A DNA stretch of 64,000 nt, taken from contig NZ_LVYD01000024.1 of assembly GCF_002077945.1 (NCBI RefSeq), positions 124,001 to 188,000 of the forward strand, given 5' to 3'. Position numbers and translations under genes: made by a program. Source of the stretch: Niastella vici. Its GTDB lineage: Bacteria; Bacteroidota; Bacteroidia; Chitinophagales; Chitinophagaceae. This document shows, piece by piece, positions 1 to 64,000 of the stretch; position 1 is the stretch's first letter; every line of letters begins with the position of its first letter. Under the pieces are notes generated by a model. That model worked only from the letters and a program-made list of their open reading frames with translations, was not told the origin of the DNA and did not search any database.

Positions 1-609
1 CCCGGCTTCATCTACCTGTCCTCTCTTTGCGAATACGAAGGTTGAGTCGCTGTCGGGTTTATAATTACCGGTGCTATCGCACATGCCATCATATTTAAGT
101 GTATCGGCAATATATACCCTCAGATCCTTATCTATTTGTGCTGTATACGAGCAATACTTCAGACCACAATCAGAACCACACCCATGTACCAGTAATGTTT
201 CCTGGCTTAATTGCCGGCCGGTTTTAGAATAGGTAACCAGGATAGGATAAATTTCTTCACCCGTTCCAAAATAGATCAATGAATAAAATTTTGAGGTATC
301 GGCTAACAGGGCATATCCATAAACCGGAGCGTCTGGTTCCATTTTAAAGAATAACGTATCAGTAGAATTCTTTTTCAGCTTAAAGGACTGGTTTCTATAA
401 TACTCATTACGGGCCCAGCCTAAATAATAAAACGGAAACGGAACTACTTTAAACTTTTTGATGAAGTCTTTTATTGGCAATTCCTCTTTTGTATTAATAA
501 CCGCACCGGCAGCGTCTGGGGTTGTGGCTGAAACCGGGGCAGGTTTGGTGCTATTGCTGCAGGAATAAAAAATAACCAGGAAAACCGGAAGAATAATTAA
601 ATATTTCAT
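1..609 (-). CDS. Hypothetical lipoprotein, 3' end outside window
   Basis: An open frame runs from an ATG at 609 to the window edge without a stop (about 203 codons), so the C-terminus is missing. The N-terminus MKYLIILPVFLVIFYSCSNS is a lipoprotein signal with a lipobox-like FYSC, so the mature protein is probably anchored in the envelope by Cys17. The rest is a soluble domain with several cysteines (HGCGSDCGLKYC) that I do not recognise. No function is assigned. The 144 bp between it and the next gene hold a short dyad (AAATAAGG...CCTTATTT near 693-711) without a T-run. Confidence 0.75.
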   Translation of the reverse strand, partial: MKYLIILPVFLVIFYSCSNSTKPAPVSATTPDAAGAVINTKEELPIKDFIKKFKVVPFPFYYLGWARNEYYRNQSFKLKKNSTDTLFFKMEPDAPVYGYALLADTSKFYSLIYFGTGEEIYPILVTYSKTGRQLSQETLLVHGCGSDCGLKYCSYTAQIDKDLRVYIADTLKYDGMCDSTGNYKPDSDSTFVFAKRGQVDEAG

Positions 610-753
610 GATAAAAAAATAGCCTAAATATAATCACGGTTAACTGTATCTCAAAATGGTTGGCACAATGAGTTGCAAAAGCCGGAAGGAGCCAAATAAG
701 GCCGCCCCTTATTTCAGAGACGGCCCCTTGTGGTGTTCATCAGTACAGGTCAG

Positions 754-2526
754 CTATTTTTTCAGGGCTATCAAAGTTTTGTATAGGCTTCCATGATTCA
801 ATACCTGCACATAATACAGGCCCTTGCTCAACCGGGAGATATCGAGGGTAAAAGTATTATCTCCTTTTTCGGCTGTTGCGGGTTGGCGAATCAGCAAACG
901 GCCTGTTACATCGGTCACCTGCAGGTACAATTGTTCTTTAGCCGGCAGGTTCACAAATACTTTTAACCATGGCTGGCTGGTAACAGATGGCCGCAGGTTT
1001 ATTACAGGTAAATTATCCATCAGGCGGTTTACCGGTGTTCTGTTGATTGGCAGGCTTCCATCGGGTATTGCCAGCACAATAGCCAGGGGCGCCTGGTTCC
1101 CCGTACACATGTTCAGGGCATTTCCCGGGGGTACCTGTATGCCTGTATAATATTTTGTTCCTGATGAATAGTTTTGTACCGTATCATGCGCTCCCGAAAT
1201 CCAGGCGCTACCCCATGCTACATAAGCAGCGGTATCGCCGGGCGGACAAATTGCCCTTACTATATCATTATTGGTAATATTCCCCTGCACATACAGGTTG
1301 TTGATAACGGTAATAATGGCAACGCCATACGTTGCAATCGTATTATTATACAGGTTCGAAAACGCTTTTACAAAACCCGTTGCATTGACATTGATAAGTC
1401 CGTTGTTGGTTATATTGGTGGCAACATTCAATTTTCCATCTGCGTTGATCACCGATACGCCATAGACACTTCCGGTATTATTCAACAAACCGGTGCTGCC
1501 ATTAACGGTCATCACTCCAGTGCTGCCGATATTCAGGATGCTGTTATTTGTTGCATTACCTGTAACGGTGAGCGTTCCATTAACAGTAGTGGTATCGGAA
1601 CCGGTTGTTGTGGGAGCAGACCCATTTATAAAATTACCGCCAACCGTTACTACCCCCGCACTTCCTATTGTAAAATGCCCTGTACCGGCTGTCATGGCCG
1701 ATGTACTCACCGCGGCATCGTTCACCGACAAATTGCCACTAACATTCAGTGTACCATTGACGTTTAATGAAGTATAAGGCGGATTGGTGGTGGTGGCAAC
1801 TCCATCGTAAGGAGATGGGTTGGTTGAGCAGGCGCTGGTAACAACAGTTGATCCGTTACCATTTACGGTAAGGTTAACTGCATTCATAGTTCCACCGCTT
1901 TCCACTTCAATTCGACTGTAAGCATATTCTACCAGCAAACTGGTGCCGTTCACTTTGAGGGTGCCGCCGTTGTGCACATAAATAATTGCTCTGGGACCCA
2001 ATACGTTATCGTTTCCATTCATCGTTACAGTAGCGCCGCTGTAAATATGCAGAAATACCCAGTTCTTGAACCGCTTGGTTGAACTGCCTGCCGCCAGGTT
2101 GCCATTTACAGTAAGGTTACCCCGGCAATCGATGATCATAGCCTGCGATGTAAGCCCTGCTGTATTTAAACAGGGATAATAATTGTTATTTGTACCCGTA
2201 TTGCCATCGCCCTGCAAATTGCCACCGATGGTGAGCGCACCACCTGAAGCTATGCTGATGTATGAGGGTTGGTCGAGCCAGGTAAAGCCACCCGTTACAT
2301 TTACATTGGCACTGCTACCCAAAGTCAGCGTCGTATTGGCGCCGGTAATAGATGCGGAAGGATAGGTAACTGTAGAATTAAGCGAAACTGTTTGCCCACC
2401 CGTTAGCGTAAGTTGCGCCTGGATATCAATTGAATAAAAAAGCAAACAGGTTATAGCAAAACAAATAATAATGAAGGCACGGTGTAACCGATTCAGGCTT
2501 GTAAAAAGGGTAGATTTGATTAACAT
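754..2526 (-). CDS. Type IX-secreted adhesin-like beta-solenoid protein
   Basis: Probably exported through Sec and then the type IX secretion system to the cell surface. The first 10 codons of the longest frame (from 2556) are dispensable. I prefer ATG 2526 (590 aa), which puts a basic region plus the hydrophobic stretch AFIIICFAITCLLFYS ahead of a likely AQA cleavage site. Residues 40-430 consist of degenerate repeats of about 20 residues rich in V-N-G-T-L-x-V and N-N, as in beta-helical adhesins. The last 75 residues form a type A sorting domain ending GLYYVQVLNHGSLYKTLIAL. There are no catalytic motifs. A function in attachment or matrix is inference from the architecture. Confidence 0.8.
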   Translation of the reverse strand: MLIKSTLFTSLNRLHRAFIIICFAITCLLFYSIDIQAQLTLTGGQTVSLNSTVTYPSASITGANTTLTLGSSANVNVTGGFTWLDQPSYISIASGGALTIGGNLQGDGNTGTNNNYYPCLNTAGLTSQAMIIDCRGNLTVNGNLAAGSSTKRFKNWVFLHIYSGATVTMNGNDNVLGPRAIIYVHNGGTLKVNGTSLLVEYAYSRIEVESGGTMNAVNLTVNGNGSTVVTSACSTNPSPYDGVATTTNPPYTSLNVNGTLNVSGNLSVNDAAVSTSAMTAGTGHFTIGSAGVVTVGGNFINGSAPTTTGSDTTTVNGTLTVTGNATNNSILNIGSTGVMTVNGSTGLLNNTGSVYGVSVINADGKLNVATNITNNGLINVNATGFVKAFSNLYNNTIATYGVAIITVINNLYVQGNITNNDIVRAICPPGDTAAYVAWGSAWISGAHDTVQNYSSGTKYYTGIQVPPGNALNMCTGNQAPLAIVLAIPDGSLPINRTPVNRLMDNLPVINLRPSVTSQPWLKVFVNLPAKEQLYLQVTDVTGRLLIRQPATAEKGDNTFTLDISRLSKGLYYVQVLNHGSLYKTLIALKK

Positions 2527-2855
2527 AGGTATGGGGGTTTGGATCAATAGCGGCAAAAGAAAGACCCGTTTGGTAATACGGGCCTTTTGGTCTTAATTAG
2601 CACATCAAAGCGGATACTGGATATTAAACTCCGTTCTCAAAGGACAAGTCTATGGTATCAAACAGATCATGCGGATTAAATATTTAACTTGTAATCAAAT
2701 AATTCACAGTTCAGTATGATTACGTTGCTTTCTTAACTTTATAAGTGCAAGTAGCCAATTTTTTGTTGTAGTACAGGTAGTAATAGTTGGAAAAATGGGT
2801 AAAAGAAAAACGAGCTTTCATATAACTGAAAACCAATATCTACCGCAACGTTTCG
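2527..2855. other. Divergent intergenic region
   Basis: This is an AT-rich spacer between the divergent adhesin-like and response-regulator genes. It holds a dyad CCCGT...ACGGG at about 2566-2583 that would lie in the leader of the minus-strand gene, followed on that strand by TCTTTCTTTT. I see no small ORF with coding character and no tRNA. Confidence 0.5.
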
Positions 2856-2863
2856 TACTTTTG
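2856..2863 (+). promoter_or_regulatory. Predicted -7 box of the response-regulator gene
   Basis: TACTTTTG matches the Bacteroidota -7 consensus TAnnTTTG and lies 33 bp before the TTG start at 2897 (60 bp before the alternative TTG at 2924). No clear TTTG -33 box is at the expected distance. Confidence 0.5.
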
Positions 2864-2896
2864 TAATAGTAACATCGCCGTTCAATAGTATCAAAA

Positions 2897-3556
2897 TTGT
2901 TTAAACTCCAAAGTACCACCTTCTTGAAAAAAATTTTAATCGCAGATGATCACACCATAGTAAGAACAGGTTTAAGTGTTCTTATTAATTCGGAATATAT
3001 AAATGCGCAGATAGATGAATGCAGCGATGGCAATTGCGCCTGGGAAAAAATACAAACGACCCAGTATGATCTGTTTGTAATGGACATCAATATGCCTGCC
3101 ACCGACTCGGTTAATTTGCTTAAAAATATCTTCAGCGTTCAACCGCATTTGAAAGTGCTGATCCTTAGCATGAGCAGCGAAGAGATCTATGCAAAAAAAT
3201 ATCTGCAGCTGGGCGCCCTGGGATTTATTAATAAAGAATCCGATGCGGTTGAGATCCGCAGGGCCATTACTACTGTTATGAACAACAGGAAATATTTGAG
3301 CCCCAAACTGCAGGAGATCATTACCCGGCAGGCGTTAGAGGGAACACCCGCAAGCAGTGCATTTGAGAACCTGTCGGCCCGGGAACTCGAAGTAATGACG
3401 CATCTTGTAGATGGAAAGAATGTATCGGAGATTGCCGAGATCCTGTCTATTCACATCTCAACCGTTAGTACGCATAAAGCCAGTATTCTTCAAAAGCTGA
3501 AGGTTAAAAATGTAATTGAATTAACCACGCTGGTTAAACGGTTCGATATTGTATAA
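2897..3556 (+). CDS. NarL/LuxR-family response regulator
   Basis: A DNA-binding response regulator. The receiver domain (about residues 12-125) has the acidic pair D17/D18, phospho-acceptor D63 (VMDINMPA) and K113 (INKES). A LuxR-type helix-turn-helix follows (residues 158-215, NLSARELEVMTHL then STVSTHKASILQKL). At 219 aa it is normal for the family. There is no ATG: the frame opens after a TAA at 2870 and the only plausible starts are TTG at 2897 or TTG at 2924. The latter gives LKKILIADDH, a typical N-terminus. The stop is 5 bp from the stop of the convergent sensor kinase, its likely partner. That pairing is inference from position. Confidence 0.9.
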   Translation: MFKLQSTTFLKKILIADDHTIVRTGLSVLINSEYINAQIDECSDGNCAWEKIQTTQYDLFVMDINMPATDSVNLLKNIFSVQPHLKVLILSMSSEEIYAKKYLQLGALGFINKESDAVEIRRAITTVMNNRKYLSPKLQEIITRQALEGTPASSAFENLSARELEVMTHLVDGKNVSEIAEILSIHISTVSTHKASILQKLKVKNVIELTTLVKRFDIV

Positions 3557-3561
3557 CCCGT

Positions 3562-6500
3562 TCATTCATTATCTGTCGTGAAACTGAGGGTTATCCTGTT
3601 ACCGGTATCTCCGGGTTGATCTATCGCCAGCTTTCCATCGATCCTTGCCAATAGTTCCCGGATGATCCTGTACCCTAAACCATGATTGCTATTATCTGCC
3701 TGATAGGTATCATTCAGTATTCCGGCTACGATCTCTTTATCCATACTTTTACCGTTATCGGTTATAGTGATAATGACACTGTTGGCAACCTGTACGGCTT
3801 CTATTTTTATTTCTCCATTTACGGTATACTTATTGGCATTATCGGCCAGGTTCCGGATGATCAGCTTCAGGATATTCAGGTCCGAGATCAAAATAAGGTC
3901 CGGCGGCACCAGGTTAAGCAGGTTATTGTTTCGGATAGTGGCCGCAGGTTCATACAGTGAAACAATACCGGCTACAGTGTCGCGAAGGGCTATTCTTTCC
4001 CGTCGTATAACAAATCCTTCTTTCTGAGCATTTGTCCATGTTAAGAAATCCTGTGTAAAGTCGTTCAGGTCATGCGTGGCATTACGGAATTTCAACAACA
4101 TATCAGTCATTTCAGGCCGGGTTGCTTTTTGATAATTCTCATAAATATATTCGGCCATGATATGCAAAAAGCGCAATGGCGATCGCAGGTCATGCAGAAT
4201 AACGGCGATCATTTTCTCCTTTACCAGATTGCTTGCCGTTAAGGCTTCCGTTCTTTCCGCTACTTTTTGTTCAAGCTGGGCTGCCCGCCTCACCTCTCGT
4301 GTATACAGGAACAGAAAAATAAAAAACAGAATGCTTATTGATACTACTGCTACCAGCAGCAAGAACCAGATGGTTTCGAACCAGTATGGAAGTACAGTCC
4401 ACGAAATTCGGTTATAGGCATAATGGCCGTAATGTTCCTGCTTGCGAATGATAAGCGTATATTCTCCTTTTCGCAAACCGGTTAACACCAGTCTGCCATC
4501 ACTATTCACCGGTCGCCATTTATTGTCGAGCTGAGGTATCTGATATTCAATATGCAGGTTGGCCGGGTTGCCGAAATAAGGTGATGAGATCATAAATACC
4601 AACGGGCCTGAATCCTGCCGCTGTTTAAAATGATCACCCGGCAACACTTTCTTTTCTTCAGGTATAATGCGGTCAATAAAAACTGGTGAAGTGGGCAGCT
4701 CAACAGGAATGCTGTCGGGCCTGAACTGAACCAATCCATCAAGAGAAGGAAGGGAAAAATGACCATTCTGTAAAACTATACCGCAGGGCATGCAACCGCC
4801 ATTGAATTCATTGGTTGAATACCCGACCGATTTATCGAAATAATAATAGAAAATATTTTCCCTGCTGCCTGCAGCGTAACTGTCGAGTTCTTTTTTCGCC
4901 ACCCGGTATAATCCTTTGTTGGTTGGCAACCAGAAATACCCAAGCCGGTCTTCCATAAAACAATGAATGGTAGCCAGGTTGTTACCCGGGTCAATGGGCA
5001 TTTTCAGGAACCGCCCATTGACGTATTTATAAAATCCCTGTCCGTATGTACCAACCCATATACTTCCATCACCGGCCTTATAGAGGGCCCTTACCGAAGC
5101 ATTTTGCAAAGACAAACGGCGAATCACTCCCTTCGTGAGGTCGTATGAATACAAGCCGCCTGAAGTACCGATCCAAAGATCGTTTGGAAACATTTCATTG
5201 ATCACCTGTATATCTTCCGACATATTCAGTAAGAAAGTGATATCGTTTCCCCTGCGACGGAACAAATCATGCAAACCGCCAATTAAAATATCTTTATTTC
5301 CTGTTTCGGTGATCGCCATCAACCAGGAGCCGAGACGTTGCAGGGTAACAGGTTTACGCAGGCCGGTATCGATCCTTTTTAAAGAATCATAGTTTGAGTA
5401 CCAGATATAACCGTCAGATGATCGCAACAGGGCAGGCCGGTCGTACAAGCCTGGCGTTGGTTTATTTACCGCATTGTTGCGGCTTAGCACGCCGGATGAT
5501 GTTAGAATGCGGCCGGGTGATATTTCCACCTGTGCATACATGCTGTTGATCGCATAATTATCACTGGCAAAAAACAGCCGGTCGAAAGCATATTTTCTAA
5601 GAATATACAATCCATTGGTTGCGGTTCCCACATATAAGGTGCGGTACACCTCGTCGTAAATGAGAACGTTTATGTTCTTAATAGCAGTGTTGGCAGCCAG
5701 TACTTCAAAATCAAGCACCCCGTTCCTGATATTCAGGAGCAGGATATTTCCTTTGTAAATAAGGAATGAATGGCGGGCATCGCGCAAGGCTTTTACTGTA
5801 TACTGACTGGGGTATGCCCCCGACTCGGCCTGGCTGAAGATCTTCATGAGCCGGTCGCTTAAGGTTATGCTTTTTTGCAAGCGTCCCTGCCTGTAAGCAT
5901 AAAAGCGATTTTGCCTGTCTAAATAGCAACATACATCGTCTACCATGAACAACATCTTGAATGCATGGCCTTCTGTTTCTTTCAGCAACCTTACTTCGGC
6001 CGCATTATCGTTGAGATAATAGAAGCTTGAATCTTTTCTAACATAAGCCTGTCTCTCGTTAGCTGTTACCAGGTCACCATTCAGATCCAACCTGTGAAAC
6101 AGGCCTTTAAAGGCCGTTGAATCACGCCCCCATTTTTTAAAGATGTTATCATAGTAAAAGAGGCAGCAACTCCACCGGTTAACCTGGTAGGGGTTCGCGG
6201 AAAGAATACTGTCGTCTTTTATCTGATAATCATTTGTAACAGTTAGAATGTGGTGGTAGGAATAACCGGGCTCAATCAGTATTTTACCTTTCCTTGATTT
6301 AACCAGGGCGCACCTGTTGGTATACAAGGCTGGGGAATTACCCATTGTATACTCCCTAAAGTGTTGCCCGTCGAAGCGTATCATTCCCATTTCGGTAGCC
6401 AGCCATAGAAAACCATTGCTATCGAAATCCATGTCATTGATGCTGTTTTGAGGAAGGGCATTATCGCTGTTGTAATTGACGACACTGTAATCGGGCTGGC

Positions 6501-6579
6501 TGGTTTGTGCATCGGATGGCATATACAGCAACATGCAAAAAGCAAGTAATATAAGCAACCGGGTAAGGGAGAATACCAT
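3562..6579 (-). CDS. Propeller-type sensor histidine kinase
   Basis: A membrane sensor kinase of the hybrid two-component family but without the fused receiver/AraC part. It has a signal peptide (residues 1-24) and then about 640 residues of periplasmic two-component-regulator propeller repeats (for example GFLWLATEMGMIRFDG, DLWIGTSGGLYSYD, SIWVGTYGQGFYKY). After these come a Y_Y_Y-type domain, a transmembrane helix near 740-765, a HisKA helix with H796 (VILHDLRSPL) and a HATPase domain (NLADNANKYT, then HGLGYRIIREL). The G1 box reads DNGKSM instead of the usual DNGxG, so ATP binding may be atypical. It ends 5 bp from the convergent response regulator, suggesting a split phosphorelay. Propeller kinases of Bacteroidota usually sense glycans; the ligand is unknown here. 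Confidence 0.9.
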   Translation of the reverse strand: MVFSLTRLLILLAFCMLLYMPSDAQTSQPDYSVVNYNSDNALPQNSINDMDFDSNGFLWLATEMGMIRFDGQHFREYTMGNSPALYTNRCALVKSRKGKILIEPGYSYHHILTVTNDYQIKDDSILSANPYQVNRWSCCLFYYDNIFKKWGRDSTAFKGLFHRLDLNGDLVTANERQAYVRKDSSFYYLNDNAAEVRLLKETEGHAFKMLFMVDDVCCYLDRQNRFYAYRQGRLQKSITLSDRLMKIFSQAESGAYPSQYTVKALRDARHSFLIYKGNILLLNIRNGVLDFEVLAANTAIKNINVLIYDEVYRTLYVGTATNGLYILRKYAFDRLFFASDNYAINSMYAQVEISPGRILTSSGVLSRNNAVNKPTPGLYDRPALLRSSDGYIWYSNYDSLKRIDTGLRKPVTLQRLGSWLMAITETGNKDILIGGLHDLFRRRGNDITFLLNMSEDIQVINEMFPNDLWIGTSGGLYSYDLTKGVIRRLSLQNASVRALYKAGDGSIWVGTYGQGFYKYVNGRFLKMPIDPGNNLATIHCFMEDRLGYFWLPTNKGLYRVAKKELDSYAAGSRENIFYYYFDKSVGYSTNEFNGGCMPCGIVLQNGHFSLPSLDGLVQFRPDSIPVELPTSPVFIDRIIPEEKKVLPGDHFKQRQDSGPLVFMISSPYFGNPANLHIEYQIPQLDNKWRPVNSDGRLVLTGLRKGEYTLIIRKQEHYGHYAYNRISWTVLPYWFETIWFLLLVAVVSISILFFIFLFLYTREVRRAAQLEQKVAERTEALTASNLVKEKMIAVILHDLRSPLRFLHIMAEYIYENYQKATRPEMTDMLLKFRNATHDLNDFTQDFLTWTNAQKEGFVIRRERIALRDTVAGIVSLYEPAATIRNNNLLNLVPPDLILISDLNILKLIIRNLADNANKYTVNGEIKIEAVQVANSVIITITDNGKSMDKEIVAGILNDTYQADNSNHGLGYRIIRELLARIDGKLAIDQPGDTGNRITLSFTTDNE

Positions 6580-6705
6580 ACTGCTCGATATGGGGCAAAG
6601 ATTAATAATAGTGTAAATTACAATTAAATAATGTTAATGACGAATAGTCAAACAGCGGGTAAATGGGGATTTTTTTGGAACCGATAGCAAGTATTTTTTA
6701 ATAGC

Positions 6706-7212
6706 TCAGGCTAGATCAAGTGTATACAACCAATACTTTTTTCCAAACCTTGGTTCAATTTCTCTTAATATGGTAAATCCCAAACGCTCATAGATGTGTC
6801 GTGCCCGGTTCATCATTTCAGAAGTGTGAAGGGCAATGGTTTGTTCGTTGTGGCTTTTTGCCAGTTCAATACACTTCTCTGTTAATTGCCTGCCTATGCC
6901 TTTGCTGCCATATTCAGGATCAACTGTTAAGAACCTTATAATACACCATTCAGACTTATAAATTTCTGTAGCATGGCCACTGGGAACGAGAAATGCCATT
7001 CCAACAATGGCTTTCTCTGCGGTTTCGCAAACAATACAATCGGCCTTGTCAAGAAGCGTGGTATATGTTTCTAAGTTATTCAGAATATTAAACAGCTGTT
7101 GCCAGTTCTCCGGTGTTAGCTCATCCTGAAATTGCGACCAGGACCTTAATGCCAGCTTTCTTAATTGATCGAGATCTTCAATATTTCCCGGTCTGATTGT
7201 CATTAAATACAT
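6706..7212 (-). CDS. GNAT-family N-acetyltransferase
   Basis: A 168-aa acyl-CoA-dependent N-acyltransferase. The acetyl-CoA pyrophosphate loop is visible as YGSKGIGRQLTEKCIELA, after a strand FLTVDP, and the typical C-terminal helix-strand YERLGF is present. The substrate cannot be read from the sequence. ATGs at 7212 and 7203 are both possible; the second is directly followed by TIRPGNIEDLDQ, the usual start of the fold. It precedes the CPBP gene on the same strand. Confidence 0.85.
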   Translation of the reverse strand: MYLMTIRPGNIEDLDQLRKLALRSWSQFQDELTPENWQQLFNILNNLETYTTLLDKADCIVCETAEKAIVGMAFLVPSGHATEIYKSEWCIIRFLTVDPEYGSKGIGRQLTEKCIELAKSHNEQTIALHTSEMMNRARHIYERLGFTILREIEPRFGKKYWLYTLDLA

Positions 7213-7233
7213 GTTTGTTGATAATTATCAATA

Positions 7234-8094
7234 TTAATGGCGGGCTGCAAGCATTGGATAAGTGAACAAAAAGAAATGTAGTACATTAAAAAAGAAATGG
7301 GTTAAAATAGATGCCAGCATACCGCCTTTGTTATACGCCCAACCATAGCCACAACCGGCAATAAAGGCCAACAGCATGAGCGCAGGCCCGCCTGTTGTAT
7401 GTGCCAGTCCAAATAAAAGCGCTGTAATGAATAATGGAATATAGGGGCTTTTTCCTTTAAAAATTTGCTTGCCAAGAATGCCCTGCAGGTATCCCCGGAA
7501 GAATGCTTCTTCACAAACTGCTACTAATAACAGGTTGTTCAGCATCCACAACCAGGCGTTGGCTGGCAGCCTGGGGTCCCAGTTAACAAAATGCAGCAAG
7601 AGCGCTGTTCCCAGGCATATGGCGGCTATTGCTATCAATGGTAAAGCGATAGCCTTTAATAAGGTTATTGCATTTGGGCGGTGGCTATACCATACACTTC
7701 CAAAACAGGTAAAAAGTATAAAACCATTAAACGGTTTATCGAGGTTAAGATACATGGTGAATGGCGCTGCATCGGGTGTAAAATGCACCTTATCAAAAAC
7801 AAGCAGGTTATTAAACCCGGGAAGGCGGTGCAGGAACAACAGCACGCTCAGGACAAAAAAAGCACCATGCAACGCAAACTGTTTCCACCCATGCTGGCGA
7901 ACGGCGAGGAGCAAAGTACCGGCCGTTAGCAACAGCCACCCGAGACCGGTAAAAGTGATCTCCTTTCCTGCAAAAGCCAATGCGTAAGCAGTCAGTAATA
8001 CGGCCCAGCCTGCGCGCAGGGTATTTTTAAAACAAACCAGTAAACTGCCGGCAAAGAAACAGATCCAGCTTAGGGTAATAATATCAAATTTCAT
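7234..8094 (-). CDS. CPBP-family intramembrane metalloprotease
   Basis: A polytopic membrane protein of 286 aa with about eight hydrophobic helices. The three conserved motifs of CPBP (CAAX protease / bacteriocin-processing, Abi) enzymes are present: E195-E196-x3-R200 (EEAFFRGYLQG), H232 (FGLAHTTGG) and H266-x3-N270 (HFFFN). Members of this family act as site-2-like proteases or prenyl-protein endopeptidases; the substrate here is unknown. It lies between the GNAT gene and a lipoprotein gene, 19 bp after the latter's stop, so the two may be co-transcribed. Confidence 0.88.
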   Translation of the reverse strand: MKFDIITLSWICFFAGSLLVCFKNTLRAGWAVLLTAYALAFAGKEITFTGLGWLLLTAGTLLLAVRQHGWKQFALHGAFFVLSVLLFLHRLPGFNNLLVFDKVHFTPDAAPFTMYLNLDKPFNGFILFTCFGSVWYSHRPNAITLLKAIALPLIAIAAICLGTALLLHFVNWDPRLPANAWLWMLNNLLLVAVCEEAFFRGYLQGILGKQIFKGKSPYIPLFITALLFGLAHTTGGPALMLLAFIAGCGYGWAYNKGGMLASILTHFFFNVLHFFLFTYPMLAARH

Positions 8095-8113
8095 AATAAG
8101 GTTTATAGTTATC

Positions 8114-8719
8114 TTATTTTTTTACCGCCATTCCGTTATCCCTGATCACCCAATTCTCAACTGCCATCATGCTGTCTTTTTCTTTATCGGTGTCATAGTT
8201 CAGAATGATATGTTTGAACAGCTTTATCTTTCTGTTATCAACCTGTTGATATTCCATGTAATAATAATCCTTATTGTTTTCGGTGACATCAGCATCTGCC
8301 GCATCTTCGATATGAACTTTTGATACAATATCTTTTTTATTCTTTACCGTTAACAAATACTCGTCGGAATCTGTACCGGTACCAAGGTTAAAAATAATTA
8401 CCGAAACAGAATCATTAATTATCCAGTTACGAACTAATGATAAATGAAACGGGGTGTAGGTTGGAAGTAAAAAATCATCGAGCGCATTTAATTTTTTTGT
8501 CCAGTGATCATTTAAGTCTTTTTCGTTTTCAAGTAAGTAAATGAAATAATCACTGGAAGTAGTGTCAGCAGGGATGGCCCTCGGGGGTTCCACTGCTGTT
8601 ATGGTACCGGTTGCAGGGGAATCCTGGGTTGGAACCGCACCAGCATCCGGTGTTTTTACATGACCGGTATTACATGAAAAAAATATTGCAGATATGGTAA
8701 TTAATGATCTGGGGGTCAT
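8114..8719 (-). CDS. Hypothetical lipoprotein
   Basis: From the second ATG (8719) the product is 201 aa with a lipoprotein signal LITISAIFFSC and lipid-anchor Cys15. A Pro/Thr/Ala linker (residues 20-45) and a soluble domain follow, rich in acidic and aromatic residues (for example DYYYMEYQQVDNRKIKLF). No known domain recognised. The longer frame from 8734 adds only MPVIL. It lies 19 bp upstream of the CPBP gene on the same strand. Confidence 0.75.
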   Translation of the reverse strand: MTPRSLITISAIFFSCNTGHVKTPDAGAVPTQDSPATGTITAVEPPRAIPADTTSSDYFIYLLENEKDLNDHWTKKLNALDDFLLPTYTPFHLSLVRNWIINDSVSVIIFNLGTGTDSDEYLLTVKNKKDIVSKVHIEDAADADVTENNKDYYYMEYQQVDNRKIKLFKHIILNYDTDKEKDSMMAVENWVIRDNGMAVKK

Positions 8720-8884
8720 AAGAATGACTGGCAAGGATTTCAGTGATAAAATAAAAATACAAAAGTTGAGAAAAATAAGTAGAGTAGCAAATCATTAAAA
8801 TTCCGTTACCCGCTCAAAAAAATTTTCCCTTTCTGTCCAATTTCCCTTTATCCGGTCATTATTATGATATAAAAACAATTAATC

Positions 8885-9310
8885 ATGACAACATCCATCA
8901 ACATGACCGCCAACAAAACAAAAACTTCATTATCCGTAAAAATAAAAATGATCGCATATTGGATCTGCACCATACTTATTGCACTGGAAACTGCTGCCGG
9001 CGCTCAATGGGACCTAAGCCGTAATGAATTCGTAAGAGGTATTTTCAACCATCTTGGTTATCCGGTGTATTTACTCACCATAATCGGAATTTGGAAAATA
9101 CCGGCATTCATTGCCATTCTGGTCCCAAGGATGCTTTTGATCAAAGAGTGGGCTTATGCAGGCTTGTTTTTTGTTTACTCAGGAGCCTTTGCATCGCATC
9201 TTGCTGTTGGAGATGTGCCTGCCGCATGGATCGGTCCGCTCGTGTTTATGATGTTAACAGCAGGTTCCTGGTACCTGAGGCCAGCTTCAAGAAAACTGGC
9301 TAACAAATAA
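8885..9310 (+). CDS. DoxX-like membrane protein
   Basis: A 141-aa protein with four predicted transmembrane helices (IAYWICTILIALETAAGA, GYPVYLLTIIGIWKIPA, WAYAGLFFVYSGAFASHL, IGPLVFMMLTAGSWYL), matching the DoxX-like family of small quinol/thiol-associated membrane proteins. ATGs at 8885 and 8903 are both possible. It is a single gene, convergent with the DUF4337 gene and followed by a strong hairpin at 9355-9390. Physiological role unknown. Confidence 0.8.
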   Translation: MTTSINMTANKTKTSLSVKIKMIAYWICTILIALETAAGAQWDLSRNEFVRGIFNHLGYPVYLLTIIGIWKIPAFIAILVPRMLLIKEWAYAGLFFVYSGAFASHLAVGDVPAAWIGPLVFMMLTAGSWYLRPASRKLANK

Positions 9311-9354
9311 ATTGATCCTTGCTTCTCATAGATAAGGTAAGTTACCCGTTCATC

Positions 9355-9397
9355 AAAGAGGTTGACCCGGCAATATGGATCAACCTCTTTATATTTT
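9355..9397. terminator. Bidirectional hairpin between convergent genes
   Basis: A perfect 11-bp stem AAAGAGGTTGA/TCAACCTCTTT (9355-9365 with 9380-9390) is followed on the plus strand by ATATTTT. It separates the DoxX-like gene (+) from the DUF4337 gene (-) and probably terminates the former; its T-tract on the minus strand is poor. Confidence 0.7.
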
Positions 9398-9471
9398 AAG
9401 GCCATGTATAGCGTGTCCTTTCCTCTCATAAGCAGCCAACCTGTTTTTGCTATTCGCCGGTAAAAAGATAT

Positions 9472-10041
9472 TTAGCCCAGTATTTTGGATATAAGATCTG
9501 AATGCAAACTAATTTTCAGAAAAGCTGCCAACCCCAAAATGATCCCGGTTAAGCTTACAATAGCCGAGAAATAAAGCAGCCAGTTCTTTTGTGTTAAAGC
9601 AGTAATTCCGAACATGGCAATAGCTATGGTTAACAAGGCATCAGTCATGTCGAACTGGTCATCAAAAAGGTTGATGTCGTCATATTCCTTTTGAAAACCT
9701 TCAGCCTGTGCTTTTATTTCAGTCTTTTCTTTTTCATATCTCTCTATTTGTTCCGAATACTTTTTGATCAACGATTCGTTACCGGCAGGGTTTTGTACTT
9801 TAAGCAATTCAAGTGTATTTTCTGCAATAGCCTGTTTTGTACTCTTTGCCTGAAAATATGACCACGCATCAATACTGTGTGCCTGGGCCTGCGACATTGC
9901 CTGAACAACATTTCCATCCTTTACATTGCACAGCGCCATAAAAGTGGCAGTTATTGCAACAAAAAGTGCAACTCTTGAATTGATCTTACTTTTGCCCGCC
10001 TGCTCAACAGGCTCCTGAATTGTTTCTGAGATATCGCTCAT
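9472..10041 (-). CDS. DUF4337-family membrane protein
   Basis: A 189-aa protein with an N-terminal transmembrane helix (RVALFVAITATFMALC), the family signature WSYFQAKSTKQ, a charged coiled coil (about residues 90-125, IKKYSEQIERYEKEKTEIK) and two C-terminal helices. This matches DUF4337, a family of unknown function. It is a single gene on the minus strand, upstream of the convergent hairpin at 9355. Confidence 0.82.
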   Translation of the reverse strand: MSDISETIQEPVEQAGKSKINSRVALFVAITATFMALCNVKDGNVVQAMSQAQAHSIDAWSYFQAKSTKQAIAENTLELLKVQNPAGNESLIKKYSEQIERYEKEKTEIKAQAEGFQKEYDDINLFDDQFDMTDALLTIAIAMFGITALTQKNWLLYFSAIVSLTGIILGLAAFLKISLHSDLISKILG

Positions 10042-10128
10042 GTTGACTATTTATTTCCCGGTAAAATACTTTTAATAAATCACTTCCCGGTCATTCCGGT
10101 GCTTTTTAACAACTGATGCGGCTTTCAC

Positions 10129-10169
10129 CAAAAATAAAAACGGAAGTGAAATTTATCCTTCACTTCCGT
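10129..10169 (-). terminator. Intrinsic terminator of tRNA-Val
   Basis: A 10-bp perfect stem CGGAAGTGAA/TTCACTTCCG (10141-10150 with 10160-10169) is followed on the minus strand by TTTTTATTTTT. It lies 10 bp after the tRNA 3' end. Confidence 0.9.
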
Positions 10170-10178
10170 TCTATTCTG

Positions 10179-10253
10179 TGGATCGCACTGGGCTCGAACC
10201 AGCGACCCCTACTCTGTCAAAGTAGTGCTCTAAACCAACTGAGCTAGCGATCC
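10179..10253 (-). tRNA. tRNA-Val (anticodon GAC)
   Basis: A complete cloverleaf on the minus strand. The acceptor stem is GGATCGC/GCGATCC with discriminator A. The D-arm GCTC...GAGC is visible. The anticodon stem CTACT/AGTAG encloses loop TTGACAG, giving anticodon GAC (Val). The TPsiC arm has GGTTCGAGCC. The 3' CCA is not encoded. It is followed by its own terminator, so it is a monocistronic tRNA gene. Confidence 0.95.
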
Positions 10254-10430
10254 GTAACACGGAGACCGAAGGTAAAACAGTCAGCTGCCTTCCCCAAATT
10301 TATTACATATTTGAAAATGATATACTATTCTTAAATATCCCCCCCGGCCGGCAGCAGGAAAAATACAGGCATGCCGTCAAAATTGTAATTCGTTAACTTT
10401 AGGAAAGTATCACCCATTCAAGCCATTCAC

Positions 10431-11288
10431 ATGAAACAGGAAATAATCAACCTCTTCGACGAATATACCCACGCACCGCTTTCACGCGAAGAATTCCTTC
10501 GCCGGCTTACCAAACTCACCGGCAGCCTGGCTGCAGCCCTTGCGGTATTACCCATGCTGGAGGTGAATTATGCCCGGGCACAAACAGTGCCAGCTCAGGA
10601 TGACCGCATAACCACAGCGCATATTACTTATGCCGGTGATGATTGTACTATGAAGGGCTACCTGGCACAACCCAAAGAAAAAGGAAAGTATGGCGCGGTT
10701 GTCATCATTCATGAAAACCGGGGATTGAATCCGCATATTGAAGATGTTACCCGCCGGGTGGCTGTGGCCGGTTATTTGGCCCTGGCGCCCGATGCCTTGT
10801 CGCCCCTGGGTGGTACCCCCGCCAATGAAGATGAAGCCCGTAATATGTTTGGCAAACTGGATACCCAAAAGAACCTGAACAATTTTATAAAGGCATTTGA
10901 TTACCTGAAATCACTACCGGCCTGCAATGGTAAAACCGGTTGCGTGGGCTTTTGCTGGGGCGGTGGCCTGGCAAACCAGTTGGCTGTTCATGTGCCCGAC
11001 CTGAAGGCTGCTGTTGCATTCTATGGCAAGCAACCCGAGGCCGCAGATGTGCCCAACATTAAAGCTGCCGTTCAATTGCATTATGGCTCGTTGGATGAAC
11101 GCATCGATGCCGGCATACCGGCTTATGAAGAAGCACTGAAAAAAGCAGGCACCCACTATGAATTGTATATGTACGAAGGCGCCAACCACGCTTTCCATAA
11201 CGATACCGCGCCTACGCGTTACAATGCGGCCGCCGCGAAGCTGGCCTGGGAGCGCACGTTGAAGTTATTCGGAGAGAGGCTTAAGTAA
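10431..11288 (+). CDS. Dienelactone hydrolase family protein
   Basis: An alpha/beta hydrolase of 285 aa. The Cys-Asp-His triad of dienelactone hydrolases is visible: C175 in GFCWGGG, D222 in GSLDERID and H253 in GANHAFH, with E95 in HENRG near the active site. The first 50 residues (LSREEFLRRLTKLTGSLAAALAVLP...ARA) resemble the export or tether leader of the bacterial COG0412 branch; whether it is cleaved is unclear. The substrate is probably a small ester or lactone. A near-consensus -7 box TAACTTTA lies at 10394-10401. It is convergent with the proline dehydrogenase gene. Confidence 0.88.
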   Translation: MKQEIINLFDEYTHAPLSREEFLRRLTKLTGSLAAALAVLPMLEVNYARAQTVPAQDDRITTAHITYAGDDCTMKGYLAQPKEKGKYGAVVIIHENRGLNPHIEDVTRRVAVAGYLALAPDALSPLGGTPANEDEARNMFGKLDTQKNLNNFIKAFDYLKSLPACNGKTGCVGFCWGGGLANQLAVHVPDLKAAVAFYGKQPEAADVPNIKAAVQLHYGSLDERIDAGIPAYEEALKKAGTHYELYMYEGANHAFHNDTAPTRYNAAAAKLAWERTLKLFGERLK

Positions 11289-11320
11289 TTTTAATAATAA
11301 ATCTGTAATAATAGCTTTGC

Positions 11321-11400
11321 GAAGTAAGAAGTATGAGGTAAGAAATAGGAAGTTCAAAATCCGGTATCTTCTTACCTCCTACTTCCTACCTCTTACTTCT
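11321..11400. repeat. Heptad inverted-repeat element, GAAGTAG word (copy A)
   Basis: The left arm (11321-11353) is a run of imperfect 7-bp words (GAAGTAA, GAAGTAT, GAGGTAA, GAAATAG). The right arm (about 11367-11400) is its imperfect reverse complement (CTTACCT, CCTACTT and so on). It fills the convergent gap between dienelactone hydrolase and proline dehydrogenase. Related copies with the same word lie at 16968-17079 and 61491-61600. Confidence 0.8.
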
Positions 11401-11436
11401 GAACCTTTATTACACTATTTATCCAATTTCCCAAAA

Positions 11437-12663
11437 TCAGCTGATTGACTTTCTTCTTTCCATCTCCTTCTTTATCAGCCCTAACTCACGGCCTGTTTGT
11501 CCCGATACGGAAGAATTTTCCTGGGCCCTGCGCATAAGGTAAGGGATCACATCTTTTATTGGCCCGAATGGTAAGTATTTGCTTACCCTGAAGGAGTTTA
11601 TTGCCAAATTAAAAGTAATGTTATCACTCATGCCATACAGTTGCGAAAAATGCACGTGTGGATGATTATGTGGTATTCCTTTTTTATCGAGCAGTTCGGT
11701 AGTATATAAATTGCTGTACTCGTTATGCGAGGCTACAATCAGGGCAATGTAATTCAGGTAGTCAATACAAAATTCAAGGGCGGCATTGTAGTCGCGGTCG
11801 GTAGCGGCTTTACTGGGTTGTATGGGCGAGGGATAATTCATGTCAGCAGCCCGCTTACGCTCTTTTTCCATATAAGCGCCACGTACCAGTTTGGCACCCA
11901 GGATGAACCCCTTTTGTTGCGCCGATGCAAAGCTGTCTTTCAGGAATTGCAGGCGGTCGTGGCGGTACAGCTGTATCGTATTATAGATCACTGTTCGTTG
12001 CTTGTTGAACCGCTCCATCATTTGCATGGTGAGCGCATCAACGGGGTCCTGTATCCAGCTTTCTTCTGCATCGATCAACACCCCTATTCTTTTGGCAGCG
12101 GCAGCTTCACAAATGCGAACAATACGGTCAACCACCCGTTGCCATTCCGCTTTTTCTGCAGCGTTCAATACATCGGTATGCACTTTTCCTTCGAACCCGC
12201 TTTTACTGGTGGCTGCTGCATCCAGTTTTTCAAGCAGGGCAAAGCGCGCCAGGCCGGTCACCTTCACGCTCATAAAAGGAATATTCGGTTGCGTGGCCGC
12301 ATAATTGATCACCTTGATGAATTCCTCGGTGGCATGATCAAAATTTTCTTCCCCTTCCTTCCCTTCTACCCCATAATCGAGTATTACCTGTACATTGAAT
12401 TGCTTCAACTTCGCCGCCACCCGGGCAGTTTCTTCCAGGGTTTCGCCCCCTACAAATTGTTCAAATATGGTATTGCGGATGATATTCCTGATTGGCAGGC
12501 CAACTTTTATGGCCCAGGGAGTAAGTCTGGTGCCAAGCTTTACCAGACTCTGGTAGCCCATGCTCGAGAACAGGAATTGGGCTTTTTTTAATTCTTTAGC
12601 TGATTTGTAAGCAAATGCATTTTCCGTATTATCAAAAGATACAGCAACGGCGGTTTTGGACAT
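11437..12663 (-). CDS. Proline dehydrogenase
   Basis: A monofunctional FAD-dependent proline dehydrogenase (408 aa) that oxidises L-proline to delta-1-pyrroline-5-carboxylate; no P5C dehydrogenase domain is fused. It shows the barrel motifs VILDYGVEGKEGEENFD, RIGVLIDAEESWIQ, KLVRGAYMEKER and the C-terminal RRAQENSSVSGQTGREL, the last two contributing proline/FAD binding in the PutA/PRODH family. ATG at 12663; a weak -7-like TATCTTCG lies at 12685-12692. It is a single gene between two convergent/divergent neighbours. Confidence 0.93.
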   Translation of the reverse strand: MSKTAVAVSFDNTENAFAYKSAKELKKAQFLFSSMGYQSLVKLGTRLTPWAIKVGLPIRNIIRNTIFEQFVGGETLEETARVAAKLKQFNVQVILDYGVEGKEGEENFDHATEEFIKVINYAATQPNIPFMSVKVTGLARFALLEKLDAAATSKSGFEGKVHTDVLNAAEKAEWQRVVDRIVRICEAAAAKRIGVLIDAEESWIQDPVDALTMQMMERFNKQRTVIYNTIQLYRHDRLQFLKDSFASAQQKGFILGAKLVRGAYMEKERKRAADMNYPSPIQPSKAATDRDYNAALEFCIDYLNYIALIVASHNEYSNLYTTELLDKKGIPHNHPHVHFSQLYGMSDNITFNLAINSFRVSKYLPFGPIKDVIPYLMRRAQENSSVSGQTGRELGLIKKEMERRKSIS

Positions 12664-12850
12664 AGAACTAACGAATGTTAGGCGCGAAGATAATTCATTA
12701 GCTGGTAAATTTTAAGTTTTTTACGTTCCGTTTACGCAATCGATTTCCTTATGAGGCTGATTATCAGCACCCAGTTGCGGCCGGCTTTCAGTAGCCTTGC
12801 GTCTTCCTGCTGGTTTTTAGGTGCCCCGAACCTTGTATATTGTGCCCATT

Positions 12851-13951
12851 ATGAGAATCTTACATACCGATATTTATAAGTTCAGCATACCCATGCATCC
12901 CTTTACCATTGCAACGGGGACCATGCATTATGCCCAAAATATATTTATCAGGGTACATACCGATGCCGGTATATATGGTGTGGGTGAATGCTCTGCCTTT
13001 CCCATGATCGTGGGCGAAACCCAGGCTACCTGTTTTGAAATGGCCAAAGATTTTGCCGCGCTCTGGAAAGACAAAAATGCGGCTGCTATTGAAGAACGGT
13101 TGCAGGAATTGCACAGCTTCACCGCATTTAATGCCACTATCAAAAGCGCTTTTGATATGGCACTGTACGACCTGGCAGCCCGGGCCGCCGGCGTACCGCT
13201 GTACCGCTACCTGGGTGGTAACAGCAAAAAAGAGCTCGAAACCGACCTTACCATTGGGATCGATACACCCGAAAATATGGCCGCCAAAGCTGTTGATTTT
13301 GTAAAACGGGGCGTACGCATCATTAAAATAAAACTGGGCAAAGATGCCGTGACAGATGTGGAACGGGTTCGCCAGATCCGCGAAGCGGCCGGCGCTTCCA
13401 TTGGTTTACGCATAGATGCCAACCAGGGCTGGAAGTATGAAGATGCGGTATTTGCATTGACCACCATGGCGCCTTATGATATCCAGTTCTGCGAGCAACC
13501 CATGCGTCATTGGGATGATGATAAATTACCTGCCCTGGTAAAGCAATCGCCTATCCCGATCATGGCCGATGAAAGCGTTTTTGACCACCATGATGCCAAA
13601 CGAATTATTGCTGCCGGTGCCTGCGATTATGTGAATATCAAATTCGCCAAATCGGGCGGTATATGGGAAGCCAGGAAGATCCATGAAGTATGCAAACAAC
13701 ATACTATTCCCTGTATGATGGGGGGCATGCTCGAAAGCCGGATTGCCCTGACGGCTTTTGCGCATTTTGCGCTGGCCCACGACAATGTCGTTTTTTACGA
13801 TATGGATACCTGCATGCTGGGGCATAAAACCGATCCGGTAACGGGTGGTGTGCAATACAATGGATTTTTTCTTGAGGTGCCCGAAACGGCTGGTATTGGG
13901 GCCGATGCCGACGAAAATTTCCTCAAAACATTGGAGATGGTCACTGTTTAA
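12851..13951 (+). CDS. Dipeptide (L-Ala-D/L-Glu type) epimerase, enolase superfamily
   Basis: An enolase-superfamily racemase of 366 aa from ATG 12851; a longer frame from GTG 12821 adds MPRTLYIVPI and is unlikely. Counting from ATG 12851, the acid/base KxK is K159-x-K161 (IKIKLGK). The Mg ligands are D189 (RIDANQGW), E215 (CEQP) and D240 (ADES), with the second base K264 (VNIKFAKSGG). The DMD motif near the C-terminus (FYDMDTCMLG) is the segment that binds the dipeptide ammonium group in Ala-Glu epimerases. A role in murein-peptide recycling is likely by family; exact dipeptide specificity is unknown. Confidence 0.88.
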   Translation: MRILHTDIYKFSIPMHPFTIATGTMHYAQNIFIRVHTDAGIYGVGECSAFPMIVGETQATCFEMAKDFAALWKDKNAAAIEERLQELHSFTAFNATIKSAFDMALYDLAARAAGVPLYRYLGGNSKKELETDLTIGIDTPENMAAKAVDFVKRGVRIIKIKLGKDAVTDVERVRQIREAAGASIGLRIDANQGWKYEDAVFALTTMAPYDIQFCEQPMRHWDDDKLPALVKQSPIPIMADESVFDHHDAKRIIAAGACDYVNIKFAKSGGIWEARKIHEVCKQHTIPCMMGGMLESRIALTAFAHFALAHDNVVFYDMDTCMLGHKTDPVTGGVQYNGFFLEVPETAGIGADADENFLKTLEMVTV

Positions 13952-13992
13952 CCCGGCAAGCAAACAAACTAACCAGCTAATAATCGTTTGTT

Positions 13993-14000
13993 TATCTTTG
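13993..14000 (+). promoter_or_regulatory. Predicted -7 box of the thioesterase gene
   Basis: TATCTTTG (TAnnTTTG consensus) lies 13 bp before ATG 14014, giving a very short predicted leader. Confidence 0.6.
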
Positions 14001-14013
14001 CGCAAAAAAAAGA

Positions 14014-14532
14014 ATGGACCAGAATTCCAAAACGGCCAAGGAGTCAGTAGTTACCATGACTGAATTGGTATTACCCAACGATACCAATATGTTTGGCAAC
14101 CTGATGGGTGGACGATTAATGTACTGGATGGATATTGCGGCTGCGCTGTCAGCCATGAAGCATTGCGGCACACCGGTGGTAACCGCATCGGTTGACAATA
14201 TATCGTTCGAAAATCCGATCAAGCTGGGAAATGCAGTTCATATTCAGGCCAGGGTTTCCCGGGCTTTTAATACGTCTATGGAGATCTTTATGAGTGTTTG
14301 GGGCGAAGATGCCCTGCACCAGTACAAATACAAAAGCAACGAAGCCTACTTTACATTCGTGGCACTCGATCCCAACGGAAAACCACGAAAAGTTCCCAAC
14401 CTTATACCCGAAACTGAAGATGAGGTTAAACTGTTTGAAGGCGCTTTGCGCAGAAGACAGGTTCGCCTGATACTGGGTGGAAAAATGCAGCCGAATGACG
14501 CTACGGAGTTAAAAGCCCTCTTTACCAAATAA
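14014..14532 (+). CDS. Acyl-CoA thioesterase (YciA/ACOT hotdog family)
   Basis: A 172-aa hotdog-fold thioesterase that hydrolyses acyl-CoA to free acid and CoA. The family signature is seen as LPNDTNMFGNLMGGRLMYWM (catalytic Asn/Asp region around residues 30-36) followed by DIAAALSA and VDNISFENPIK. A C-terminal extension of about 40 residues is rich in charged residues. It is convergent with the acyltransferase gene; the gap holds an octad inverted repeat. Confidence 0.9.
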   Translation: MDQNSKTAKESVVTMTELVLPNDTNMFGNLMGGRLMYWMDIAAALSAMKHCGTPVVTASVDNISFENPIKLGNAVHIQARVSRAFNTSMEIFMSVWGEDALHQYKYKSNEAYFTFVALDPNGKPRKVPNLIPETEDEVKLFEGALRRRQVRLILGGKMQPNDATELKALFTK

Positions 14533-14539
14533 ATAGGTC

Positions 14540-14647
14540 AATGTGATAATTTGATAATGTGATAATTGAATACAACCTATACGCGTGAACTTTGCTTTTT
14601 ATAGGAACTGCACGACCTGAATGCATTATCACATTATCACATTGTGG
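14540..14647. repeat. Octad inverted-repeat element, AATGTGAT word
   Basis: The left arm (14540-14571) reads AATGTGAT, AATTTGAT, AATGTGAT, AATTGAAT in perfect 8-bp register. The right arm (14621-14647) contains the complementary ATTATCACATTATCACATTG. The element fills the convergent gap, and its right arm overlaps the stop codon of the acyltransferase gene (14637-14639). Confidence 0.75.
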
Positions 14648-15401
14648 TTTTCCAATGATGGGGACCCTTCATCATAAATGATTTGCTTTGCTCAATGGCA
14701 TCCATTACCTGTTGCAAAATATCTTCGACAGATGCTTCATAATCTATTTGCAGCGGTTCCTTGAACGTTACAGAAAGCAGGGTGCCTTTCTTTTTAAACT
14801 TCAATCCCTTTTTATTAAAGGCACGCCAGAACCCACTGATCACAACCGGTATAACAACAGGCCTGCATAATTTTATAATATGCGCCGTGCCTTTTCGGCC
14901 GGGTGCGTATGGCGTGGTGGTCCCCTGCGGAAAAGTGATCACCCAGTTGCTTTCCAGTGCCCGGGTAATTTTACGGGTATCTGATGGGTCGAGCCCCTTA
15001 CGCACTTCAGTACCCGCCGAACGCCAGGTCCTTTTTACCGTTAGCGCGCCACCCAGGGTAAAAAGCCGGCTGATAAAACTGCCGCGCATGGTTTCCTCTG
15101 CTGCCACATAGTATACATTGGTAAAGGGATTCAATAAATAATAAGGGATGCCCAGCTTGTTCTTTCTGCGCCATTTCACGGCGCAGAAAATATGAAGAAA
15201 AGTAATAACGTCGGCAAAGTAGGTTTGGTGATTGCTTACAAACAACACATTCTTCCTGGGCAGGTGGGCAATATGTTCGGTTCCACTGATCTTTAGTTTG
15301 TTAATAATAACCAACCCCGGCCACGATATTATACCTATGATGGGGTATAAGATTTTTCGTACCAGTTTAAAATGTCTTAACCTTTCACTAATCGAACTCA
15401 T
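14637..15401 (-). CDS. 1-acyl-sn-glycerol-3-phosphate acyltransferase family protein
   Basis: A PlsC-type membrane acyltransferase (254 aa from ATG 15401; ATG 15419 adds six residues). It contains the catalytic NHxxxxD box (NHQTYFAD), the phosphate-binding box with a Gln variant (FPQGTTTP in place of FPEGT) and an N-terminal hydrophobic segment (ILYPIIGIISWPGLVII). It probably acylates lysophosphatidate or a related lysolipid in phospholipid synthesis. The last codons and stop lie inside the inverted-repeat element 14540-14647. Confidence 0.88.
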   Translation of the reverse strand: MSSISERLRHFKLVRKILYPIIGIISWPGLVIINKLKISGTEHIAHLPRKNVLFVSNHQTYFADVITFLHIFCAVKWRRKNKLGIPYYLLNPFTNVYYVAAEETMRGSFISRLFTLGGALTVKRTWRSAGTEVRKGLDPSDTRKITRALESNWVITFPQGTTTPYAPGRKGTAHIIKLCRPVVIPVVISGFWRAFNKKGLKFKKKGTLLSVTFKEPLQIDYEASVEDILQQVMDAIEQSKSFMMKGPHHWKTTM

Positions 15402-15535
15402 GCTGCATTGTTTTGACAACCAATTGTTACCGAAATTAAGGAATTGTTAATAAAGTAATGATCAGGTTTTTCAGCGTTTACTTATTTGTGTAATTTATAG
15501 ATTTCCGAAATCCTATTGATATAAAATAATCAACC

Positions 15536-16258
15536 ATGAAACAAATTATCACACTCGTTATTGCATTGTTATTGACAACAGGTTTACTAGCCCAGGCGCC
15601 TAACCCGTTCCCTAAAACCATCAGTGTTAACGGCAGCGCCGATATGGAAATTATTCCCGATGAAATTTATGTAGTGGTCACATTAAAAGAATATGAAAAA
15701 AAGGGTACTGGCAAAATAGAGCTGGAAAAGATAAAGACCGATTTCCTGGCTACGTGCAAAAATGCAGGGCTACCAGATTCAGCAATTACTATTGCTTCAT
15801 ACGAAGGCGCCAATCCCAGGTCGTGGTTGAGCAAAAGAAAGTCAAAGGATGAATTATATGGCAGCATTGCTTACCAGATAAAATTCAGCAACAGCAGAAA
15901 GATCGATGAACTGGTAAACAAACTCGATGACGATGCCACCCAGAGCTTCGATGTCGTTCGAGTTTCACACAGTAAAATACAGGAATACCGTAAACAGGTG
16001 AAAATAATGGCTATAAAAGCCGCAAAAGAAAAAGCAACCTATCTTACTGAGGCAGTAGGTGAAACCCTGGGCGTAGCGGTGACCATTTCAGAAAACGGCC
16101 CCGACAATATACAATCACTGGGTATTAACAATACGCGCGGCTTCTTTGAAAATGTTTCTTACAAACCCTCCATTTCTTACAAATCGGAAGATGCGGGCAT
16201 TGATTTCAAAAAGATCAAAATCACTATGGATATAAATGTTGTGTTTGCACTTAAATAA
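15536..16258 (+). CDS. SIMPL (DUF541) domain protein, exported
   Basis: A 240-aa protein with a cleavable signal peptide (MKQIITLVIALLLTTGLLAQ) and one SIMPL/DUF541 domain. The domain begins ISVNGSADMEIIPDEIYV, has the central KATYLTEAVG helix and ends in a strand DINVVFAL. The family is periplasmic or outer-membrane-associated; its role is poorly defined. It lies 34 bp upstream of the HAD phosphatase gene, which has its own predicted promoter. Confidence 0.87.
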   Translation: MKQIITLVIALLLTTGLLAQAPNPFPKTISVNGSADMEIIPDEIYVVVTLKEYEKKGTGKIELEKIKTDFLATCKNAGLPDSAITIASYEGANPRSWLSKRKSKDELYGSIAYQIKFSNSRKIDELVNKLDDDATQSFDVVRVSHSKIQEYRKQVKIMAIKAAKEKATYLTEAVGETLGVAVTISENGPDNIQSLGINNTRGFFENVSYKPSISYKSEDAGIDFKKIKITMDINVVFALK

Positions 16259-16279
16259 CTTTCCATAAACCTTATCCTT

Positions 16280-16287
16280 TATCTTTG
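16280..16287 (+). promoter_or_regulatory. Predicted -7 box giving a leaderless hxpB-like transcript
   Basis: TATCTTTG ends only 5 bp before ATG 16293. Because the box is centred near -7, transcription would start at or within a few bases of the start codon. Confidence 0.6.
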
Positions 16288-16292
16288 CCCCT

Positions 16293-16949
16293 ATGAAATT
16301 TTCCGCGGTAATTTTTGATATGGATGGCCTGCTGATTGATTCCGAACCATTATGGCAACAGGCAGGCTCCGAAATGCTGCAACAATTCGGAGTTACGCTC
16401 ACCGATGAACAATATAATCTTACAACCGGCTTGCGCACACCCGAATGGGTCGATTACTGGTTCTCTCATTTCACGATCGATAAACAACAGGCGAAGGAAG
16501 CCGCCAAACGCGTTGAACAGGCTGCGTTGGACAAGATCAAGCAACATGGCGTTTCCATGCCGGGTGTGGAATACATCATGGAGTTTTTCAAAGCCAATAA
16601 TTTTCTGATCGGACTGGCCTCCTCCTCTCCTATGCAGTTAATTGAAGCAGTGGTTGAAAAATTGAATATTCAACCGTACCTGAATGCCATCACTTCTGCC
16701 GAACATCTTCCCCATGGCAAACCGCATCCCCAGGTGTTTTTGAATTGCGCCGAATTACTGAACGTTGCGCCTACTTCCTGCATTTGTTTTGAAGATTCTT
16801 TCAATGGAATGATCGCAGCCAAAGCTGCCCGCATGAAATGTATTGTGATACCCGCTCCACATGTTCATCACGAAGGCCGTTGGGATGCTGCAGACAGGAA
16901 GTTGCCGTCGTTGTTGAAGTTTAATAACACTGTTCTGGAGACGTTATAA
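16293..16949 (+). CDS. hxpB: HAD-family sugar-phosphate phosphatase (HxpB/YniC-like)
   Basis: A 218-aa haloacid-dehalogenase-superfamily phosphatase with cap type C1. It shows nucleophile D9 and acid/base D11 (FDMDGLLIDSEP), motif II Ser (GLASSSP), motif III Lys (GKPHPQVF) and motif IV (CICFEDSFNGMIAA). The sequence pattern fits the hexitol/2-deoxyglucose-6-phosphatase branch, so the gene symbol is a likely but not certain match. It is convergent with rpsA across a 769-bp gap. Confidence 0.82.
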   Translation: MKFSAVIFDMDGLLIDSEPLWQQAGSEMLQQFGVTLTDEQYNLTTGLRTPEWVDYWFSHFTIDKQQAKEAAKRVEQAALDKIKQHGVSMPGVEYIMEFFKANNFLIGLASSSPMQLIEAVVEKLNIQPYLNAITSAEHLPHGKPHPQVFLNCAELLNVAPTSCICFEDSFNGMIAAKAARMKCIVIPAPHVHHEGRWDAADRKLPSLLKFNNTVLETL

Positions 16950-16967
16950 CGCAGTACACATAATAAT

Positions 16968-17079
16968 GTGAAGTAGGAAGTAAGAGGTATGAAGAACCTG
17001 AACTTCCTGCCTTGCCTTTATTTTTCAGCCTCGAAAATAAGGATCTTCTTACTTCCTACTTCTTACCTCCTACTTCGAA
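16968..17079. repeat. Heptad inverted-repeat element, GAAGTAG word (copy B)
   Basis: The left arm (16968-16994) reads GAAGTAG, GAAGTAA, GAGGTAT, GAAG. The right arm (17045-17079) reads CTTCTTA, CTTCCTA, CTTCTTA, CCTCCTA, CTTC, a clean 7-bp register. The intervening spacer is about 50 bp. It sits in the convergent hxpB-rpsA gap. Confidence 0.82.
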
Positions 17080-17663
17080 TCTCAAACGGGACGCCCCGGT
17101 ACCCCCCGGAACATCCCGTTGAATGTTACTACCCAAATGAACCTGTATGTAAGAAGTTTGCAGGGGCACAATGGGTCAGCACCGTTCCTAACGGAAACTG
17201 TCATCATTGTACGTAATATTTTTGACGGCTGATTAATGGTAGAAATGCGGCTATCGTATATGAACCGGTATTGAATATCCGGATCAGGGCCGGCAGTGTA
17301 ATGCAAAAAAGAACATAAAGATGCAGATGAACACAAAAGAAATGTATTGCTTTTTCATACGCCACGAATTTATTGTTTTACAATACAATCGGGTCTCTCA
17401 TCGGAAGAAAAAGGCTCTCATCACAAACCTTTGATCATAACGGGTATGAGGAAGATTGGTTGTTGTTGCGGATAGGATTAAGATTGCGTCCCGTTGATTT
17501 GCTGTTATAAATATATAACGGGTATTTTTATAATGCAAGCTTATATGCGATTTATTTCATAACTATTGACCGCGGTCAGGAACCCGTTAAAAGGGTGCCC
17601 AAACAGGTTATGAATATCAGGTAGATATAGAAGTTATTGCTGCACCCACCTGTCATTAACTGC
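17080..17663. other. Long convergent intergenic region, no clear gene
   Basis: A frame on the plus strand (16989-17216) runs through the heptad element into a tail ending CKKFAGAQWVSTVPNGNCHH, with cysteine spacing like small exported Bacteroidota proteins. It may be a decayed remnant, but the first half is pure repeat. Beyond 17220 all frames are closed by stops within about 35 codons, and I see no RNA gene. Confidence 0.4.
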
Positions 17664-17695
17664 AAAAAAAAGCGTCCCGGTAAACCGGAACGCTT
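17664..17695 (-). terminator. Intrinsic terminator of rpsA
   Basis: On the minus strand AAGCGTTCCGG, loop TTTA, CCGGGACGCTT is followed by T8. It lies 24 bp after the rpsA stop. Confidence 0.92.
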
Positions 17696-17718
17696 ATAAT
17701 CATTGAAGCATACAAGGC

Positions 17719-19641
17719 TTATTCTTTTGTTTCGGTAGAACCACCTTGTTGTTCTTCCTGCTTTAATTTTTCTTTGATCTCAGCCAGTGCACCCAGGTCA
17801 CCTAAAGTAGCTTTTTCTACTTTACCCTGAATGTTCTTCACTGCTTTCTTGGTTTTGTCAGCTTCTGCACGGGCTTCTTTCTGAGCAGCTTGTTTTTCTT
17901 CCTGCTTAGACTGTTCCCAGATACGGGTATGCGAAACTACGATGCGTTTTTCATTGCGATCGAATTCGATAACCATGAATTGGGTTGTTTCATCAGCACC
18001 GATGCTTTTGCCATCTTCGCGCATGAGGTGACGGTTAGGCGCAAATCCTTCCAAACCGTAAGGTAATTGAACGATGCCACCTTTGTCGTCTCTGCGAATA
18101 ACTGTTCCCTCGTGTAAAGAACCAACAGCGAATGTGCCCTGTAATGCATTCCAGGGATCTTCTTCGAGTTGTTTGTGTCCGAGTTGCAGTTTGCGATTGT
18201 CTTTATCAATACCGAGGATCACCACGTCGATGTTTTCACCAACTTTAGTGTACTCAGAAGGATGGTTGAAGCGTTTCAGCCAGCTCAGGTCGCTGATGTG
18301 GATCATACCACCAATACCAGGAGCCAGTTCAACAAACACACCGTAAGGAGTGATGTTCTTCACCAAACCGGTATGACGGCTTCCTTCGGGGAATTTAGTT
18401 TCGATAGTGCTCCATGGATCTTCGCTCATTTGCTTGATTGACAAGCTCATTTTGCGATTGTCTTTATCCAGGGTCACGATCTTCGCTTCGTACTCATCAC
18501 CCAGTTTGAAGAATTCCTTTGCATTGATAGGGGTATTGGCCCAGGTAATTTCACTTACGTGTACCAGACCTTCTACACCTGGCATGATCTCGAGGAATGC
18601 ACCGTAATCTTCGATATTCACCACTTTCCCTTTCACAACAGAACCTTCATGAATATTTTCTGGCAGAATATCCCAAGGATGCGGAGTCAGTTGTTTCAGA
18701 CCCAGGCTGATGCGTTTTTTCTCATCATCGAAATCCAATACAACCACTTTCAGTTTCTGATCCAGTTTCAGCACTTCGCCCGGATGGCTGATGCGGCCCC
18801 AGCTGATATCAGTGATATACAACAGACCGTCTAAGCCGCCCAGATCCATGAAGGCACCGAAATCGGTAATATTCTTGATGGTTCCTTCCAGTACCTGACC
18901 TCTTTCGAGTTTGCTCATGATCTCTGCACGTTGTGCTTCGATATCGCTTTCGATCAGCGCTTTGTGAGAAACTACGGCGTTCTTGATAGCTTCGTTGATC
19001 TTCACTACTTTGAACTCCATGGTCTTTCCAACAAACTGATCGTAATCAGTAACAGGTTTTACATCGATCTGTGAACCCGGTAAGAATGTTTCCATACCGA
19101 ATACGTCTACGATCAAACCGCCCTTGGTTTTTGAAGTAACAGTACCAGTGATAACTTCACCAGTCTTATGAACTTCAACGATTTTTTCCCAGGCGCGGGT
19201 AATGCGGGCTTGTTTACGGCTGAGGTTCAGGTGACCTTCCCGGTCTTCTTTCTCAACAACCATTACTTCCACTTCATCACCGGTTTTCAGATTAGGCAGG
19301 TCACGGAATTCGTTTAACGAAACCAGACCATCGCTCTTAAAGCCGATGTTGATAACCACATCAGTTTTAGTAAGCGCCACTACAAGGCCTTTTACTAATT
19401 CACCGTCGGTCACCGCTTTGAAAGTACCTTCGTACACAGCATCATACTTTTCTTTTTGTTCTTTGGTGTAAGATGCTACGTTGCGTTTGTCGATGCTCCA
19501 GTCGAAATCGTCGTGTGCACTGTTGTCCACAACTTCAGGAGCCTGCACAGGTGCTTTTGGTGTCGCTGTAGCTTCTGAAGCCTGACCAGCTGCAGAAGAC
19601 TCCTGTGCATCAGCGTTTAATTGTTTAATAAATTGAAACAT
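17719..19641 (-). CDS. rpsA: 30S ribosomal protein S1
   Basis: The mRNA-binding protein of the small subunit, 640 aa. After a low-complexity Ala/Gln/Pro-rich N-terminal extension (residues 10-45) come six consecutive S1/OB repeats (about residues 75-560). Four show the diagnostic G-x-V-x-x-I-x-x-(Y/F)-G-A/V-F pattern (TIKNITDFGAFMDLG, VVNIEDYGAFLEI, LVKNITPYGVFVELA and related). The C-terminal 80 residues are a charged helix (KQEEKQAAQKEARAEADK). It has its own promoter, a hairpin at the predicted mRNA 5' end and a strong terminator, so it is probably monocistronic and regulated at the leader. Confidence 0.97.
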   Translation of the reverse strand: MFQFIKQLNADAQESSAAGQASEATATPKAPVQAPEVVDNSAHDDFDWSIDKRNVASYTKEQKEKYDAVYEGTFKAVTDGELVKGLVVALTKTDVVINIGFKSDGLVSLNEFRDLPNLKTGDEVEVMVVEKEDREGHLNLSRKQARITRAWEKIVEVHKTGEVITGTVTSKTKGGLIVDVFGMETFLPGSQIDVKPVTDYDQFVGKTMEFKVVKINEAIKNAVVSHKALIESDIEAQRAEIMSKLERGQVLEGTIKNITDFGAFMDLGGLDGLLYITDISWGRISHPGEVLKLDQKLKVVVLDFDDEKKRISLGLKQLTPHPWDILPENIHEGSVVKGKVVNIEDYGAFLEIMPGVEGLVHVSEITWANTPINAKEFFKLGDEYEAKIVTLDKDNRKMSLSIKQMSEDPWSTIETKFPEGSRHTGLVKNITPYGVFVELAPGIGGMIHISDLSWLKRFNHPSEYTKVGENIDVVILGIDKDNRKLQLGHKQLEEDPWNALQGTFAVGSLHEGTVIRRDDKGGIVQLPYGLEGFAPNRHLMREDGKSIGADETTQFMVIEFDRNEKRIVVSHTRIWEQSKQEEKQAAQKEARAEADKTKKAVKNIQGKVEKATLGDLGALAEIKEKLKQEEQQGGSTETKE

Positions 19642-19644
19642 GAT

Positions 19645-19670
19645 AAAAAACCCGATGATTTTAAATCGGG
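19645..19670 (-). promoter_or_regulatory. Hairpin plus T-run in the rpsA leader
   Basis: On the minus strand CCCGAT, an 8-nt loop and ATCGGG (19670 to 19651) are followed by TTTTTT (19650-19645), three bases (ATC) before the ATG. Given the promoter at 19674-19681, the hairpin starts at about +1 to +5 of the transcript. It resembles a miniature terminator or 5' stabiliser and is a candidate site of autogenous control by S1. Confidence 0.65.
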
Positions 19671-19673
19671 CTG

Positions 19674-19703
19674 CAAAGATAGTCCAAAATGCTGAATTGT
19701 AAA
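19674..19703 (-). promoter_or_regulatory. Predicted rpsA promoter
   Basis: The -7 box TATCTTTG (19681-19674) has a TTTA box (19703-19700) 18 bp upstream, one mismatch from the TTTG -33 consensus. Confidence 0.65.
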
Positions 19704-19831
19704 GGGTTTGCGCGTTTTTTTTCGTTTAGTAAACGATTGATTTGCACATATTTAAATAAACCTTTTTAGTGCCCGGTTGTTCCCCTTTCCGGTACTGATC
19801 GCTGTTCGTATCTGAATTCTCTTAAGATTAT

Positions 19832-19865
19832 AAAAAAAACAGTGTTAATAGTATGATTAACACTG
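19832..19865 (-). terminator. Orphan intrinsic terminator
   Basis: A perfect 10-bp stem CAGTGTTAAT/ATTAACACTG (19840-19849 with 19856-19865) is followed on the minus strand by T8. No minus-strand gene ends nearby: the next minus-strand stop upstream is at 20607, on the far side of a plus-strand gene. See the findings for a possible small RNA. Confidence 0.75.
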
Positions 19866-20046
19866 CAAAAACGATTAGCGACCCAACAGTATATACTGCA
19901 CGAAAATGGCCCGGCTTTATAATTCCGGGAAAACGTGTATAAATAAGATTGTTTTTAAGTAATGAAAATTATTTTTTTGTGCAGTTATTCAGATAGGCAC
20001 TTTTTCTTTTTACATTTATCGAAAATTTTTCAACTGACTATTTGTT

Positions 20047-20517
20047 ATGATTACACCAGTTTTGATCACATTATTTGAGCGGGACCTGAATAAACTGACG
20101 GAAGAAATTTCCCTGTACCCTGATGACAGCAGCCTGTGGGTAGTTAAAGAAGGTATCAAGAACAGCGGTGGCAACCTGTGTTTGCACCTGACTGGCAGCT
20201 TACAACATTTTATTGGCGCGGTGTTGGGTGATTCGGGTTACATCCGTAACCGGGAAGCAGAATTTAATTTAAAAAATATCGGCAAACACAAGCTGTTAAA
20301 CGAAATAGAGAATGCGAAAGTAGCCGTTAAAGATGCATTGGAACAAACCAGCAAAAAAGAGCTGGAGAAAAATTATCCTTTGCCTATCAATGGTGAAACT
20401 GTAACAACTGAATACTTATTGTTGCACATGCTGTCGCATTTGAATTATCATACAGGTCAGATCACTTATCATAGAAGATTGCTGGGTTTTCCGCAAGAAC
20501 AGGAGCAAAAGCAATAA
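20047..20517 (+). CDS. DinB-like (DUF1572) protein
   Basis: A 156-aa four-helix-bundle protein of the DinB/YfiT superfamily, DUF1572 branch. The His residues expected to bind a divalent metal are present (LHLTGSLQHFIG near residues 52-63, and HMLSHLNYHTGQITYHRRLLG near the C-terminus). The family contains putative thiol-S-transferases, but no substrate can be inferred here. It is a single gene, convergent with the flavoprotein gene. Confidence 0.85.
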   Translation: MITPVLITLFERDLNKLTEEISLYPDDSSLWVVKEGIKNSGGNLCLHLTGSLQHFIGAVLGDSGYIRNREAEFNLKNIGKHKLLNEIENAKVAVKDALEQTSKKELEKNYPLPINGETVTTEYLLLHMLSHLNYHTGQITYHRRLLGFPQEQEQKQ

Positions 20518-20606
20518 TAAAATAAACCAGGAAGCCGGGAAGTCCGGAAGTATTTTTTAAGTCATTAAAAGATCCTTTCGGACCCCGTCATATCCTCACC
20601 GGCTTA

Positions 20607-21848
20607 TTACCCTTCCAGCTGTTTTGCAATGGCGCTGGCCGCAATAAATCCGCTCGTCCACGCATGCTGAAAGTTGAAACCACCGGTAATGCCATCTACA
20701 TCCAGTATTTCACCTGCGAAATATAAATGGGGAATGACCTTGCTTTGCATTGTGTTCGCATCTATTTCCGATAACTGAATACCACCAGCGGTTACAAACT
20801 CTTCCTTGAACGTTGTTTTTCCCTGCACTTTGCATTCCTGCGCACAACAATTCGTAATCAATTTATTTTGCTCCTTCGCCGGCAGATCGGCCCATCGTTT
20901 TTCTTCATCGATACCGGAGAGTTGCAGTAAATATTGCCAAAGCCGTTGCGGCAGGTTAAAAGGATTTCTATTGCCGATCTTTTGCGTGGCTATTTCGAAT
21001 CGCAATTGTTGCAGGTATTCGCGCAAGGTTTGCTCATTGTAAGCGGGCAACCAGTTTATTATTATTGAAAATTGCCAGTTGTCTGTTGCCAGTTGCCTGG
21101 CGCCCCAGGCCGATAACCGCAATACTGCCGGACCGCTTAATCCCCAATGGGTGATCAGCAACGGCCCTTTGGCCGAGAGGGATGTGCCGGCAATTTTTAC
21201 AAATGCTTCGGGCACCGATACGCCCATCAGCTGTGTAATGGCATTGCCGGGCATATTGAAAGTGAACAGGGATGGAACCGGTTCTGCAATAGAATGCCCT
21301 AATTGCTGCAGCCAGCCGAACTGGGTTAGTTTCGTATAGCCGCCACTGGCGATGCATACGAAGTCACAGGCCAGCTGCCTGTCATCAGAAAGCTCAAGCT
21401 TGAATTGTTTTTCACCCTCGGGTCTGAGGCTTTTAACCTCCGACATCATTCTGATCTCAACCCCATACCTGTTCGCCTCCTTCATTAAACAATCAATGAT
21501 CGATTGTGAGGAATTGGATACGGGGAACATGCGCCCATCCTCTTCTGTTTTCAAGGGCACACCGCGTTCGGTAAACCATTGAATGGTATCGGTAGTAAAA
21601 AACTGGTGAAATGCTTTTTTCAGAAAGTTGGCGCCGCGTGGATAATGGCGTACCATATCGGCGATGGTAAAGCACGAATGGGTTACATTACACCGGCCAC
21701 CGCCCGAAACTTTTACTTTTGAAAGAAATTTGCTGGTCTTTTCGAGAATGATCACTTCCAGTGAAGGATGCAGCCGGGCAGCATTCACTGCACAAAAAAA
21801 TCCGGCCGCCCCACCGCCAATAACTACCAGCCGTTTTTTTGTTGCCAT
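20607..21848 (-). CDS. BaiN/YhiN-family NAD(P)/FAD-dependent oxidoreductase
   Basis: A 413-aa flavoprotein of the HI0933/BaiN family. It shows the N-terminal dinucleotide-binding motif VVIGGGAAGFFCAVNAAR, the family-specific SKVKVSGGGRCNVTH, the second FAD segment FVCIASGGYT and the C-terminal GILDVDGITGGFNFQ-type motif (EILDVDGITGGFNFQHAWTS). The family is typically an uncharacterised reductase. Its ATG overlaps the stop of map by one base (TAATG), implying translational coupling and co-transcription. Confidence 0.9.
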   Translation of the reverse strand: MATKKRLVVIGGGAAGFFCAVNAARLHPSLEVIILEKTSKFLSKVKVSGGGRCNVTHSCFTIADMVRHYPRGANFLKKAFHQFFTTDTIQWFTERGVPLKTEEDGRMFPVSNSSQSIIDCLMKEANRYGVEIRMMSEVKSLRPEGEKQFKLELSDDRQLACDFVCIASGGYTKLTQFGWLQQLGHSIAEPVPSLFTFNMPGNAITQLMGVSVPEAFVKIAGTSLSAKGPLLITHWGLSGPAVLRLSAWGARQLATDNWQFSIIINWLPAYNEQTLREYLQQLRFEIATQKIGNRNPFNLPQRLWQYLLQLSGIDEEKRWADLPAKEQNKLITNCCAQECKVQGKTTFKEEFVTAGGIQLSEIDANTMQSKVIPHLYFAGEILDVDGITGGFNFQHAWTSGFIAASAIAKQLEG

Positions 21849-22648
21849 TACGCCTTTGTAAATAAATTCGGGTTATTCTTCTCTGCTGCTTCTATAATGC
21901 TGTAATCTGAAAGAATATCAGCCTTTCCTTTACGTACACATACATCATGCTCAAAGTGAACCGAAGGCTTGTGATCAACAGTACGCACCGTCCAGCCATC
22001 TTCTTCGGTATACACGTCCTTCTTCCCCATATTGATCATTGGTTCAATGGCCAATACCAGCCCCTCCCGTAATACCTGACCTGTACCGCGACGGCCATAG
22101 TTGGGAACCTGTGGGTCTTCGTGCAACATTTTTCCCAGTCCATGCCCTACCAGTTCACGCACTACACCATAACCATGCTTTTTTTCGGTATGTTCCTGTA
22201 TGGCATAGGCGATATCACCAATGCGGTTACCCGCAATTGCCTTCTCAATGCCTTTGTACAACGATTCCTTGGTTACGCGTATCAGCTTCATTACATCTTC
22301 ACCGGGGTTGCCAATGGCAAACGTATAGGCATGATCGCCATGAAAACCATTTTTATAGGTGCCAATATCTACCGAAATAATATCACCTTCCTGCAGCTCA
22401 TTTTTGTCGGGGAAACCATGCACCACCACGTCGTTCACTGAAATGCAGGAGTTAAAAGGATAGCCTTTATAGTTCAGGAAAGTGGGTTCAGCCTGGTGAT
22501 CGCGAATAAACTCGCCAATTACCTTATCCAACGAAAGCGTAGTGATACCGGGTTTTAATAAACCGGCAATATGGGCCAGTGTTTTACTAACCAGTAAAGC
22601 GCTTTCACGCATCAATGCAATCTCTGCTTCTGTTTTGTAATAAATCAT
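21848..22648 (-). CDS. map: Type I methionine aminopeptidase
   Basis: Removes the N-terminal Met from nascent proteins. The 266-aa protein has the five dinuclear-metal ligands of the type I enzyme: two Asp in ISVDIGTYKNGFHGDHAY, His in GHGLGKMLHEDP, Glu in AIEPMIN and Glu in SVHFEHDVCV, plus the His in VVHGFPD. In many bacteria map follows secY, as here (77-bp gap). A hairpin with T-rich tail between them (22662-22705) suggests a separate or attenuated transcript. Confidence 0.96.
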   Translation of the reverse strand: MIYYKTEAEIALMRESALLVSKTLAHIAGLLKPGITTLSLDKVIGEFIRDHQAEPTFLNYKGYPFNSCISVNDVVVHGFPDKNELQEGDIISVDIGTYKNGFHGDHAYTFAIGNPGEDVMKLIRVTKESLYKGIEKAIAGNRIGDIAYAIQEHTEKKHGYGVVRELVGHGLGKMLHEDPQVPNYGRRGTGQVLREGLVLAIEPMINMGKKDVYTEEDGWTVRTVDHKPSVHFEHDVCVRKGKADILSDYSIIEAAEKNNPNLFTKA

Positions 22649-22661
22649 CGCATTAATTTAT

Positions 22662-22705
22662 ATTAAAACAAAACCTGACAACTCTACTATCAAGCTGTCA
22701 GGTTT
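22662..22705 (-). terminator. Terminator after secY
   Basis: On the minus strand AAACCTGACA, a 15-nt loop and TGTCAGGTTT are followed by TGTTTTAAT. It marks a probable end of the S10-spc transcript ahead of map. Confidence 0.75.
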
Positions 22706-22725
22706 GTATTGCTGAAAATATTTTA

Positions 22726-24054
22726 TCAGATGGAAGAAGCCGGGGTAACCTGCTGGCGTCCCTGGATCCGTCCGCTCTTCATCAAGCCATCGTACTGGCG
22801 CATCAGCAACTGCGTTTCAATCTGTTGAAGGGTATCAAGAATTACACCTACCATGATCAGCAGGGATGTACCTCCAAAGAAAGAAGAAAATGATTGCTGA
22901 ACGCTCATTCTTTGTGCAAAACCTGGCAATATACCTACCAGCGCAAGCAATACCGCACCTGGGAATGTGATCTTATCCATAACAGCGCCGATGTAATCAG
23001 CTGTAGGCTGTCCGGGTTTTACACCGGGAATAAATCCATTATTACGTTTCAGGTCGTCAGCAATTTGCTTGGGGTTAAATATTAACGCTGTATACAGGAA
23101 GGTAAAACCAATTACCATTACTGCATAAATGATCATGTACCAGAAATTGCTATGATTACCAAACACTGCAGCGAGACCTTTTGTTGAGTCGAAATTGCTT
23201 AACAGGGTTGGCAGGAACATGATGGCCTGTGCAAAGATGATAGGCATTACACCGGCGCTGTTCACCTTCAGGGGTAAGAACTGGCGGGCGCCACCAAACT
23301 GGCGGTTACCTACAATTTGTTTGGCATATTGAACCGGCACTTTGCGAACACCCTGGATCAGGATGATAAGCCCCATGATGATCGCAACCAGGATGGCAAT
23401 TTCAATTACAAAGATCAATAAACCGCCGCCGCCTCTGTTTGAGCGGGCCGACCATTCCTGCCACAGTGATTGAGGAAAGCGGGCAAGGATACCCACCATG
23501 ATGATCACTGAGCTACCGTTACCTAATCCTTTGTCGGTGATCTTTTCACCAAGCCACATTACGAACAGGGTACCGGCAGTAAGAATGATGGTAGTAGAAA
23601 GCCAGAAGTAAGGTTTGTAAGCTTCAACCATTGCCTGACCGTTAGTAGAATTCAGGAATGCTACGTAAGCGCTGGCCTGTAAAATGGTAACCAGCACAGT
23701 CAGGTAACGGGTGTATTGATTGATCTTTTTACGACCGCTGTCGCCTTCCTTTTGCAATTTCTGAAAAGGAGGATACAGGATGGTCATCAATTGAATAAAG
23801 ATAGATGCAGAAATATACGGCATGATCCCCAACGCTAATATAGAAGCCTGGTGAAAGGCGCCACCTGCGAAGGCATCGATCAGTCCAAGGATGCCACCAG
23901 CTGAACTTACAGTGATCTTTTCGGGGTCAATACCGGGCAATACAATGTGTGTGCCTAAACGGTAAACGGCTATCAGGGTAATGGTCACCAGAATTTTACT
24001 CCTCAGCTCCTCAATACTCCAGATATTCTTCAGTGTTTGTATGAACTTTTTCAC
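22726..24054 (-). CDS. secY: Preprotein translocase subunit SecY
   Basis: The channel subunit of the SecYEG translocon in the inner membrane, 442 aa with ten hydrophobic helices. Recognisable segments are TLIAVYRLGTHIVLPGID (TM1), the plug region with GIMPYISASIFIQL, YLTVLVTILQASAY, and the C-terminal IETQLLMRQYDGLMKSGRI-like tail typical of Bacteroidota. It is the last gene of the spc part, but a strong terminator-like hairpin lies between rplO and secY, so it may be attenuated relative to the ribosomal genes. Confidence 0.97.
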   Translation of the reverse strand: MKKFIQTLKNIWSIEELRSKILVTITLIAVYRLGTHIVLPGIDPEKITVSSAGGILGLIDAFAGGAFHQASILALGIMPYISASIFIQLMTILYPPFQKLQKEGDSGRKKINQYTRYLTVLVTILQASAYVAFLNSTNGQAMVEAYKPYFWLSTTIILTAGTLFVMWLGEKITDKGLGNGSSVIIMVGILARFPQSLWQEWSARSNRGGGGLLIFVIEIAILVAIIMGLIILIQGVRKVPVQYAKQIVGNRQFGGARQFLPLKVNSAGVMPIIFAQAIMFLPTLLSNFDSTKGLAAVFGNHSNFWYMIIYAVMVIGFTFLYTALIFNPKQIADDLKRNNGFIPGVKPGQPTADYIGAVMDKITFPGAVLLALVGILPGFAQRMSVQQSFSSFFGGTSLLIMVGVILDTLQQIETQLLMRQYDGLMKSGRIQGRQQVTPASSI

Positions 24055-24085
24055 GGATTTACCAAGATTTTTAAATTTCCCTCAA

Positions 24086-24114
24086 AATAAAAAAGACGCA
24101 CTTTTAATGCGTCT
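24086..24114 (-). terminator. Terminator-like hairpin between rplO and secY
   Basis: On the minus strand AGACGCA, loop TTAAAAG and TGCGTCT are followed by TTTTTATTTT. It is in the 77-bp gap, 31 bp before the secY ATG, and would end or attenuate the upstream transcript. Confidence 0.8.
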
Positions 24115-24131
24115 ATGCAAGTTAGGAAAAA

Positions 24132-24581
24132 TTACTTTACCAATTCTACAGAACCGCCAGCTGCTTCAACCGCCTGCTTCGCTTTTTCGCTAATAGCACT
24201 CACTTTGAAAGCAACCTTGCCTTTCAGCTCTCCGTTACCTAATATTTTTATTTTATCTGTTTGACCAGCCAGTCCAACTTCTCTCAATGATGTATGAGAA
24301 ATTTCTGTCAGTTCATACTTTTCAACCAGGTGATCTATTTGACCCAGATTAAACACTTTATATTCAACGCGGAATGGGTTTTTAAAGCCACGTTTGGGCA
24401 AACGACGCTGAATTGGCATCTGACCACCTTCATGCGCGTTTTTCCGTTGATAACCAGCACGGCTTTGTCCCCCTTTGTTACCTTTTGTAGAAGTTCCACC
24501 TTTACCGGAAGCTTCACCACGACCTAAACGTTTTTCTCTGTGCGTTGCGCCTTTTGCAGGCTTCAGTTCATGTAATTTCAT
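24132..24581 (-). CDS. rplO: 50S ribosomal protein L15
   Basis: A late-assembling large-subunit protein, 149 aa. The Gly-rich N-terminus with RLGRGEASGKGGTSTKGNKG and the SRAGYQRKNAHEGGQMP segment are diagnostic. The C-terminal globular part has GLAGQTDKIKILGNGELKG. A 228-bp spacer separates it from rpmD, unusually long inside a ribosomal operon; the spacer contains a TCCCGG...CCGGGGA dyad (24781-24799) and a fragment of the AATTTGNT word family. Confidence 0.96.
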   Translation of the reverse strand: MKLHELKPAKGATHREKRLGRGEASGKGGTSTKGNKGGQSRAGYQRKNAHEGGQMPIQRRLPKRGFKNPFRVEYKVFNLGQIDHLVEKYELTEISHTSLREVGLAGQTDKIKILGNGELKGKVAFKVSAISEKAKQAVEAAGGSVELVK

Positions 24582-24809
24582 CTTGTTGATTTTTACTTAA
24601 CGGGGAATCGCCCCTCGCTTTGTTAATGTGATAATTTGCTAATATGACGTCCCGGTTGCACCGGAATTAAATGTGCCTATAAAATCGCCGCGAAAATAAT
24701 GATTTACTAACATCAAAAGCAATCAATCTGGTTAGAATGACTGCTTTTTATTGGCAATTTGTTTAATCTGCACTAGCTGTTCCCGGATTTCGCCGGGGAT
24801 AGTTTATGA

Positions 24810-24992
24810 TTAAGCCAGTTCCTCAACTTTCACCAGGTGGGTTACTTTGCGAACCATACCCAGGATTTGCGGAGTAGCTTCTACTTCTTTTGAAGCGTTG
24901 GTCTTATTTAAGCCCAGTGCCTGTAACGTTAATTTTTGACGCTCAGGACGGTCAATAGGACTTTTTACTAAAGTGATTTTAATCTTTTTCAT
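24810..24992 (-). CDS. rpmD: 50S ribosomal protein L30
   Basis: A 60-aa protein from ATG 24992. The frame extends upstream to a TTG at 25010, but MKKIKITLVKSPIDRP is the normal start of L30. The short-form L30 motifs TLQALGLNKTN and ILGMVRKVTHLV are present. It lies 93 bp after rpsE. Confidence 0.95.
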   Translation of the reverse strand: MKKIKITLVKSPIDRPERQKLTLQALGLNKTNASKEVEATPQILGMVRKVTHLVKVEELA

Positions 24993-25085
24993 AACCCCAA
25001 TCTCTGCCAACCGGCACAGGAAGTTTTTTAGTTGAAAATTATTTTCATAACGGAACCCTTATTCCCCCTTTAGGAGGCTGGGGAG

Positions 25086-25604
25086 TTATCCGTTAAATAC
25101 TTTCTTCAGGTTCAGTTTGCGCTGACGGGCAACAGTAACCGGTTCACGCAGTAAAGCCAGTGATTTGAAGGTAGCTTTCACCACGTTATGCGGGTTAGCA
25201 GAACCCAGTGATTTTGCCAGAACGTCGGTAATACCGGCGCTTTCCAGCACAGCACGCATACTGCCTCCGGCGATCACACCAGTACCATGAGCGGCTGGTT
25301 TGATCAATACTTTGGCAGCACCTTCTTTAGCCCATTGGTCATGGGGAATAGTTCCATGCATGATAGGCACTTTGATCAGGTTCTTCTTGGCGTCTTCAAT
25401 ACCTTTGGTAATTGCTTCCTGTACTTCTTTTGCTTTTCCCAGTCCATGACCTACTACACCATTTCCGTTACCTACCACTACCAGGGCAGAAAAACTAAAA
25501 GCGCGACCACCTTTGGTTGTTTTTACCACGCGGTTAATAGCCACCACTTTCTCTTTCAGCTCTATATCGCCGGCTTTAACCCTGTTTAAATTAACTTTTG
25601 CCAT
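25086..25604 (-). CDS. rpsE: 30S ribosomal protein S5
   Basis: A 172-aa small-subunit protein involved in decoding accuracy and mRNA helicase activity at the entry channel. The S5 RNA-binding domain reads [20 protein letters not shown] with [18 protein letters not shown]. The C-terminal domain has [22 protein letters not shown]. The spacing to rplR is 41 bp. Confidence 0.97.
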
Positions 25605-25645
25605 TATTTCTATTTGAAATTATCGGAATTGTAAAATGTGATGTC

Positions 25646-25999
25646 TTAAAATTCTAATCCGCCTTCACGAGCGCCTTCAGCAACAGCCTTTACACGGCCG
25701 TGGTACAGGTTACCACCGCGGTCGAAAACGATCTTGGCAATATTCAGGTCTTTTGCTTTGCGGGCAATAGCCTGACCAACCAGTTTGCTTTTTTCAACTT
25801 TAGTGATCTTTTGCGCACTGATATCCTTATCACGTGAAGAGGCTGCAGCCAGAGTAAAACCTTGGTTGTCATCAATCAACTGTGCATAAATATCGCTGTT
25901 GCTGCGAAATATAGCCAGTCTTGGTTTTTCGGCAGTACCGGCAATCTTCTTACGAATGCGGTAGCGTATCTTCTGCCTTTGCTCTAATTTGGTATTCAT
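25646..25999 (-). CDS. rplR: 50S ribosomal protein L18
   Basis: A 5S-rRNA-binding protein of 117 aa. The true start is ATG 25999 ([19 protein letters not shown]); the frame stays open upstream to 26086, but that part is translated repeat and hairpin sequence. The family core [18 protein letters not shown] and [20 protein letters not shown] is intact. The 92-bp gap from rplF holds a perfect 15-bp hairpin (26054-26089). Confidence 0.96.
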
Positions 26000-26016
26000 T
26001 GCTTTTATTTTATGCT

Positions 26017-26033
26017 CTCCGATGCTGCCGGAG
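26017..26033. repeat. CTCCG/CGGAG intercistronic dyad
   Basis: CTCCG, 7-nt loop, CGGAG in the rplF-rplR spacer, 17 bp before the rplR ATG. It is a variant of the TCCCG...CGGGA dyads that recur in these spacers. Confidence 0.5.
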
Positions 26034-26053
26034 AAGTAATGTGAAAATTTGAT

Positions 26054-26089
26054 AATGTGGTGGTATGCCAAACAGCATACCACCACATT
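26054..26089. repeat. Perfect 15-bp hairpin between rplF and rplR
   Basis: AATGTGGTGGTATGC (26054-26068), 6-nt loop, GCATACCACCACATT (26075-26089). No T-run follows on the minus strand, so it is not a classical terminator. It starts two bases after the rplF stop. Confidence 0.85.
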
Positions 26090-26091
26090 TA

Positions 26092-26646
26092 TTATTTACC
26101 GGCTGCTTTACCAGCTTTACGACGAATAACTTCGCCAACGTATTTAACACCTTTTCCTTTGTACGGCTCAGGTTTACGTAAGCTGCGTAATTTGGCAGCA
26201 ACCTGTCCCAGTAACTGTTTGTCGATACCTTCCAGGGTGATCTTGGGGTTCTCCCCTTTTTCCTGTGCAGTAGCCACTTTCAATTCTTTGGGAACTTCGA
26301 ATAATATATTGTGCGAGTAACCCAGCGACAGATCGAGCAAGTTACCCTGATTGCTTGCTTTGTAACCTACCCCTACCAGTTCCAGTTTCTTGGAGTAACC
26401 TTCAGTAACACCTTTCACCATGTTGGCCACCAGCGCGCGGTACAAACCATGCATTGCACGGTGACGGATCTGGTCGGTAGGACGAGTAAAAATCACTTCG
26501 CCGTCTTTTACTTCGGCTTTGATATCCCGGTCAATTGACTGTTTTAATTCACCTTTAGGACCTTTAACGGTGATCACATTTTCCTTACTTACAGTAATTG
26601 TAACTCCACTTAAAACAGTTACCGGTTTTTTACCTATACGAGACAT
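26092..26646 (-). CDS. rplF: 50S ribosomal protein L6
   Basis: A 184-aa large-subunit protein near the GTPase centre. The N-terminal MSRIGKKPV and the C-terminal signature [26 protein letters not shown]-like end ([14 protein letters not shown]) are diagnostic, and the two L6 repeats are present. It follows rpsH after 108 bp. Confidence 0.97.
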
Positions 26647-26735
26647 AACTTAATTAATTTAAAGTTTGTTTATTGTTTGCAGTTCACCCAACCGGTCAGC
26701 TCCTATAGGTTAAGAGCTTAATGTATTGAGGAACC

Positions 26736-26755
26736 ATCCCGATCTCAGCCGGGAT
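26736..26755. repeat. ATCCCG/CGGGAT intercistronic dyad
   Basis: ATCCCG, 8-nt loop, CGGGAT directly after rpsH, sharing one base with its stop codon. Confidence 0.6.
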
Positions 26756-27153
26756 TAATAGATGTAGCAAAGAACTTCGCCGCCAACGTTCTGGCTTTTG
26801 GCTTGTTTGTCGGTCATAACACCTTGAGATGTGCTCACGATTGCAACACCCAGACCGTTTTTCACTCTTTTGAATTCAGCAGGGCTGGCATACTGACGTA
26901 AACCAGGACGGCTAACTCTTTCCAGAGATTTGATAGCAGGTTCTTTACTTTGAGGATCGTATTTCAAAGCTATTTTGATAAGGCCTTGTTTGTTATCATC
27001 CTCAAATTTGTATTTCAGAATGTATCCCTGATCGTACAATATCTCAGTAATACGTTTTTTCAGATTAGAAGCCGGGATCTCAACAATCCGGTGGCCAGCC
27101 ATCTGAGCATTACGAACTCTAGTCAGGAAGTCTGCTATGGGATCAGTTACCAT
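26755..27153 (-). CDS. rpsH: 30S ribosomal protein S8
   Basis: A 132-aa 16S-rRNA central-domain binding protein; in E. coli S8 is the translational repressor of the spc operon. MVTDPIADFLTRVRNAQ at the start, RVSRPGLRQYASP, and the C-terminal STSQGVMTDKQAK with GGEVLCYIY are diagnostic. Confidence 0.97.
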   Translation of the reverse strand: MVTDPIADFLTRVRNAQMAGHRIVEIPASNLKKRITEILYDQGYILKYKFEDDNKQGLIKIALKYDPQSKEPAIKSLERVSRPGLRQYASPAEFKRVKNGLGVAIVSTSQGVMTDKQAKSQNVGGEVLCYIY

Positions 27154-27237
27154 GTTTATTTTAAATTAAAACAGTTTTAAATTTTATTCAAGAGTAGTCC
27201 CTGCTTTTCAGGCTTGCTCTCATGTCTTGTGAGGCTT

Positions 27238-27255
27238 TCCCGATAAATATCGGGA
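27238..27255. repeat. TCCCGATA/TATCGGGA intercistronic palindrome
   Basis: Two 8-bp arms around AA, in the rpsN-rpsH spacer, 7 bp after the rpsN stop. Confidence 0.65.
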
Positions 27256-27262
27256 GTTGCCT

Positions 27263-27532
27263 TTACCAGGAAGCTTTTTTCACACCTGGGATCTTACCAT
27301 TCAAAGCCATATCACGGAACGTAACACGGCTTACGCCGAAGTAACGGATATATCCTTTCGGACGACCTGTTAACTGGCAACGGTTTTTCAGACGAACTTT
27401 CGAAGAGTTCTTCGGCATTTCATCTAAAGCTTTCCAATCGCCGGCAGCTTTCAGTGCAGCACGTTTTTCGGCATACTGCGCTACCATACGTTCTCTTTTC
27501 CTTTGTCTGGCTTTAACTGACTCTTTAGCCAT
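27263..27532 (-). CDS. rpsN: 30S ribosomal protein S14
   Basis: An 89-aa long-type S14 without the zinc-binding CxxC pairs. Core motif [19 protein letters not shown] followed by [18 protein letters not shown]. It lies between rplE and rpsH as in standard spc operons. Confidence 0.97.
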
Positions 27533-27573
27533 AATATATTTTGCGTTTTGAGATTTCTGAATTTATAGATTTC

Positions 27574-27591
27574 TCCCGGTGATCACCGGGA
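27574..27591. repeat. Perfect 18-bp palindrome TCCCGGTGATCACCGGGA
   Basis: A perfect palindrome in the rplE-rpsN spacer, 6 bp after the rplE stop; it can form a strong hairpin in mRNA of either strand. Confidence 0.7.
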
Positions 27592-27597
27592 TAATTC

Positions 27598-28167
27598 TTA
27601 ATCTTTCTTTGCTCCTTTGAACGGCATACCCAGTTCTTTCAACAGCTCGTAAGCTTCTTCATTGGTTTGGGCAGTAGTTACAAACGTAATGTCCATACCA
27701 GTGATCTTGTTTACTTTGTCGATGTCGATCTCAGGGAAGATGATCTGCTCGGTAACACCCAGTGTATAGTTACCACGGCCGTCGAAAGCTTTATCATTGA
27801 TCCCTTTGAAGTCACGTACGCGGGGCAATGAAGTAGCGATGAGCCTGTCGAGGAACTCATACATTTTGGTACCACGTAATGTAACGCGGGCGCCAATAGG
27901 CATGTTCTTACGCAGTTTGAAGTTTGAGATGTCTTTTTTAGACATGGTAGGCGTTGCCTTCTGACCAGAGATCATTGTTAACTCATCAATTGCCACATCC
28001 ACGAGCTTCTTGTCAGAAACAGCACCGTTCACACCGCGGTTGATACAGATCTTTTCCAAACGGGGAACCTGCATCACTGTGCCGTAGTTGAAATGTTTCA
28101 TTAAAGCAGGTACAACTTCTTTTTTGTACTTATCTGCCAGCCTCGGCTTGTATTTTGTTGTAGACAT
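27598..28167 (-). CDS. rplE: 50S ribosomal protein L5
   Basis: A 5S-rRNA-binding protein of the central protuberance, 189 aa. Recognisable segments: [48 protein letters not shown] and the [17 protein letters not shown] motif near the C-terminus. It follows rplX after 67 bp. Confidence 0.97.
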
Positions 28168-28234
28168 TTTATTTAGCTTAGTGCGTTATGTTTAATGCCT
28201 GGGCAAACAGCATAACGCAATTGATAATCGATAA

Positions 28235-28573
28235 TTATTTTATTGCTTCACCAGTTTCTTTGGAAATGCGTATCAGCTTACCGTTCTCACGGCTACGTTT
28301 TACTTTCACTCCGGCGCCTGCTTTAGCATCCCACAACATCACATTTGAAATGTGGATGGCAGCTTCTTTCTTTACAATGCCGCCGCGGGTATTACGGGCC
28401 GAAGGTTTGGTATGACGGGTAACAATGTTTACGCCTTCAACCAGCACGCGCGATTTTTCTGGAAATACTTCCAATACCTTGCGTGGCTTTTTAGCGTCTT
28501 TATCATCACCGGCAATAACTACTACGGTGTCGCCTTTTTTAATATTAAATTTCGGTTTGAATCTGTTGCTCAT
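28235..28573 (-). CDS. rplX: 50S ribosomal protein L24
   Basis: An assembly-initiator protein of the large subunit, 112 aa from ATG 28573 (MSNRFKPKFNIKKGDTV). Ten further upstream codons come from the repeat element and are not used. The KOW motif is VVVIAGDDKDAKKPRKVLEV. The 104-bp upstream gap is filled by a heptad element (28581-28674). Confidence 0.95.
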   Translation of the reverse strand: MSNRFKPKFNIKKGDTVVVIAGDDKDAKKPRKVLEVFPEKSRVLVEGVNIVTRHTKPSARNTRGGIVKKEAAIHISNVMLWDAKAGAGVKVKRSRENGKLIRISKETGEAIK

Positions 28574-28580
28574 TTTATTT

Positions 28581-28674
28581 AAGCTTTTAGCTAAAAGCTG
28601 CAAGCTGCAGGCTTAAAGCCGTTTTCAATTATATTTCATGCAAGCTGGCATCATTGCCGTAAGCTTGCAGCTTG
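28581..28674. repeat. Heptad inverted-repeat element, AGCTxxx word
   Basis: The left arm reads AGCTTTT, AGCTAAA, AGCTGCA, AGCTGCA, GGCTTAA in 7-bp register (28582-28617). The right arm (28640-28674) carries CAAGCTG, GTAAGCT, TGCAGCTTG. It fills the rplN-rplX spacer. Confidence 0.7.
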
Positions 28675-28677
28675 TTT

Positions 28678-29046
28678 TTATAATACTTCCGGAGCCAAAG
28701 AAATAATCTTCATATATCCTTTATCACGCAACTCTCTGGCAACGGGTCCGAAAATACGGGTACCGCGCGGCTCATCTGACTGATTCAACAACACTACGGC
28801 ATTGTCATCAAACCGGATATAAGATCCGTCTTTGCGGCGTAATTTGTTCTTTGTGCGAACAATTACAGCTTTTGTAACAGTGCCTTTTTTAATACCACCA
28901 GCGGGAATAGCATCCTTTACGGTTACTACAATTTTATCGCCGATCTTGGCGTAATCCTGGCCGCTGTTTCCCAGTACACGAATACACAGTACTTCCTTGG
29001 CACCACTGTTATCAGCTACATTTAATCTGGACTCTTGCTGAATCAT
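28678..29046 (-). CDS. rplN: 50S ribosomal protein L14
   Basis: A 122-aa protein at the subunit interface, forming bridges with 16S rRNA. It shows [34 protein letters not shown] and the C-terminal [20 protein letters not shown]. Flanked by heptad-type spacers on both sides. Confidence 0.97.
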
Positions 29047-29050
29047 TTTT

Positions 29051-29164
29051 TTAGCTTTTAGCTCTCAGCCTTTAGCCCCGATGCTATCGGGACCAATAGC
29101 GAATGATTAAAAATTTATTTGAAATCGTCGTTGGCTTACAGCTTGCATTCTGCAGCCAACAGCT
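29051..29164. repeat. Heptad inverted-repeat element with internal CCCGAT/ATCGGG dyad
   Basis: Left arm: AGCTTTT, AGCTCTC, AGCCTTT, AGCC. Right arm (29133-29164): CTTACAG, CTTGCAT, TCTGCAG, CCAACAG, CT. A CCCGAT-GCT-ATCGGG hairpin lies at 29077-29091. It fills the rpsQ-rplN spacer. Confidence 0.65.
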
Positions 29165-29167
29165 ATA

Positions 29168-29425
29168 TTACTTCGCCTTTTCTACCACTTCGACCAGTCT
29201 CCAGCGCTTTGTTTTGCTCAAAGGGCGGGTTTCCATAATGCGAACAGTATCGCCTATGGTGCACTCATTTTTTTCGTCATGAGCATGGAATTTGGTAGTC
29301 TTCTTTACGAACTTACCGTAGATGGGGTGTTTTACTTTTCTTTCTACAGAAACAGTGATGGTTTTTTCCATTCTGTTGCTGGTAACAACCCCTATTCTTG
29401 TTTTACGCAAATTTCTGTCGGACAT
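29168..29425 (-). CDS. rpsQ: 30S ribosomal protein S17
   Basis: A primary 16S-rRNA-binding OB-fold protein, 85 aa from ATG 29425 ([14 protein letters not shown]). The frame is open 17 codons further upstream, but that encodes repeat sequence. Typical motifs: [20 protein letters not shown] and [19 protein letters not shown]. Confidence 0.96.
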
Positions 29426-29431
29426 TATACT

Positions 29432-29504
29432 AAATTTGATAATTTGATAATTAGCTAATGTGATAATTAAGACCAATTAGCATAATAGCACATTGGCTAA
29501 TTAG
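29432..29504. repeat. AATTTGAT-word inverted repeat between rpmC and rpsQ
   Basis: The left arm AATTTGAT, AATTTGAT, AATTAGCT, AATGTGAT is in 8-bp register (from 29433). The right arm (29475-29504) has CAATTAGC and GGCTAATTAG. Fragments of the same word lie at about 24629, 26044, 30184, 31072, 31772 and 33060. Confidence 0.65.
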
Positions 29505-29509
29505 TCACC

Positions 29510-29719
29510 TTACTTTGCCAGTTCCTTTTTTCTTAACTCAGTTTTTAACCGGGCCACATCCCTGCGCAGGTCACGAATGCTCATCGGGTTTTCCAGCGGA
29601 GAGATGGCATGTGCAAACTCCAGCTTTTTCAACCGCAGTTCATCTTCCTGGATCCGGGCTTTCAGGTCTGCCTCACTCATATCCTTCAGGCCTTTATTGA
29701 AATCTATTTTCTTTGACAT
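29510..29719 (-). CDS. rpmC: 50S ribosomal protein L29
   Basis: A small two-helix protein near the exit tunnel, 69 aa. It has the family segment MSEADLKARIQEDELRLKKL and the C-terminal MSIRDLRRDVARLKTELRKK. It follows rplP after 38 bp. Confidence 0.95.
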   Translation of the reverse strand: MSKKIDFNKGLKDMSEADLKARIQEDELRLKKLEFAHAISPLENPMSIRDLRRDVARLKTELRKKELAK

Positions 29720-29757
29720 AAAATTCGATTTGATATTATTTAAAACCCTATTAGCAA

Positions 29758-30177
29758 TTATGCGCTATAATCGCGTCTTACTACGAACTTGGTTTTGATG
29801 GGCAGTTTTTGTGCCGCCAGTTCCATTGCTTCTTTTGCTACTGCTTCAGTAACGCCATCGCATTCGAAAATGATGCGACCTGGTTCAACTACAGCAGCCC
29901 AGAATTCAGGGTTACCTTTACCTTTACCCATACGCACTTCAAGTGGCTTGCGGGTAATAGGTTTATCAGGAAATATGCGGATCCAAACATTACCTTCACG
30001 CTTCATAGCACGGGTCATAGCCTGGCGCGCTGCTTCGATCTGACGGTTTGTTAACCAGATAGCTTCCTGAGATTTCAAACCGAAAGAACCGAAAGCGATA
30101 GTGGTACCGCGTTTTGCAACTTCGCGGATGCGGCCCTTCTGCGCTTTCCTGTGTTTCGTCCTTTTTGGCTGTAACAT
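29758..30177 (-). CDS. rplP: 50S ribosomal protein L16
   Basis: A 139-aa protein near the A-site of the 50S subunit. It begins [18 protein letters not shown] and contains [40 protein letters not shown] and [14 protein letters not shown]. Complete. Confidence 0.97.
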
Positions 30178-30240
30178 TTATCTAAAATTTGAAAATTTGA
30201 AAATTGAATTAGCACATCAGTTTATCAGCACCCTGGCTAA

Positions 30241-31065
30241 TTAATCCTGCTGTCTGTTTCTATCACCACCTCTGTGACCGCCGCGATCTCCACCGCCTCT
30301 TCTGTCACCACCGCCGCCGCCTCTTCTGTCACCGCGATGATGTCCGCGATCGCCACCACCTTCACCTTCTCTTCTGTCTCTTCTGTCGTTCACATCGCTC
30401 TTACCACCAACGAGGTTCGGGTTCAGGTCTCTTTTACCAAGTACTTCACCTTTACAGATCCATACTTTGATACCGATCTTACCATAAACAGTCAATGCAA
30501 ATACGTTTGCGTAGTCGATATCCATACGCAGGGTATGCAATGGTGTACGGCCTTGTTTGATCTCTTCGGTACGGGCAATTTCAGCACCACCCAAACGACC
30601 GCTGATCTTTATTTTGATACCTTCAGCACCCATGCGCAGTGCAGAAGCGATTGCCATTTTAATGGCGCGTTTGTAGTTGATACGGTTCTCGATCTGACGG
30701 GCAATGGTATCCCCTACGATCATGGCATCCAGCTCGGGACGACGAATTTCAAGGATGTTGATTTGCACATCTTCTTTACCTGTCAGTTTCTTCAACTCTT
30801 CTTTAATGCGATCAACCTCGTTCCCGCCTTTACCTATGATAATACCAGGCTTGGATGTGTGAATGGTAACGATCAGTTTATTAAGCGTGCGCTCAATAAC
30901 GATTTTAGAGATACCACCTTTGTTGATACGGGCGTTCAGATAAGTTCTGATCTTGTTATCCTCGATCAACTTGGTAGAATAATCTTTTTTGTTACCATAC
31001 CAGTTAGATTCCCAACCGCGGATAATCCCTAACCTGGCACCAATAGGATTGCATTTCTGACCCAT
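30241..31065 (-). CDS. rpsC: 30S ribosomal protein S3 with RG-rich tail
   Basis: A 274-aa protein of the 30S head. It has the N-terminal [18 protein letters not shown], a type-2 KH domain with the GxxG loop in [20 protein letters not shown], and the S3 C-terminal domain ([25 protein letters not shown]). Residues from about 228 onward are a low-complexity tail of Gly, Arg, Asp and His ([20 protein letters not shown]), which makes the protein longer than a typical S3 of 210-240 aa. It resembles RGG-type RNA-binding tails. A long frame on the opposite strand is a shadow. Confidence 0.96.
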
Positions 31066-31090
31066 TTATTATAATTTGAAAATTTGCTAA

Positions 31091-31432
31091 TTATTTAACG
31101 TCAACGATTATAGTTACGTGGTTACTGCGCTTGCGAAGGCGGTAAGCACGGCCTTGCGGAGCAGGCAACATTCTTTTCAAAGTACGGGCGCCGTCAACAA
31201 AGATCGTTTTCACGATCAAACCAGCATCAGCAGCGCTTTGTCCTTCGTTCTTTTGCTCCCAGTTACTAATGGCGCTCTTTAATAATTTGTACAGCGGAGT
31301 GGCAGAGTGTTGAGGATGAAATTCCAGCAACGCTAATGCTTTTTCCACTTCAACACCACGTATTTCATCAGCCAGCAAACGCATTCTGCGGGGTGATGTG
31401 GGATAGTTTCTAAGTTTTGCTACAGCTTCCAT
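31091..31432 (-). CDS. rplV: 50S ribosomal protein L22
   Basis: A 113-aa protein lining the exit tunnel; its beta hairpin (RTLKRMLPAPQGRAYRLRKR) reaches the tunnel constriction. The N-terminal RNYPTSPRRMRLLADEIRG is typical. It lies 25 bp upstream of rpsC, the shortest spacer in the string. Confidence 0.97.
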   Translation of the reverse strand: MEAVAKLRNYPTSPRRMRLLADEIRGVEVEKALALLEFHPQHSATPLYKLLKSAISNWEQKNEGQSAADAGLIVKTIFVDGARTLKRMLPAPQGRAYRLRKRSNHVTIIVDVK

Positions 31433-31491
31433 TTTTATTATTTCTGATTTCTGAACCCCTGGTGCTTCAACCAGGAATATTGAAATTTTTA

Positions 31492-31764
31492 TTAACCAAC
31501 TTTTTTACTAGAGTGTCCTTTGAACTGGCGTGTGGGAGCAAACTCACCCAGCTTATGACCAACCATGAACTCGGTTACATATACTGGTATGAACTTGTTG
31601 CCATTATGCACAGCAAATGTGTGACCTACAAAATCCGGAGTAATTGTAGAACGACGGCTCCAGGTTTTAATCACACCTTTCTTTGCTTTACCATCGTTAA
31701 TGTTAAGAACTTTTGTCTCCAGTTTGGCGGCTACATAAGGACCTTTTTTTATTGAACGAGCCAT
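31492..31764 (-). CDS. rpsS: 30S ribosomal protein S19
   Basis: A 90-aa protein of the 30S head. [16 protein letters not shown] at the start, [20 protein letters not shown] in the middle and [20 protein letters not shown] at the end are diagnostic. It sits between rplB and rplV. Confidence 0.97.
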
Positions 31765-31818
31765 ATCTAAAATTTGATAATTCGGTTTGTTTGAAAATTT
31801 GATCTACAGACCACTCAA

Positions 31819-32658
31819 TTACTTGGCTAATTTTTTGCCGTTCTTACGTTGAATGATCAGTTTATCGCTTCCTTTACCTCTTTGGCGTGTTTTCAGACCT
31901 TTGGCGTATTTACCGGTTCTTGAACGTGGGTGACCACCTGAAGCCTTACCTTCACCACCACCCATCGGGTGATCTACAGGGTTCATCGCTACACCACGGT
32001 TGCGGGGGCGGATACCTCTCCAACGGTTACGACCAGCTTTACCCATCATTTCGAGGTTGTGGTCGCCATTGCTTACTACACCTACAGTAGCGAAGCAGTT
32101 GATGAGGATCTTTCTCAGTTCACCAGAAGGCATTTTCAATACTGCATATCTCTCTTCCTTGTTGGTGAGCTGGGCCGATGTACCGGCGCTGCGCACCAGT
32201 TTGCCACCCTGACCAGGTTGCATTTCAATGTTATGTACATTGGTACCCAGTGGCATGTTCTTCATTTGAAGTGCATTACCAACTTCAGGAGCTACAGCGT
32301 TGCCAGATATAATGGTACCGCCAACCTGTAAGCCCTGGGGAGCCAGGATATATCTTTTTTCACCGTCTTTGTAGTTTATCAGTGCGATAAATGCAGTACG
32401 GTTTGGATCGTATTCGATAGTAGCTACAGTACCGGGAATATCTTTCTTGTCGCGTTTGAAGTCGATGATACGGAACATCTTCTTGTGTCCGCCACCCATA
32501 TAACGCATAGACCTTCTACCCTGAGCATTACGGCCACCAGTAGATGTAGTTTTCTCAAGCAGGCTTTTTTCCGGAGTGTCTGTAGTGATTTCAGCGTACG
32601 CATTTCCTATTCTCCAACGCGTACCGGCTGTAATCGGTTTGTATTTTTTAAGTGCCAT
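31819..32658 (-). CDS. rplB: 50S ribosomal protein L2
   Basis: A primary 23S-binding protein required for subunit association and peptidyl-transferase function, 279 aa. It has [32 protein letters not shown] and the conserved [17 protein letters not shown], whose His lies near the catalytic centre. The spacer to rplW (91 bp) includes a GGCGA/TCGCC hairpin near 32707. Confidence 0.97.
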
Positions 32659-32749
32659 GTTTTCTTCTGTATAATACTGTTAAAAAATCTTTTGTCAATT
32701 CTTTGCGGCGATTGACTCGCCATTCTTTATTCCTTGCTAACGGTGTAGA

Positions 32750-33049
32750 CTAGATGTTTGAGTACAAATCAATGCTCTCTCCCTCTGCTACTTTCACATA
32801 CGCTTTTTTGTAAGCGGGTTTTGTACCGGAAATAAAGCCGGATTTAGTGAACCGGTTCTTTGCTTTACCAGGCACTACCACCGTATTTACCTCTGTAACG
32901 TTTACACCGTAAAAGCTTTCAACTGCTTTTTTGATTTCCAGTTTGTTTGCTTTGCGGTTAACCCGGAAAGCAAAAGTTCTTTTGGCATCAGACAGCTTGT
33001 TGCTTTTTTCGGTAACGATTGGTTTTATCAGTACTTCTGCGAGTTTCAT
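32750..33049 (-). CDS. rplW: 50S ribosomal protein L23
   Basis: A 99-aa protein at the tunnel exit, a docking site for trigger factor and SRP. LIKPIVTEKSNKL at the start and AFRVNRKANKLEIKKAVESF are the family signature. Between rplD and rplB as in other S10 operons. Confidence 0.96.
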   Translation of the reverse strand: MKLAEVLIKPIVTEKSNKLSDAKRTFAFRVNRKANKLEIKKAVESFYGVNVTEVNTVVVPGKAKNRFTKSGFISGTKPAYKKAYVKVAEGESIDLYSNI

Positions 33050-33094
33050 ATTACTCTGTTTGAAAAATTTGTAATTAGCTAATCAGCGCGTTAA

Positions 33095-33727
33095 TTAAGC
33101 CTCAACACCCTCTTCACTGAACAACCTGGCTGTGCTCTCAGTGAATAACAATACATCTGCATTTACGATATCGTAAGTATTGATATCAGCGAACTGAACA
33201 CCCAGTGCATTGGGGATGTTACGTACGCTCTTTTGCAGGTTCTCGTTATACTCAGGCAGTATTACCAGTGTCTTTTTGCTGTCGATCTTCAGGCTGGTCA
33301 TGATCTCAACAAATTGCTTTGTTTTGGGAGTGTCCAGGTTGATGTCTTCAACAACTACAATAGCACTTTCTTTTGCTTTATGAGACAGTGCGCTGATCTT
33401 AGCCAGATCTTTCACTTTACGGTTCAGTTTGAAATCGTAATCGCGGGGTTTGGGACCAAAAATGGTACCACCACCTTTGAACAACGGGTTACGGATGTTA
33501 CCCTTACGTGAACCACCAGTACCCTTCTGACGGTGCAATTTTTTGCTGGAACCTTTAACTTCCAAACGGGTTTTCACTTTGTGCGTACCCTGACGTTGTG
33601 CAGCCAGATATTGCTTTACAGCCAGGTAAACAACGTGGTTGTTCGGCTCTGTACCGAAGATATCATCGGCTAAATCTACAGAGCGACCGGTTTTTGCACC
33701 CTTTATACTTAAAACATCTACTTGCAT
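33095..33727 (-). CDS. rplD: 50S ribosomal protein L4
   Basis: A 210-aa protein. The extended loop RQKGTGGSRKGNIRNPLFKG reaches into the exit tunnel, and the globular part has GPKPRDYDFKLNRKVKDLA. In E. coli L4 represses its own operon through the S10 leader. Here a structured leader lies directly upstream of rplC, so similar control is possible but unproven. A TCCCG...CGGGA dyad (33751-33769) lies in the rplC-rplD gap. Confidence 0.97.
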   Translation of the reverse strand: MQVDVLSIKGAKTGRSVDLADDIFGTEPNNHVVYLAVKQYLAAQRQGTHKVKTRLEVKGSSKKLHRQKGTGGSRKGNIRNPLFKGGGTIFGPKPRDYDFKLNRKVKDLAKISALSHKAKESAIVVVEDINLDTPKTKQFVEIMTSLKIDSKKTLVILPEYNENLQKSVRNIPNALGVQFADINTYDIVNADVLLFTESTARLFSEEGVEA

Positions 33728-33788
33728 CGTACTTTATATTTAAGATTACCTCCCGATTTTTAACCGGGATAAATCTGCAATAACAAAA

Positions 33789-34406
33789 TTATTTTTGAAT
33801 GTATACTATCGCTCCGTTGTGGCCGGGAACAGACCCGTTCACCAGGATGTAGTTCTTATCAGGGAATACTTTCAGGATCTTCAGGCTCTTTACTTTTACG
33901 CGGTCCTGACCCATGCGGCCGGCCATGCGCATACCTTTAAATACGCGTGAGGCATCTGATGAGTTACCGATTGAACCCGGAGCACGTTGACGGTCGTGTT
34001 GGCCGTGGCTTTGTTCGCCCACACCACTAAAACCGTGACGTTTTACAACACCCTGAAAACCTTTACCCTTGGTAGTACCTACAACGTCAACTTTTTCGCC
34101 TTCAGCGAAAATGTCAACAGTGATAGCATCACCTAAACTCTTTTCAGTAAAATAATTGCGGAATTCCTTAACAAATTTCTTGGCGGCTGTATTGGCCTTT
34201 GCGAAGTGATTTTTTTCAGCAGCGATAGTGTGCTTTTCATTCTTGTCACCGTAAGCTAACTGGATAGCATTGTATCCATCAGTTTCGGTAGTTTTAACTT
34301 GGGTCACAATACAGGGACCTGCTTCAATGATGGTACAGGCAGTTTGCTTGCCATCCTGACTGAAGATGCTGGTCATCCCGATCTTCTTACCAATGATTCC
34401 TTTCAT
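33789..34406 (-). CDS. rplC: 50S ribosomal protein L3
   Basis: A 23S-rRNA-binding protein near the peptidyl-transferase centre, 205 aa from ATG 34406 ([20 protein letters not shown]). The frame is open for 35 more codons, but those encode leader RNA sequence. Family motifs: [34 protein letters not shown] and [15 protein letters not shown]. It is preceded by a 470-bp gap containing the rpsJ terminator and a hairpin-rich leader. Confidence 0.96.
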
Positions 34407-34684
34407 CGTTGTTCGGTTTGTGCCCTCGTGGTTGAAGAGACATTTGCAGTAATGATTGTAGAACAGGGTGTTCTTTAGGACGCTTATCCGCCAGGCGGCG
34501 GACAGGCACAACCATGAGCAACTTCAATCTCCGTTTGCTACCGACCTTTTCTGTTAGCCACCGAAGCTTTAGCTAATGTGGCCTTGCGCCACCGCTGTTA
34601 AGCTTCGTCACCCTTTCCGGATGTCCCGACCAAAAGCCGGGATGATAGAAGTACCGGTAGTAAACTAACCTCGAAGGGCTAGTT
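34407..34684 (-). promoter_or_regulatory. Hairpin-rich leader upstream of rplC
   Basis: No ORF fits. Visible helices are AACTA...TAGTT (34663-34684), TCCCG...CGGGA (34624-34642), an 8-bp outer stem CGAAGCTT/AAGCTTCG (34562-34569 with 34600-34607) that encloses GTGGC/GCCAC with a 5-nt loop (34578-34592), TCCGCC/GGCGGA (near 34489-34503), and AGAACA/TGTTCT around CCC (near 34462-34476). Such a run of nested helices before the first gene of a ribosomal transcript suggests a cis-regulatory RNA. No clear promoter box was found in the gap. Confidence 0.6.
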
Positions 34685-34822
34685 CATATTTTAAAAAGTT
34701 TATAATCCGTTTTAGTCGTAATCTGGCAGTTGCCATCTTACTTCCAACTAGTTAACCCAGCGCTGTTTTATCTATCCGCATTGGCGGGTAAAGTTTACAG
34801 ATGGGATTGAAAGAACTTTATG

Positions 34823-34861
34823 AAAAAACCCTGTCAGGATTTTTAGAACCCTGACAGGGTT
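34823..34861 (-). terminator. Terminator directly after rpsJ
   Basis: A perfect 12-bp stem AACCCTGTCAGG/CCTGACAGGGTT (34827-34838 with 34850-34861) with an 11-nt loop is followed on the minus strand by TTTT in register with the stem A/T pairs (A6 on the plus strand at 34823-34828). It would separate rpsJ from the rest of the S10 string. Confidence 0.85.
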
Positions 34862-34874
34862 CATACAATGCTTA

Positions 34875-35180
34875 TCAAGCTTTGATCTCCACTTCAACAC
34901 CACTGGGTAAGTCAAGCTTACTCAGAGCATCTACCGTACGGCTGCTGGAAGTATAAATATCCAATAACCGCTTGTGTGTGCACAACTGGAATTGCTCACG
35001 GCTCTTCTTATTCACGTGGGGTGAACGCAATACGGTAAATATCTTTTTACGTGTAGGTAAAGGAATAGGACCTGTTACCACAGCGCCAGTGCTGCGAACG
35101 GTTTTTACGATTTTCTCGGCAGATTTATCTACCAGATTATGATCGTAAGACTGTAATTTTATTCTGATTCGCTGAGACAT
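34875..35180 (-). CDS. rpsJ: 30S ribosomal protein S10
   Basis: A 101-aa protein of the 30S head, also the antitermination factor NusE. The start ATG 35180 ([20 protein letters not shown]) is set by homology and by the promoter at 35212-35242; the longer frame to 35321 crosses that promoter. The core is [20 protein letters not shown] and [17 protein letters not shown] strong terminator follows within 52 bp, so it may form its own transcription unit. Confidence 0.96.
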
Positions 35181-35211
35181 ATTGCAAAACCCAATTTTTC
35201 CAATGGGGATG

Positions 35212-35242
35212 CAAAGGTAGGGGTTGATAGTTATTGTGCAAA
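35212..35242 (-). promoter_or_regulatory. rpsJ promoter (TTTG-N19-TACCTTTG)
   Basis: The -33 box TTTG (35242-35239) and -7 box TACCTTTG (35219-35212) are separated by exactly 19 bp, a full match to the Bacteroidota consensus. The predicted leader to the rpsJ ATG is about 28 nt. Confidence 0.85.
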
Positions 35243-35385
35243 AGATTTCTCTCTTTTTTTTAGACAAATCATGAAAAAACTGGTAAAAATGCAGGTTTTG
35301 GGCACCATCCGGGGCCAACAACCAGGTTTCAGGCCCAATTTACCCCCTTTCCGCCCGTGTACCCCACCGGCCAATTCCCTCTCTC

Positions 35386-36216
35386 CTACTTAACCGCCCT
35401 ATTCCCCACCTGGCTCATACTTTCAGCAGTTGCCACCACCACCGCACTTCCCAGAATGACCCCAAAACCAGTCATGGTTTTTCCATAACCTGTTGGTTCC
35501 CGCACATAGAACTGGTTGCCCCGGTAGGCGCTTGTAAGCCAGATGCTTTGCGGATCGTGGGTGGTTGTCAGCAATTCCGAAACATAAAAAGAATGCTCAA
35601 TGGCTACCGGTTTGGTGGTGGAATCGCCTATCATCAGGGTAAGATAGCTCCGGAACCGCAATGGCGAGCTGGCCTCGCTGAATGTGGCTACTTTTACGGG
35701 CACCGAATACCCATCGACCATCGCATAATTTATCTTGTGAAAGGCTGTGTCGGGCACATTTTCGATCAGTTTATTGGTAACCCCCATCGGGTTTTTGGCG
35801 ATAAACGATTGCGGCGGAATAAAATCCATCGTTGGCGGCAAACTGGCAGTGGCATGAATGCTTCCTGCAGTGGACCCAAAACTACTGCCCCTGTTACCGT
35901 AATTATAAGAATGGCCGTAAAAACCACCCTGGATAGTCATTTCGGCAGGCATATAGCTGATGGCCTTGTCGTTCACCACCAGGGCGCTCCGTTGCCAGTC
36001 GATATAAACCGGCACGTGCAATTTGTTTTGAATGTTGATGTTTATCGGGGCGTTCTGGCCATTGAAATTATATACTATGCGCAGGCTGTCGTTTTCTGAT
36101 ACAAATTCCAACCTATCGTTCATGGCCACACTTGAACTGCTGAGGGTGGTATACTGATAACGGGCACAGGAAAAACATAACAGGATTAAGCAAGATAAGG
36201 GTATAGTTTTCAGCAT
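35386..36216 (-). CDS. Hypothetical lipoprotein, last gene of the pgsA operon
   Basis: A 276-aa protein with lipoprotein signal MLKTIPLSCLILLCFSC (lipid Cys17). The mature part has a beta-rich segment (ININIQNKLHVPVYIDWQRS), a Gly/Asn/Ser/Tyr-rich stretch near residue 98 and a short hydrophobic segment near the C-terminus (TGFGVILGSAVVVATAE). No family recognised. It lies 91 bp downstream of the second sulfatase-fold gene on the same strand, so an accessory role for those enzymes is possible by position only. Confidence 0.72.
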   Translation of the reverse strand: MLKTIPLSCLILLCFSCARYQYTTLSSSSVAMNDRLEFVSENDSLRIVYNFNGQNAPININIQNKLHVPVYIDWQRSALVVNDKAISYMPAEMTIQGGFYGHSYNYGNRGSSFGSTAGSIHATASLPPTMDFIPPQSFIAKNPMGVTNKLIENVPDTAFHKINYAMVDGYSVPVKVATFSEASSPLRFRSYLTLMIGDSTTKPVAIEHSFYVSELLTTTHDPQSIWLTSAYRGNQFYVREPTGYGKTMTGFGVILGSAVVVATAESMSQVGNRAVK

Positions 36217-36307
36217 AACTTTTTTCTACAAGTTAAGCCAAATCAAAAACCGCAGATGTTAAGAGATGTTAAGGATACCTAAAATGAATTCATATAATAA
36301 ATTACAA

Positions 36308-37735
36308 TCATCGGTTAGGCGCCAGATCTATATACGGTACGTGCAGCTCATCATACAGCGCCCTGTCATCCGGATCCAGGAACGGCGGCGTATGATCGCC
36401 AACCAGCAGAATATGCGCTTTGGGCGCACCGGGCTGCCTCAGTTTACCGGCAAGGTCCCTGAAATACTGCTGATGCTGGTAAGCCATTTGAAGCACATGC
36501 TCAGTATACCCTTTTTTCTTCCATTTTTCAGCAAACCCGTTGTACCCGTCATCATGTATTTCAAAGAGGGGCAAATGGGTGCTTAAAGTAACCCAGTAAT
36601 AAAACTCCTTTCGCGCCGGATCGCTTTTCAATCTGTTAATCAACCAGGTGCTGAGCGCCGTATCACAAATACCCTGAAAATTTATATTTCCACAAAGCGG
36701 CATGGAAAGTTTCACGAAATCTTCCATGAACATGGCTTCCTGTATGCCCAGTGCCGGCCAAAGTTTTTTTCGATTATAGAAACCTGATTGAAACCCATGC
36801 AGCCCCACCACATAATATCCTTCGTGCTGCTTTTTTACAAAAATTGATTTCTCCTGCACCAGGCGGGTTTGCGCCTGGTATGAGTGAAACAGGTAACCGG
36901 TGATCTCCCTGAACTCGCCGGCCTGCGTTAAATACCTGTGTTGCGTATAGCCTTCCCGTAATAGGTACAAACTATCTGTTGCCAGTTGATACAACGGAGA
37001 TAGTATTTCATGCTGTAAAACGCTGTCTTTGACAACGCCCAACGATTCAACCAGGATCAATATTTGTTTTTTATCTGCAGCGCTATCTGGTTTCGGGGCA
37101 AATACCCTTTGCGCTACAGACCCCAGGTATTCTACCTTTGAATCATTTTTTGAGTTGTTATCATTGTTGTTTGCCAAAGCATATTGCACCGATTTCATTA
37201 ATGGCCAGGATGGTGCCGATACTATATTTTGTTTGATATGTAATAAACCAATCGACCACTTACTCAAGGGCCCCTGGCCATTTAAGAAATCGGCCAGCAG
37301 CAATCCAAACATAAACGGCCACAAAAATTTAAACCGCAAAAAAGGGTAATACCGGTTATACCGTTCCATGGCAATCACCAGCATTATTGTAAGGGCAACA
37401 AAAAGTACCAGCACACCACTCCATTTCAGCATATCGCCTACAGACATGGCCGGTATTTTTACAAGCGCATGGAATATTTCAAAAACGTCCATGAAGTACA
37501 GCGAAGAGGCGGCATATCCTATATCATATATTGCAAACAGCACCCAAAAGAGTATGAATATTTTGCGGTTTATATAAGGGTAAAGACAGGCGAGCAGCAA
37601 ATATTCCCAAACAAAATAGCCCCTTCTGATGAACACAAATGGCTGAACAACCCAGCATATGAGGTTTGGTATTACCAGTATCAACAATGCTGCAATTAAC
37701 CATTGCCATACATTTTTCTTTTGGATTTCCAACAT
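36308..37735 (-). CDS. LtaS/EptA-like sulfatase-fold membrane transferase (paralogue 2)
   Basis: A 475-aa protein with five N-terminal transmembrane helices (about residues 12-30, 43-55, 60-82, 104-123, 138-152) and a large extracytoplasmic domain. The metal and catalytic positions of alkaline-phosphatase-superfamily phospholipid head-group transferases are present: E230 (ILVESLG), candidate nucleophile T270 (LTQAGEFREITG), H387 (TLSTHLPL) and D447-H448 (VGDHTPPF). LtaS/OpgB enzymes move glycerol-phosphate from phosphatidylglycerol. It is a tandem paralogue of the next gene upstream, 12 bp away, in one operon with pgpA and pgsA. Substrate and acceptor are inference. Confidence 0.8.
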   Translation of the reverse strand: MLEIQKKNVWQWLIAALLILVIPNLICWVVQPFVFIRRGYFVWEYLLLACLYPYINRKIFILFWVLFAIYDIGYAASSLYFMDVFEIFHALVKIPAMSVGDMLKWSGVLVLFVALTIMLVIAMERYNRYYPFLRFKFLWPFMFGLLLADFLNGQGPLSKWSIGLLHIKQNIVSAPSWPLMKSVQYALANNNDNNSKNDSKVEYLGSVAQRVFAPKPDSAADKKQILILVESLGVVKDSVLQHEILSPLYQLATDSLYLLREGYTQHRYLTQAGEFREITGYLFHSYQAQTRLVQEKSIFVKKQHEGYYVVGLHGFQSGFYNRKKLWPALGIQEAMFMEDFVKLSMPLCGNINFQGICDTALSTWLINRLKSDPARKEFYYWVTLSTHLPLFEIHDDGYNGFAEKWKKKGYTEHVLQMAYQHQQYFRDLAGKLRQPGAPKAHILLVGDHTPPFLDPDDRALYDELHVPYIDLAPNR

Positions 37736-37747
37736 AGTCAGGGAGCA

Positions 37748-39109
37748 TTAATTTGGTATAAGTTCTATATAGGGTACCCGGTTCGCATCATACATTTTCC
37801 GGTCGGCGGGATCAATAAATGGTGGCGCATGGTCCCCTACCAGTAAGATATGCGCTTTGGGTGAACCCGGTTTGCTTAGTTTACCGGCCAGGTCCCGAAA
37901 CAATCCTTTTTGCTGATAAGCCATCTGCAGGGTATTTTCAGTGATCCCCTGTTCTTTCCATTGCCGGGCAAAATTATTATACGCCTCATCATGCACTTCA
38001 ACAAGCGGCAAATGCGTATTTAACGTAACCCAGTAATAAAATTCTTTTCTATCGGGTTGCCGGTTCATATTATTGAGCAGCCAGGTATTGATGACTGTAT
38101 CACAAATGCCTCTGAATTCATTGCTTCCACATAATGGCAGCTGAAGCGTATTCAATTGTTCAATAAAATACATTTCCTGCACCCCCAGCACCGGCCAAAA
38201 AACATTGCGACGGTAAAACTTCGAGGTATTGCCGTGCACGCCTATTACATGATATCCCTGCTCCTGCTTTTTTATCAGCAGGGAGCTATCTTTTACCCAT
38301 TTGTCGCGCACCAGGTAATAATGGAAAACACAACCGGTCAATTCCCTGAACTCACCGGCCTGCGTTAAATATTTATAAGATGCGGTGCCTTCCCTGATCG
38401 TGTACTGATGATTCTGCACCAGCTCATATAACGGTTGCACCACATCGCTATGTAACTTTTGATCGGTCAATAAACCCCACGATTCAACCAGTATGAGGGC
38501 TTCCTTATTGGTGGCCGCAGCGGCCGGTTCCTGCCAAAAAACTGTTTTTGCAGCAGACCCTAAATAGTCAATATTATGTTTGGCGGTACTTACAAAAACA
38601 GCGTGCTGCACCGCCTTTACAACCGACCAGGTGGGAACGGATACTATTTCTTTTTTCGATACAAAGAACACTACCCCAGCCAACACGATCAATGGCCACA
38701 GAAACCTGAGATGCATTATCCGGTAAGATGCTTCGTAACGGATAAGCCCTTTCACCAGGGTGAAAATAATGAGTATGAACAGGATCAGCAAACCGCCCCA
38801 TTTCAGCCAGTCAATTAATGCCAACTCCGGTATTTTGGCCAGGGCATGCACCATTTCCATAAAATCCATAAAAAACAGGGAGGAAGTAGCATACACCAGG
38901 TCATACACCGCGAACAGGATCCAGATCGTAATAAATAATTTGCGGTTGATAAGCGGGTATAAACAGGCGATCAATAAATATTCTGCTACGAAAACGCCTC
39001 TCGACAAACTTACTTTGGGTTCAAGTATCCAGAAGAGACAATTAGGAACAACAAGGATCAGCAATGCACCAAGAAGCCATTTCCCAATTTTTTGTTTTTG
39101 CATTTCCAT
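37748..39109 (-). CDS. LtaS/EptA-like sulfatase-fold membrane transferase (paralogue 1)
   Basis: A 453-aa protein with five transmembrane helices in the first 150 residues and the same motif set as its neighbour: E209 (LILVESWG), T249 (LTQAGEFRELTG), H366 (TLNTHLPL), D426-H427 (VGDHAPPF). Both paralogues share long stretches including KEFYYWVTL and KAHILLVGDH, so the pair arose by tandem duplication. Its start is 11 bp from the pgpA stop. An alternative is a phosphoethanolamine-type transferase; the closeness to pgsA/pgpA favours phosphatidylglycerol as donor. Confidence 0.8.
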   Translation of the reverse strand: MEMQKQKIGKWLLGALLILVVPNCLFWILEPKVSLSRGVFVAEYLLIACLYPLINRKLFITIWILFAVYDLVYATSSLFFMDFMEMVHALAKIPELALIDWLKWGGLLILFILIIFTLVKGLIRYEASYRIMHLRFLWPLIVLAGVVFFVSKKEIVSVPTWSVVKAVQHAVFVSTAKHNIDYLGSAAKTVFWQEPAAAATNKEALILVESWGLLTDQKLHSDVVQPLYELVQNHQYTIREGTASYKYLTQAGEFRELTGCVFHYYLVRDKWVKDSSLLIKKQEQGYHVIGVHGNTSKFYRRNVFWPVLGVQEMYFIEQLNTLQLPLCGSNEFRGICDTVINTWLLNNMNRQPDRKEFYYWVTLNTHLPLVEVHDEAYNNFARQWKEQGITENTLQMAYQQKGLFRDLAGKLSKPGSPKAHILLVGDHAPPFIDPADRKMYDANRVPYIELIPN

Positions 39110-39120
39110 ATGTAGGGTAA

Positions 39121-39561
39121 TTACATAAACCAGTTATACAGGAAATAAACACCCACTGTTAATAGGGCGCCTATTATATCATCTATCATAATGCCAATGC
39201 CCTGTTGTATTTGTTCAACCGGTTTAAAGAATGGTTTGAATATATCGAACAATCGCCATACAATAAAAAAAACTAAATAAGGAAGGAGCTTGTGGGGAAT
39301 AAAACATACAACGATCAGGGAGCCTATTACTTCATCGAGCGTAAAACAGGAAGGATCGTGCCCCACACATTTTTCGAAGCGGTATGCCAGGTAAAACGAC
39401 AGCGGAAGCAGCGCCAGCAAGGCGCCCACCAGCAGGCCATCGGGGTAAATGAACCAGGCCGCCCCAAAAACAAGCGCGCTTGTAATGGTTCCCGGCCCTT
39501 TCATAGTATACCCTACATAAAAAAAGGAGCCCGCTACTTTTTCCCAACCTTTCAATTCCAT
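39121..39561 (-). CDS. pgpA: Phosphatidylglycerophosphatase A
   Basis: Dephosphorylates phosphatidylglycerol-phosphate to phosphatidylglycerol in the inner membrane. The 146-aa protein shows the PgpA/YutG pattern: TMKGPGTITSALVFGAAW (in place of GTFGTLAA), the charged SCFTLDEVIGSLIV with its metal-binding DE, RLFDIFKPFF, and the C-terminal GIMIDDIIGAL with DD. Its start overlaps the pgsA stop region by 10 bp, so the two consecutive pathway steps are translationally coupled. Confidence 0.92.
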   Translation of the reverse strand: MELKGWEKVAGSFFYVGYTMKGPGTITSALVFGAAWFIYPDGLLVGALLALLPLSFYLAYRFEKCVGHDPSCFTLDEVIGSLIVVCFIPHKLLPYLVFFIVWRLFDIFKPFFKPVEQIQQGIGIMIDDIIGALLTVGVYFLYNWFM

Positions 39562-40121
39562 TTCTTAATAAAGGGTTTAACCAAACCGATGTATGATAAA
39601 GAGATGATCACCACTTCAAGCAGGGTATGCACCCTAAAGCGGTCTGTTGAAACTGGTATTATACGGTACAGCTGTTCAACGAAAAGCAGTAATCCATATA
39701 AATAGGATAAAGCCGTTTTTAATTTACTGATAAATAAGGTGGGCGTTTGACTGTCTTTATTGCCCGAAAAGGATGCTATGCGTATTATGGTCTGCAGTAT
39801 TTCACGCGTAAAATACAGGATGGTAAACCACCAACTGATGTCACCGGTTACATAAAAAAAAGCAAAGGCGCCCAGCAATACCACTTTATCGGCAATGGGG
39901 TCCAGTAATTGCCCCCATGATGTGCGGGCATTGAACTTTCGGGCCAGCCAGCCATCGACCCAATCGGTAAGGGCAATTACAATAAACCAGCCTACCCTGA
40001 TGACGGTGATCTTTCTGTCGTAAAAGATCGCCGTAAACAGTATAGCACCTGCCACAATGCGCACAATGGTTATCAAATTAGGTAACCATACGGGCAACCG
40101 GTAACTGGTAGTATTTGTCAT
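39552..40121 (-). CDS. pgsA: CDP-alcohol phosphatidyltransferase, PgsA-like
   Basis: An inner-membrane enzyme of the CDP-OH-P transferase family, likely CDP-diacylglycerol-glycerol-3-phosphate 3-phosphatidyltransferase. The catalytic motif D-x2-D-G-x2-A-R-x8-G-x3-D-x3-D is complete, from DWVDGWLAR to GQLLDPIAD. The start is ATG 40121 (189 aa, MTNTTSYRLPVWLPN): a -7 box ends 10 bp upstream, inside the longer frame from 40160. Being paired with pgpA supports the phosphatidylglycerol-phosphate assignment over other head groups. Confidence 0.9.
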   Translation of the reverse strand: MTNTTSYRLPVWLPNLITIVRIVAGAILFTAIFYDRKITVIRVGWFIVIALTDWVDGWLARKFNARTSWGQLLDPIADKVVLLGAFAFFYVTGDISWWFTILYFTREILQTIIRIASFSGNKDSQTPTLFISKLKTALSYLYGLLLFVEQLYRIIPVSTDRFRVHTLLEVVIISLSYIGLVKPFIKKWN

Positions 40122-40131
40122 TTTAATGGCG

Positions 40132-40139
40132 CAAAGATA
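40132..40139 (-). promoter_or_regulatory. Predicted -7 box of the pgsA operon
   Basis: TATCTTTG on the minus strand, 10 bp before ATG 40121 and immediately after the stop of the DPP-IV gene. No good -33 box is visible. It would start the pgsA-pgpA-transferase-lipoprotein transcript with a leader of only a few bases. Confidence 0.55.
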
Positions 40140-40140
40140 A

Positions 40141-42318
40141 TTATCTTCCGCCCGGTTCACAATGTGATCTCAGATAACTGGTATACAAGGAGCTCAGGTG
40201 TTCATAAGTACCTGCCCCTTCTGAAATGCTATGGGTTCGGTTAGGGTAACTCATAAACTGGAATTGCTTATTGTATTTGATGAGCTCGTTCAATAACAGC
40301 TCGGCATTCTGGTAATGTACATTGTCGTCGCCACTGCCATGAATATATAATAAGTTACCCCGTAAATTTTTTGCATGGGTTATGGGTGAACCCTGTATAT
40401 AATCGGCCCGGTTTTCCTGGGGCAATCCCATATAACGCTCCTGGTAAATATTATCATAGGTAAATATGCTGCCCACGGCGGCTACTGAAATACCTGTTTT
40501 GTAGATGTCGGGGTACTGGAACATCAGGTTCAGGGTGGCAGAACCGCCCCCACTCCATCCCCACACGGCTATGCGCGACGTATCAACAAAGGGCCATTTG
40601 CATACTTCGCGGGCAGCCATTGCCTGGTCGCGGATATTCACCTGCCCAATATTGCGATAGATGACCTTGCGCCAGTTGCGTCCTTTTGGCACCGGGGTGC
40701 CCCGGTTATCAATGGAAATATAGATATATCCATCTGTTGCCATATCACCTTTGTACAGGAAATTTTCTGCTATGCCATACTGGTCTCTTACGTTTTGTCC
40801 CCAGGGTTCGGTATACACATAAAATACAACCGGGTATTTTTTATTGGGGTCGAAGTTCTTCGGCTTTACCATCCAGCCATCCATTTCAATGCCTTCTGCA
40901 GTTTTCACTTTGAAGAACTCAATACCATTGGCTTTATCGGCTTTGGCAATGGCCTCGTTCACTTCATTGGCTCCATTCAGTCCTTTGTGATTGGGCAGGG
41001 AAACCCATTCATTTGTATAGGGCGTATAATAGTTCGAAAAAATATGCCGTGCATAGGTGCCCGTGGGTGAAACCGAATATTCATGGGTGCCATCCTGGCC
41101 GGCAGGCGATACCCGTTCTGCGGGGCCTTTGCCATTCAGTTTGGTACGATACAGGTATTTCTGTGTGCCATTGCCGGGTGAAGCCATAAAATACACATAG
41201 CCGTTCTTTTCATCAATTGCCGATATTTCCATTACATCGTAATTGCCATTGGTTATGCGCTCTTCTTTCTTTCCATCGCGGGTGATGCGGTATAAATGCC
41301 GCCAGCCGTCTTTTTCAGAAGCCCAGATAAACTCTTTGCCGCCGCTGATCCAGTCCCAGCCGCCCCAGATGTAATCGTTATCCCATAAGGGCTGAATATC
41401 GATCCAGGCCGAATCCTTTTCTGTATAAATAACCTTTGAAGCGCCGGTTTGTGTATTGCACAACAACAGATCGCTCTGGTTTTGATACCGGTTCAAATGC
41501 TGAACAATGAGCTCATTGTTATTGCCGGCCCACTCCATGCGGGGCACATAGCTTTGCAATACAGGGTCGGTAGCAATATCCATCCATTGTGTTTTGGCAG
41601 TAGCCACATCTACCACCCCAATTTTAAAGGGCGAAGGTGGTTCACCGGCAATCGGGTATTCAACCGGTACAGAAAATGGGTAAATGGAATCGGTATTATC
41701 AACCATCAGGTAATCCTTTGTTTTGCGGGCATCGATCTGCCAGTAAGCAATTTGCCTGCTGTCGGGGCTCCAGCGAAATCCGTCGCGGCAAAAGAACTCT
41801 TCTTCATATACCCAGTCGAAGGTGCCGTTTATGAATTTACGGTTACCATCGAGCGTAAGCTGTTGCACATTGCCGCTGGCCAGGTCTTCTACATACAAAT
41901 TGTATTCGCTTACATAGGCTACTTTGGCGCCATCGGGCGAAAATTTCGCAAACATCAGGGAGCTGGCGGGCCGGTTTTTGCCCAGTTGCTTTAAAGAGCC
42001 GGTTCCTGCATCAAAAACCCAGTAATCGCCCCGGGTTTGCAACCGCCATACTTTTTTGGTATTGGTGAACAGCAGCACCTTTTTTTCATCGGCCGAAAAA
42101 CTAAAACTGCGCACATTGAGCGGCGTTGTTCTTCCTTCGGGCGTCAATTGCTTTTTTGAAGCGATCACCGTTTTTGTGTTTTGCGGCAGGGTATATACAC
42201 CCAACTCGCCGTCTTCGATACGATAATAACCATTACCGTTGCCGGTCCATTTTATGGCACCCTGGGCAAATAGAAGAACGGGTACAAATACCGTAAGTAT
42301 CACCAATAAAAAAGTCAT
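40141..42318 (-). CDS. S9B dipeptidyl peptidase IV
   Basis: A prolyl-type aminodipeptidase, exported. From ATG 42318 (725 aa) it starts with signal peptide MTFLLVILTVFVPVLLFAQG; the 13 codons before it (from 42357) are encoded by a dispersed repeat and give a poor signal. The eight-bladed propeller carries the substrate-anchoring double Glu (DWVYEEEFFCRDGFRWSPD region, residues about 170-190). The hydrolase domain has the nucleophile in WGWSGGG, Asp in GSGDDNVHYQN and His in NRTHSISEG. It likely releases X-Pro dipeptides from peptides in the periplasm. Confidence 0.92.
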   Translation of the reverse strand: MTFLLVILTVFVPVLLFAQGAIKWTGNGNGYYRIEDGELGVYTLPQNTKTVIASKKQLTPEGRTTPLNVRSFSFSADEKKVLLFTNTKKVWRLQTRGDYWVFDAGTGSLKQLGKNRPASSLMFAKFSPDGAKVAYVSEYNLYVEDLASGNVQQLTLDGNRKFINGTFDWVYEEEFFCRDGFRWSPDSRQIAYWQIDARKTKDYLMVDNTDSIYPFSVPVEYPIAGEPPSPFKIGVVDVATAKTQWMDIATDPVLQSYVPRMEWAGNNNELIVQHLNRYQNQSDLLLCNTQTGASKVIYTEKDSAWIDIQPLWDNDYIWGGWDWISGGKEFIWASEKDGWRHLYRITRDGKKEERITNGNYDVMEISAIDEKNGYVYFMASPGNGTQKYLYRTKLNGKGPAERVSPAGQDGTHEYSVSPTGTYARHIFSNYYTPYTNEWVSLPNHKGLNGANEVNEAIAKADKANGIEFFKVKTAEGIEMDGWMVKPKNFDPNKKYPVVFYVYTEPWGQNVRDQYGIAENFLYKGDMATDGYIYISIDNRGTPVPKGRNWRKVIYRNIGQVNIRDQAMAAREVCKWPFVDTSRIAVWGWSGGGSATLNLMFQYPDIYKTGISVAAVGSIFTYDNIYQERYMGLPQENRADYIQGSPITHAKNLRGNLLYIHGSGDDNVHYQNAELLLNELIKYNKQFQFMSYPNRTHSISEGAGTYEHLSSLYTSYLRSHCEPGGR

Positions 42319-42350
42319 GAGCTGTCCTGAGCGGAGTCGAGGGATCGAAA
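42319..42350. repeat. Dispersed CCTGAGCGGAGTCGAGGGA-type motif
   Basis: CCTGAGCGGAGTCGAGGGAT at about 42324-42343 matches a short intergenic repeat that I recall as common in Bacteroidota genomes (variants of CCCTTCGACTCCGCTCAGG). Only one copy is seen here. It lies directly before the DPP-IV start. Confidence 0.5.
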
Positions 42351-42415
42351 AATGCATGCTGTTACAATTTGGAGCAGGAAATTAAGACTTTGCAGCCAAA
42401 CAATCATTACCACAA

Positions 42416-42447
42416 ATAAAAACCCCGCCCAAATGATGAGCGGGGGT
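42416..42447 (-). terminator. Terminator of the YXWGXW gene
   Basis: On the minus strand CCCCGC, about 10-nt loop and GCGGGG are followed by TTTTTATTTG. Confidence 0.75.
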
Positions 42448-42485
42448 GTCTGTACTCCTGATCCGTATAAAGAAGTTATAAAATT

Positions 42486-42782
42486 TTATCTGGCCCAATA
42501 ACCGGGAACCCAAACATAACCATGACGGCGGGGCGCCCAGTAACCTTCAACCCAATGACGATGGGGGCGAGGCATTACCCAGTAGCCGTCGGAGTGTACA
42601 TAGCGTCCATTACGCACTACCCAACCACCTTCTATCCACACATGGCGTGGCGATGGCGCTACGGGACGTACTACAACCGGGGCGGCCGGGCGAACCTTAA
42701 CGATCACCTGCGCTGAGGAGGCAAATGAAAAACCAACTACCAGGGCTGCGGCTAAAATGATGCGGTTAATATATTTTTTCAT
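42486..42782 (-). CDS. YXWGXW-repeat exported protein
   Basis: A small exported protein of 98 aa from ATG 42782 (MKKYINRIILAAALVVGFSF signal peptide). After a Val/Pro linker (VRPAAPVVVRPVAPSPRHVW) it has four aromatic-Gly-Tyr-Trp repeats: HVWIEGGWV, HSDGYWV, WVEGYWAP and VWVPGYWA, matching the YXWGXW/WxxGxW repeat family. Function unknown; such proteins are probably envelope-associated. It has its own terminator. Confidence 0.88.
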   Translation of the reverse strand: MKKYINRIILAAALVVGFSFASSAQVIVKVRPAAPVVVRPVAPSPRHVWIEGGWVVRNGRYVHSDGYWVMPRPHRHWVEGYWAPRRHGYVWVPGYWAR

Positions 42783-42919
42783 ACAATGATTTTTAGTTCT
42801 ACAATTCATTTTCCGTTTATTGGAGCCCTGTTAAAAACAAAAGTTTAAAGCCCTGCTTTTTGTTTTCATTTCATTAACAAATGGTCATTGTATGGGTAAA
42901 AAAAGCCCCGATATGTAGC

Positions 42920-42952
42920 AAAAAAAAGCCTCCCAACAAAAGTCAGGAGGCT
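42920..42952 (-). terminator. Terminator of fusA
   Basis: On the minus strand AGCCTCC, loop, GGGAGGCT followed by T7-8, 27 bp after the fusA stop. Confidence 0.9.
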
Positions 42953-42978
42953 CTATATTAAGAGATATGAGAACGCAA

Positions 42979-45126
42979 TTACTCAGCTTTCACTTTGCCT
43001 TTCACCTTGGCGATCACTTCTTCAGCGATGTTGGTAGGTGCAGGTGAATAGTGGCTGAACTCCATGGTGCTGGTAGCGCGGCCAGATGACAAGCTACGCA
43101 ACTGGGTTACGTAACCGAACATTTCGCTCAGCGGCACCTTGGCTTTAATTACCTGTGCATTACCGCGAGTGTCCATGCCTTCGAGCATACCTCTCCGCCG
43201 GTTAAGGTCACCGGTAACATCACCCATGTATTGATCAGGAGTGATAACTTCCACTTTCATGATCGGTTCCAGTAATACTGGTTGTGCTTTACGACCAGCT
43301 TCGCGGAAACCGGCTCTGGCACACAACTCAAACGACATACCGTCAGAGTCAACCTGGTGGTAGCTACCGTCGAAGATGCGGATCTTCACATTCTCAACAG
43401 GATAGCTGGCCAATACACCAGTACCCATAGCTGATTCAAAACCTTTTTGAATGGGTTGAATGAACTCACGGGGAATAGATCCACCGAAGATATCATTCAC
43501 GAACTGGAAGCCTTTGTCAGGATTTTCCTTCAGCCACTCTTCATCGGCAGGTCCCAATTCAAACACGATGTCGGCGAATTTACCGCGACCACCGGTTTGT
43601 TTTTTCAGGGTTTCGCGATGCTCAACACTTTTCCGGAACGCTTCTTTATAAGCAACCTGGGGAGCGCCCTGGTTAACTTCAACTTTAAACTCGCGTCTCA
43701 TACGATCGATGATGATCTCGAGGTGCAACTCACCCATACCACGCAGGATGGTTTGACCGGTATCTTCATCGGTATTTACGCGCAATGTAGGATCTTCTTC
43801 AACCAGCTTGGCAATGGCCATACCCATTTTATCAACGTCGGCCTGTGTTTTAGGCTCAATGGCGATCGCGATCACCGGCTCGGGGATGAACATGTTCTCA
43901 AGCACGATCGGATGATTTTCATCGCAAAGGGTATCACCGGTCTTGATCTCCTTGAAACCTACCGCAGCACCAATATCACCGGCTTCGATGAAATCGATGG
44001 GGTTTTGTTTGTTGGCGAACATCTTCATGATACGGCTGATACGCTCGTTTTTGCCACTGCGCATGTTCTTAACATACGAACCGGCATCGAGGTGGCCGCT
44101 GTAACAACGGAAGAAGGCCAAACGACCTACGAACGGGTCGGTCATGATCTTGAAAGCCAGGGCTGCAAAAGGCGCTTTAGGATCAGCCCTGCGAACTTCC
44201 GGTTCTAATGTATCAGGGTTAGTACCTACTATATCATCGATATCAGCTGGTGAAGGCAGGTAGCGGCAAACAGCATCCAGTGCAGTTTGTACGCCTTTAT
44301 TTTTGAATGAAGAACCGCACATCATCGGAACGATGCTGAGATCGATCGTTGCTTTGCGGATAGCTTCATGTACTTCATCTTCACTGATCGTGTTAGGATC
44401 GTCGAAGAATTTCTCCATCAGTTTGTCGTCGTATTCGGCAACAGCTTCAATGAGGTTTTGCCTCCATTCTTCAGCTTCTGCAACCATATCAGCAGGAACA
44501 GGGATCTCGTCGAAGGTCATACCTTCTGTTTCCATGTGCCAGATGATACCTTTCATTTTGATAAGGTCAACCACGCCTTTGAAATCATCTTCAGCGCCGA
44601 TGGGTAATTGCAGGGGAACTGCTTTTGCACCCAGCATTTCTTTAACCTGTTTAACCACCATCAAAAAGTCGGCGCCTGAACGGTCCATTTTGTTAACAAA
44701 ACCGATACGGGGAACTTTATAGCGGTTAGCCTGGCGCCAAACGGTCTCAGACTGAGGCTCAACGCCATCAACGGCAGAGAACAGGGCGATCAACCCATCG
44801 AGTACGCGCATTGAACGCTCTACCTCAATGGTAAAGTCAACGTGTCCCGGAGTATCGATGATGTTGAAATAGTATTTTTTAGTATTGGCATCTGCCTTAC
44901 CTTTTACGGTAGGGAAGTTCCACTGGCAGCTAACAGCAGCAGAAGTAATGGTGATACCTCTTTCTTTTTCCTGCTCCATCCAGTCGGTGGTAGCCGCCCC
45001 ATCATGCACTTCTCCTATTTTATGGATCATACCGGTATAGCGCAAGATACGCTCCGTAGTAGTTGTTTTACCGGCATCAATATGTGCCGCAATTCCAAAA
45101 TTTCTTTGTAATCGTAAGTCTGCCAT
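42979..45126 (-). CDS. fusA: Elongation factor G
   Basis: The translocation GTPase, 715 aa. It has the P-loop [15 protein letters not shown], switch [18 protein letters not shown], the DTPGHVDF box and the NKMD specificity box, followed by domains II to V ending in the Tyr-Ser-His segment SHYSPAP. In most bacteria it follows rpsL-rpsG; here it is 5.6 kb away from them behind protease genes and has its own -7 box and terminator, so it is a separate unit. A long frame on the opposite strand (43447-44208) is a shadow. Confidence 0.98.
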
Positions 45127-45184
45127 GACTTTGTTAAATTTTCTTTTTAATGTTCCAGGGTAAAATGCCCTGAAAATGAGCGGG

Positions 45185-45192
45185 CAAAGGTA
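45185..45192 (-). promoter_or_regulatory. Predicted -7 box of fusA
   Basis: TACCTTTG on the minus strand, 58 bp before the fusA ATG. The leader contains a CAGGG...CCCTG hairpin (about 45155-45171). No clear -33 box. Confidence 0.55.
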
Positions 45193-45253
45193 AGAAAAAT
45201 TCCAACGAATTTCGTATGGAACAGGTTAAAAATAAATACCCTGCCGGGGACCT

Positions 45254-45286
45254 AAAAAGAAAGCCCTGCGTGATTTACAGGGCTTT
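45254..45286 (-). terminator. Terminator of metalloprotease gene 2
   Basis: On the minus strand AAAGCCCTG, loop, CAGGGCTTT is followed by CTTTTT. Confidence 0.8.
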
Positions 45287-45317
45287 CAGGTACAGTAACC
45301 AACCAGGTAATAGAAAA

Positions 45318-46115
45318 TTAATACAGATAGTTCAAAGCAATGACATCATTGGCATTAAAGGGACGATTCTGGCCCGATCCGATGCAGGACAGCATCCAGC
45401 TGTTGGGATCTGCGCCTGTGGGCGTGCCGGGAATATTAATAGCGCCAACCCCTGCAGAGCCTTCATTTACAGCAGATCCGCCGCAACTGTACGACCTGTT
45501 AAAGTAGTCGGTATGGCGGAAACCGATACAATGGCCAATTTCATGCGCCAGAATGGAAGCCACGGTGTTATTGGGCTGGCCAGCCACCGCGCTTGAGTTC
45601 AGGATCACCTGGCTGTATGGATTTCCGGAAGAAGTGGGGAAACCGGAAGAAGCCAGGAAACTGCCCGAACCATTAACAATTGAAATATTGGCGCCTGAAG
45701 TTACCCGGGTAAAAGTGAGCTGCAATCCCAGCGCATTGTAACGGGCCAGGGCGGTGTTCAAAGCTGTAGACCAGGTACTGAGGCTCGAAGACAGGCTTAC
45801 AGTAATTGTTCTGGGCAGATTTCTTACCAGATTAGTGGTACGGTATTGCTCTTCGCCGCCCACTCTTAAAAGCGATACATCGCCTTTGGCGTTCAGATCG
45901 GCCCCGCTAAGCAGAATATCGCCTTCAACAATGTAATTTCCTTTTCCATCAGCAATTACATTACTGTTGCTGAAGCCGAGGTTGTAAATTTTAGTAAGGA
46001 CGTCGTCTGAAACGCCGGTAGAAGGGGTGTCGCTGGAAGCATTTTTGCGGCAGGCAAATAAGGTGAGCATGCAGGCTGCCGCTACTGCAGTTAACGTGCA
46101 AATAGTCTTTCTCAT
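45318..46115 (-). CDS. HEIGH-type (M57) zinc metalloprotease lipoprotein, copy 2
   Basis: An exported zinc protease, 265 aa. The signal peptide ends in a lipobox (MLTLFAC, lipid Cys22). The zinc site is HEIGHCIGFRH, the HExxHxxGxxH pattern with the HEIGH sequence of Peptidase_M57. A disordered linker follows the lipid anchor, and conserved features include the C-terminal SWMLSCIGSGQNRPFNANDV. It is a tandem paralogue of the gene at 46414-47208 with the same length and layout, each with its own terminator and a shared upstream block. Confidence 0.88.
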   Translation of the reverse strand: MRKTICTLTAVAAACMLTLFACRKNASSDTPSTGVSDDVLTKIYNLGFSNSNVIADGKGNYIVEGDILLSGADLNAKGDVSLLRVGGEEQYRTTNLVRNLPRTITVSLSSSLSTWSTALNTALARYNALGLQLTFTRVTSGANISIVNGSGSFLASSGFPTSSGNPYSQVILNSSAVAGQPNNTVASILAHEIGHCIGFRHTDYFNRSYSCGGSAVNEGSAGVGAINIPGTPTGADPNSWMLSCIGSGQNRPFNANDVIALNYLY

Positions 46116-46213
46116 GTGACTGTAGATTTAATGTCGGTTAATGGTATGGTTACTGCACCGTGATCGTTTTATCAATTTAAAGAAAATTATCCTGAGCAAT
46201 TTGCTGCAAAATG

Positions 46214-46255
46214 GCAACGGCGTTGCATAAGAGCCGGTATTTACCCAAAAATCGG
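46214..46255 (-). promoter_or_regulatory. Conserved upstream block of metalloprotease copy 2
   Basis: GCAACGGCGTTGC (46214-46226), 13 bp, then TTTACCCAAAAA. The same order and spacing recur upstream of copy 1 (47290-47330). It lies 99 bp before the start codon. Confidence 0.6.
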
Positions 46256-46352
46256 TATGTATCACCGTTACTGTGGAAAAGTTTTTTCTGAGATTAGTTA
46301 TTTGCACTATACGTGCAGGTTAGTATAACGTATTAGCTATTTTGTTGAACAT

Positions 46353-46385
46353 AAAAACAAAGGCCCCCAATGCATCGGGAGGCCT
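46353..46385 (-). terminator. Terminator of metalloprotease gene 1
   Basis: On the minus strand AGGCCTCCC, 6-nt loop, GGGGGCCT is followed by TTGTTTTTAT. Confidence 0.75.
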
Positions 46386-46413
46386 CTGTTATATAAGATC
46401 GCATAACAATTAC

Positions 46414-47208
46414 TTAATACAAATAACCCAGCGCTATTTTATCGTTGTCATTGAATGGCCGGTTCTGTCCCGAGCCAATGCACGATAACATCCATGAATT
46501 GGGATCAGGACCCGATGGCGTTCCCGGTACCTGCACCGCACCAATGGTAGAAGCGCCTTCATTCACCGCCTGCCCACCGCAACTGTAAGCACGGTTCATA
46601 TAATCGGTATGCCTGAATCCTATGCAATGCCCCAGCTCATGCGCGATCACCGAAGCAATCGTTGCCTGTGGCTGGCCATTAAGCGCATTTGAATTCACTT
46701 TTACCAGGTAATAAGGATCTCCGGAGCTGGTAGGGAAACCGGAAGATGCCAGATAACTCCCACTCGCTTTAACAAGGGAAATATCTGCACCCGATGACAC
46801 GCGTTGAAAAGTTATCAGCAGGTTCTCGGCATTATAACGCCCCAACGCCTCATCCAGCGCTGCCACATACGAAGAAGGCAGCCTTGATGAAAGGCTCACT
46901 TTGATAACCCTTGGTAACCGGGTAACGAGGTTATAGGTACGATACTGTTCCTCGGAGCCTACCCGGAGGAACTGCGTGGCGGGCATTGCATCGAGGCTGG
47001 CCTGGCTCAATACAATATCCCCTTCAACCAGGTAATTACCATCTTCGTCCATGGTTACATTCTTATTGCTAAAGCCGAGGTTATAGATTTTATTGAGAGA
47101 TTCTTCGGAAGGAGTGGATTTTTGTTCGCTGGCAACGTTCTTACGGCAGGAAAATAACACAACAACACAGGCTGTGGCTACAGCAGCCACTTGCAAAACT
47201 TTTCTCAT
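46414..47208 (-). CDS. HEIGH-type (M57) zinc metalloprotease lipoprotein, copy 1
   Basis: 264 aa, highly similar to its downstream neighbour. It has lipoprotein signal VVLFSC (lipid Cys21), the shared IYNLGFSNKNVTMDEDGNYL segment, zinc site HELGHCIGFRHTDY (Leu in place of Ile) and the C-terminal SWMLSCIGSGQNRPFNDND. The paralogy, equal spacing and conserved upstream block point to a fairly recent tandem duplication. Divergent from the S8 protease gene, with which it shares a 287-bp upstream region. Confidence 0.88.
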   Translation of the reverse strand: MRKVLQVAAVATACVVVLFSCRKNVASEQKSTPSEESLNKIYNLGFSNKNVTMDEDGNYLVEGDIVLSQASLDAMPATQFLRVGSEEQYRTYNLVTRLPRVIKVSLSSRLPSSYVAALDEALGRYNAENLLITFQRVSSGADISLVKASGSYLASSGFPTSSGDPYYLVKVNSNALNGQPQATIASVIAHELGHCIGFRHTDYMNRAYSCGGQAVNEGASTIGAVQVPGTPSGPDPNSWMLSCIGSGQNRPFNDNDKIALGYLY

Positions 47209-47289
47209 AAGCGTTTTCTTTTAATAGTTTACAAATTAATGGCCCCTTCAATTTAATTAAAATCATAACATGCTACACCGGCAATAAAA

Positions 47290-47330
47290 GCAACTGCGTT
47301 GCAGAAGAGTGGCTTTTTACCCAAAAACCA
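47290..47330 (-). promoter_or_regulatory. Conserved upstream block of metalloprotease copy 1
   Basis: GCAACTGCGTTGC (47290-47302), 13 bp, then TTTACCCAAAAA, as in copy 2; 82 bp before the start codon. It is the only strong conservation I see in the divergent region 47209-47495. Confidence 0.6.
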
Positions 47331-47495
47331 GCACATTTTAGATCCCTGTGTATAAAAAACTTGTCAAAGATCAATTTAGGCTGCACGACCAGGTTAGATA
47401 TTGACATATCCAACCCTTTTTCGTAACACGCCGTATTTCATGGTTATTTATTTATCCGCGGTGCGCCATCATTTCCAAATTTTGTAGATTGTATT

Positions 47496-50120
47496 ATGAA
47501 ACAAACCGGGCTTCTGCTGCTTATCCTTTCTTTAACCGTACAACTGGTACAGGCACAACCAACCCTTACTTTGGCCAACCGTAAATTGTCGCCTGTTTTA
47601 CAAAACAACAGCAAGCTATTGGCCAATAAACAGGAACAGGTGTTCTGGATCGTTGCATCGAACATTGATTCGGCCAAAAACTATTTCCGGGCAAACAATT
47701 TACCGGTAACCATTCTGCAGGAGCGTAGTGGTGGCCTGCTGGTAGTGCGTGCAAAAGGCACTACCCTCGATGCGCAGGTTTTATCGCAACCCTTCATTCG
47801 CTTTGTTGATGTACCCCGCCAGCCGCATGAAGAACTGGCGCTTAGCCCGTTCGACAACAGCCTCAACACCATAAACCTGGCGCACAGTAAGTACCCCCAG
47901 CTGAACGGCAGTACTATGGTGGTATCGGTAAACGAGAACAAGCCCGACACCACCGATATCGATTTCAGAGGCCGGTATATTTCAACCCCGCTTAGCTCTC
48001 CATTGATATCCTCACATGCTACCTATATGAGCACCATCATAGCCGGTGGTGAAAATTCTTTTTATACAAGCGTAGGCGTGGCCCCGGCCGCTTCTATCAT
48101 CTCTTCCAACTTCGCCAGCCTGTTACCCGATGCAGATGCTGATTACCGGCAATACAACGTTTCGGTGCAAAACCACTCGTATGGAACCGGTATTGAAAAT
48201 TATTATGGCGCCGATGCTGCCGCTTACGATGCCAGTACCATCAATAATCCCGGACTGCTGCATGTTTTTTCATCGGGCAATTCGGGCAACCAAACCAGTA
48301 CGGGGCCCTATGCCGGCATTTCGAACATGGCCAATATTACCGGCAGTTTTAAAATGGCCAAGAATATCATTACCGTTGGCGCCACCGACTCATTTGGAAA
48401 TGTTTCATTTTTAAGTTCGCGCGGCCCTGCTTATGATGGCCGGGTAAAACCCGAGCTCGTTGCGTTTGGGGAAGATGGCAGCTCCGGCGCTTCGGCCCAT
48501 ACTTCGGGCGCCGTATTGTTAATGCAGCAGTATTATAAAGAAAAACATAACGGCAGCCTGCCGCCCGCTTCGCTGGTAAAAGCGCTGCTGGTGAACAGCG
48601 CCGAAGACAAGGGTACCAAGGGCCCTGATTACCTGTGGGGCTTTGGCTGCCTGAATACGTATGAGGCCCTGCAGGAACTGGCCAATGAGCAATACTATTC
48701 CGGTTCCCTGACACAAGGCGCCCAACAAACATTCTCCTTAACGGTTCCAGCCAATACCCGGCAATTAAAGCTGACCCTTTGCTGGACAGACCCCGCTGCC
48801 GCAGCCAATGCCCCCAAAGCATTGATCAATGACCTGGATCTTGAACTGGTCAATAACGGTAACGCACAGGTTTGGCAACCCTGGGTATTGAGCCCGGCCC
48901 CCGTCATAGATTCCCTGCTGCTACCGGCAGTAAGAAAAAAAGATACGCTGAACAATGTAGAACAGATCACGATCGACTATCCCGTTGCCGGCAGTTATAC
49001 CATCCGCGTGAAAGGCTATTCAATTCCCTCGGGCAGTCAGGCCTTTTTTACCGCCTGGCAGGCGACTGCGGCCGATCAGTTCCAGTGGCAGCTGCCTGCT
49101 TCAGTTGATTATGTAACGGCTGGCGAAAACAATCTCCTTCGCTGGTCTTCTACGTTCAACACAACTACCGGTTTGCTTGAATACAGTATCGATAAAGGCG
49201 CCAGCTGGCAAACTATAAATAATGCTGCCACCCTGGCTACAGGTACCGCCTACTGGCGGGCTCCTGATACCTGCACTACGGCATTACTGCGTATGACCAT
49301 CAATGGACAGGTATTTAAATCAGACACGTTTACCATTTCGCCGATCATACCTGTTCGGGTGGGTTTTAACTGTCCCGATTCGGTCATGATCAGCTGGGAC
49401 CGGGTGCCCGGAATAAAAAAATATGCGGTTTATCAACTGACCGATAAATACCTGCAGTTGATTGCCCCCGCAGCCGACACCAGTTTTATCGTTAGCCAGC
49501 CCGGCGGCCGGTTGTGGTATACCGTAGCACCGGTGATCTCAAACGGCCGGTATGGTATGAAGGCCTATACCATCAATGTAACCACCCAGGGAGTCGACTG
49601 CTATCTGAAGAATTTCCTGGTTGACCTGGTGAACAATAATACCGCATCCCTGACTGCGGAGATCGGCACCACCTACAATGTAAAAAGCTTTACATTCGAA
49701 AAGCTGATGCCCGGCGGTTACCAGTTGTTACAAACATTTCAGCCGGGTAACCTGGCCTTTGAATATACTGACAACAACCTGGCCGATGGCGTAAACACCT
49801 ACCGGGTTAAAATTGAACTCACCAATGGAAAGGCCATTTACAGCGATCCGCAAAGCGTTTATTATTTCCTCACTACCCGTTATATCGTTTTCCCCAACCC
49901 GGTACATTCAAGCGGTCCATTAATGGTGCTGATGAAAGAAGAGTCGGCCAACACGTATTTATTACTGTTTAACAGCATGGGACAGCAGGTGCTGCAATAC
50001 CAATTAACGCAAACGGTAGAATCGGTTGCATTACCAAACCTCCAAAGCGGGATATACTTTATGCAGATAAAGAAGAATGGGAAGAAGGAATTTATAGGAA
50101 AGGTGATGGTGGTGCGGTAA
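47496..50120 (+). CDS. Type IX-secreted S8 serine protease
   Basis: An 874-aa secreted subtilase. Signal peptide residues 1-20 (ending VQAQ). The S8 domain (about 135-400) has H174 (SSHATYMSTIIAGG), oxyanion Asn262 (FSSGNSGN) and nucleophile S333 (GASAHTSGAVLLMQ). Where the catalytic Asp usually stands in VxVxDTG the sequence reads VVSVNEN; Asp151, 154 or 156 may substitute. A P-domain-like and immunoglobulin-like region follows (400-790). The last 75 residues are a type A sorting domain (FPNPVHSSGPLMV ... GIYFMQIKKNGKKEFIGKVM). It is convergent with rpsG across the 97-bp array. Confidence 0.88.
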   Translation: MKQTGLLLLILSLTVQLVQAQPTLTLANRKLSPVLQNNSKLLANKQEQVFWIVASNIDSAKNYFRANNLPVTILQERSGGLLVVRAKGTTLDAQVLSQPFIRFVDVPRQPHEELALSPFDNSLNTINLAHSKYPQLNGSTMVVSVNENKPDTTDIDFRGRYISTPLSSPLISSHATYMSTIIAGGENSFYTSVGVAPAASIISSNFASLLPDADADYRQYNVSVQNHSYGTGIENYYGADAAAYDASTINNPGLLHVFSSGNSGNQTSTGPYAGISNMANITGSFKMAKNIITVGATDSFGNVSFLSSRGPAYDGRVKPELVAFGEDGSSGASAHTSGAVLLMQQYYKEKHNGSLPPASLVKALLVNSAEDKGTKGPDYLWGFGCLNTYEALQELANEQYYSGSLTQGAQQTFSLTVPANTRQLKLTLCWTDPAAAANAPKALINDLDLELVNNGNAQVWQPWVLSPAPVIDSLLLPAVRKKDTLNNVEQITIDYPVAGSYTIRVKGYSIPSGSQAFFTAWQATAADQFQWQLPASVDYVTAGENNLLRWSSTFNTTTGLLEYSIDKGASWQTINNAATLATGTAYWRAPDTCTTALLRMTINGQVFKSDTFTISPIIPVRVGFNCPDSVMISWDRVPGIKKYAVYQLTDKYLQLIAPAADTSFIVSQPGGRLWYTVAPVISNGRYGMKAYTINVTTQGVDCYLKNFLVDLVNNNTASLTAEIGTTYNVKSFTFEKLMPGGYQLLQTFQPGNLAFEYTDNNLADGVNTYRVKIELTNGKAIYSDPQSVYYFLTTRYIVFPNPVHSSGPLMVLMKEESANTYLLLFNSMGQQVLQYQLTQTVESVALPNLQSGIYFMQIKKNGKKEFIGKVMVVR

Positions 50121-50155
50121 GCACTAAGTTAGCTTTGAGCAAAGGCGCAGCAGCC

Positions 50156-50607
50156 AGCTAACCGCGTTTAGTCGAATAGGGTATACCTGCACCGGGGTAA
50201 TTGTTGATAATCAGTTGATAGCGTGCAACAAGCATCCTTTGGGCCGCAAGCAGCTAAACGCGTTTAGTGGCGAGTGCTTCATAGGCACCGGATATTTACA
50301 TTGATAATCAATTGATAGCGCGCTACAGGCAATCATAGGGCCATAGAACAGCTAAACGCGTTTAGTCGAATAGGGTATACAAGCACCGGGTATTATATTG
50401 ATAATCAATCAGTAGTGTACATTAAGAAATCCTTTGGGCCGCAGGCAGCTAAACGCGTTTAGTGGCGAGTGCTTCATAGGCACCGGGTAATTATATTGAT
50501 AATCAATTTGTAGCGCATAGTAAGAAATCCTTTTGGCCGCCGGTAGCTAAATGCGTTTAGTACAATCAGCTGGGTATGCACCGGGTAATTATACTGATAA
50601 TCAATTC
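50156..50607. repeat. Five-copy 97-bp tandem array with alternating palindromes
   Basis: Palindrome CTAAACGCGTTTAG (one-base variants in copies 1 and 5) starts at 50158, 50254, 50352, 50449 and 50547, a period of 96-98 bp. A second dyad ATTGATAATCAAT (variants in copies 1 and 5) starts 45-46 bp after each one (50203, 50300, 50397, 50495, 50593). A GCACCGGGTAATTATATTG-like block links them. Units 1 and 3 share TCGAATAGGGTATAC, while units 2 and 4 share GGCGAGTGCTTCATAGG, so the array has a two-unit higher-order repeat. The 596-bp convergent gap contains no ORF. Confidence 0.92.
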
Positions 50608-50661
50608 ATTGTAGATCCTACGCTATAATACTCAAACTTAGGGTTCCGTTTCGAACAAACT

Positions 50662-50687
50662 AAAAAACCCACCGGAAAACCGGTGGG
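50662..50687 (-). terminator. Terminator of rpsL-rpsG
   Basis: On the minus strand CCCACCGG, loop TTTT, CCGGTGGG, then TTTTTT; 29 bp after the rpsG stop. Confidence 0.93.
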
Positions 50688-50716
50688 TGAATATGGTAAG
50701 ATGTACTTTACGTATG

Positions 50717-51184
50717 TTATACGCGGAAGTGAGCAAAAGCCTTGTTAGCTTCAGCCATACGGTGAGTGTCTTCTTTCTTTTTGAAAGCACCACCTTCCCC
50801 TTTGCTGGCTGCGATGATCTCGTTGGCCAGTTTTTCAGACATGCTACGACCGTTTCTTTCGCGGCTGTAGCGGATCAACCACTTAATGCTCAGAGAAACT
50901 TTTCTATCTGCACGAACTTCGGCAGGGATCTGGAAAGTTGCACCACCAATTCTACGGCTGCGTACTTCTACAGCAGGCGTAACATTGTTCAGGGCTTTTT
51001 TCCATATTTCATATCCGTTTTCACCGGTTGTTTTAGAAACGCGGTCCAATGCGGCATAGAACAGGTTGAAAGCTGTATTCTTTTTACCTCCCCACATCAG
51101 GTTGTTGATAAACCTGGTTACCATCAAATCGTTATACCTGGCATCAGGCGCTAAGGGAATTTTTTTGACTTTAGTCTTCCTCAT
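50717..51184 (-). CDS. rpsG: 30S ribosomal protein S7
   Basis: A head-assembly initiator that binds the 3' major domain of 16S rRNA, 155 aa. [20 protein letters not shown] at the start, [19 protein letters not shown] and the C-terminal [12 protein letters not shown] are diagnostic. Second gene of the rpsL-rpsG pair (29-bp gap), ended by its own terminator rather than running on to fusA. Confidence 0.97.
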
Positions 51185-51213
51185 TTATAAAAATTTGTAG
51201 AACGTCTTACTAA

Positions 51214-51594
51214 TTATTTTTTAGCCTTTTCTTTTTTAGTTCCGTATTTAGAACGGCTCTTCTTACGGTCTTTTACACCGGCAGTATCAAGACTACCGCG
51301 AACAATGTGGTAACGCACACCTGGTAAATCCTTCACACGACCACCGCGCACCAGCACGATAGAGTGCTCTTGCAGGTTGTGACCTTCACCGGGGATGTAG
51401 GCAATCACCTCAACTTTATTTGTTAAACGTACTTTGGCCACCTTACGCAAAGCCGAGTTAGGCTTTTTAGGAGTGGTTGTATAAACACGGGTGCACACAC
51501 CACGACGGAAAGGACAGGAGTCTAAAGCCCTGGATTTACTTTTAGCCTTAATGATTTCTCTTCCTTTTCTTACCAATTGTTGTATAGTAGGCAT
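51214..51594 (-). CDS. rpsL: 30S ribosomal protein S12
   Basis: A decoding-centre protein, 126 aa. The loops that contact the A-site are [18 protein letters not shown] and [20 protein letters not shown] with [11 protein letters not shown]; the lysines associated with streptomycin sensitivity are the wild-type residues. It has a full-consensus promoter 26 bp upstream. Confidence 0.97.
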
Positions 51595-51619
51595 TCTGAA
51601 CCTTTTGATTTTGGGACGG

Positions 51620-51650
51620 CAAAGTTAAGCGGATTAATTTTATAACCAAA
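51620..51650 (-). promoter_or_regulatory. rpsL promoter (TTTG-N19-TAACTTTG)
   Basis: The -33 box TTTG (51650-51647) and -7 box TAACTTTG (51627-51620) are separated by exactly 19 bp, the same layout as the rpsJ promoter. Confidence 0.85.
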
Positions 51651-51890
51651 AAAATCGAGTCCAATTTTCGTGGATAATGTGCTTACCTGCCAATTGTGTG
51701 CAAAAATAGTTGAAAAACAGCCCTTTTTCGGGGCAAAATGCCCAAAAAATTATAAAATAACCTTGTTTTACCGGCGGGTGAGCTTTCAAAAACTTCCTGA
51801 CGACGAAAATTAGGAGAATGTATAAAAAAAGTAAACGAAGGAGCTGAGAACCACTTAAACGACTAACCGGGCTCCATCAGGTACCCGAAT

Positions 51891-51920
51891 AAAAAGAGGC
51901 TGCATCATAGAATACAGCCT
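51891..51920 (-). terminator. Terminator of ilvE
   Basis: AGGCTG/CAGCCT (51897-51902 with 51915-51920) is followed on the minus strand by CTTTTTATT and on the plus strand by TTTATTTT, so it could act in both directions. The 51651-51890 part of the gap holds nothing I recognise. Confidence 0.7.
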
Positions 51921-51944
51921 TTTATTTTAAAGATTTGCTACGTC

Positions 51945-53009
51945 CTACACCCTAAACATCCACCCGTGCGTATCAGCCGCCTCGCCTTCCCTGATGGCAT
52001 CGAGGCGGTGTTTAATTTCCGGCGTTACCGTCCATTTTGCCGTATCGAAGCTCATCACAAAGTCTTTATAGCGCAATTCCCTGATCAATGAAACGGTGGC
52101 TGCAGTGCCCGTGCCAAACACTTCGCGCAGGTTTCCGGCCTTATATGCATCCATAAGGGTATCGATGGATACCGGTCTTTCTTCCACCTTCAACCCCATT
52201 TCTTCCAGAATGGTCATAACGCTGTCGCGGGTAACCCCGGCCAGTATAGTTCCCGAACCAAGGTCGGGCGTAACAGCCGTATCGCCAATTACAAAGAACA
52301 CGTTCATGGTGCCGGCCTCCTGTACATATTTGTGCTCATACACATCGGTCCATAGTACCTGGTCGTAGCCCTGCTTTTTGGCTTCCGCAGTAACAAACAT
52401 GGATGCGCCATAGTTACCGGCAGCTTTGGCCTGCCCTACCCCACCCGGCGCGGCGCGGGTATATTTTTCTTCTACATATATTCGCATGGGCGCACTGTAA
52501 TAAGGACCCGTAGGCGCCAGAATAATGAGGAACTTATATTTTTCTGAAGGCCGCACCCCGATCATTTCATCTGAGGCGAACATGAACGGACGAATGTACA
52601 GCGAATGGTCGTGCATGGCCGGGATCCAGTTCTTATCGAGCGCAATCAACTGGCGCATGCCTTCTATAAATATTTCTTCGGGCACCGCAGGCATTTGCAT
52701 ACGGGCGGCCGAGATATTAAACCGGTTATAATTATCAAATGGCCTGAAAATAAAAGCTTCGCCGGCCTGGTTCTTATAAGCCTTAATGCCTTCAAAAATT
52801 GCCTGCCCGTAATGCAGGGCAGCCAGGGATGGATTGATCACCAACGGCTGGTACGGTTTGATCTCCACATTCTTCCATTCGCCATCTTCATAATCTGCCT
52901 CCAGCATATGATCAGTAAAGGTTCTGCCAAAAGGAATATTTTCGAGGTTTACACCCGGCAACCGGCTATGCTCAATTTTTGTAACAGGAATACTATAAGC
53001 TTCTACCAT
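51945..53009 (-). CDS. ilvE: Branched-chain amino acid aminotransferase
   Basis: A fold-type IV PLP enzyme for the last step of Ile/Leu/Val synthesis, 354 aa from ATG 53009 (MVEAYSIPVTKIEHSRLPGV). The 27 codons upstream of it are not conserved in character. Family motifs: LHYGQAIFEGIKAY, FRPFDNYNRFNISAARM, the PLP-lysine segment KAAGNYGASM, VQEAGTMNVFFVI and GTGTAATVSLI. It is of the bacterial/eukaryotic large type. Monocistronic, with a bidirectional terminator. Confidence 0.95.
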   Translation of the reverse strand: MVEAYSIPVTKIEHSRLPGVNLENIPFGRTFTDHMLEADYEDGEWKNVEIKPYQPLVINPSLAALHYGQAIFEGIKAYKNQAGEAFIFRPFDNYNRFNISAARMQMPAVPEEIFIEGMRQLIALDKNWIPAMHDHSLYIRPFMFASDEMIGVRPSEKYKFLIILAPTGPYYSAPMRIYVEEKYTRAAPGGVGQAKAAGNYGASMFVTAEAKKQGYDQVLWTDVYEHKYVQEAGTMNVFFVIGDTAVTPDLGSGTILAGVTRDSVMTILEEMGLKVEERPVSIDTLMDAYKAGNLREVFGTGTAATVSLIRELRYKDFVMSFDTAKWTVTPEIKHRLDAIREGEAADTHGWMFRV

Positions 53010-53139
53010 AATCAAGTATTTTTGAGCAGCAAATAAACAAATAAAGTTCGGGGCCGTCAAATAAATTACTAACAAGTGTTCGTACGACAATGCGAAGGGG
53101 CGGCCTGATATTTGTTTGATTAAGAATACCTTGTAGAAA

Positions 53140-53787
53140 ATGAGCTTAACTAATATTAAATTACCAGGGTTTGTTATTGCAGACCTGTACCGGAATTCCC
53201 TGATTCAGCCTTCGGCTTCCGACTTTGAGGGAGTGCCGCAGGCGATGCCTCAAAACTACCTGCCCCAACAGGAGGCACCCGTAGTTGCCGAACCCGAACC
53301 GCAACCAGTAATTGAGGCAAAACCCGTTATAAAAACGCCGGTTGCCGAACCCCTTATAGAAAAAACACCGCCCAAACAGGCAGCACTTCCCCCCTATAAG
53401 ATCCTGGGTAATAATAAAAAACAGATCGTTGTAGTGGTAAATTACCCCGGCGACGTGTTTGTACCGGAAAGCGATCTGCTGTTCCTGACCAAAATGCTGG
53501 ATGCCTGTAAACTGAATATGGCCGATGTGGCGATCGTAAATCACGCCACGGCTGCCGTTCAAATCGACAGATTAAAAATTCAGTTACAGCCCAAATTCCT
53601 GTTATTGTTTGGGGTAGAACCGGATATTATTCAATTACCCATTAATTTTCCGTCGTATAAAGAACAACCTTACGCCGGCACCACCTACCTGTTCACCCCC
53701 GCGCTCAGCGACCTGAACCAGGAAACAGACCAGGCCAAAGGATTGAAAAGGAAATTGTGGGATTGTTTGAAAAGAATGTTTTTATAA
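53140..53787 (+). CDS. Conserved hypothetical protein upstream of rdgB
   Basis: A 215-aa protein. The N-terminal 30 residues resemble a short folded segment (KLPGFVIADLYRNSLI). A Pro/Glu/Val-rich disordered linker (about 45-85) and an alpha/beta domain follow (KQIVVVVNYPGD, SDLLFLTKMLDACKLNMADV, KFLLLFGVEPDIIQL). No catalytic motif recognised. The pattern would fit a DNA-polymerase psi-like or uracil-glycosylase-like Rossmann unit, but I cannot support either. It is 7 bp upstream of rdgB and probably first in that operon. Confidence 0.75.
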   Translation: MSLTNIKLPGFVIADLYRNSLIQPSASDFEGVPQAMPQNYLPQQEAPVVAEPEPQPVIEAKPVIKTPVAEPLIEKTPPKQAALPPYKILGNNKKQIVVVVNYPGDVFVPESDLLFLTKMLDACKLNMADVAIVNHATAAVQIDRLKIQLQPKFLLLFGVEPDIIQLPINFPSYKEQPYAGTTYLFTPALSDLNQETDQAKGLKRKLWDCLKRMFL

Positions 53788-53794
53788 CACACGC

Positions 53795-54385
53795 ATGAAA
53801 CTGATATTCGCCACCAATAACCAGCATAAAGTCGACGAAATTCAGGCGGCCATTGGCCATGAACTGGAAGTGATGAGCCTGAAACAGGCTGGTATCGACA
53901 TCGATATTCCCGAGCCACACGATACGCTGGAAGCCAATGCTTCGGAAAAATCGCAAACCATTCACCGGTTAACCGGTCAGCATTGCTTCAGCGAAGATAC
54001 CGGGCTCGAAGTGGAAGCCCTGAACGGCGAACCGGGCGTTAAAAGCGCCCGCTATGCCGGGGAAGACAAGGCCTTTGACAAGAATATTGAAAAACTGTTG
54101 GGCAAACTGGGCGATTCGGCCAACCGCAAAGCCCAATTTCGCACGGTGATATCCCTGATATGGGAAGGAAAGGAATGGCTGTTTGAAGGCATTTGTGAAG
54201 GCACCATTACCCGGCAACCGGTTGGCAGCAGTGGTTTCGGCTACGACCCGGTGTTTACACCCACCGGCAGCAACCGTACTTTTGCCGAAATGAGCATGGC
54301 CGAAAAGAATGCGATCAGCCACCGCAAAAAAGCAGCTGAGAAACTTGTATTATTTTTACAGAATCAGGTAACAAAGGCACGATAG
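53795..54385 (+). CDS. rdgB: RdgB/HAM1 non-canonical purine NTP pyrophosphatase
   Basis: Hydrolyses dITP/XTP/ITP to the monophosphates, cleaning the nucleotide pool. The 196-aa protein has KLIFATNNQHKVDEIQ, the substrate loop SEDTGLEVEALNGEPGVKSA, and the catalytic GFGYDPVFTP with FAEMSMAEKNAISHRKKA. It lies between the hypothetical gene and the ECF sigma gene, all on the plus strand with short gaps (7 and 28 bp). Confidence 0.95.
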   Translation: MKLIFATNNQHKVDEIQAAIGHELEVMSLKQAGIDIDIPEPHDTLEANASEKSQTIHRLTGQHCFSEDTGLEVEALNGEPGVKSARYAGEDKAFDKNIEKLLGKLGDSANRKAQFRTVISLIWEGKEWLFEGICEGTITRQPVGSSGFGYDPVFTPTGSNRTFAEMSMAEKNAISHRKKAAEKLVLFLQNQVTKAR

Positions 54386-54413
54386 ACAACATTAACACCC
54401 AGAAAAAGATTTT

Positions 54414-54992
54414 TTGGAGCCAAAAAGCAACTATACCATTTCAGAATCCGACTTGATAAAAGGATGCATTGCAGGAGACAGGCGATTGCAGGAAGAATTA
54501 TATCACCGCTTTGCTCCCAAAATGTATGCGGTTTGTTTGCGATATGCCAGCAATGTCGAAGATGCACAGGATCTGCTGCAGGAAGGTTTTATAAAGATCT
54601 ACAGGAATTTGCACCATTTCAGGGCAGAGGGCTCCTTTGAAGGCTGGATCAGGCGGGTATTTGTAAATACTTCTATCGAACATTTTCGGAAAAAATCGAC
54701 CAAACTGTCGATGGTGACCGAAAAAGAAGAAGGAACAATTGAAGATACCGACATTTCGGCCCTTGAAAACCTGGCCGAAAAAGATATTATAAAAATAGTT
54801 CAGGAATTATCACCCGGCTACCGCACAGTGTTCAACCTGTATGTGGTAGAAGGGTATTCGCATAAAGAAATAGGTGATATGCTGGGCATCAGCGAAGGTA
54901 CCAGCAAATCACAATTGGCGCGGGCCAAATCCGTTTTACAAAAGAAGATCGCCCAGTATTTAAGCGATACGCAAAAATCCTACACCCGGTAA
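54414..54992 (+). CDS. ECF RNA polymerase sigma factor
   Basis: An extracytoplasmic-function sigma factor of 192 aa. Region 2 is DRRLQEELYHRFAPKMYAVC with the -10-binding DAQDLLQEGFIKIY. Region 4 is LSPGYRTVFNLYVVEGYSHK followed by EIGDMLGISEGTSKSQLARAK. The start is TTG 54414; no in-frame ATG precedes region 2. It is followed after one base by a membrane protein that is the likely anti-sigma factor. Confidence 0.92.
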   Translation: MEPKSNYTISESDLIKGCIAGDRRLQEELYHRFAPKMYAVCLRYASNVEDAQDLLQEGFIKIYRNLHHFRAEGSFEGWIRRVFVNTSIEHFRKKSTKLSMVTEKEEGTIEDTDISALENLAEKDIIKIVQELSPGYRTVFNLYVVEGYSHKEIGDMLGISEGTSKSQLARAKSVLQKKIAQYLSDTQKSYTR

Positions 54993-54993
54993 C

Positions 54994-56046
54994 ATGGCAA
55001 CGAATATTAAACATACACTCTATAACCTGGAAGTAACGCCTCCCCCGGGCGTTTGGCCCGACATAGCGGCGAGGCTGGGTGCTGAATTTGACGCAAACGA
55101 AACCCCGGTTGCGCAAAAGATGTTTGATCTTTCAATGACCCCACCCCCAGGCGTATGGAACGATATTGCTGCGGAACTGAATTCAGAACTGAAAGCAGAT
55201 GAGCGGCCTGTTGCTAAAAAACTATTTGATCTTTCCCTAACACCCCCGGCAGCCGTCTGGAAAAAAATAGCCAGCCAGTTATTCGAGCAACAACCTGTTA
55301 AAAAAGAAGGCAAGCTCATTACCCTGCATTCGCGCAAAGCAATAGCCGCTGCAGCCGCCATGGTGCTGCTCACCGTAGGCGCCTGGTACTTTTTAGATAA
55401 ATCAAATGCTATTGACAATACAACGGTAGCCCGGCAATCAACTACTGCAACCCCTGCCGGCAACCATGCAACCGCCCATACAAGAACACGCTCTGCCGAT
55501 ACCGAGATCGGTGAGCGCCCGGCCGAACAAATTGATCAGCTCAATTCAAAGCCACTCGCCGCTTTATCGGGCGATGCATCGGACCTGCTCAACAACCGCT
55601 ACGCCAACCGGCATGGCGCCCGGCGCACCGCCTTTTTCGATTACCAACCCATTGCCACCAGCTATGCGGGCGTCGATGAAGACCACGCTATTGAGTTCAC
55701 TGATGGAAACATGCCCAATGTGGAAGCACCGCTTATCCGCGACGCTAACGGACAGGTGATCCTCGATAAAAAACTCGTTGCGCCCGACGAATGCTATATC
55801 ACCATTACCAGCCCCAACGGTGAACAAACCCGCATCTCCTCCAAATTCCTGCATATCATCAGCACCCTTAACCAGGAAGCAGAACCGCAGGATTATTTTG
55901 ATTTTATGATGCAGGAAAACAGCCTCTGGAAGATCCGTTTCAGCGAATGGAAAGAAAAGATCCTGAACCAGGCTTCGCAGATGCCCACCTCTACCAGTTT
56001 CACCGATATTATGGACCTGAAGGACCTGTTGATGGAGAACCAGTAG
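54994..56046 (+). CDS. Putative anti-sigma factor with three 34-residue repeats
   Basis: A 350-aa protein starting one base after the sigma-factor stop. The cytoplasmic N-terminal 92 residues are three tandem copies of a 34-residue unit, TPPPGVW at residues 15 and 49 and TPPAAVW at 83, each followed by an amphipathic helix (DIAARL, DIAAEL, KIASQL). A single transmembrane helix (about 111-128, AIAAAAAMVLLTVGAWYFL) and a 220-residue periplasmic part follow. Position and topology suggest a sigma-binding membrane protein. It has no recognisable zinc-anti-sigma motif, so the role is inference. Confidence 0.72.
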   Translation: MATNIKHTLYNLEVTPPPGVWPDIAARLGAEFDANETPVAQKMFDLSMTPPPGVWNDIAAELNSELKADERPVAKKLFDLSLTPPAAVWKKIASQLFEQQPVKKEGKLITLHSRKAIAAAAAMVLLTVGAWYFLDKSNAIDNTTVARQSTTATPAGNHATAHTRTRSADTEIGERPAEQIDQLNSKPLAALSGDASDLLNNRYANRHGARRTAFFDYQPIATSYAGVDEDHAIEFTDGNMPNVEAPLIRDANGQVILDKKLVAPDECYITITSPNGEQTRISSKFLHIISTLNQEAEPQDYFDFMMQENSLWKIRFSEWKEKILNQASQMPTSTSFTDIMDLKDLLMENQ

Positions 56047-56083
56047 GAAATAAGAAATGAAGAATTAGAACGTTAATTACAGT

Positions 56084-56524
56084 ATGGCCAGAATCAAAGT
56101 TGAACTCCCTGAACATTTTACTTTCGCCACCACTATTCCTGTACGCATAACCGACCTCAACTATGGCAATCATGTGGGCAACGACACCATTCTTTCCATG
56201 ATACATGAGGCGCGCGTACAATACCTGAAACAACTGGGTTATGGTGAGTTGAACCTGGCCGGCGTTGGCCTCATCATGAGCGATGTAGCCATTGAATTCA
56301 AAAGCGAATTATTCTACGGCGATGAAGTAAAGGTAGCTGTAGCCGCCGGTGACCTTTCAAAGATCTCCTTCGACCTGTATTACAAACTCGAAAAGCGTTC
56401 AGGCGATACCACGCAACTGGTAGCCGTAGCCAAAACGGGGATGGTTTGTTATGATTATAGCAAGAAAAAAGTTGCTGCGGTGCCTGTTGAGGTAGTTGAA
56501 AAATTAAAAGCAGCAGGTTTCTGA
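56084..56524 (+). CDS. Hotdog-fold acyl-CoA thioesterase (YbgC-like)
   Basis: A 146-aa thioesterase of the 4-hydroxybenzoyl-CoA thioesterase/YbgC group, with the signature RITDLNYGNHVGNDTILSMI, where Asp of TDxNYGxHV is catalytic, and FYGDEVKVAV downstream. It follows the anti-sigma gene by 37 bp on the same strand and is convergent with aroE. Confidence 0.88.
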   Translation: MARIKVELPEHFTFATTIPVRITDLNYGNHVGNDTILSMIHEARVQYLKQLGYGELNLAGVGLIMSDVAIEFKSELFYGDEVKVAVAAGDLSKISFDLYYKLEKRSGDTTQLVAVAKTGMVCYDYSKKKVAAVPVEVVEKLKAAGF

Positions 56525-56598
56525 GTTTTTCAGTTTCAGTTATTGAGTTATTTATTGAACACAACTTAAAAACTGAAAACTTACGAACTTATAAACTA
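56523..56598. repeat. Imperfect inverted repeat, CAGTTT/AACTTA words
   Basis: A left arm with CAGTTTC, AGTTATT, GAGTTAT and a right arm with AACTTAA, AAACTGAA, AACTTAC, GAACTTA, at 7-8-bp register. It fills the convergent thioesterase-aroE gap, and its right arm runs into the last codons and stop of aroE. Confidence 0.55.
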
Positions 56599-57326
56599 TT
56601 CCAAATTCGCCAGCTCTCTTCTGCCTGAATGATCAGCATATCGTGCCCGTTCTTTATGGCAGCACCCTGCTGCTCCCCTTTTTGCAGGAACAAGGTCTTT
56701 GCGGGATTATATACCAGATCGTACAAATAATGTTTAGAAGTAAGAAACTGATATGGCAAGGGTGGGCACTCTTCCACTTTTGGATACATGCCAACCGGAC
56801 TGGTATTTATGATCAACAAGCATTCATTGATATCCTGCTCTCCTATGTGCTCATATCCAATTTGCCTTAATGTTGAAGGAGTCCTTGACACTTCAATAAA
56901 GGCAATGCCCAGCTTGTTCAGTACATAATGAACCGCTTTGGCAGCGCCACCGGTACCCAGCACCAGCGCTTTTTTATGATGGGATTGCAGCAACGGCCTT
57001 AACGATTGTTCAAAGCCCACCACATCAGTATTATGCCCCGTTAAGCGGCCATTCTCTATTTTGATACAGTTACAGGCGCCAATGGTTTGCACCACTTCGC
57101 TTTGGGCGGTGAGGAAGGGAATTACTTTTTCCTTGTAAGGAATGGTAACATTCAAACCGTTCAGGTCAGGATGTTGCTGTATAAGCGCCCCAAATTCATC
57201 TATAGTGGCCAGCGGGAAATTTTCATACACGCAACCCGTGATCCCTTCCCGCTGGAACTTTTCTGTAAAATATTTCTGGGAAAATGAATGGCTTAATGGA
57301 TAGCCAATCAAGCCATATTTTTTCAT
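56589..57326 (-). CDS. aroE: Shikimate dehydrogenase
   Basis: The NADPH-dependent reductase of 3-dehydroshikimate in aromatic amino acid synthesis, 245 aa. Substrate domain: YGLIGYPLSHSFSQ and NGLNVTIPYKEKV with the catalytic Lys; GHNTDVVGFE carries the catalytic Asp. Nucleotide-binding motif: VLGTGGAAKAV. It is a typical short AroE of Bacteroidota, downstream of the comA-like gene across a heptad element. Confidence 0.94.
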   Translation of the reverse strand: MKKYGLIGYPLSHSFSQKYFTEKFQREGITGCVYENFPLATIDEFGALIQQHPDLNGLNVTIPYKEKVIPFLTAQSEVVQTIGACNCIKIENGRLTGHNTDVVGFEQSLRPLLQSHHKKALVLGTGGAAKAVHYVLNKLGIAFIEVSRTPSTLRQIGYEHIGEQDINECLLIINTSPVGMYPKVEECPPLPYQFLTSKHYLYDLVYNPAKTLFLQKGEQQGAAIKNGHDMLIIQAEESWRIWNSL

Positions 57327-57364
57327 GAGGCTTTTTGTTTAATTGATACTTCTGAGGGCTTAAT

Positions 57365-57480
57365 CGTGAATGGTGAATGGTGAATGGCAATCGTGACTAG
57401 TTCGCGAATTTTCAGATTAATCCCGATTTTGCAACGCGGGAAAATATATTGACCATTAACCATTGACCATTGCCGAATTA
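57365..57480. repeat. Heptad inverted-repeat element, GTGAATG word
   Basis: The left arm GTGAATG x3 then GCAATCG is in exact 7-bp register (57366-57393). The right arm (57449-57475) GACCATT, AACCATT, GACCATT, GCC is its near complement. A TCCCG...CGGGA dyad lies between the arms (57421-57441). The right arm abuts the stop codon of the comA-like gene. Confidence 0.8.
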
Positions 57481-58251
57481 GTGCGTTCCATTGCCGTTCA
57501 GGAACAAATTGAAGGTATCGCCACGCAATCCTATACGCATTGTTTCGAGCGGAATAACTTCAGTTGGGGCAATGTTACCCAGGTTCACGTTGCAGCCCAG
57601 CAGCTCTATAAAATATAATTGCTGTGCTTTTTGCGGCGCTTCCCACAAGATCTTTTCACCGGGAATTTGTGTAAGGATCTCCTGAACCAGGCCTTCGCGT
57701 ACCTCGCCTGAACCGCGGTAAATACCCACGTTACCAGCTTCGCGGGCTTCAGCGATCACGTACGTTGAACCGGCATTCAGTTCGGCGCGCATGAGTTCAA
57801 TCCATTTATAAGGGGGAATAATATGGGCAGCATCCTTACTTCCCACTTCGCTTAATACGGTCCCATGTTTGGCCAGTTTTTCGATATAACCGCATTTTTC
57901 AGCGTGGGGAATATTGATTGATCCATCGCTCACCTCCATGTAAGAGATGTTATAATCTTTACAAACGCTGATGTAATCATTAAACTGGTTACGGATCAGG
58001 AACGCCTCAAACAAAGTGCCTCCAAAATAAACGGGAATGTCATACGATTTGTAAACTTCTATCTTTTCGCGCAGGTTGGGTGTTACAAAAGAGGTTCCAA
58101 AGCCGAGCTTAACAATATCTATATGCGGGTGTCCAACACTCATCATATTCTGCGCTTCCGGAATGCTCAGGCCTTTGTCCATTACCATGGTAATACCGCT
58201 GTTGCGTGGTTTCTTAATCCTGTCGGGGATCTGTGTGAGGTTAAAATTCAT
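57478..58251 (-). CDS. comA: Phosphosulfolactate synthase family protein (ComA)
   Basis: A (2R)-phospho-3-sulfolactate synthase-like TIM barrel, 257 aa, that in methanogens and some bacteria condenses sulfite with phosphoenolpyruvate. Family segments include GITMVMDKGLSIPEAQNMM, HIDIVKLGFGTSFV, YFGGTLFEAFL, YMEVSDGSINIPHAEKC and YVIAEAREAGNVGIY. Other coenzyme M genes are not nearby. In Bacteroidota a role in sulfonate metabolism (for example sulfonolipid or sulfolactate) is possible; that is inference. It has its own -7 box. Confidence 0.88.
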   Translation of the reverse strand: MNFNLTQIPDRIKKPRNSGITMVMDKGLSIPEAQNMMSVGHPHIDIVKLGFGTSFVTPNLREKIEVYKSYDIPVYFGGTLFEAFLIRNQFNDYISVCKDYNISYMEVSDGSINIPHAEKCGYIEKLAKHGTVLSEVGSKDAAHIIPPYKWIELMRAELNAGSTYVIAEAREAGNVGIYRGSGEVREGLVQEILTQIPGEKILWEAPQKAQQLYFIELLGCNVNLGNIAPTEVIPLETMRIGLRGDTFNLFLNGNGTH

Positions 58252-58287
58252 TCCTTGTTTTTTTGTGCACCAATTTTAAAGCCGCCG

Positions 58288-58295
58288 CAAAAATA
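58288..58295 (-). promoter_or_regulatory. Predicted -7 box of comA-like gene
   Basis: TATTTTTG on the minus strand, 36 bp before the ATG. Confidence 0.45.
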
Positions 58296-58451
58296 ATGGA
58301 AAACATCATACGAGGCATATGGTTCAGATCATAAGCAAAAAGGGATGAGCAAAACAATTAGCCCGGTTCCTGCCTATAATCCCAAATATTGCCATCCATC
58401 TTGATAAAACGGGCTTCTATCGAAAAAAAGTGCCTTTAAAAGGGAATTAAA

Positions 58452-58492
58452 ATAAAAAGGCAGGCAATCATGATCTCCATGATCCCCTGCCT
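58452..58492 (-). terminator. Terminator of the TPR gene
   Basis: On the minus strand AGGCAGG, an inner ATCATG...CATGAT stem and CCTGCCT are followed by TTTTTATTTT. Confidence 0.8.
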
Positions 58493-58514
58493 GTTGTTTA
58501 TTTCTAATAAAATA

Positions 58515-59930
58515 CTAATTCTTCTTTTTAGAAGCGGCTATTACATCTATCACCAGCTGATGCCGCAATATGGCGGGATTGAGGTGTATCAGCTTCTTCA
58601 ACAATTTGGGCGAGGCTTCCAACGCCGACTCCAGTTGCAGAAGGGCTTCCTTGGTTTTACCCAATGCCAGGTAAATGGCGCTCAGGTAATAGAGGAATAT
58701 GGGTTTCTGCTCGGTGATCTTCAGGGCAGCCTTTACCTGTTCCAGCGCTTCTTCATAAAATTCGCCCTGGTACAAACAGCGAATGAGCGCTTCCCAGCTT
58801 GAAATATTACGCGGCCGTTGCCGTACCACATTAGAAAAATACTGTATAGCTTCCTTATAATCGCCCAGCTGCATTTTGCATTCACCCATGGCCAGGTTAT
58901 ACTCCGGCTGCAGGCGATGTATCTGCATGGCGCTTTCGAGCTGTTTAACCGCCATGGACCATTGCTGTTCGTTTATATACGTACAGGCTATCTTGTAATA
59001 CAGCTTGCTATCGCCCTGGTTTAAATGCGAGGCCTTGCGATAGTAGAACCTTGCCTGGGCATAGTTCTTCATTCGGTCGTAGCAATGGCCTATAGCTTCA
59101 TAGATCACATCTTCGGGGCGCGACAGCTCAAGTACCTTTTCCAGCACTTCTATGGCATCCTTGTATTTGCGTAAGCGAATAAAGGCATCGCCCATATTGC
59201 GGTAGGCATAATCGAACTTTTCGTCAATGGCCACTGCATATTTATAGGCGTCAATGGCCTTTTCATACAATTTTAACCCCTGGTAAGCTGCTGCCAGGTT
59301 AAACCAGGCCAGCTCACTGTATGGGTTCTCTTCTATGATGTGCTGATGCAACGTGATGCTTTCTTCGTTACGGCCGGTGAAATCGGTCCAAAAGCAGATC
59401 TTGTACAGGGCTTCCTCGTTGGTAGGTTCCTGCTCCAGGATCAGCTTCAGGCAATCGAAGATCTTGTCAAATTCTTCGTAATCATCATATACGTCGGCCA
59501 GCTCAAACAGCAATTCAATGCGTTCCTGGCCATCGAACAGCTGCAGGGCATTCTCAAGCAGCTCCACGGCTTTCTCCTGCTGGTCAAGCGCCAGGTATAC
59601 GTCGGTTTTTAATATGTACAGGTTTATATCGTTGCTGTCGAGTAATTCGGCGTGGTTCAGTAATTCCAGGGCTTCATTATAGTGCCGGGTGGCTATTAAC
59701 AGGTCGGCTTTTTTAATGAGCAATGCCGATGAATAGGGATATTGCTCAATACCCATTTCAGCGGCTTCCAGGGCTTGTGGCAGGTCTTCCACGTCATCAA
59801 AATAGTCGATAATCTTTTCAAAGGCTTCTTCTTCGAGGAAGGAATTGCCACGACCCGCTTTCAGATTCTGGAACTGCTTAACTAACTCCCTGATTTCTTC
59901 ATTATCCTGACGAAACGGATTTTCTCTCAT
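58515..59930 (-). CDS. Tetratricopeptide-repeat protein
   Basis: A 471-aa soluble protein made almost wholly of TPR units from about residue 35 to 455. Clear copies include SELAWFNLAAAYQGLKLYEK, FDYAYRNMGDAFIRLRKYKD, DVIYEAIGHCYDRMKNYAQA and PEYNLAMGECKMQLGDYKEA. It has no signal peptide and no enzymatic domain. TPR proteins are interaction scaffolds; the partner is not evident. Monocistronic with its own terminator. Confidence 0.9.
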   Translation of the reverse strand: MRENPFRQDNEEIRELVKQFQNLKAGRGNSFLEEEAFEKIIDYFDDVEDLPQALEAAEMGIEQYPYSSALLIKKADLLIATRHYNEALELLNHAELLDSNDINLYILKTDVYLALDQQEKAVELLENALQLFDGQERIELLFELADVYDDYEEFDKIFDCLKLILEQEPTNEEALYKICFWTDFTGRNEESITLHQHIIEENPYSELAWFNLAAAYQGLKLYEKAIDAYKYAVAIDEKFDYAYRNMGDAFIRLRKYKDAIEVLEKVLELSRPEDVIYEAIGHCYDRMKNYAQARFYYRKASHLNQGDSKLYYKIACTYINEQQWSMAVKQLESAMQIHRLQPEYNLAMGECKMQLGDYKEAIQYFSNVVRQRPRNISSWEALIRCLYQGEFYEEALEQVKAALKITEQKPIFLYYLSAIYLALGKTKEALLQLESALEASPKLLKKLIHLNPAILRHQLVIDVIAASKKKN

Positions 59931-60254
59931 TTATTTAAATAGTAGGTTAATGTAAAATAGAATTTTTAGGGATGTGTACCAATTTTTCTTATGTACAGAT
60001 GTGAATAATTATGATAAAGTAATAATAATTACTTACTGCACCCTAACAACCGGTTGTTTACCAATATAACGCCTGAACATGCCCATGGTTAAACAATAAT
60101 CAGCTTTGATTTACAGCAATTTATAAATAACGATAAAGAAATTGTAAAAAAACCAACCCTTTCTTTATGAAATCCGTAACATTTAAGTATCTCAATCGTT
60201 AAGGGAAGTATAAACTTTAATCCCGACGGTTAAAGAAAACCAAATTTTTTTTTA
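59931..60254. other. AT-rich divergent intergenic region
   Basis: 324 bp between the divergent TPR and small secreted-protein genes. I see no ORF, tRNA or strong hairpin. It is AT-rich, with a poly-T tract (60247-60253) next to the predicted -7 box of the plus-strand gene. Confidence 0.5.
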
Positions 60255-60262
60255 TATTTTTG
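60255..60262 (+). promoter_or_regulatory. Predicted -7 box of the small secreted-protein gene
   Basis: TATTTTTG, 8 bp before ATG 60271 and 41 bp before ATG 60304. Confidence 0.5.
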
Positions 60263-60303
60263 TACTCAATATGCAAGTGAACTCTACGCTAAAACTTAAC
60301 CAC

Positions 60304-60663
60304 ATGCTTAAAAAGACCATCATCAGTTGTGCGATGATAGGGGTATTTGCGCTTGCTTTGGCAAGCAGCGGAGGTGGTGACAAGAAGAAAGCAGAGGCGC
60401 TTCGCAAGCCCGATTTTACTCCTATCAGAACTACAAATGGCTTTACACTGAAAGCCGGTCCTGCTTATACTGGCAGCCACACTTTCATCAATGTGCGCCC
60501 CAATAACTTCATCACACGCAATACGGTGGTGACTTATCAGCAAGGCAACAAGGTATTCATTTTACCTTACAAGCCACGGGTTACAGTAACCAGTGCTGTT
60601 GATAATTCAACTTTCCGTAACAACCTGAACGTTCTTGATCTGAAGATCCGGCTCCATAAATAA
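60304..60663 (+). CDS. Small exported hypothetical protein
   Basis: 119 aa from ATG 60304, which gives a clean signal peptide (LKKTIISCAMIGVFALALAS). The upstream ATG 60271 adds 11 residues, and because the -7 box is only 8 bp before it the transcript could start there. The mature part is basic with strands (FTLKAGPAYTGSHTFINV, NVLDLKIRLHK). No family recognised. Its stop is 18 bp from the convergent gene's stop. Confidence 0.72.
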   Translation: MLKKTIISCAMIGVFALALASSGGGDKKKAEALRKPDFTPIRTTNGFTLKAGPAYTGSHTFINVRPNNFITRNTVVTYQQGNKVFILPYKPRVTVTSAVDNSTFRNNLNVLDLKIRLHK

Positions 60664-60681
60664 TCAACCGGTTTTTCCCGA

Positions 60682-61347
60682 TCAATTACTTACGTTCATT
60701 TTCTTACTTTCTTCATAGGTCATTTCGCGGTAGCCTGATTTAGGTATGTCGAATTTTGAAGCCGGAACAGGGTTCATGTTGATCTTATTGACGGTGTATT
60801 TGATGGTGAGCTTTCCCTGTACCAATTCATATTCCAGTGGTAACCCGCTCAGGTTCTTGAACAGGTAATCATAATCATTGTTCTCGGGAACAATGTCGGG
60901 CGTATAAAACACGGTGAAAGTGGTTCCATCGGGTAATGTTGCTACCGCCTTGATACAGTTATAACCTGCAATGGCCTTTGTTTCGCTGGTATTGGCGAAA
61001 GTTATTCCATCGTAGCGTTTATTATTCTCAGCCCAATTCTCACTGGTCATCCTGATCAGCAGTTTCTGCCCGCTCACTTCCTTTAACACTACAGAAGTAC
61101 CAGCCTTGGAATCGTGTATGGTAGCGGAAGAAAACAGGGCGCTGGCCATTTCGGCCCGGCTCATATTTCCCTTTATATAGATTGTTTTCGTATGCCCGTC
61201 AAGCGCATCGGCCATTTTAGGCTCTTTGCTGCCGCTTGAAATACTGGCATCGTATACCATGGTAAGCTCGCTTACCTTACGCTGCGCGTTGGCGGTAACC
61301 AGCATACCTGTACAACTAACTAACAGTAACACAATATGTTTTTTCAT
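60682..61347 (-). CDS. Exported GLPGLI/DUF4412-like protein
   Basis: A 221-aa protein with signal peptide MKKHIVLLLVSCTGMLVTAN (probable cleavage after ANA). The mature part resembles DUF4412/GLPGLI proteins: KTIYIKGNMSRAEM (membrane-stress-type strand), IAGYNCIKAVATL and FTVFYTPDIVPEN, then LSGLPLEYELVQGKL. The family is found on the surface of Bacteroidota; function unknown. Confidence 0.78.
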   Translation of the reverse strand: MKKHIVLLLVSCTGMLVTANAQRKVSELTMVYDASISSGSKEPKMADALDGHTKTIYIKGNMSRAEMASALFSSATIHDSKAGTSVVLKEVSGQKLLIRMTSENWAENNKRYDGITFANTSETKAIAGYNCIKAVATLPDGTTFTVFYTPDIVPENNDYDYLFKNLSGLPLEYELVQGKLTIKYTVNKINMNPVPASKFDIPKSGYREMTYEESKKMNVSN

Positions 61348-61490
61348 GATCTACGGTTGTAATAATAGAAAGATGCGGACAAGGTGCTAAAAGTTGCTGC
61401 GTAAAATACAAAGACCAGCCAATTTTAAAAAGGTAAAGCTGGAAATATAGATAATATTGTTAAAAATGAAGCTGTTGTGGCGTCAAAAGC

Positions 61491-61600
61491 CGAAGTAGGA
61501 AGTAAGAAGTAGGAAAATACCCTACATGCGGGCCTCGCCGTTTATTTTAAATCTCAAAAATCAAGCTCTTCATACTTCTTACCTCCTACCTCCTACTTCT
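61491..61600. repeat. Heptad inverted-repeat element, GAAGTAG word (copy C)
   Basis: The left arm GAAGTAG, GAAGTAA, GAAGTAG, GAAA (61492-61515) and the right arm CTTCATA, CTTCTTA, CCTCCTA, CCTCCTA, CTTCT (61568-61600) are in 7-bp register. It lies immediately downstream of the yidC terminator, in a tandem gap. Confidence 0.85.
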
Positions 61601-61609
61601 AACCCCCAC

Positions 61610-61642
61610 AAAAAAGGTGAGCCCTGTTTAGAACTCACCTTT
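61610..61642 (-). terminator. Terminator of yidC
   Basis: On the minus strand AAAGGTGAG, about 12-nt loop, CTCACCTTT, then TTT. Confidence 0.85.
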
Positions 61643-61663
61643 ATATATAAATTTCTATTAAAC

Positions 61664-63493
61664 TTACTTCTTCTGACCGCCTTTGGCTTTCTGGGCCTGC
61701 GCCTGGGCTTCCTGCATCGCCTCGAGCCGCTCCTGCCACTTCGATTTGCCCTTTGGCTTCTTCCGGTTCTCATCAATTTTCGCCAGGATCTTGTCGTGGT
61801 CGATGATATAGTTCTGAATAACGAACTGCAATATCAACGTAATGAGGTTCGATACGGTGTAATACCAGGTTAAGGCCGCCGGTAATTTGTTGAACACAAA
61901 TAACAGGATAAAGGGGAAAATGTATGGCATGTACTTGAGTGCCGGATTATTTTGATCGGGCGTCATGTTCATGTTATAGATCGAGATCAGGAAGCTGGTC
62001 AATACGGCTGTAATTGTGAACAAACTTAAATGGTTACCAAGGCCCCACACACTGAAGGGGAACTTCACAATTACATCATAAGCCGCCAGGTTATCGGCCC
62101 ATAAAAAGCCTACTCCCCGCAAATCGATGTTCGAATTAAAGAAGCTGTACAATGCAAAGAAGATCGGGATCTGCAACAACGCGGGTATACAACCGCCCAG
62201 GGGGTTCACGCCGGCTTCGCGGAATAATTTCATTTGCTCAACCCCTATCTGCTGCTGATCGGCGCCATATTTTTCTTTCAGTTTATCGATCTCAGGTCTT
62301 AATGCCTTCATTTTGGCGCCGCTCAAATAGCTGGTATACACCAATGGCGAGGTAAACAACCTGATGAATAATGTAAGTAACGCAATGGCAATACCCATAC
62401 TGCCGATAAAGCTTCTGAAGAAACCAAAAACCGGCATTACAATATACTTGTTGATGGGGCGTACAAAGGCGTACATATCGCGGCCCAGGTTCACGATCTT
62501 ATCCATTTCAGGAACCTGGTCTTTGTGTTGCCGTAAGATGTTGTAATTATTAGGACCATAATACAACTGCATGGGGAAATTAGCGGTGGGCCCTAATGGT
62601 AACCGCGTTTGCAAAGAGGTGGTTACCTCAGCTATTTTGGAAGTGGTGTCGGTCAGGTTCTTGATGAACTTAACATCACCACTGGTAAACTTGTCTTTAG
62701 CTATGAGCGAGGTATTAAAGAACTGTTGTGATACGCTTACCCATTGTACCGGCTTTTCAAAGTTGCGGGCCGATTTTGACAACATGTAGTCAAACTCATC
62801 GTTCTCATAAAAGCACACGGTGCTTTGCTGGCGCTCATACAGTACATCTGTTTCATGCTGCGTAGGTTGTGCCTGCCATACCAGGTTGAAGTTACCCTGG
62901 GTAAGCATTTTATCGGCTCCGCTCAGCTGTACGGCCCAGTCAATAAGGTAATCATTGGGCCTGATGGTGAACTGGTGAGTGACATTGCCTTCGCCGGGAA
63001 CCGGCACCTGGTAGATCACCGTTTGGCTGTTATCGGCATTGTGGGTCACCTTGGGGGCCATGAAATACAGGTCGGCGATCTGCGCCATCTGGTTGTTGCC
63101 TGTATTGATACTGTACGATATTTTATCGAACGGGGTATTGTTCAATAAAACCGGCTTATTGTCTTTGAGCGATTTGTAATTTTTAAGCTCAACCTGTTTT
63201 GGCTGTCCGCCCTTGTTGGTGAAGCTGATCTTAACCACTTCATTTTCAATTACTGTCAATTGCTCAATGCCGCGGGTAGCCAGTTGGCCGGGCGCTACAG
63301 TGGTATCAACTTTGGTTGTATCGTTAGCCAGGGAAATAGAGTCTCGTACCCTTTTAACCCGTGCGATGGAATCTGCCAGATGTTGCTGTTTCGCTTCTAA
63401 TTCGTGACTGTTGCGGGTAGAAGTAAAAAGATATACAAACAGTAAAAGCGCTAACAACACAAAGCCAATCACCGTATTGCGGTCCATGTTCAT
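61664..63493 (-). CDS. yidC: Membrane protein insertase YidC
   Basis: Inserts and folds inner-membrane proteins, with SecY or alone. The 609-aa protein has an N-terminal anchor (VIGFVLLALLLFVYLFTS), a periplasmic beta-sandwich domain (about 60-345) and the five-helix insertase core with the conserved hydrophilic-groove region IALLTLFIRLFTSPL, LREAGVNPLGGCIPALLQIP-like loop (FREAGVNPLGGCIPALLQIP) and ALTWYYTVSNLITL. The basic Lys/Gln-rich tail (AQAQAQKAKGGQKK) may bind ribosomes. Starts at 63493 or 63487; a -7 box lies 24 bp upstream. Confidence 0.95.
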   Translation of the reverse strand: MNMDRNTVIGFVLLALLLFVYLFTSTRNSHELEAKQQHLADSIARVKRVRDSISLANDTTKVDTTVAPGQLATRGIEQLTVIENEVVKISFTNKGGQPKQVELKNYKSLKDNKPVLLNNTPFDKISYSINTGNNQMAQIADLYFMAPKVTHNADNSQTVIYQVPVPGEGNVTHQFTIRPNDYLIDWAVQLSGADKMLTQGNFNLVWQAQPTQHETDVLYERQQSTVCFYENDEFDYMLSKSARNFEKPVQWVSVSQQFFNTSLIAKDKFTSGDVKFIKNLTDTTSKIAEVTTSLQTRLPLGPTANFPMQLYYGPNNYNILRQHKDQVPEMDKIVNLGRDMYAFVRPINKYIVMPVFGFFRSFIGSMGIAIALLTLFIRLFTSPLVYTSYLSGAKMKALRPEIDKLKEKYGADQQQIGVEQMKLFREAGVNPLGGCIPALLQIPIFFALYSFFNSNIDLRGVGFLWADNLAAYDVIVKFPFSVWGLGNHLSLFTITAVLTSFLISIYNMNMTPDQNNPALKYMPYIFPFILLFVFNKLPAALTWYYTVSNLITLILQFVIQNYIIDHDKILAKIDENRKKPKGKSKWQERLEAMQEAQAQAQKAKGGQKK

Positions 63494-63517
63494 TATACTA
63501 CTAGTTTAAAAGAGGTG

Positions 63518-63525
63518 CAAAGATA
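63518..63525 (-). promoter_or_regulatory. Predicted -7 box of yidC
   Basis: TATCTTTG on the minus strand, directly beside the heptad element 63526-63650. A CTTG (one mismatch to TTTG) is 18 bp upstream, inside that element. Confidence 0.6.
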
Positions 63526-63650
63526 GTTGTAAGTTGTAAGTTTCAAGGTATAAGTTGACAGTTCTGTACTTTTATTACAGAAACTTAATAATTATGCTGC
63601 CAGCAGCATGAACTTCAGCAACTTACACTTAATACCTACCCTTACAACCC
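63526..63650. repeat. Heptad inverted-repeat element, TTGTAAG word
   Basis: The left arm TTGTAAG, TTGTAAG, TTTCAAG, GTATAAG, TTGACAG (63527-63561) and the right arm CAACTTA, CACTTAA, TACCTAC, CCTTACA (63618-63645). An ATGCTGC/GCAGCAT hairpin (63594-63609) lies between. It fills the gap between yidC and pyrG. Confidence 0.7.
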
Positions 63651-63665
63651 GCCATCGGGCGGGCC

Positions 63666-64000
63666 TTATATCATTTCGCTTTGTAATAAAGGATTTTTTA
63701 CGGTACTCTTTTTCTCGGCATACTCTTTAGCTGCCTTTACAAAATTTACAAAAATGGGATGTGGGTTTTCGACCGTGCTCTTTAATTCAGGATGGTATTG
63801 AACCCCAATAAAGAATGGATGAGAAGGCAGTTCCACGATCTCAACCAGCTGGTTCTCGTTATTGCGGCCACTGGCGATCATCCCCGCTTCCTGAAACTGG
63901 TTGAAATAACGGTTATTGAACTCCCAGCGGTGGCGATGCCGTTCGCTGATGGTTTCGTGGTTATATATCTTACGGGCCAGGGTTCCCTCAAGCGTTGTGC
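63666..64000 (-). CDS. pyrG: CTP synthase, C-terminal fragment
   Basis: The frame is open from the window edge, so the N-terminus (synthetase domain) lies outside. The visible ~110 residues are the end of the glutamine amidotransferase domain: ERHRHRWEFNN, then ASGRNNENQLVEIVELPSHP and FFIGVQYHPELKS, where the His and Glu of the Cys-His-Glu triad lie in YHPE. This fits CTP synthase, which makes CTP from UTP and glutamine. The gene ends upstream of yidC on the same strand. Confidence 0.92.
   Translation of the reverse strand, partial: TTLEGTLARKIYNHETISERHRHRWEFNNRYFNQFQEAGMIASGRNNENQLVEIVELPSHPFFIGVQYHPELKSTVENPHPIFVNFVKAAKEYAEKKSTVKNPLLQSEMI

What the first reader, a model, noticed from the sequence alone, without database searches (positions are those of the whole stretch)
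50156..50607. Five-copy 97-bp array of alternating palindromes in a convergent gap
Seen directly: CTAAACGCGTTTAG at starts 50158, 50254, 50352, 50449, 50547 (steps of 96, 98, 97, 98 bp), each followed 45-46 bp later by ATTGATAATCAAT-type dyads. Copies 1/3 and 2/4 share distinct linker sequences, so the array grew by duplication of a two-unit block. The two palindromes are conserved better than the linkers, which suggests selection on protein-binding or hairpin elements. Position: between the 3' ends of a secreted protease gene and rpsG. I cannot match it to CRISPR, parS, DnaA boxes or a known repeat. Candidates: operator cluster, chromosome-organising site, or a tandem RNA array.
Basis: seen in the sequence. 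Interest (0 to 1): 0.75.

Follow-up and report, generated by a model that had tools for sequence, protein, structure and literature searches.

The report
Species-specific tandem array of two palindromes
A real but single-locus block of five 97-base repeats, each carrying two short palindromes, sits between two converging genes of a Niastella-type bacterium; the related species examined have other repeats or none at that spot, so it is most likely a locally grown tandem repeat rather than a known type of functional element.

Summary
The array is real: four full units of 96-98 bp plus a truncated fifth (50155-50607), each with CTAAACGCGTTTAG and, 45-46 bp on, ATTGATAATCAAT. Copies 2-4 are exact; the end copies carry mismatches. 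The palindromes vary less than the rest of the unit; a third, non-palindromic block (GCACCGG) is also invariant. The array occurs once in a 10.06-Mb genome. No match was found in 393 other family genomes, 9 of them of the genus. Gene order (S8 protease, gap, rpsG) is kept in 10 of 10 genus genomes, but the gap ranges from 84 to 726 bp; 7 of the 9 other gaps hold tandem repeats, none this one. Units do not fold as RNA better than shuffles. No parS, DnaA, CRP, Fur or Bacteroidetes-type promoter match lies in the array. Best reading: a lineage-specific minisatellite grown by tandem duplication in a fast-changing convergent gap. A bound array of dimer sites is the main rival, because plain neutral growth does not easily explain conservation focused on the dyads. 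No close strain was available to decide. Interest modest.

The parts
50155..50250 (+). Repeat unit 1 (96 bp); palindrome 1 at 50158-50171 (1 mismatch), palindrome 2 at 50203-50215 (2 mismatches), GCACCGG at 50189-50195
50251..50348 (+). Repeat unit 2 (98 bp); exact palindromes at 50254-50267 and 50300-50312, GCACCGG at 50285-50291
50349..50445 (+). Repeat unit 3 (97 bp); exact palindromes at 50352-50365 and 50397-50409, GCACCGG at 50383-50389; linker like unit 1
50446..50543 (+). Repeat unit 4 (98 bp); exact palindromes at 50449-50462 and 50495-50507, GCACCGG at 50480-50486; linker like unit 2
50544..50607 (+). Truncated unit 5; palindromes with one mismatch each at 50547-50560 and 50593-50605, GCACCGG at 50578-50584; a third kind of linker
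47496..50120 (+). Left neighbour: subtilase (Peptidase_S8) with Por secretion C-terminal sorting domain
50667..50688 (-). Terminator-like hairpin downstream of rpsG; a hairpin at the like place is seen in the gaps of the genus relatives
   Evidence: relatives compared by eye
50717..51184 (-). Right neighbour: rpsG (ribosomal protein S7)

Best explanation
A lineage-specific complex minisatellite. Shown: a ~97-bp unit, repeated as a two-unit block, occupies a convergent gap that differs in length and repeat content among the species of the genus; inner copies have perfect dyads and the end copies worn ones. Inferred: the unit was duplicated locally by slipped-strand replication or unequal recombination, the dyads acting as hairpin-prone pause points that promote misalignment and are kept regular by copying from sister units. 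The gap lies between two gene 3' ends, so it tolerates such growth. No dedicated function is needed.
For: Single locus in 10.06 Mb; no match in the other 9 genus genomes or the other 393 family genomes. Gene order kept in 10 of 10 genus genomes while the gap varies 84-726 bp. TRF at score 30 finds repeats in 8 of 10 gaps, this one included; in the 9 gaps long enough to test after trimming, repeats cover 1274 bp (452 of them here) against a mean of 15 bp in shuffles. Intergenic tandem repeats are common here: 36 of 112 convergent gaps in a 2.06-Mb sample of this genome and 22 of 26 in 0.4 Mb of relative G001. The double-unit period fits better than the single one. All five variable palindrome columns are due to end units 1 and 5.
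Against: Conservation is concentrated on two perfect dyads and one 7-bp block, which plain neutral duplication does not predict. In 2.06 Mb this is the only array with two different palindromes each present three or more times within 700 bp, and of the 112 convergent gaps sampled it has the most repeat-covered bases at score 50, so it is not a typical repeat of this genome. Palindrome-driven copying is inferred, not shown. Copy-number variation among strains was not testable.
Confidence: 0.55

Rival explanations
1. A locus-specific array of protein-binding sites: two kinds of dimer site alternate, ten sites in all, bound as a DNA-level cluster (boundary between converging transcripts, sponge, or anchoring site).
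For: Invariant columns cluster in runs more than in any of 20000 column permutations, and the dyads vary less than the rest of the unit (p = 4e-6 in four copies). Spacing between dyad centres is kept (44.5-45.5 and 51.5-52.5 bp) while linkers differ. Units do not fold as RNA.
Against: No further copy of palindrome 1 at up to 1 mismatch in the genome, and neither half-site pair is in excess at its spacer outside the array in 2.06 Mb. No counterpart found in other family genomes. The four nearby genes that I classified are two M57 peptidases, a subtilase and rpsG, none a DNA-binding regulator (other genes of the window were not classified). Centres are not in helical phase. End units decay.
Confidence: 0.28
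2. A structured RNA or hairpin-rich 3' end of the protease transcript.
For: It lies after the protease stop codon and before the rpsG hairpin. Some relatives' gaps fold strongly (z -7.1, -7.6 and -8.3 on the + strand in G001, G009 and G004; the rpsG hairpin was not trimmed off there).
Against: 8 of 10 single-unit folds have z above 0 (range -1.06 to +1.95); the whole array has z -1.6 (+) and -0.7 (-). No dyad change is compensated. Rfam gave nothing near a gathering score.
Confidence: 0.08
3. Remnant of a mobile or palindromic interspersed element (REP/BIME-like or MITE-like) that expanded in place.
For: Alternating palindromes with linkers between convergent genes resemble BIMEs in layout (layout recalled; that REPs often lie between convergent genes was read in passages of PMC1525189).
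Against: No second locus in the genome; no match in plasmids or phages, and no exact two-palindrome match in viral contigs.
Confidence: 0.05
4. Assembly artefact.
For: Draft genome of 134 contigs.
Against: The array lies 174 kb inside a 430-kb contig and its copies differ at many positions.
Confidence: 0.02

Closest known systems
Bacterial minisatellite / VNTR locus
   Same: Head-to-tail imperfect copies of a unit, intergenic, found in one species only, worn at the ends.
   Different: Conservation is focused on two dyads and one short block; copy-number variation among strains could not be tested.
BIME (mosaic of REP palindromic units), enterobacteria
   Same: Alternating palindromic elements with linkers between convergent genes (layout recalled; location passages in PMC1525189).
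   Different: REP/BIME are dispersed in many copies (recalled); this is one locus, its dyads are 13-14 bp, and its units do not fold well as RNA.
Iteron / centromere-like arrays and operator clusters
   Same: Regularly spaced repeated dyads in a short block.
   Different: The four nearby genes classified are not partition or regulator genes; no parS core in the array; no relative searched carries it.

Membership tests
Minisatellite / tandem repeat | Three or more head-to-tail copies of a unit of about 10-100 bp | tested here: met
   TRF: 4.3 copies of period 98 (50189-50606) or 2.3 of 195 (50155-50605)
Minisatellite / tandem repeat | Copy number varies among strains | not testable with these tools
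   No second strain of this species came up in the searches made
REP/BIME | Many dispersed copies in the genome (recalled) | tested here: not met
REP/BIME | Palindromic unit folding as a stable hairpin (recalled) | tested here: not met
   8 of 10 unit folds with z above 0
CRISPR array | Near-identical short repeats with unique spacers | tested here: not met
   Linkers are shared between copies 1/3 and 2/4, and units match at 70-86%
CRISPR array | cas genes nearby | not tested
   Only four nearby genes were classified
Centromere / parS-type site | parS 16-mer (recalled) in the array | tested here: not met
   No parS and no CACGTG core in 50130-50640
Centromere / parS-type site | Adjacent parA/parB | tested here: inconclusive
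   The four nearby genes classified are peptidases and rpsG; the rest of the window was not classified
DnaA-box cluster | TTATNCACA boxes (recalled) | tested here: not met
Operator cluster of a dispersed regulator | Same site elsewhere in the genome | tested here: not met
   Palindrome 1. Palindrome 2 at up to 1 mismatch gives 63 rows in the genome, 7 of them in the array, against 9 for its reversed control; I attribute this excess to word composition because the TTGAT-1-ATCAA pair is not in excess in a 2.06-Mb sample (3 against a mean of 2.95)

The most novel reading that the evidence does not exclude
The array is a young, locus-specific DNA platform: two different dimeric proteins (or one protein with two modes) bind ten alternating dyads at fixed spacing and act as a boundary between converging transcription of a ribosomal-protein gene and a secreted protease gene, in a gap where most species of the genus have built repeat arrays of their own.
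Probability: 0.15. Interest if true: 0.6.

Novelty: new member of a known kind. Interest (0 to 1): 0.25.

Why it matters
As a single array it matters little. What could matter is the pattern around it: one syntenic convergent gap in which tandem repeats of different unit length are present in most of the genus genomes examined, which makes the question of why convergent gaps breed repeats (mutation alone or a selected 3'-end boundary) testable with one locus and a set of strains.

Tried and rejected
parS, DnaA boxes, CRP-type, Fur-type (a partial string) and a Bacteroidetes-type promoter: no match in 50130-50640 (all consensus strings recalled). Sigma-70-type promoter-like sites: 6 found in 50000-50800 against 2.1 (sd 1.3) in shuffles; three lie in or touch the array (two in unit 3, one in unit 5) and none in units 1, 2 or 4, so they are not a feature of the unit. 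Terminator-like sites: 2 against 0.8, the rpsG hairpin and a weak one over the protease stop codon. IHF-type consensus (recalled) matches at three places overlapping palindrome 2 (units 1, 2 and 5), not in units 3 and 4.

Rfam: two sub-threshold hits over the rpsG end, none over the array. A 19-nt exact match to palindrome 1 in contig C84 (L027, E 0.04) lies in an intergenic dyad upstream of a long ORF; E is near chance for this genome. DNA search of the genus: 8 of the 9 other genomes have hits at E up to 1, the best 0.12, of 16-37 bases. Profile search of the family: 74 other genomes have a hit at E up to 0.1 per genome, partial and weak (best 21.1 bits against 60.1-72.2 for the true copies); about 39 would be expected at that limit and E-values of the model are rough; I judged them from the table and inspected none of the loci. 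Helical phasing: not found.

Limits of my own scripts: the gap folds of relatives include the rpsG hairpin because my trimming pattern failed. Gene calls come from a crude codon-scoring ORF picker (75% coding), so gap classes are approximate; the cruder picker misfiled this very gap as codirectional. The palindrome-cluster scan saw only perfect palindromes of 10 or more bases; besides this array it found one single-palindrome cluster in this genome (L099) and one in G001 (L180). Literature: on repeats in intergenic or convergent gaps, 58 on BIMEs, 59 on Niastella (10 of 85 papers listed); nothing describing this array was seen in those listings, and only open-licence PMC papers are held. Only PMC1525189 was opened, and only passages of it.

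Full report
What is there. Between the stop codon of a subtilase gene (47496-50120, Peptidase_S8 plus a Por secretion tail) and the end of rpsG on the other strand (50717-51184) lies a 596-bp gap. Of it, 50155-50607 is a tandem array of four full units (96, 98, 97, 98 bp) and a truncated fifth. Each unit has CTAAACGCGTTTAG, then 45-46 bp later ATTGATAATCAAT. Copies 2, 3 and 4 are exact for both; copy 1 has one and two mismatches, copy 5 one and one. The 14-mer is expected 0.16 times in the window at up to 2 mismatches and occurs 5 times.

Anatomy. Aligned, the five units show three conserved blocks: palindrome 1 with its flanks, GCACCGG, and palindrome 2. A 16-column linker between palindrome 1 and GCACCGG comes in three kinds: units 1 and 3, units 2 and 4, and unit 5. 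The double period of 195 bp fits better than the single one (86% over the first four units and 80% over five, against 70-74%). Palindrome columns vary less than the rest: 5 of 27 against 24 of 36 over five copies, 3 of 27 against 44 of 71 over the four full copies, and 5 of 27 against 10 of 20 over five copies when the exchanged linker is left out (p = 3e-4, 4e-6, 0.03). These tests are after the fact and the copies share history, so they overstate the strength. None of the changes in the palindromes is compensated on the other arm. Dyad centres step by 44.5-45.5 and 51.5-52.5 bp and are not in helical phase.

One locus only. In the whole genome (10,058,349 bp, 134 contigs) palindrome 1 at up to one mismatch occurs only in the array. 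At up to three mismatches of an 18-mer, 8 rows lie outside the array against 5 for the reversed control. Palindrome 2, being A/T-rich, gives 63 rows at up to one mismatch, 7 of them in the array, against 9 for its reversed control. That result goes against my reading as it stands; but in a 2.06-Mb sample outside the array TTGAT-1-ATCAA occurs 3 times against a mean of 2.95 for permuted half-sites, and CTAAA-4-TTTAG 0 times against 3.9, so I read the excess as word composition. Neither dyad looks like the operator of a dispersed regulon.

Not found in relatives. The array as DNA has no match at E 0.001 in 38 other genomes; in the other 9 genus genomes the best hit at E up to 1 has E 0.12. The exact two-palindrome pattern is absent from the other 393 of 394 family genomes searched, from genome contigs and from viral contigs; a distant blastn found nothing in plasmids or phages. 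A sequence profile of the five units finds the five true copies at 60.1-72.2 bits and nothing above 21.1 bits in 393 other family genomes, where 74 have some weak partial hit at E up to 0.1.

The gap itself turns over. The protease-gap-rpsG order is kept in 10 of 10 genus genomes, the gap measuring 84, 116, 201, 209, 224, 243, 361, 596, 614 and 726 bp. A hairpin near rpsG is visible in each (by eye). Eight of the ten gaps, this one included, hold tandem repeats at TRF score 30, with periods from 7 to 195 bp; two (G002, G007) hold none. In the nine gaps long enough to test after trimming 70 bp, repeats cover 1274 bp, 452 of them in this gap, against a mean of 15 bp in shuffles. Repeats are partly a trait of these genomes: 36 of 112 convergent gaps in the sample of this genome and 22 of 26 in the sample of relative G001 hold repeats at that score, so this gap need not be special. 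Among the 112 convergent gaps sampled here this array covers the most bases at score 50, although some other gaps (one codirectional, one divergent) hold more. In 2.06 Mb it is the only array with two different perfect palindromes each repeated at least three times within 700 bp.

Not an RNA array. Eight of ten single-unit folds (both strands) have positive z-scores, the other two are -0.49 and -1.06; the whole array has z -1.6 and -0.7. Rfam gave only two sub-threshold hits over the rpsG end.

Judgement. The tandem structure, the single locus, the worn ends and the turnover of the same gap in relatives point to a lineage-specific minisatellite grown by local duplication. The focus of conservation on two perfect dyads is the observation this reading does not explain well; I propose hairpin-driven misalignment and copying as the cause, which is inferred. 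A locus-specific bound array is the main rival at 0.28. No close strain was available, so the test that would separate the two (copy-number variation against constrained dyads) could not be run.

Noticed in passing
L091:14692-14993, L099:4681-4986, L146:19304-19465 (own genome); gap of G001 (L174, about 10025-10316): A/T-rich tandem arrays of period 84 (and 42, 21) with dyads such as TTTAATTAAA and a common look (TTTAATTAAACGAAA-like) at three places in this genome, and a 42/84-bp array of similar look in the protease-rpsG gap of relative G001 (likeness by eye, blastn of the G001 gap against L099 gives only E 0.01). 21, 42 and 84 bp are whole numbers of helical turns at 10.5 bp.
   Followed up: partly
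2.06-Mb sample of the window's genome (L053-L112, L128-L167, window): Of 105 intergenic tandem arrays at TRF score 50, 53 have a period that is a multiple of 7 (7, 14, 21, 35, 84 and others); of 38 genic ones, 8. In 0.4 Mb of G001 it is 22 of 73 intergenic and 5 of 16 genic; periods 8 and 16 are also frequent there. No chance expectation was computed.
   Followed up: partly
L064:886-1443, L062:8985-9540, L146:13393-14046: Very long short-unit arrays: about 80 copies of a 7-mer, 40 copies of a 14-mer, 19 copies of a 35-mer.
   Followed up: no
L027 around 1480-1525 (contig C84:25702-25723): A lone dyad CAGGCAG...CTAAAAACGCGTTTAG...CTGCCTG upstream of a long ORF, sharing 19 exact bases with the array.
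   Followed up: partly
2.06-Mb sample of the window's genome: The half-site pair TTGAT..ATCAA is most frequent with a spacer of 3 (17) or 4 (11) bases, against 3-9 at the other spacers from 0 to 12.
   Followed up: no
window:45318-47208: Two neighbouring M57-family (HEIGH) metallopeptidase genes beside the subtilase.
   Followed up: no
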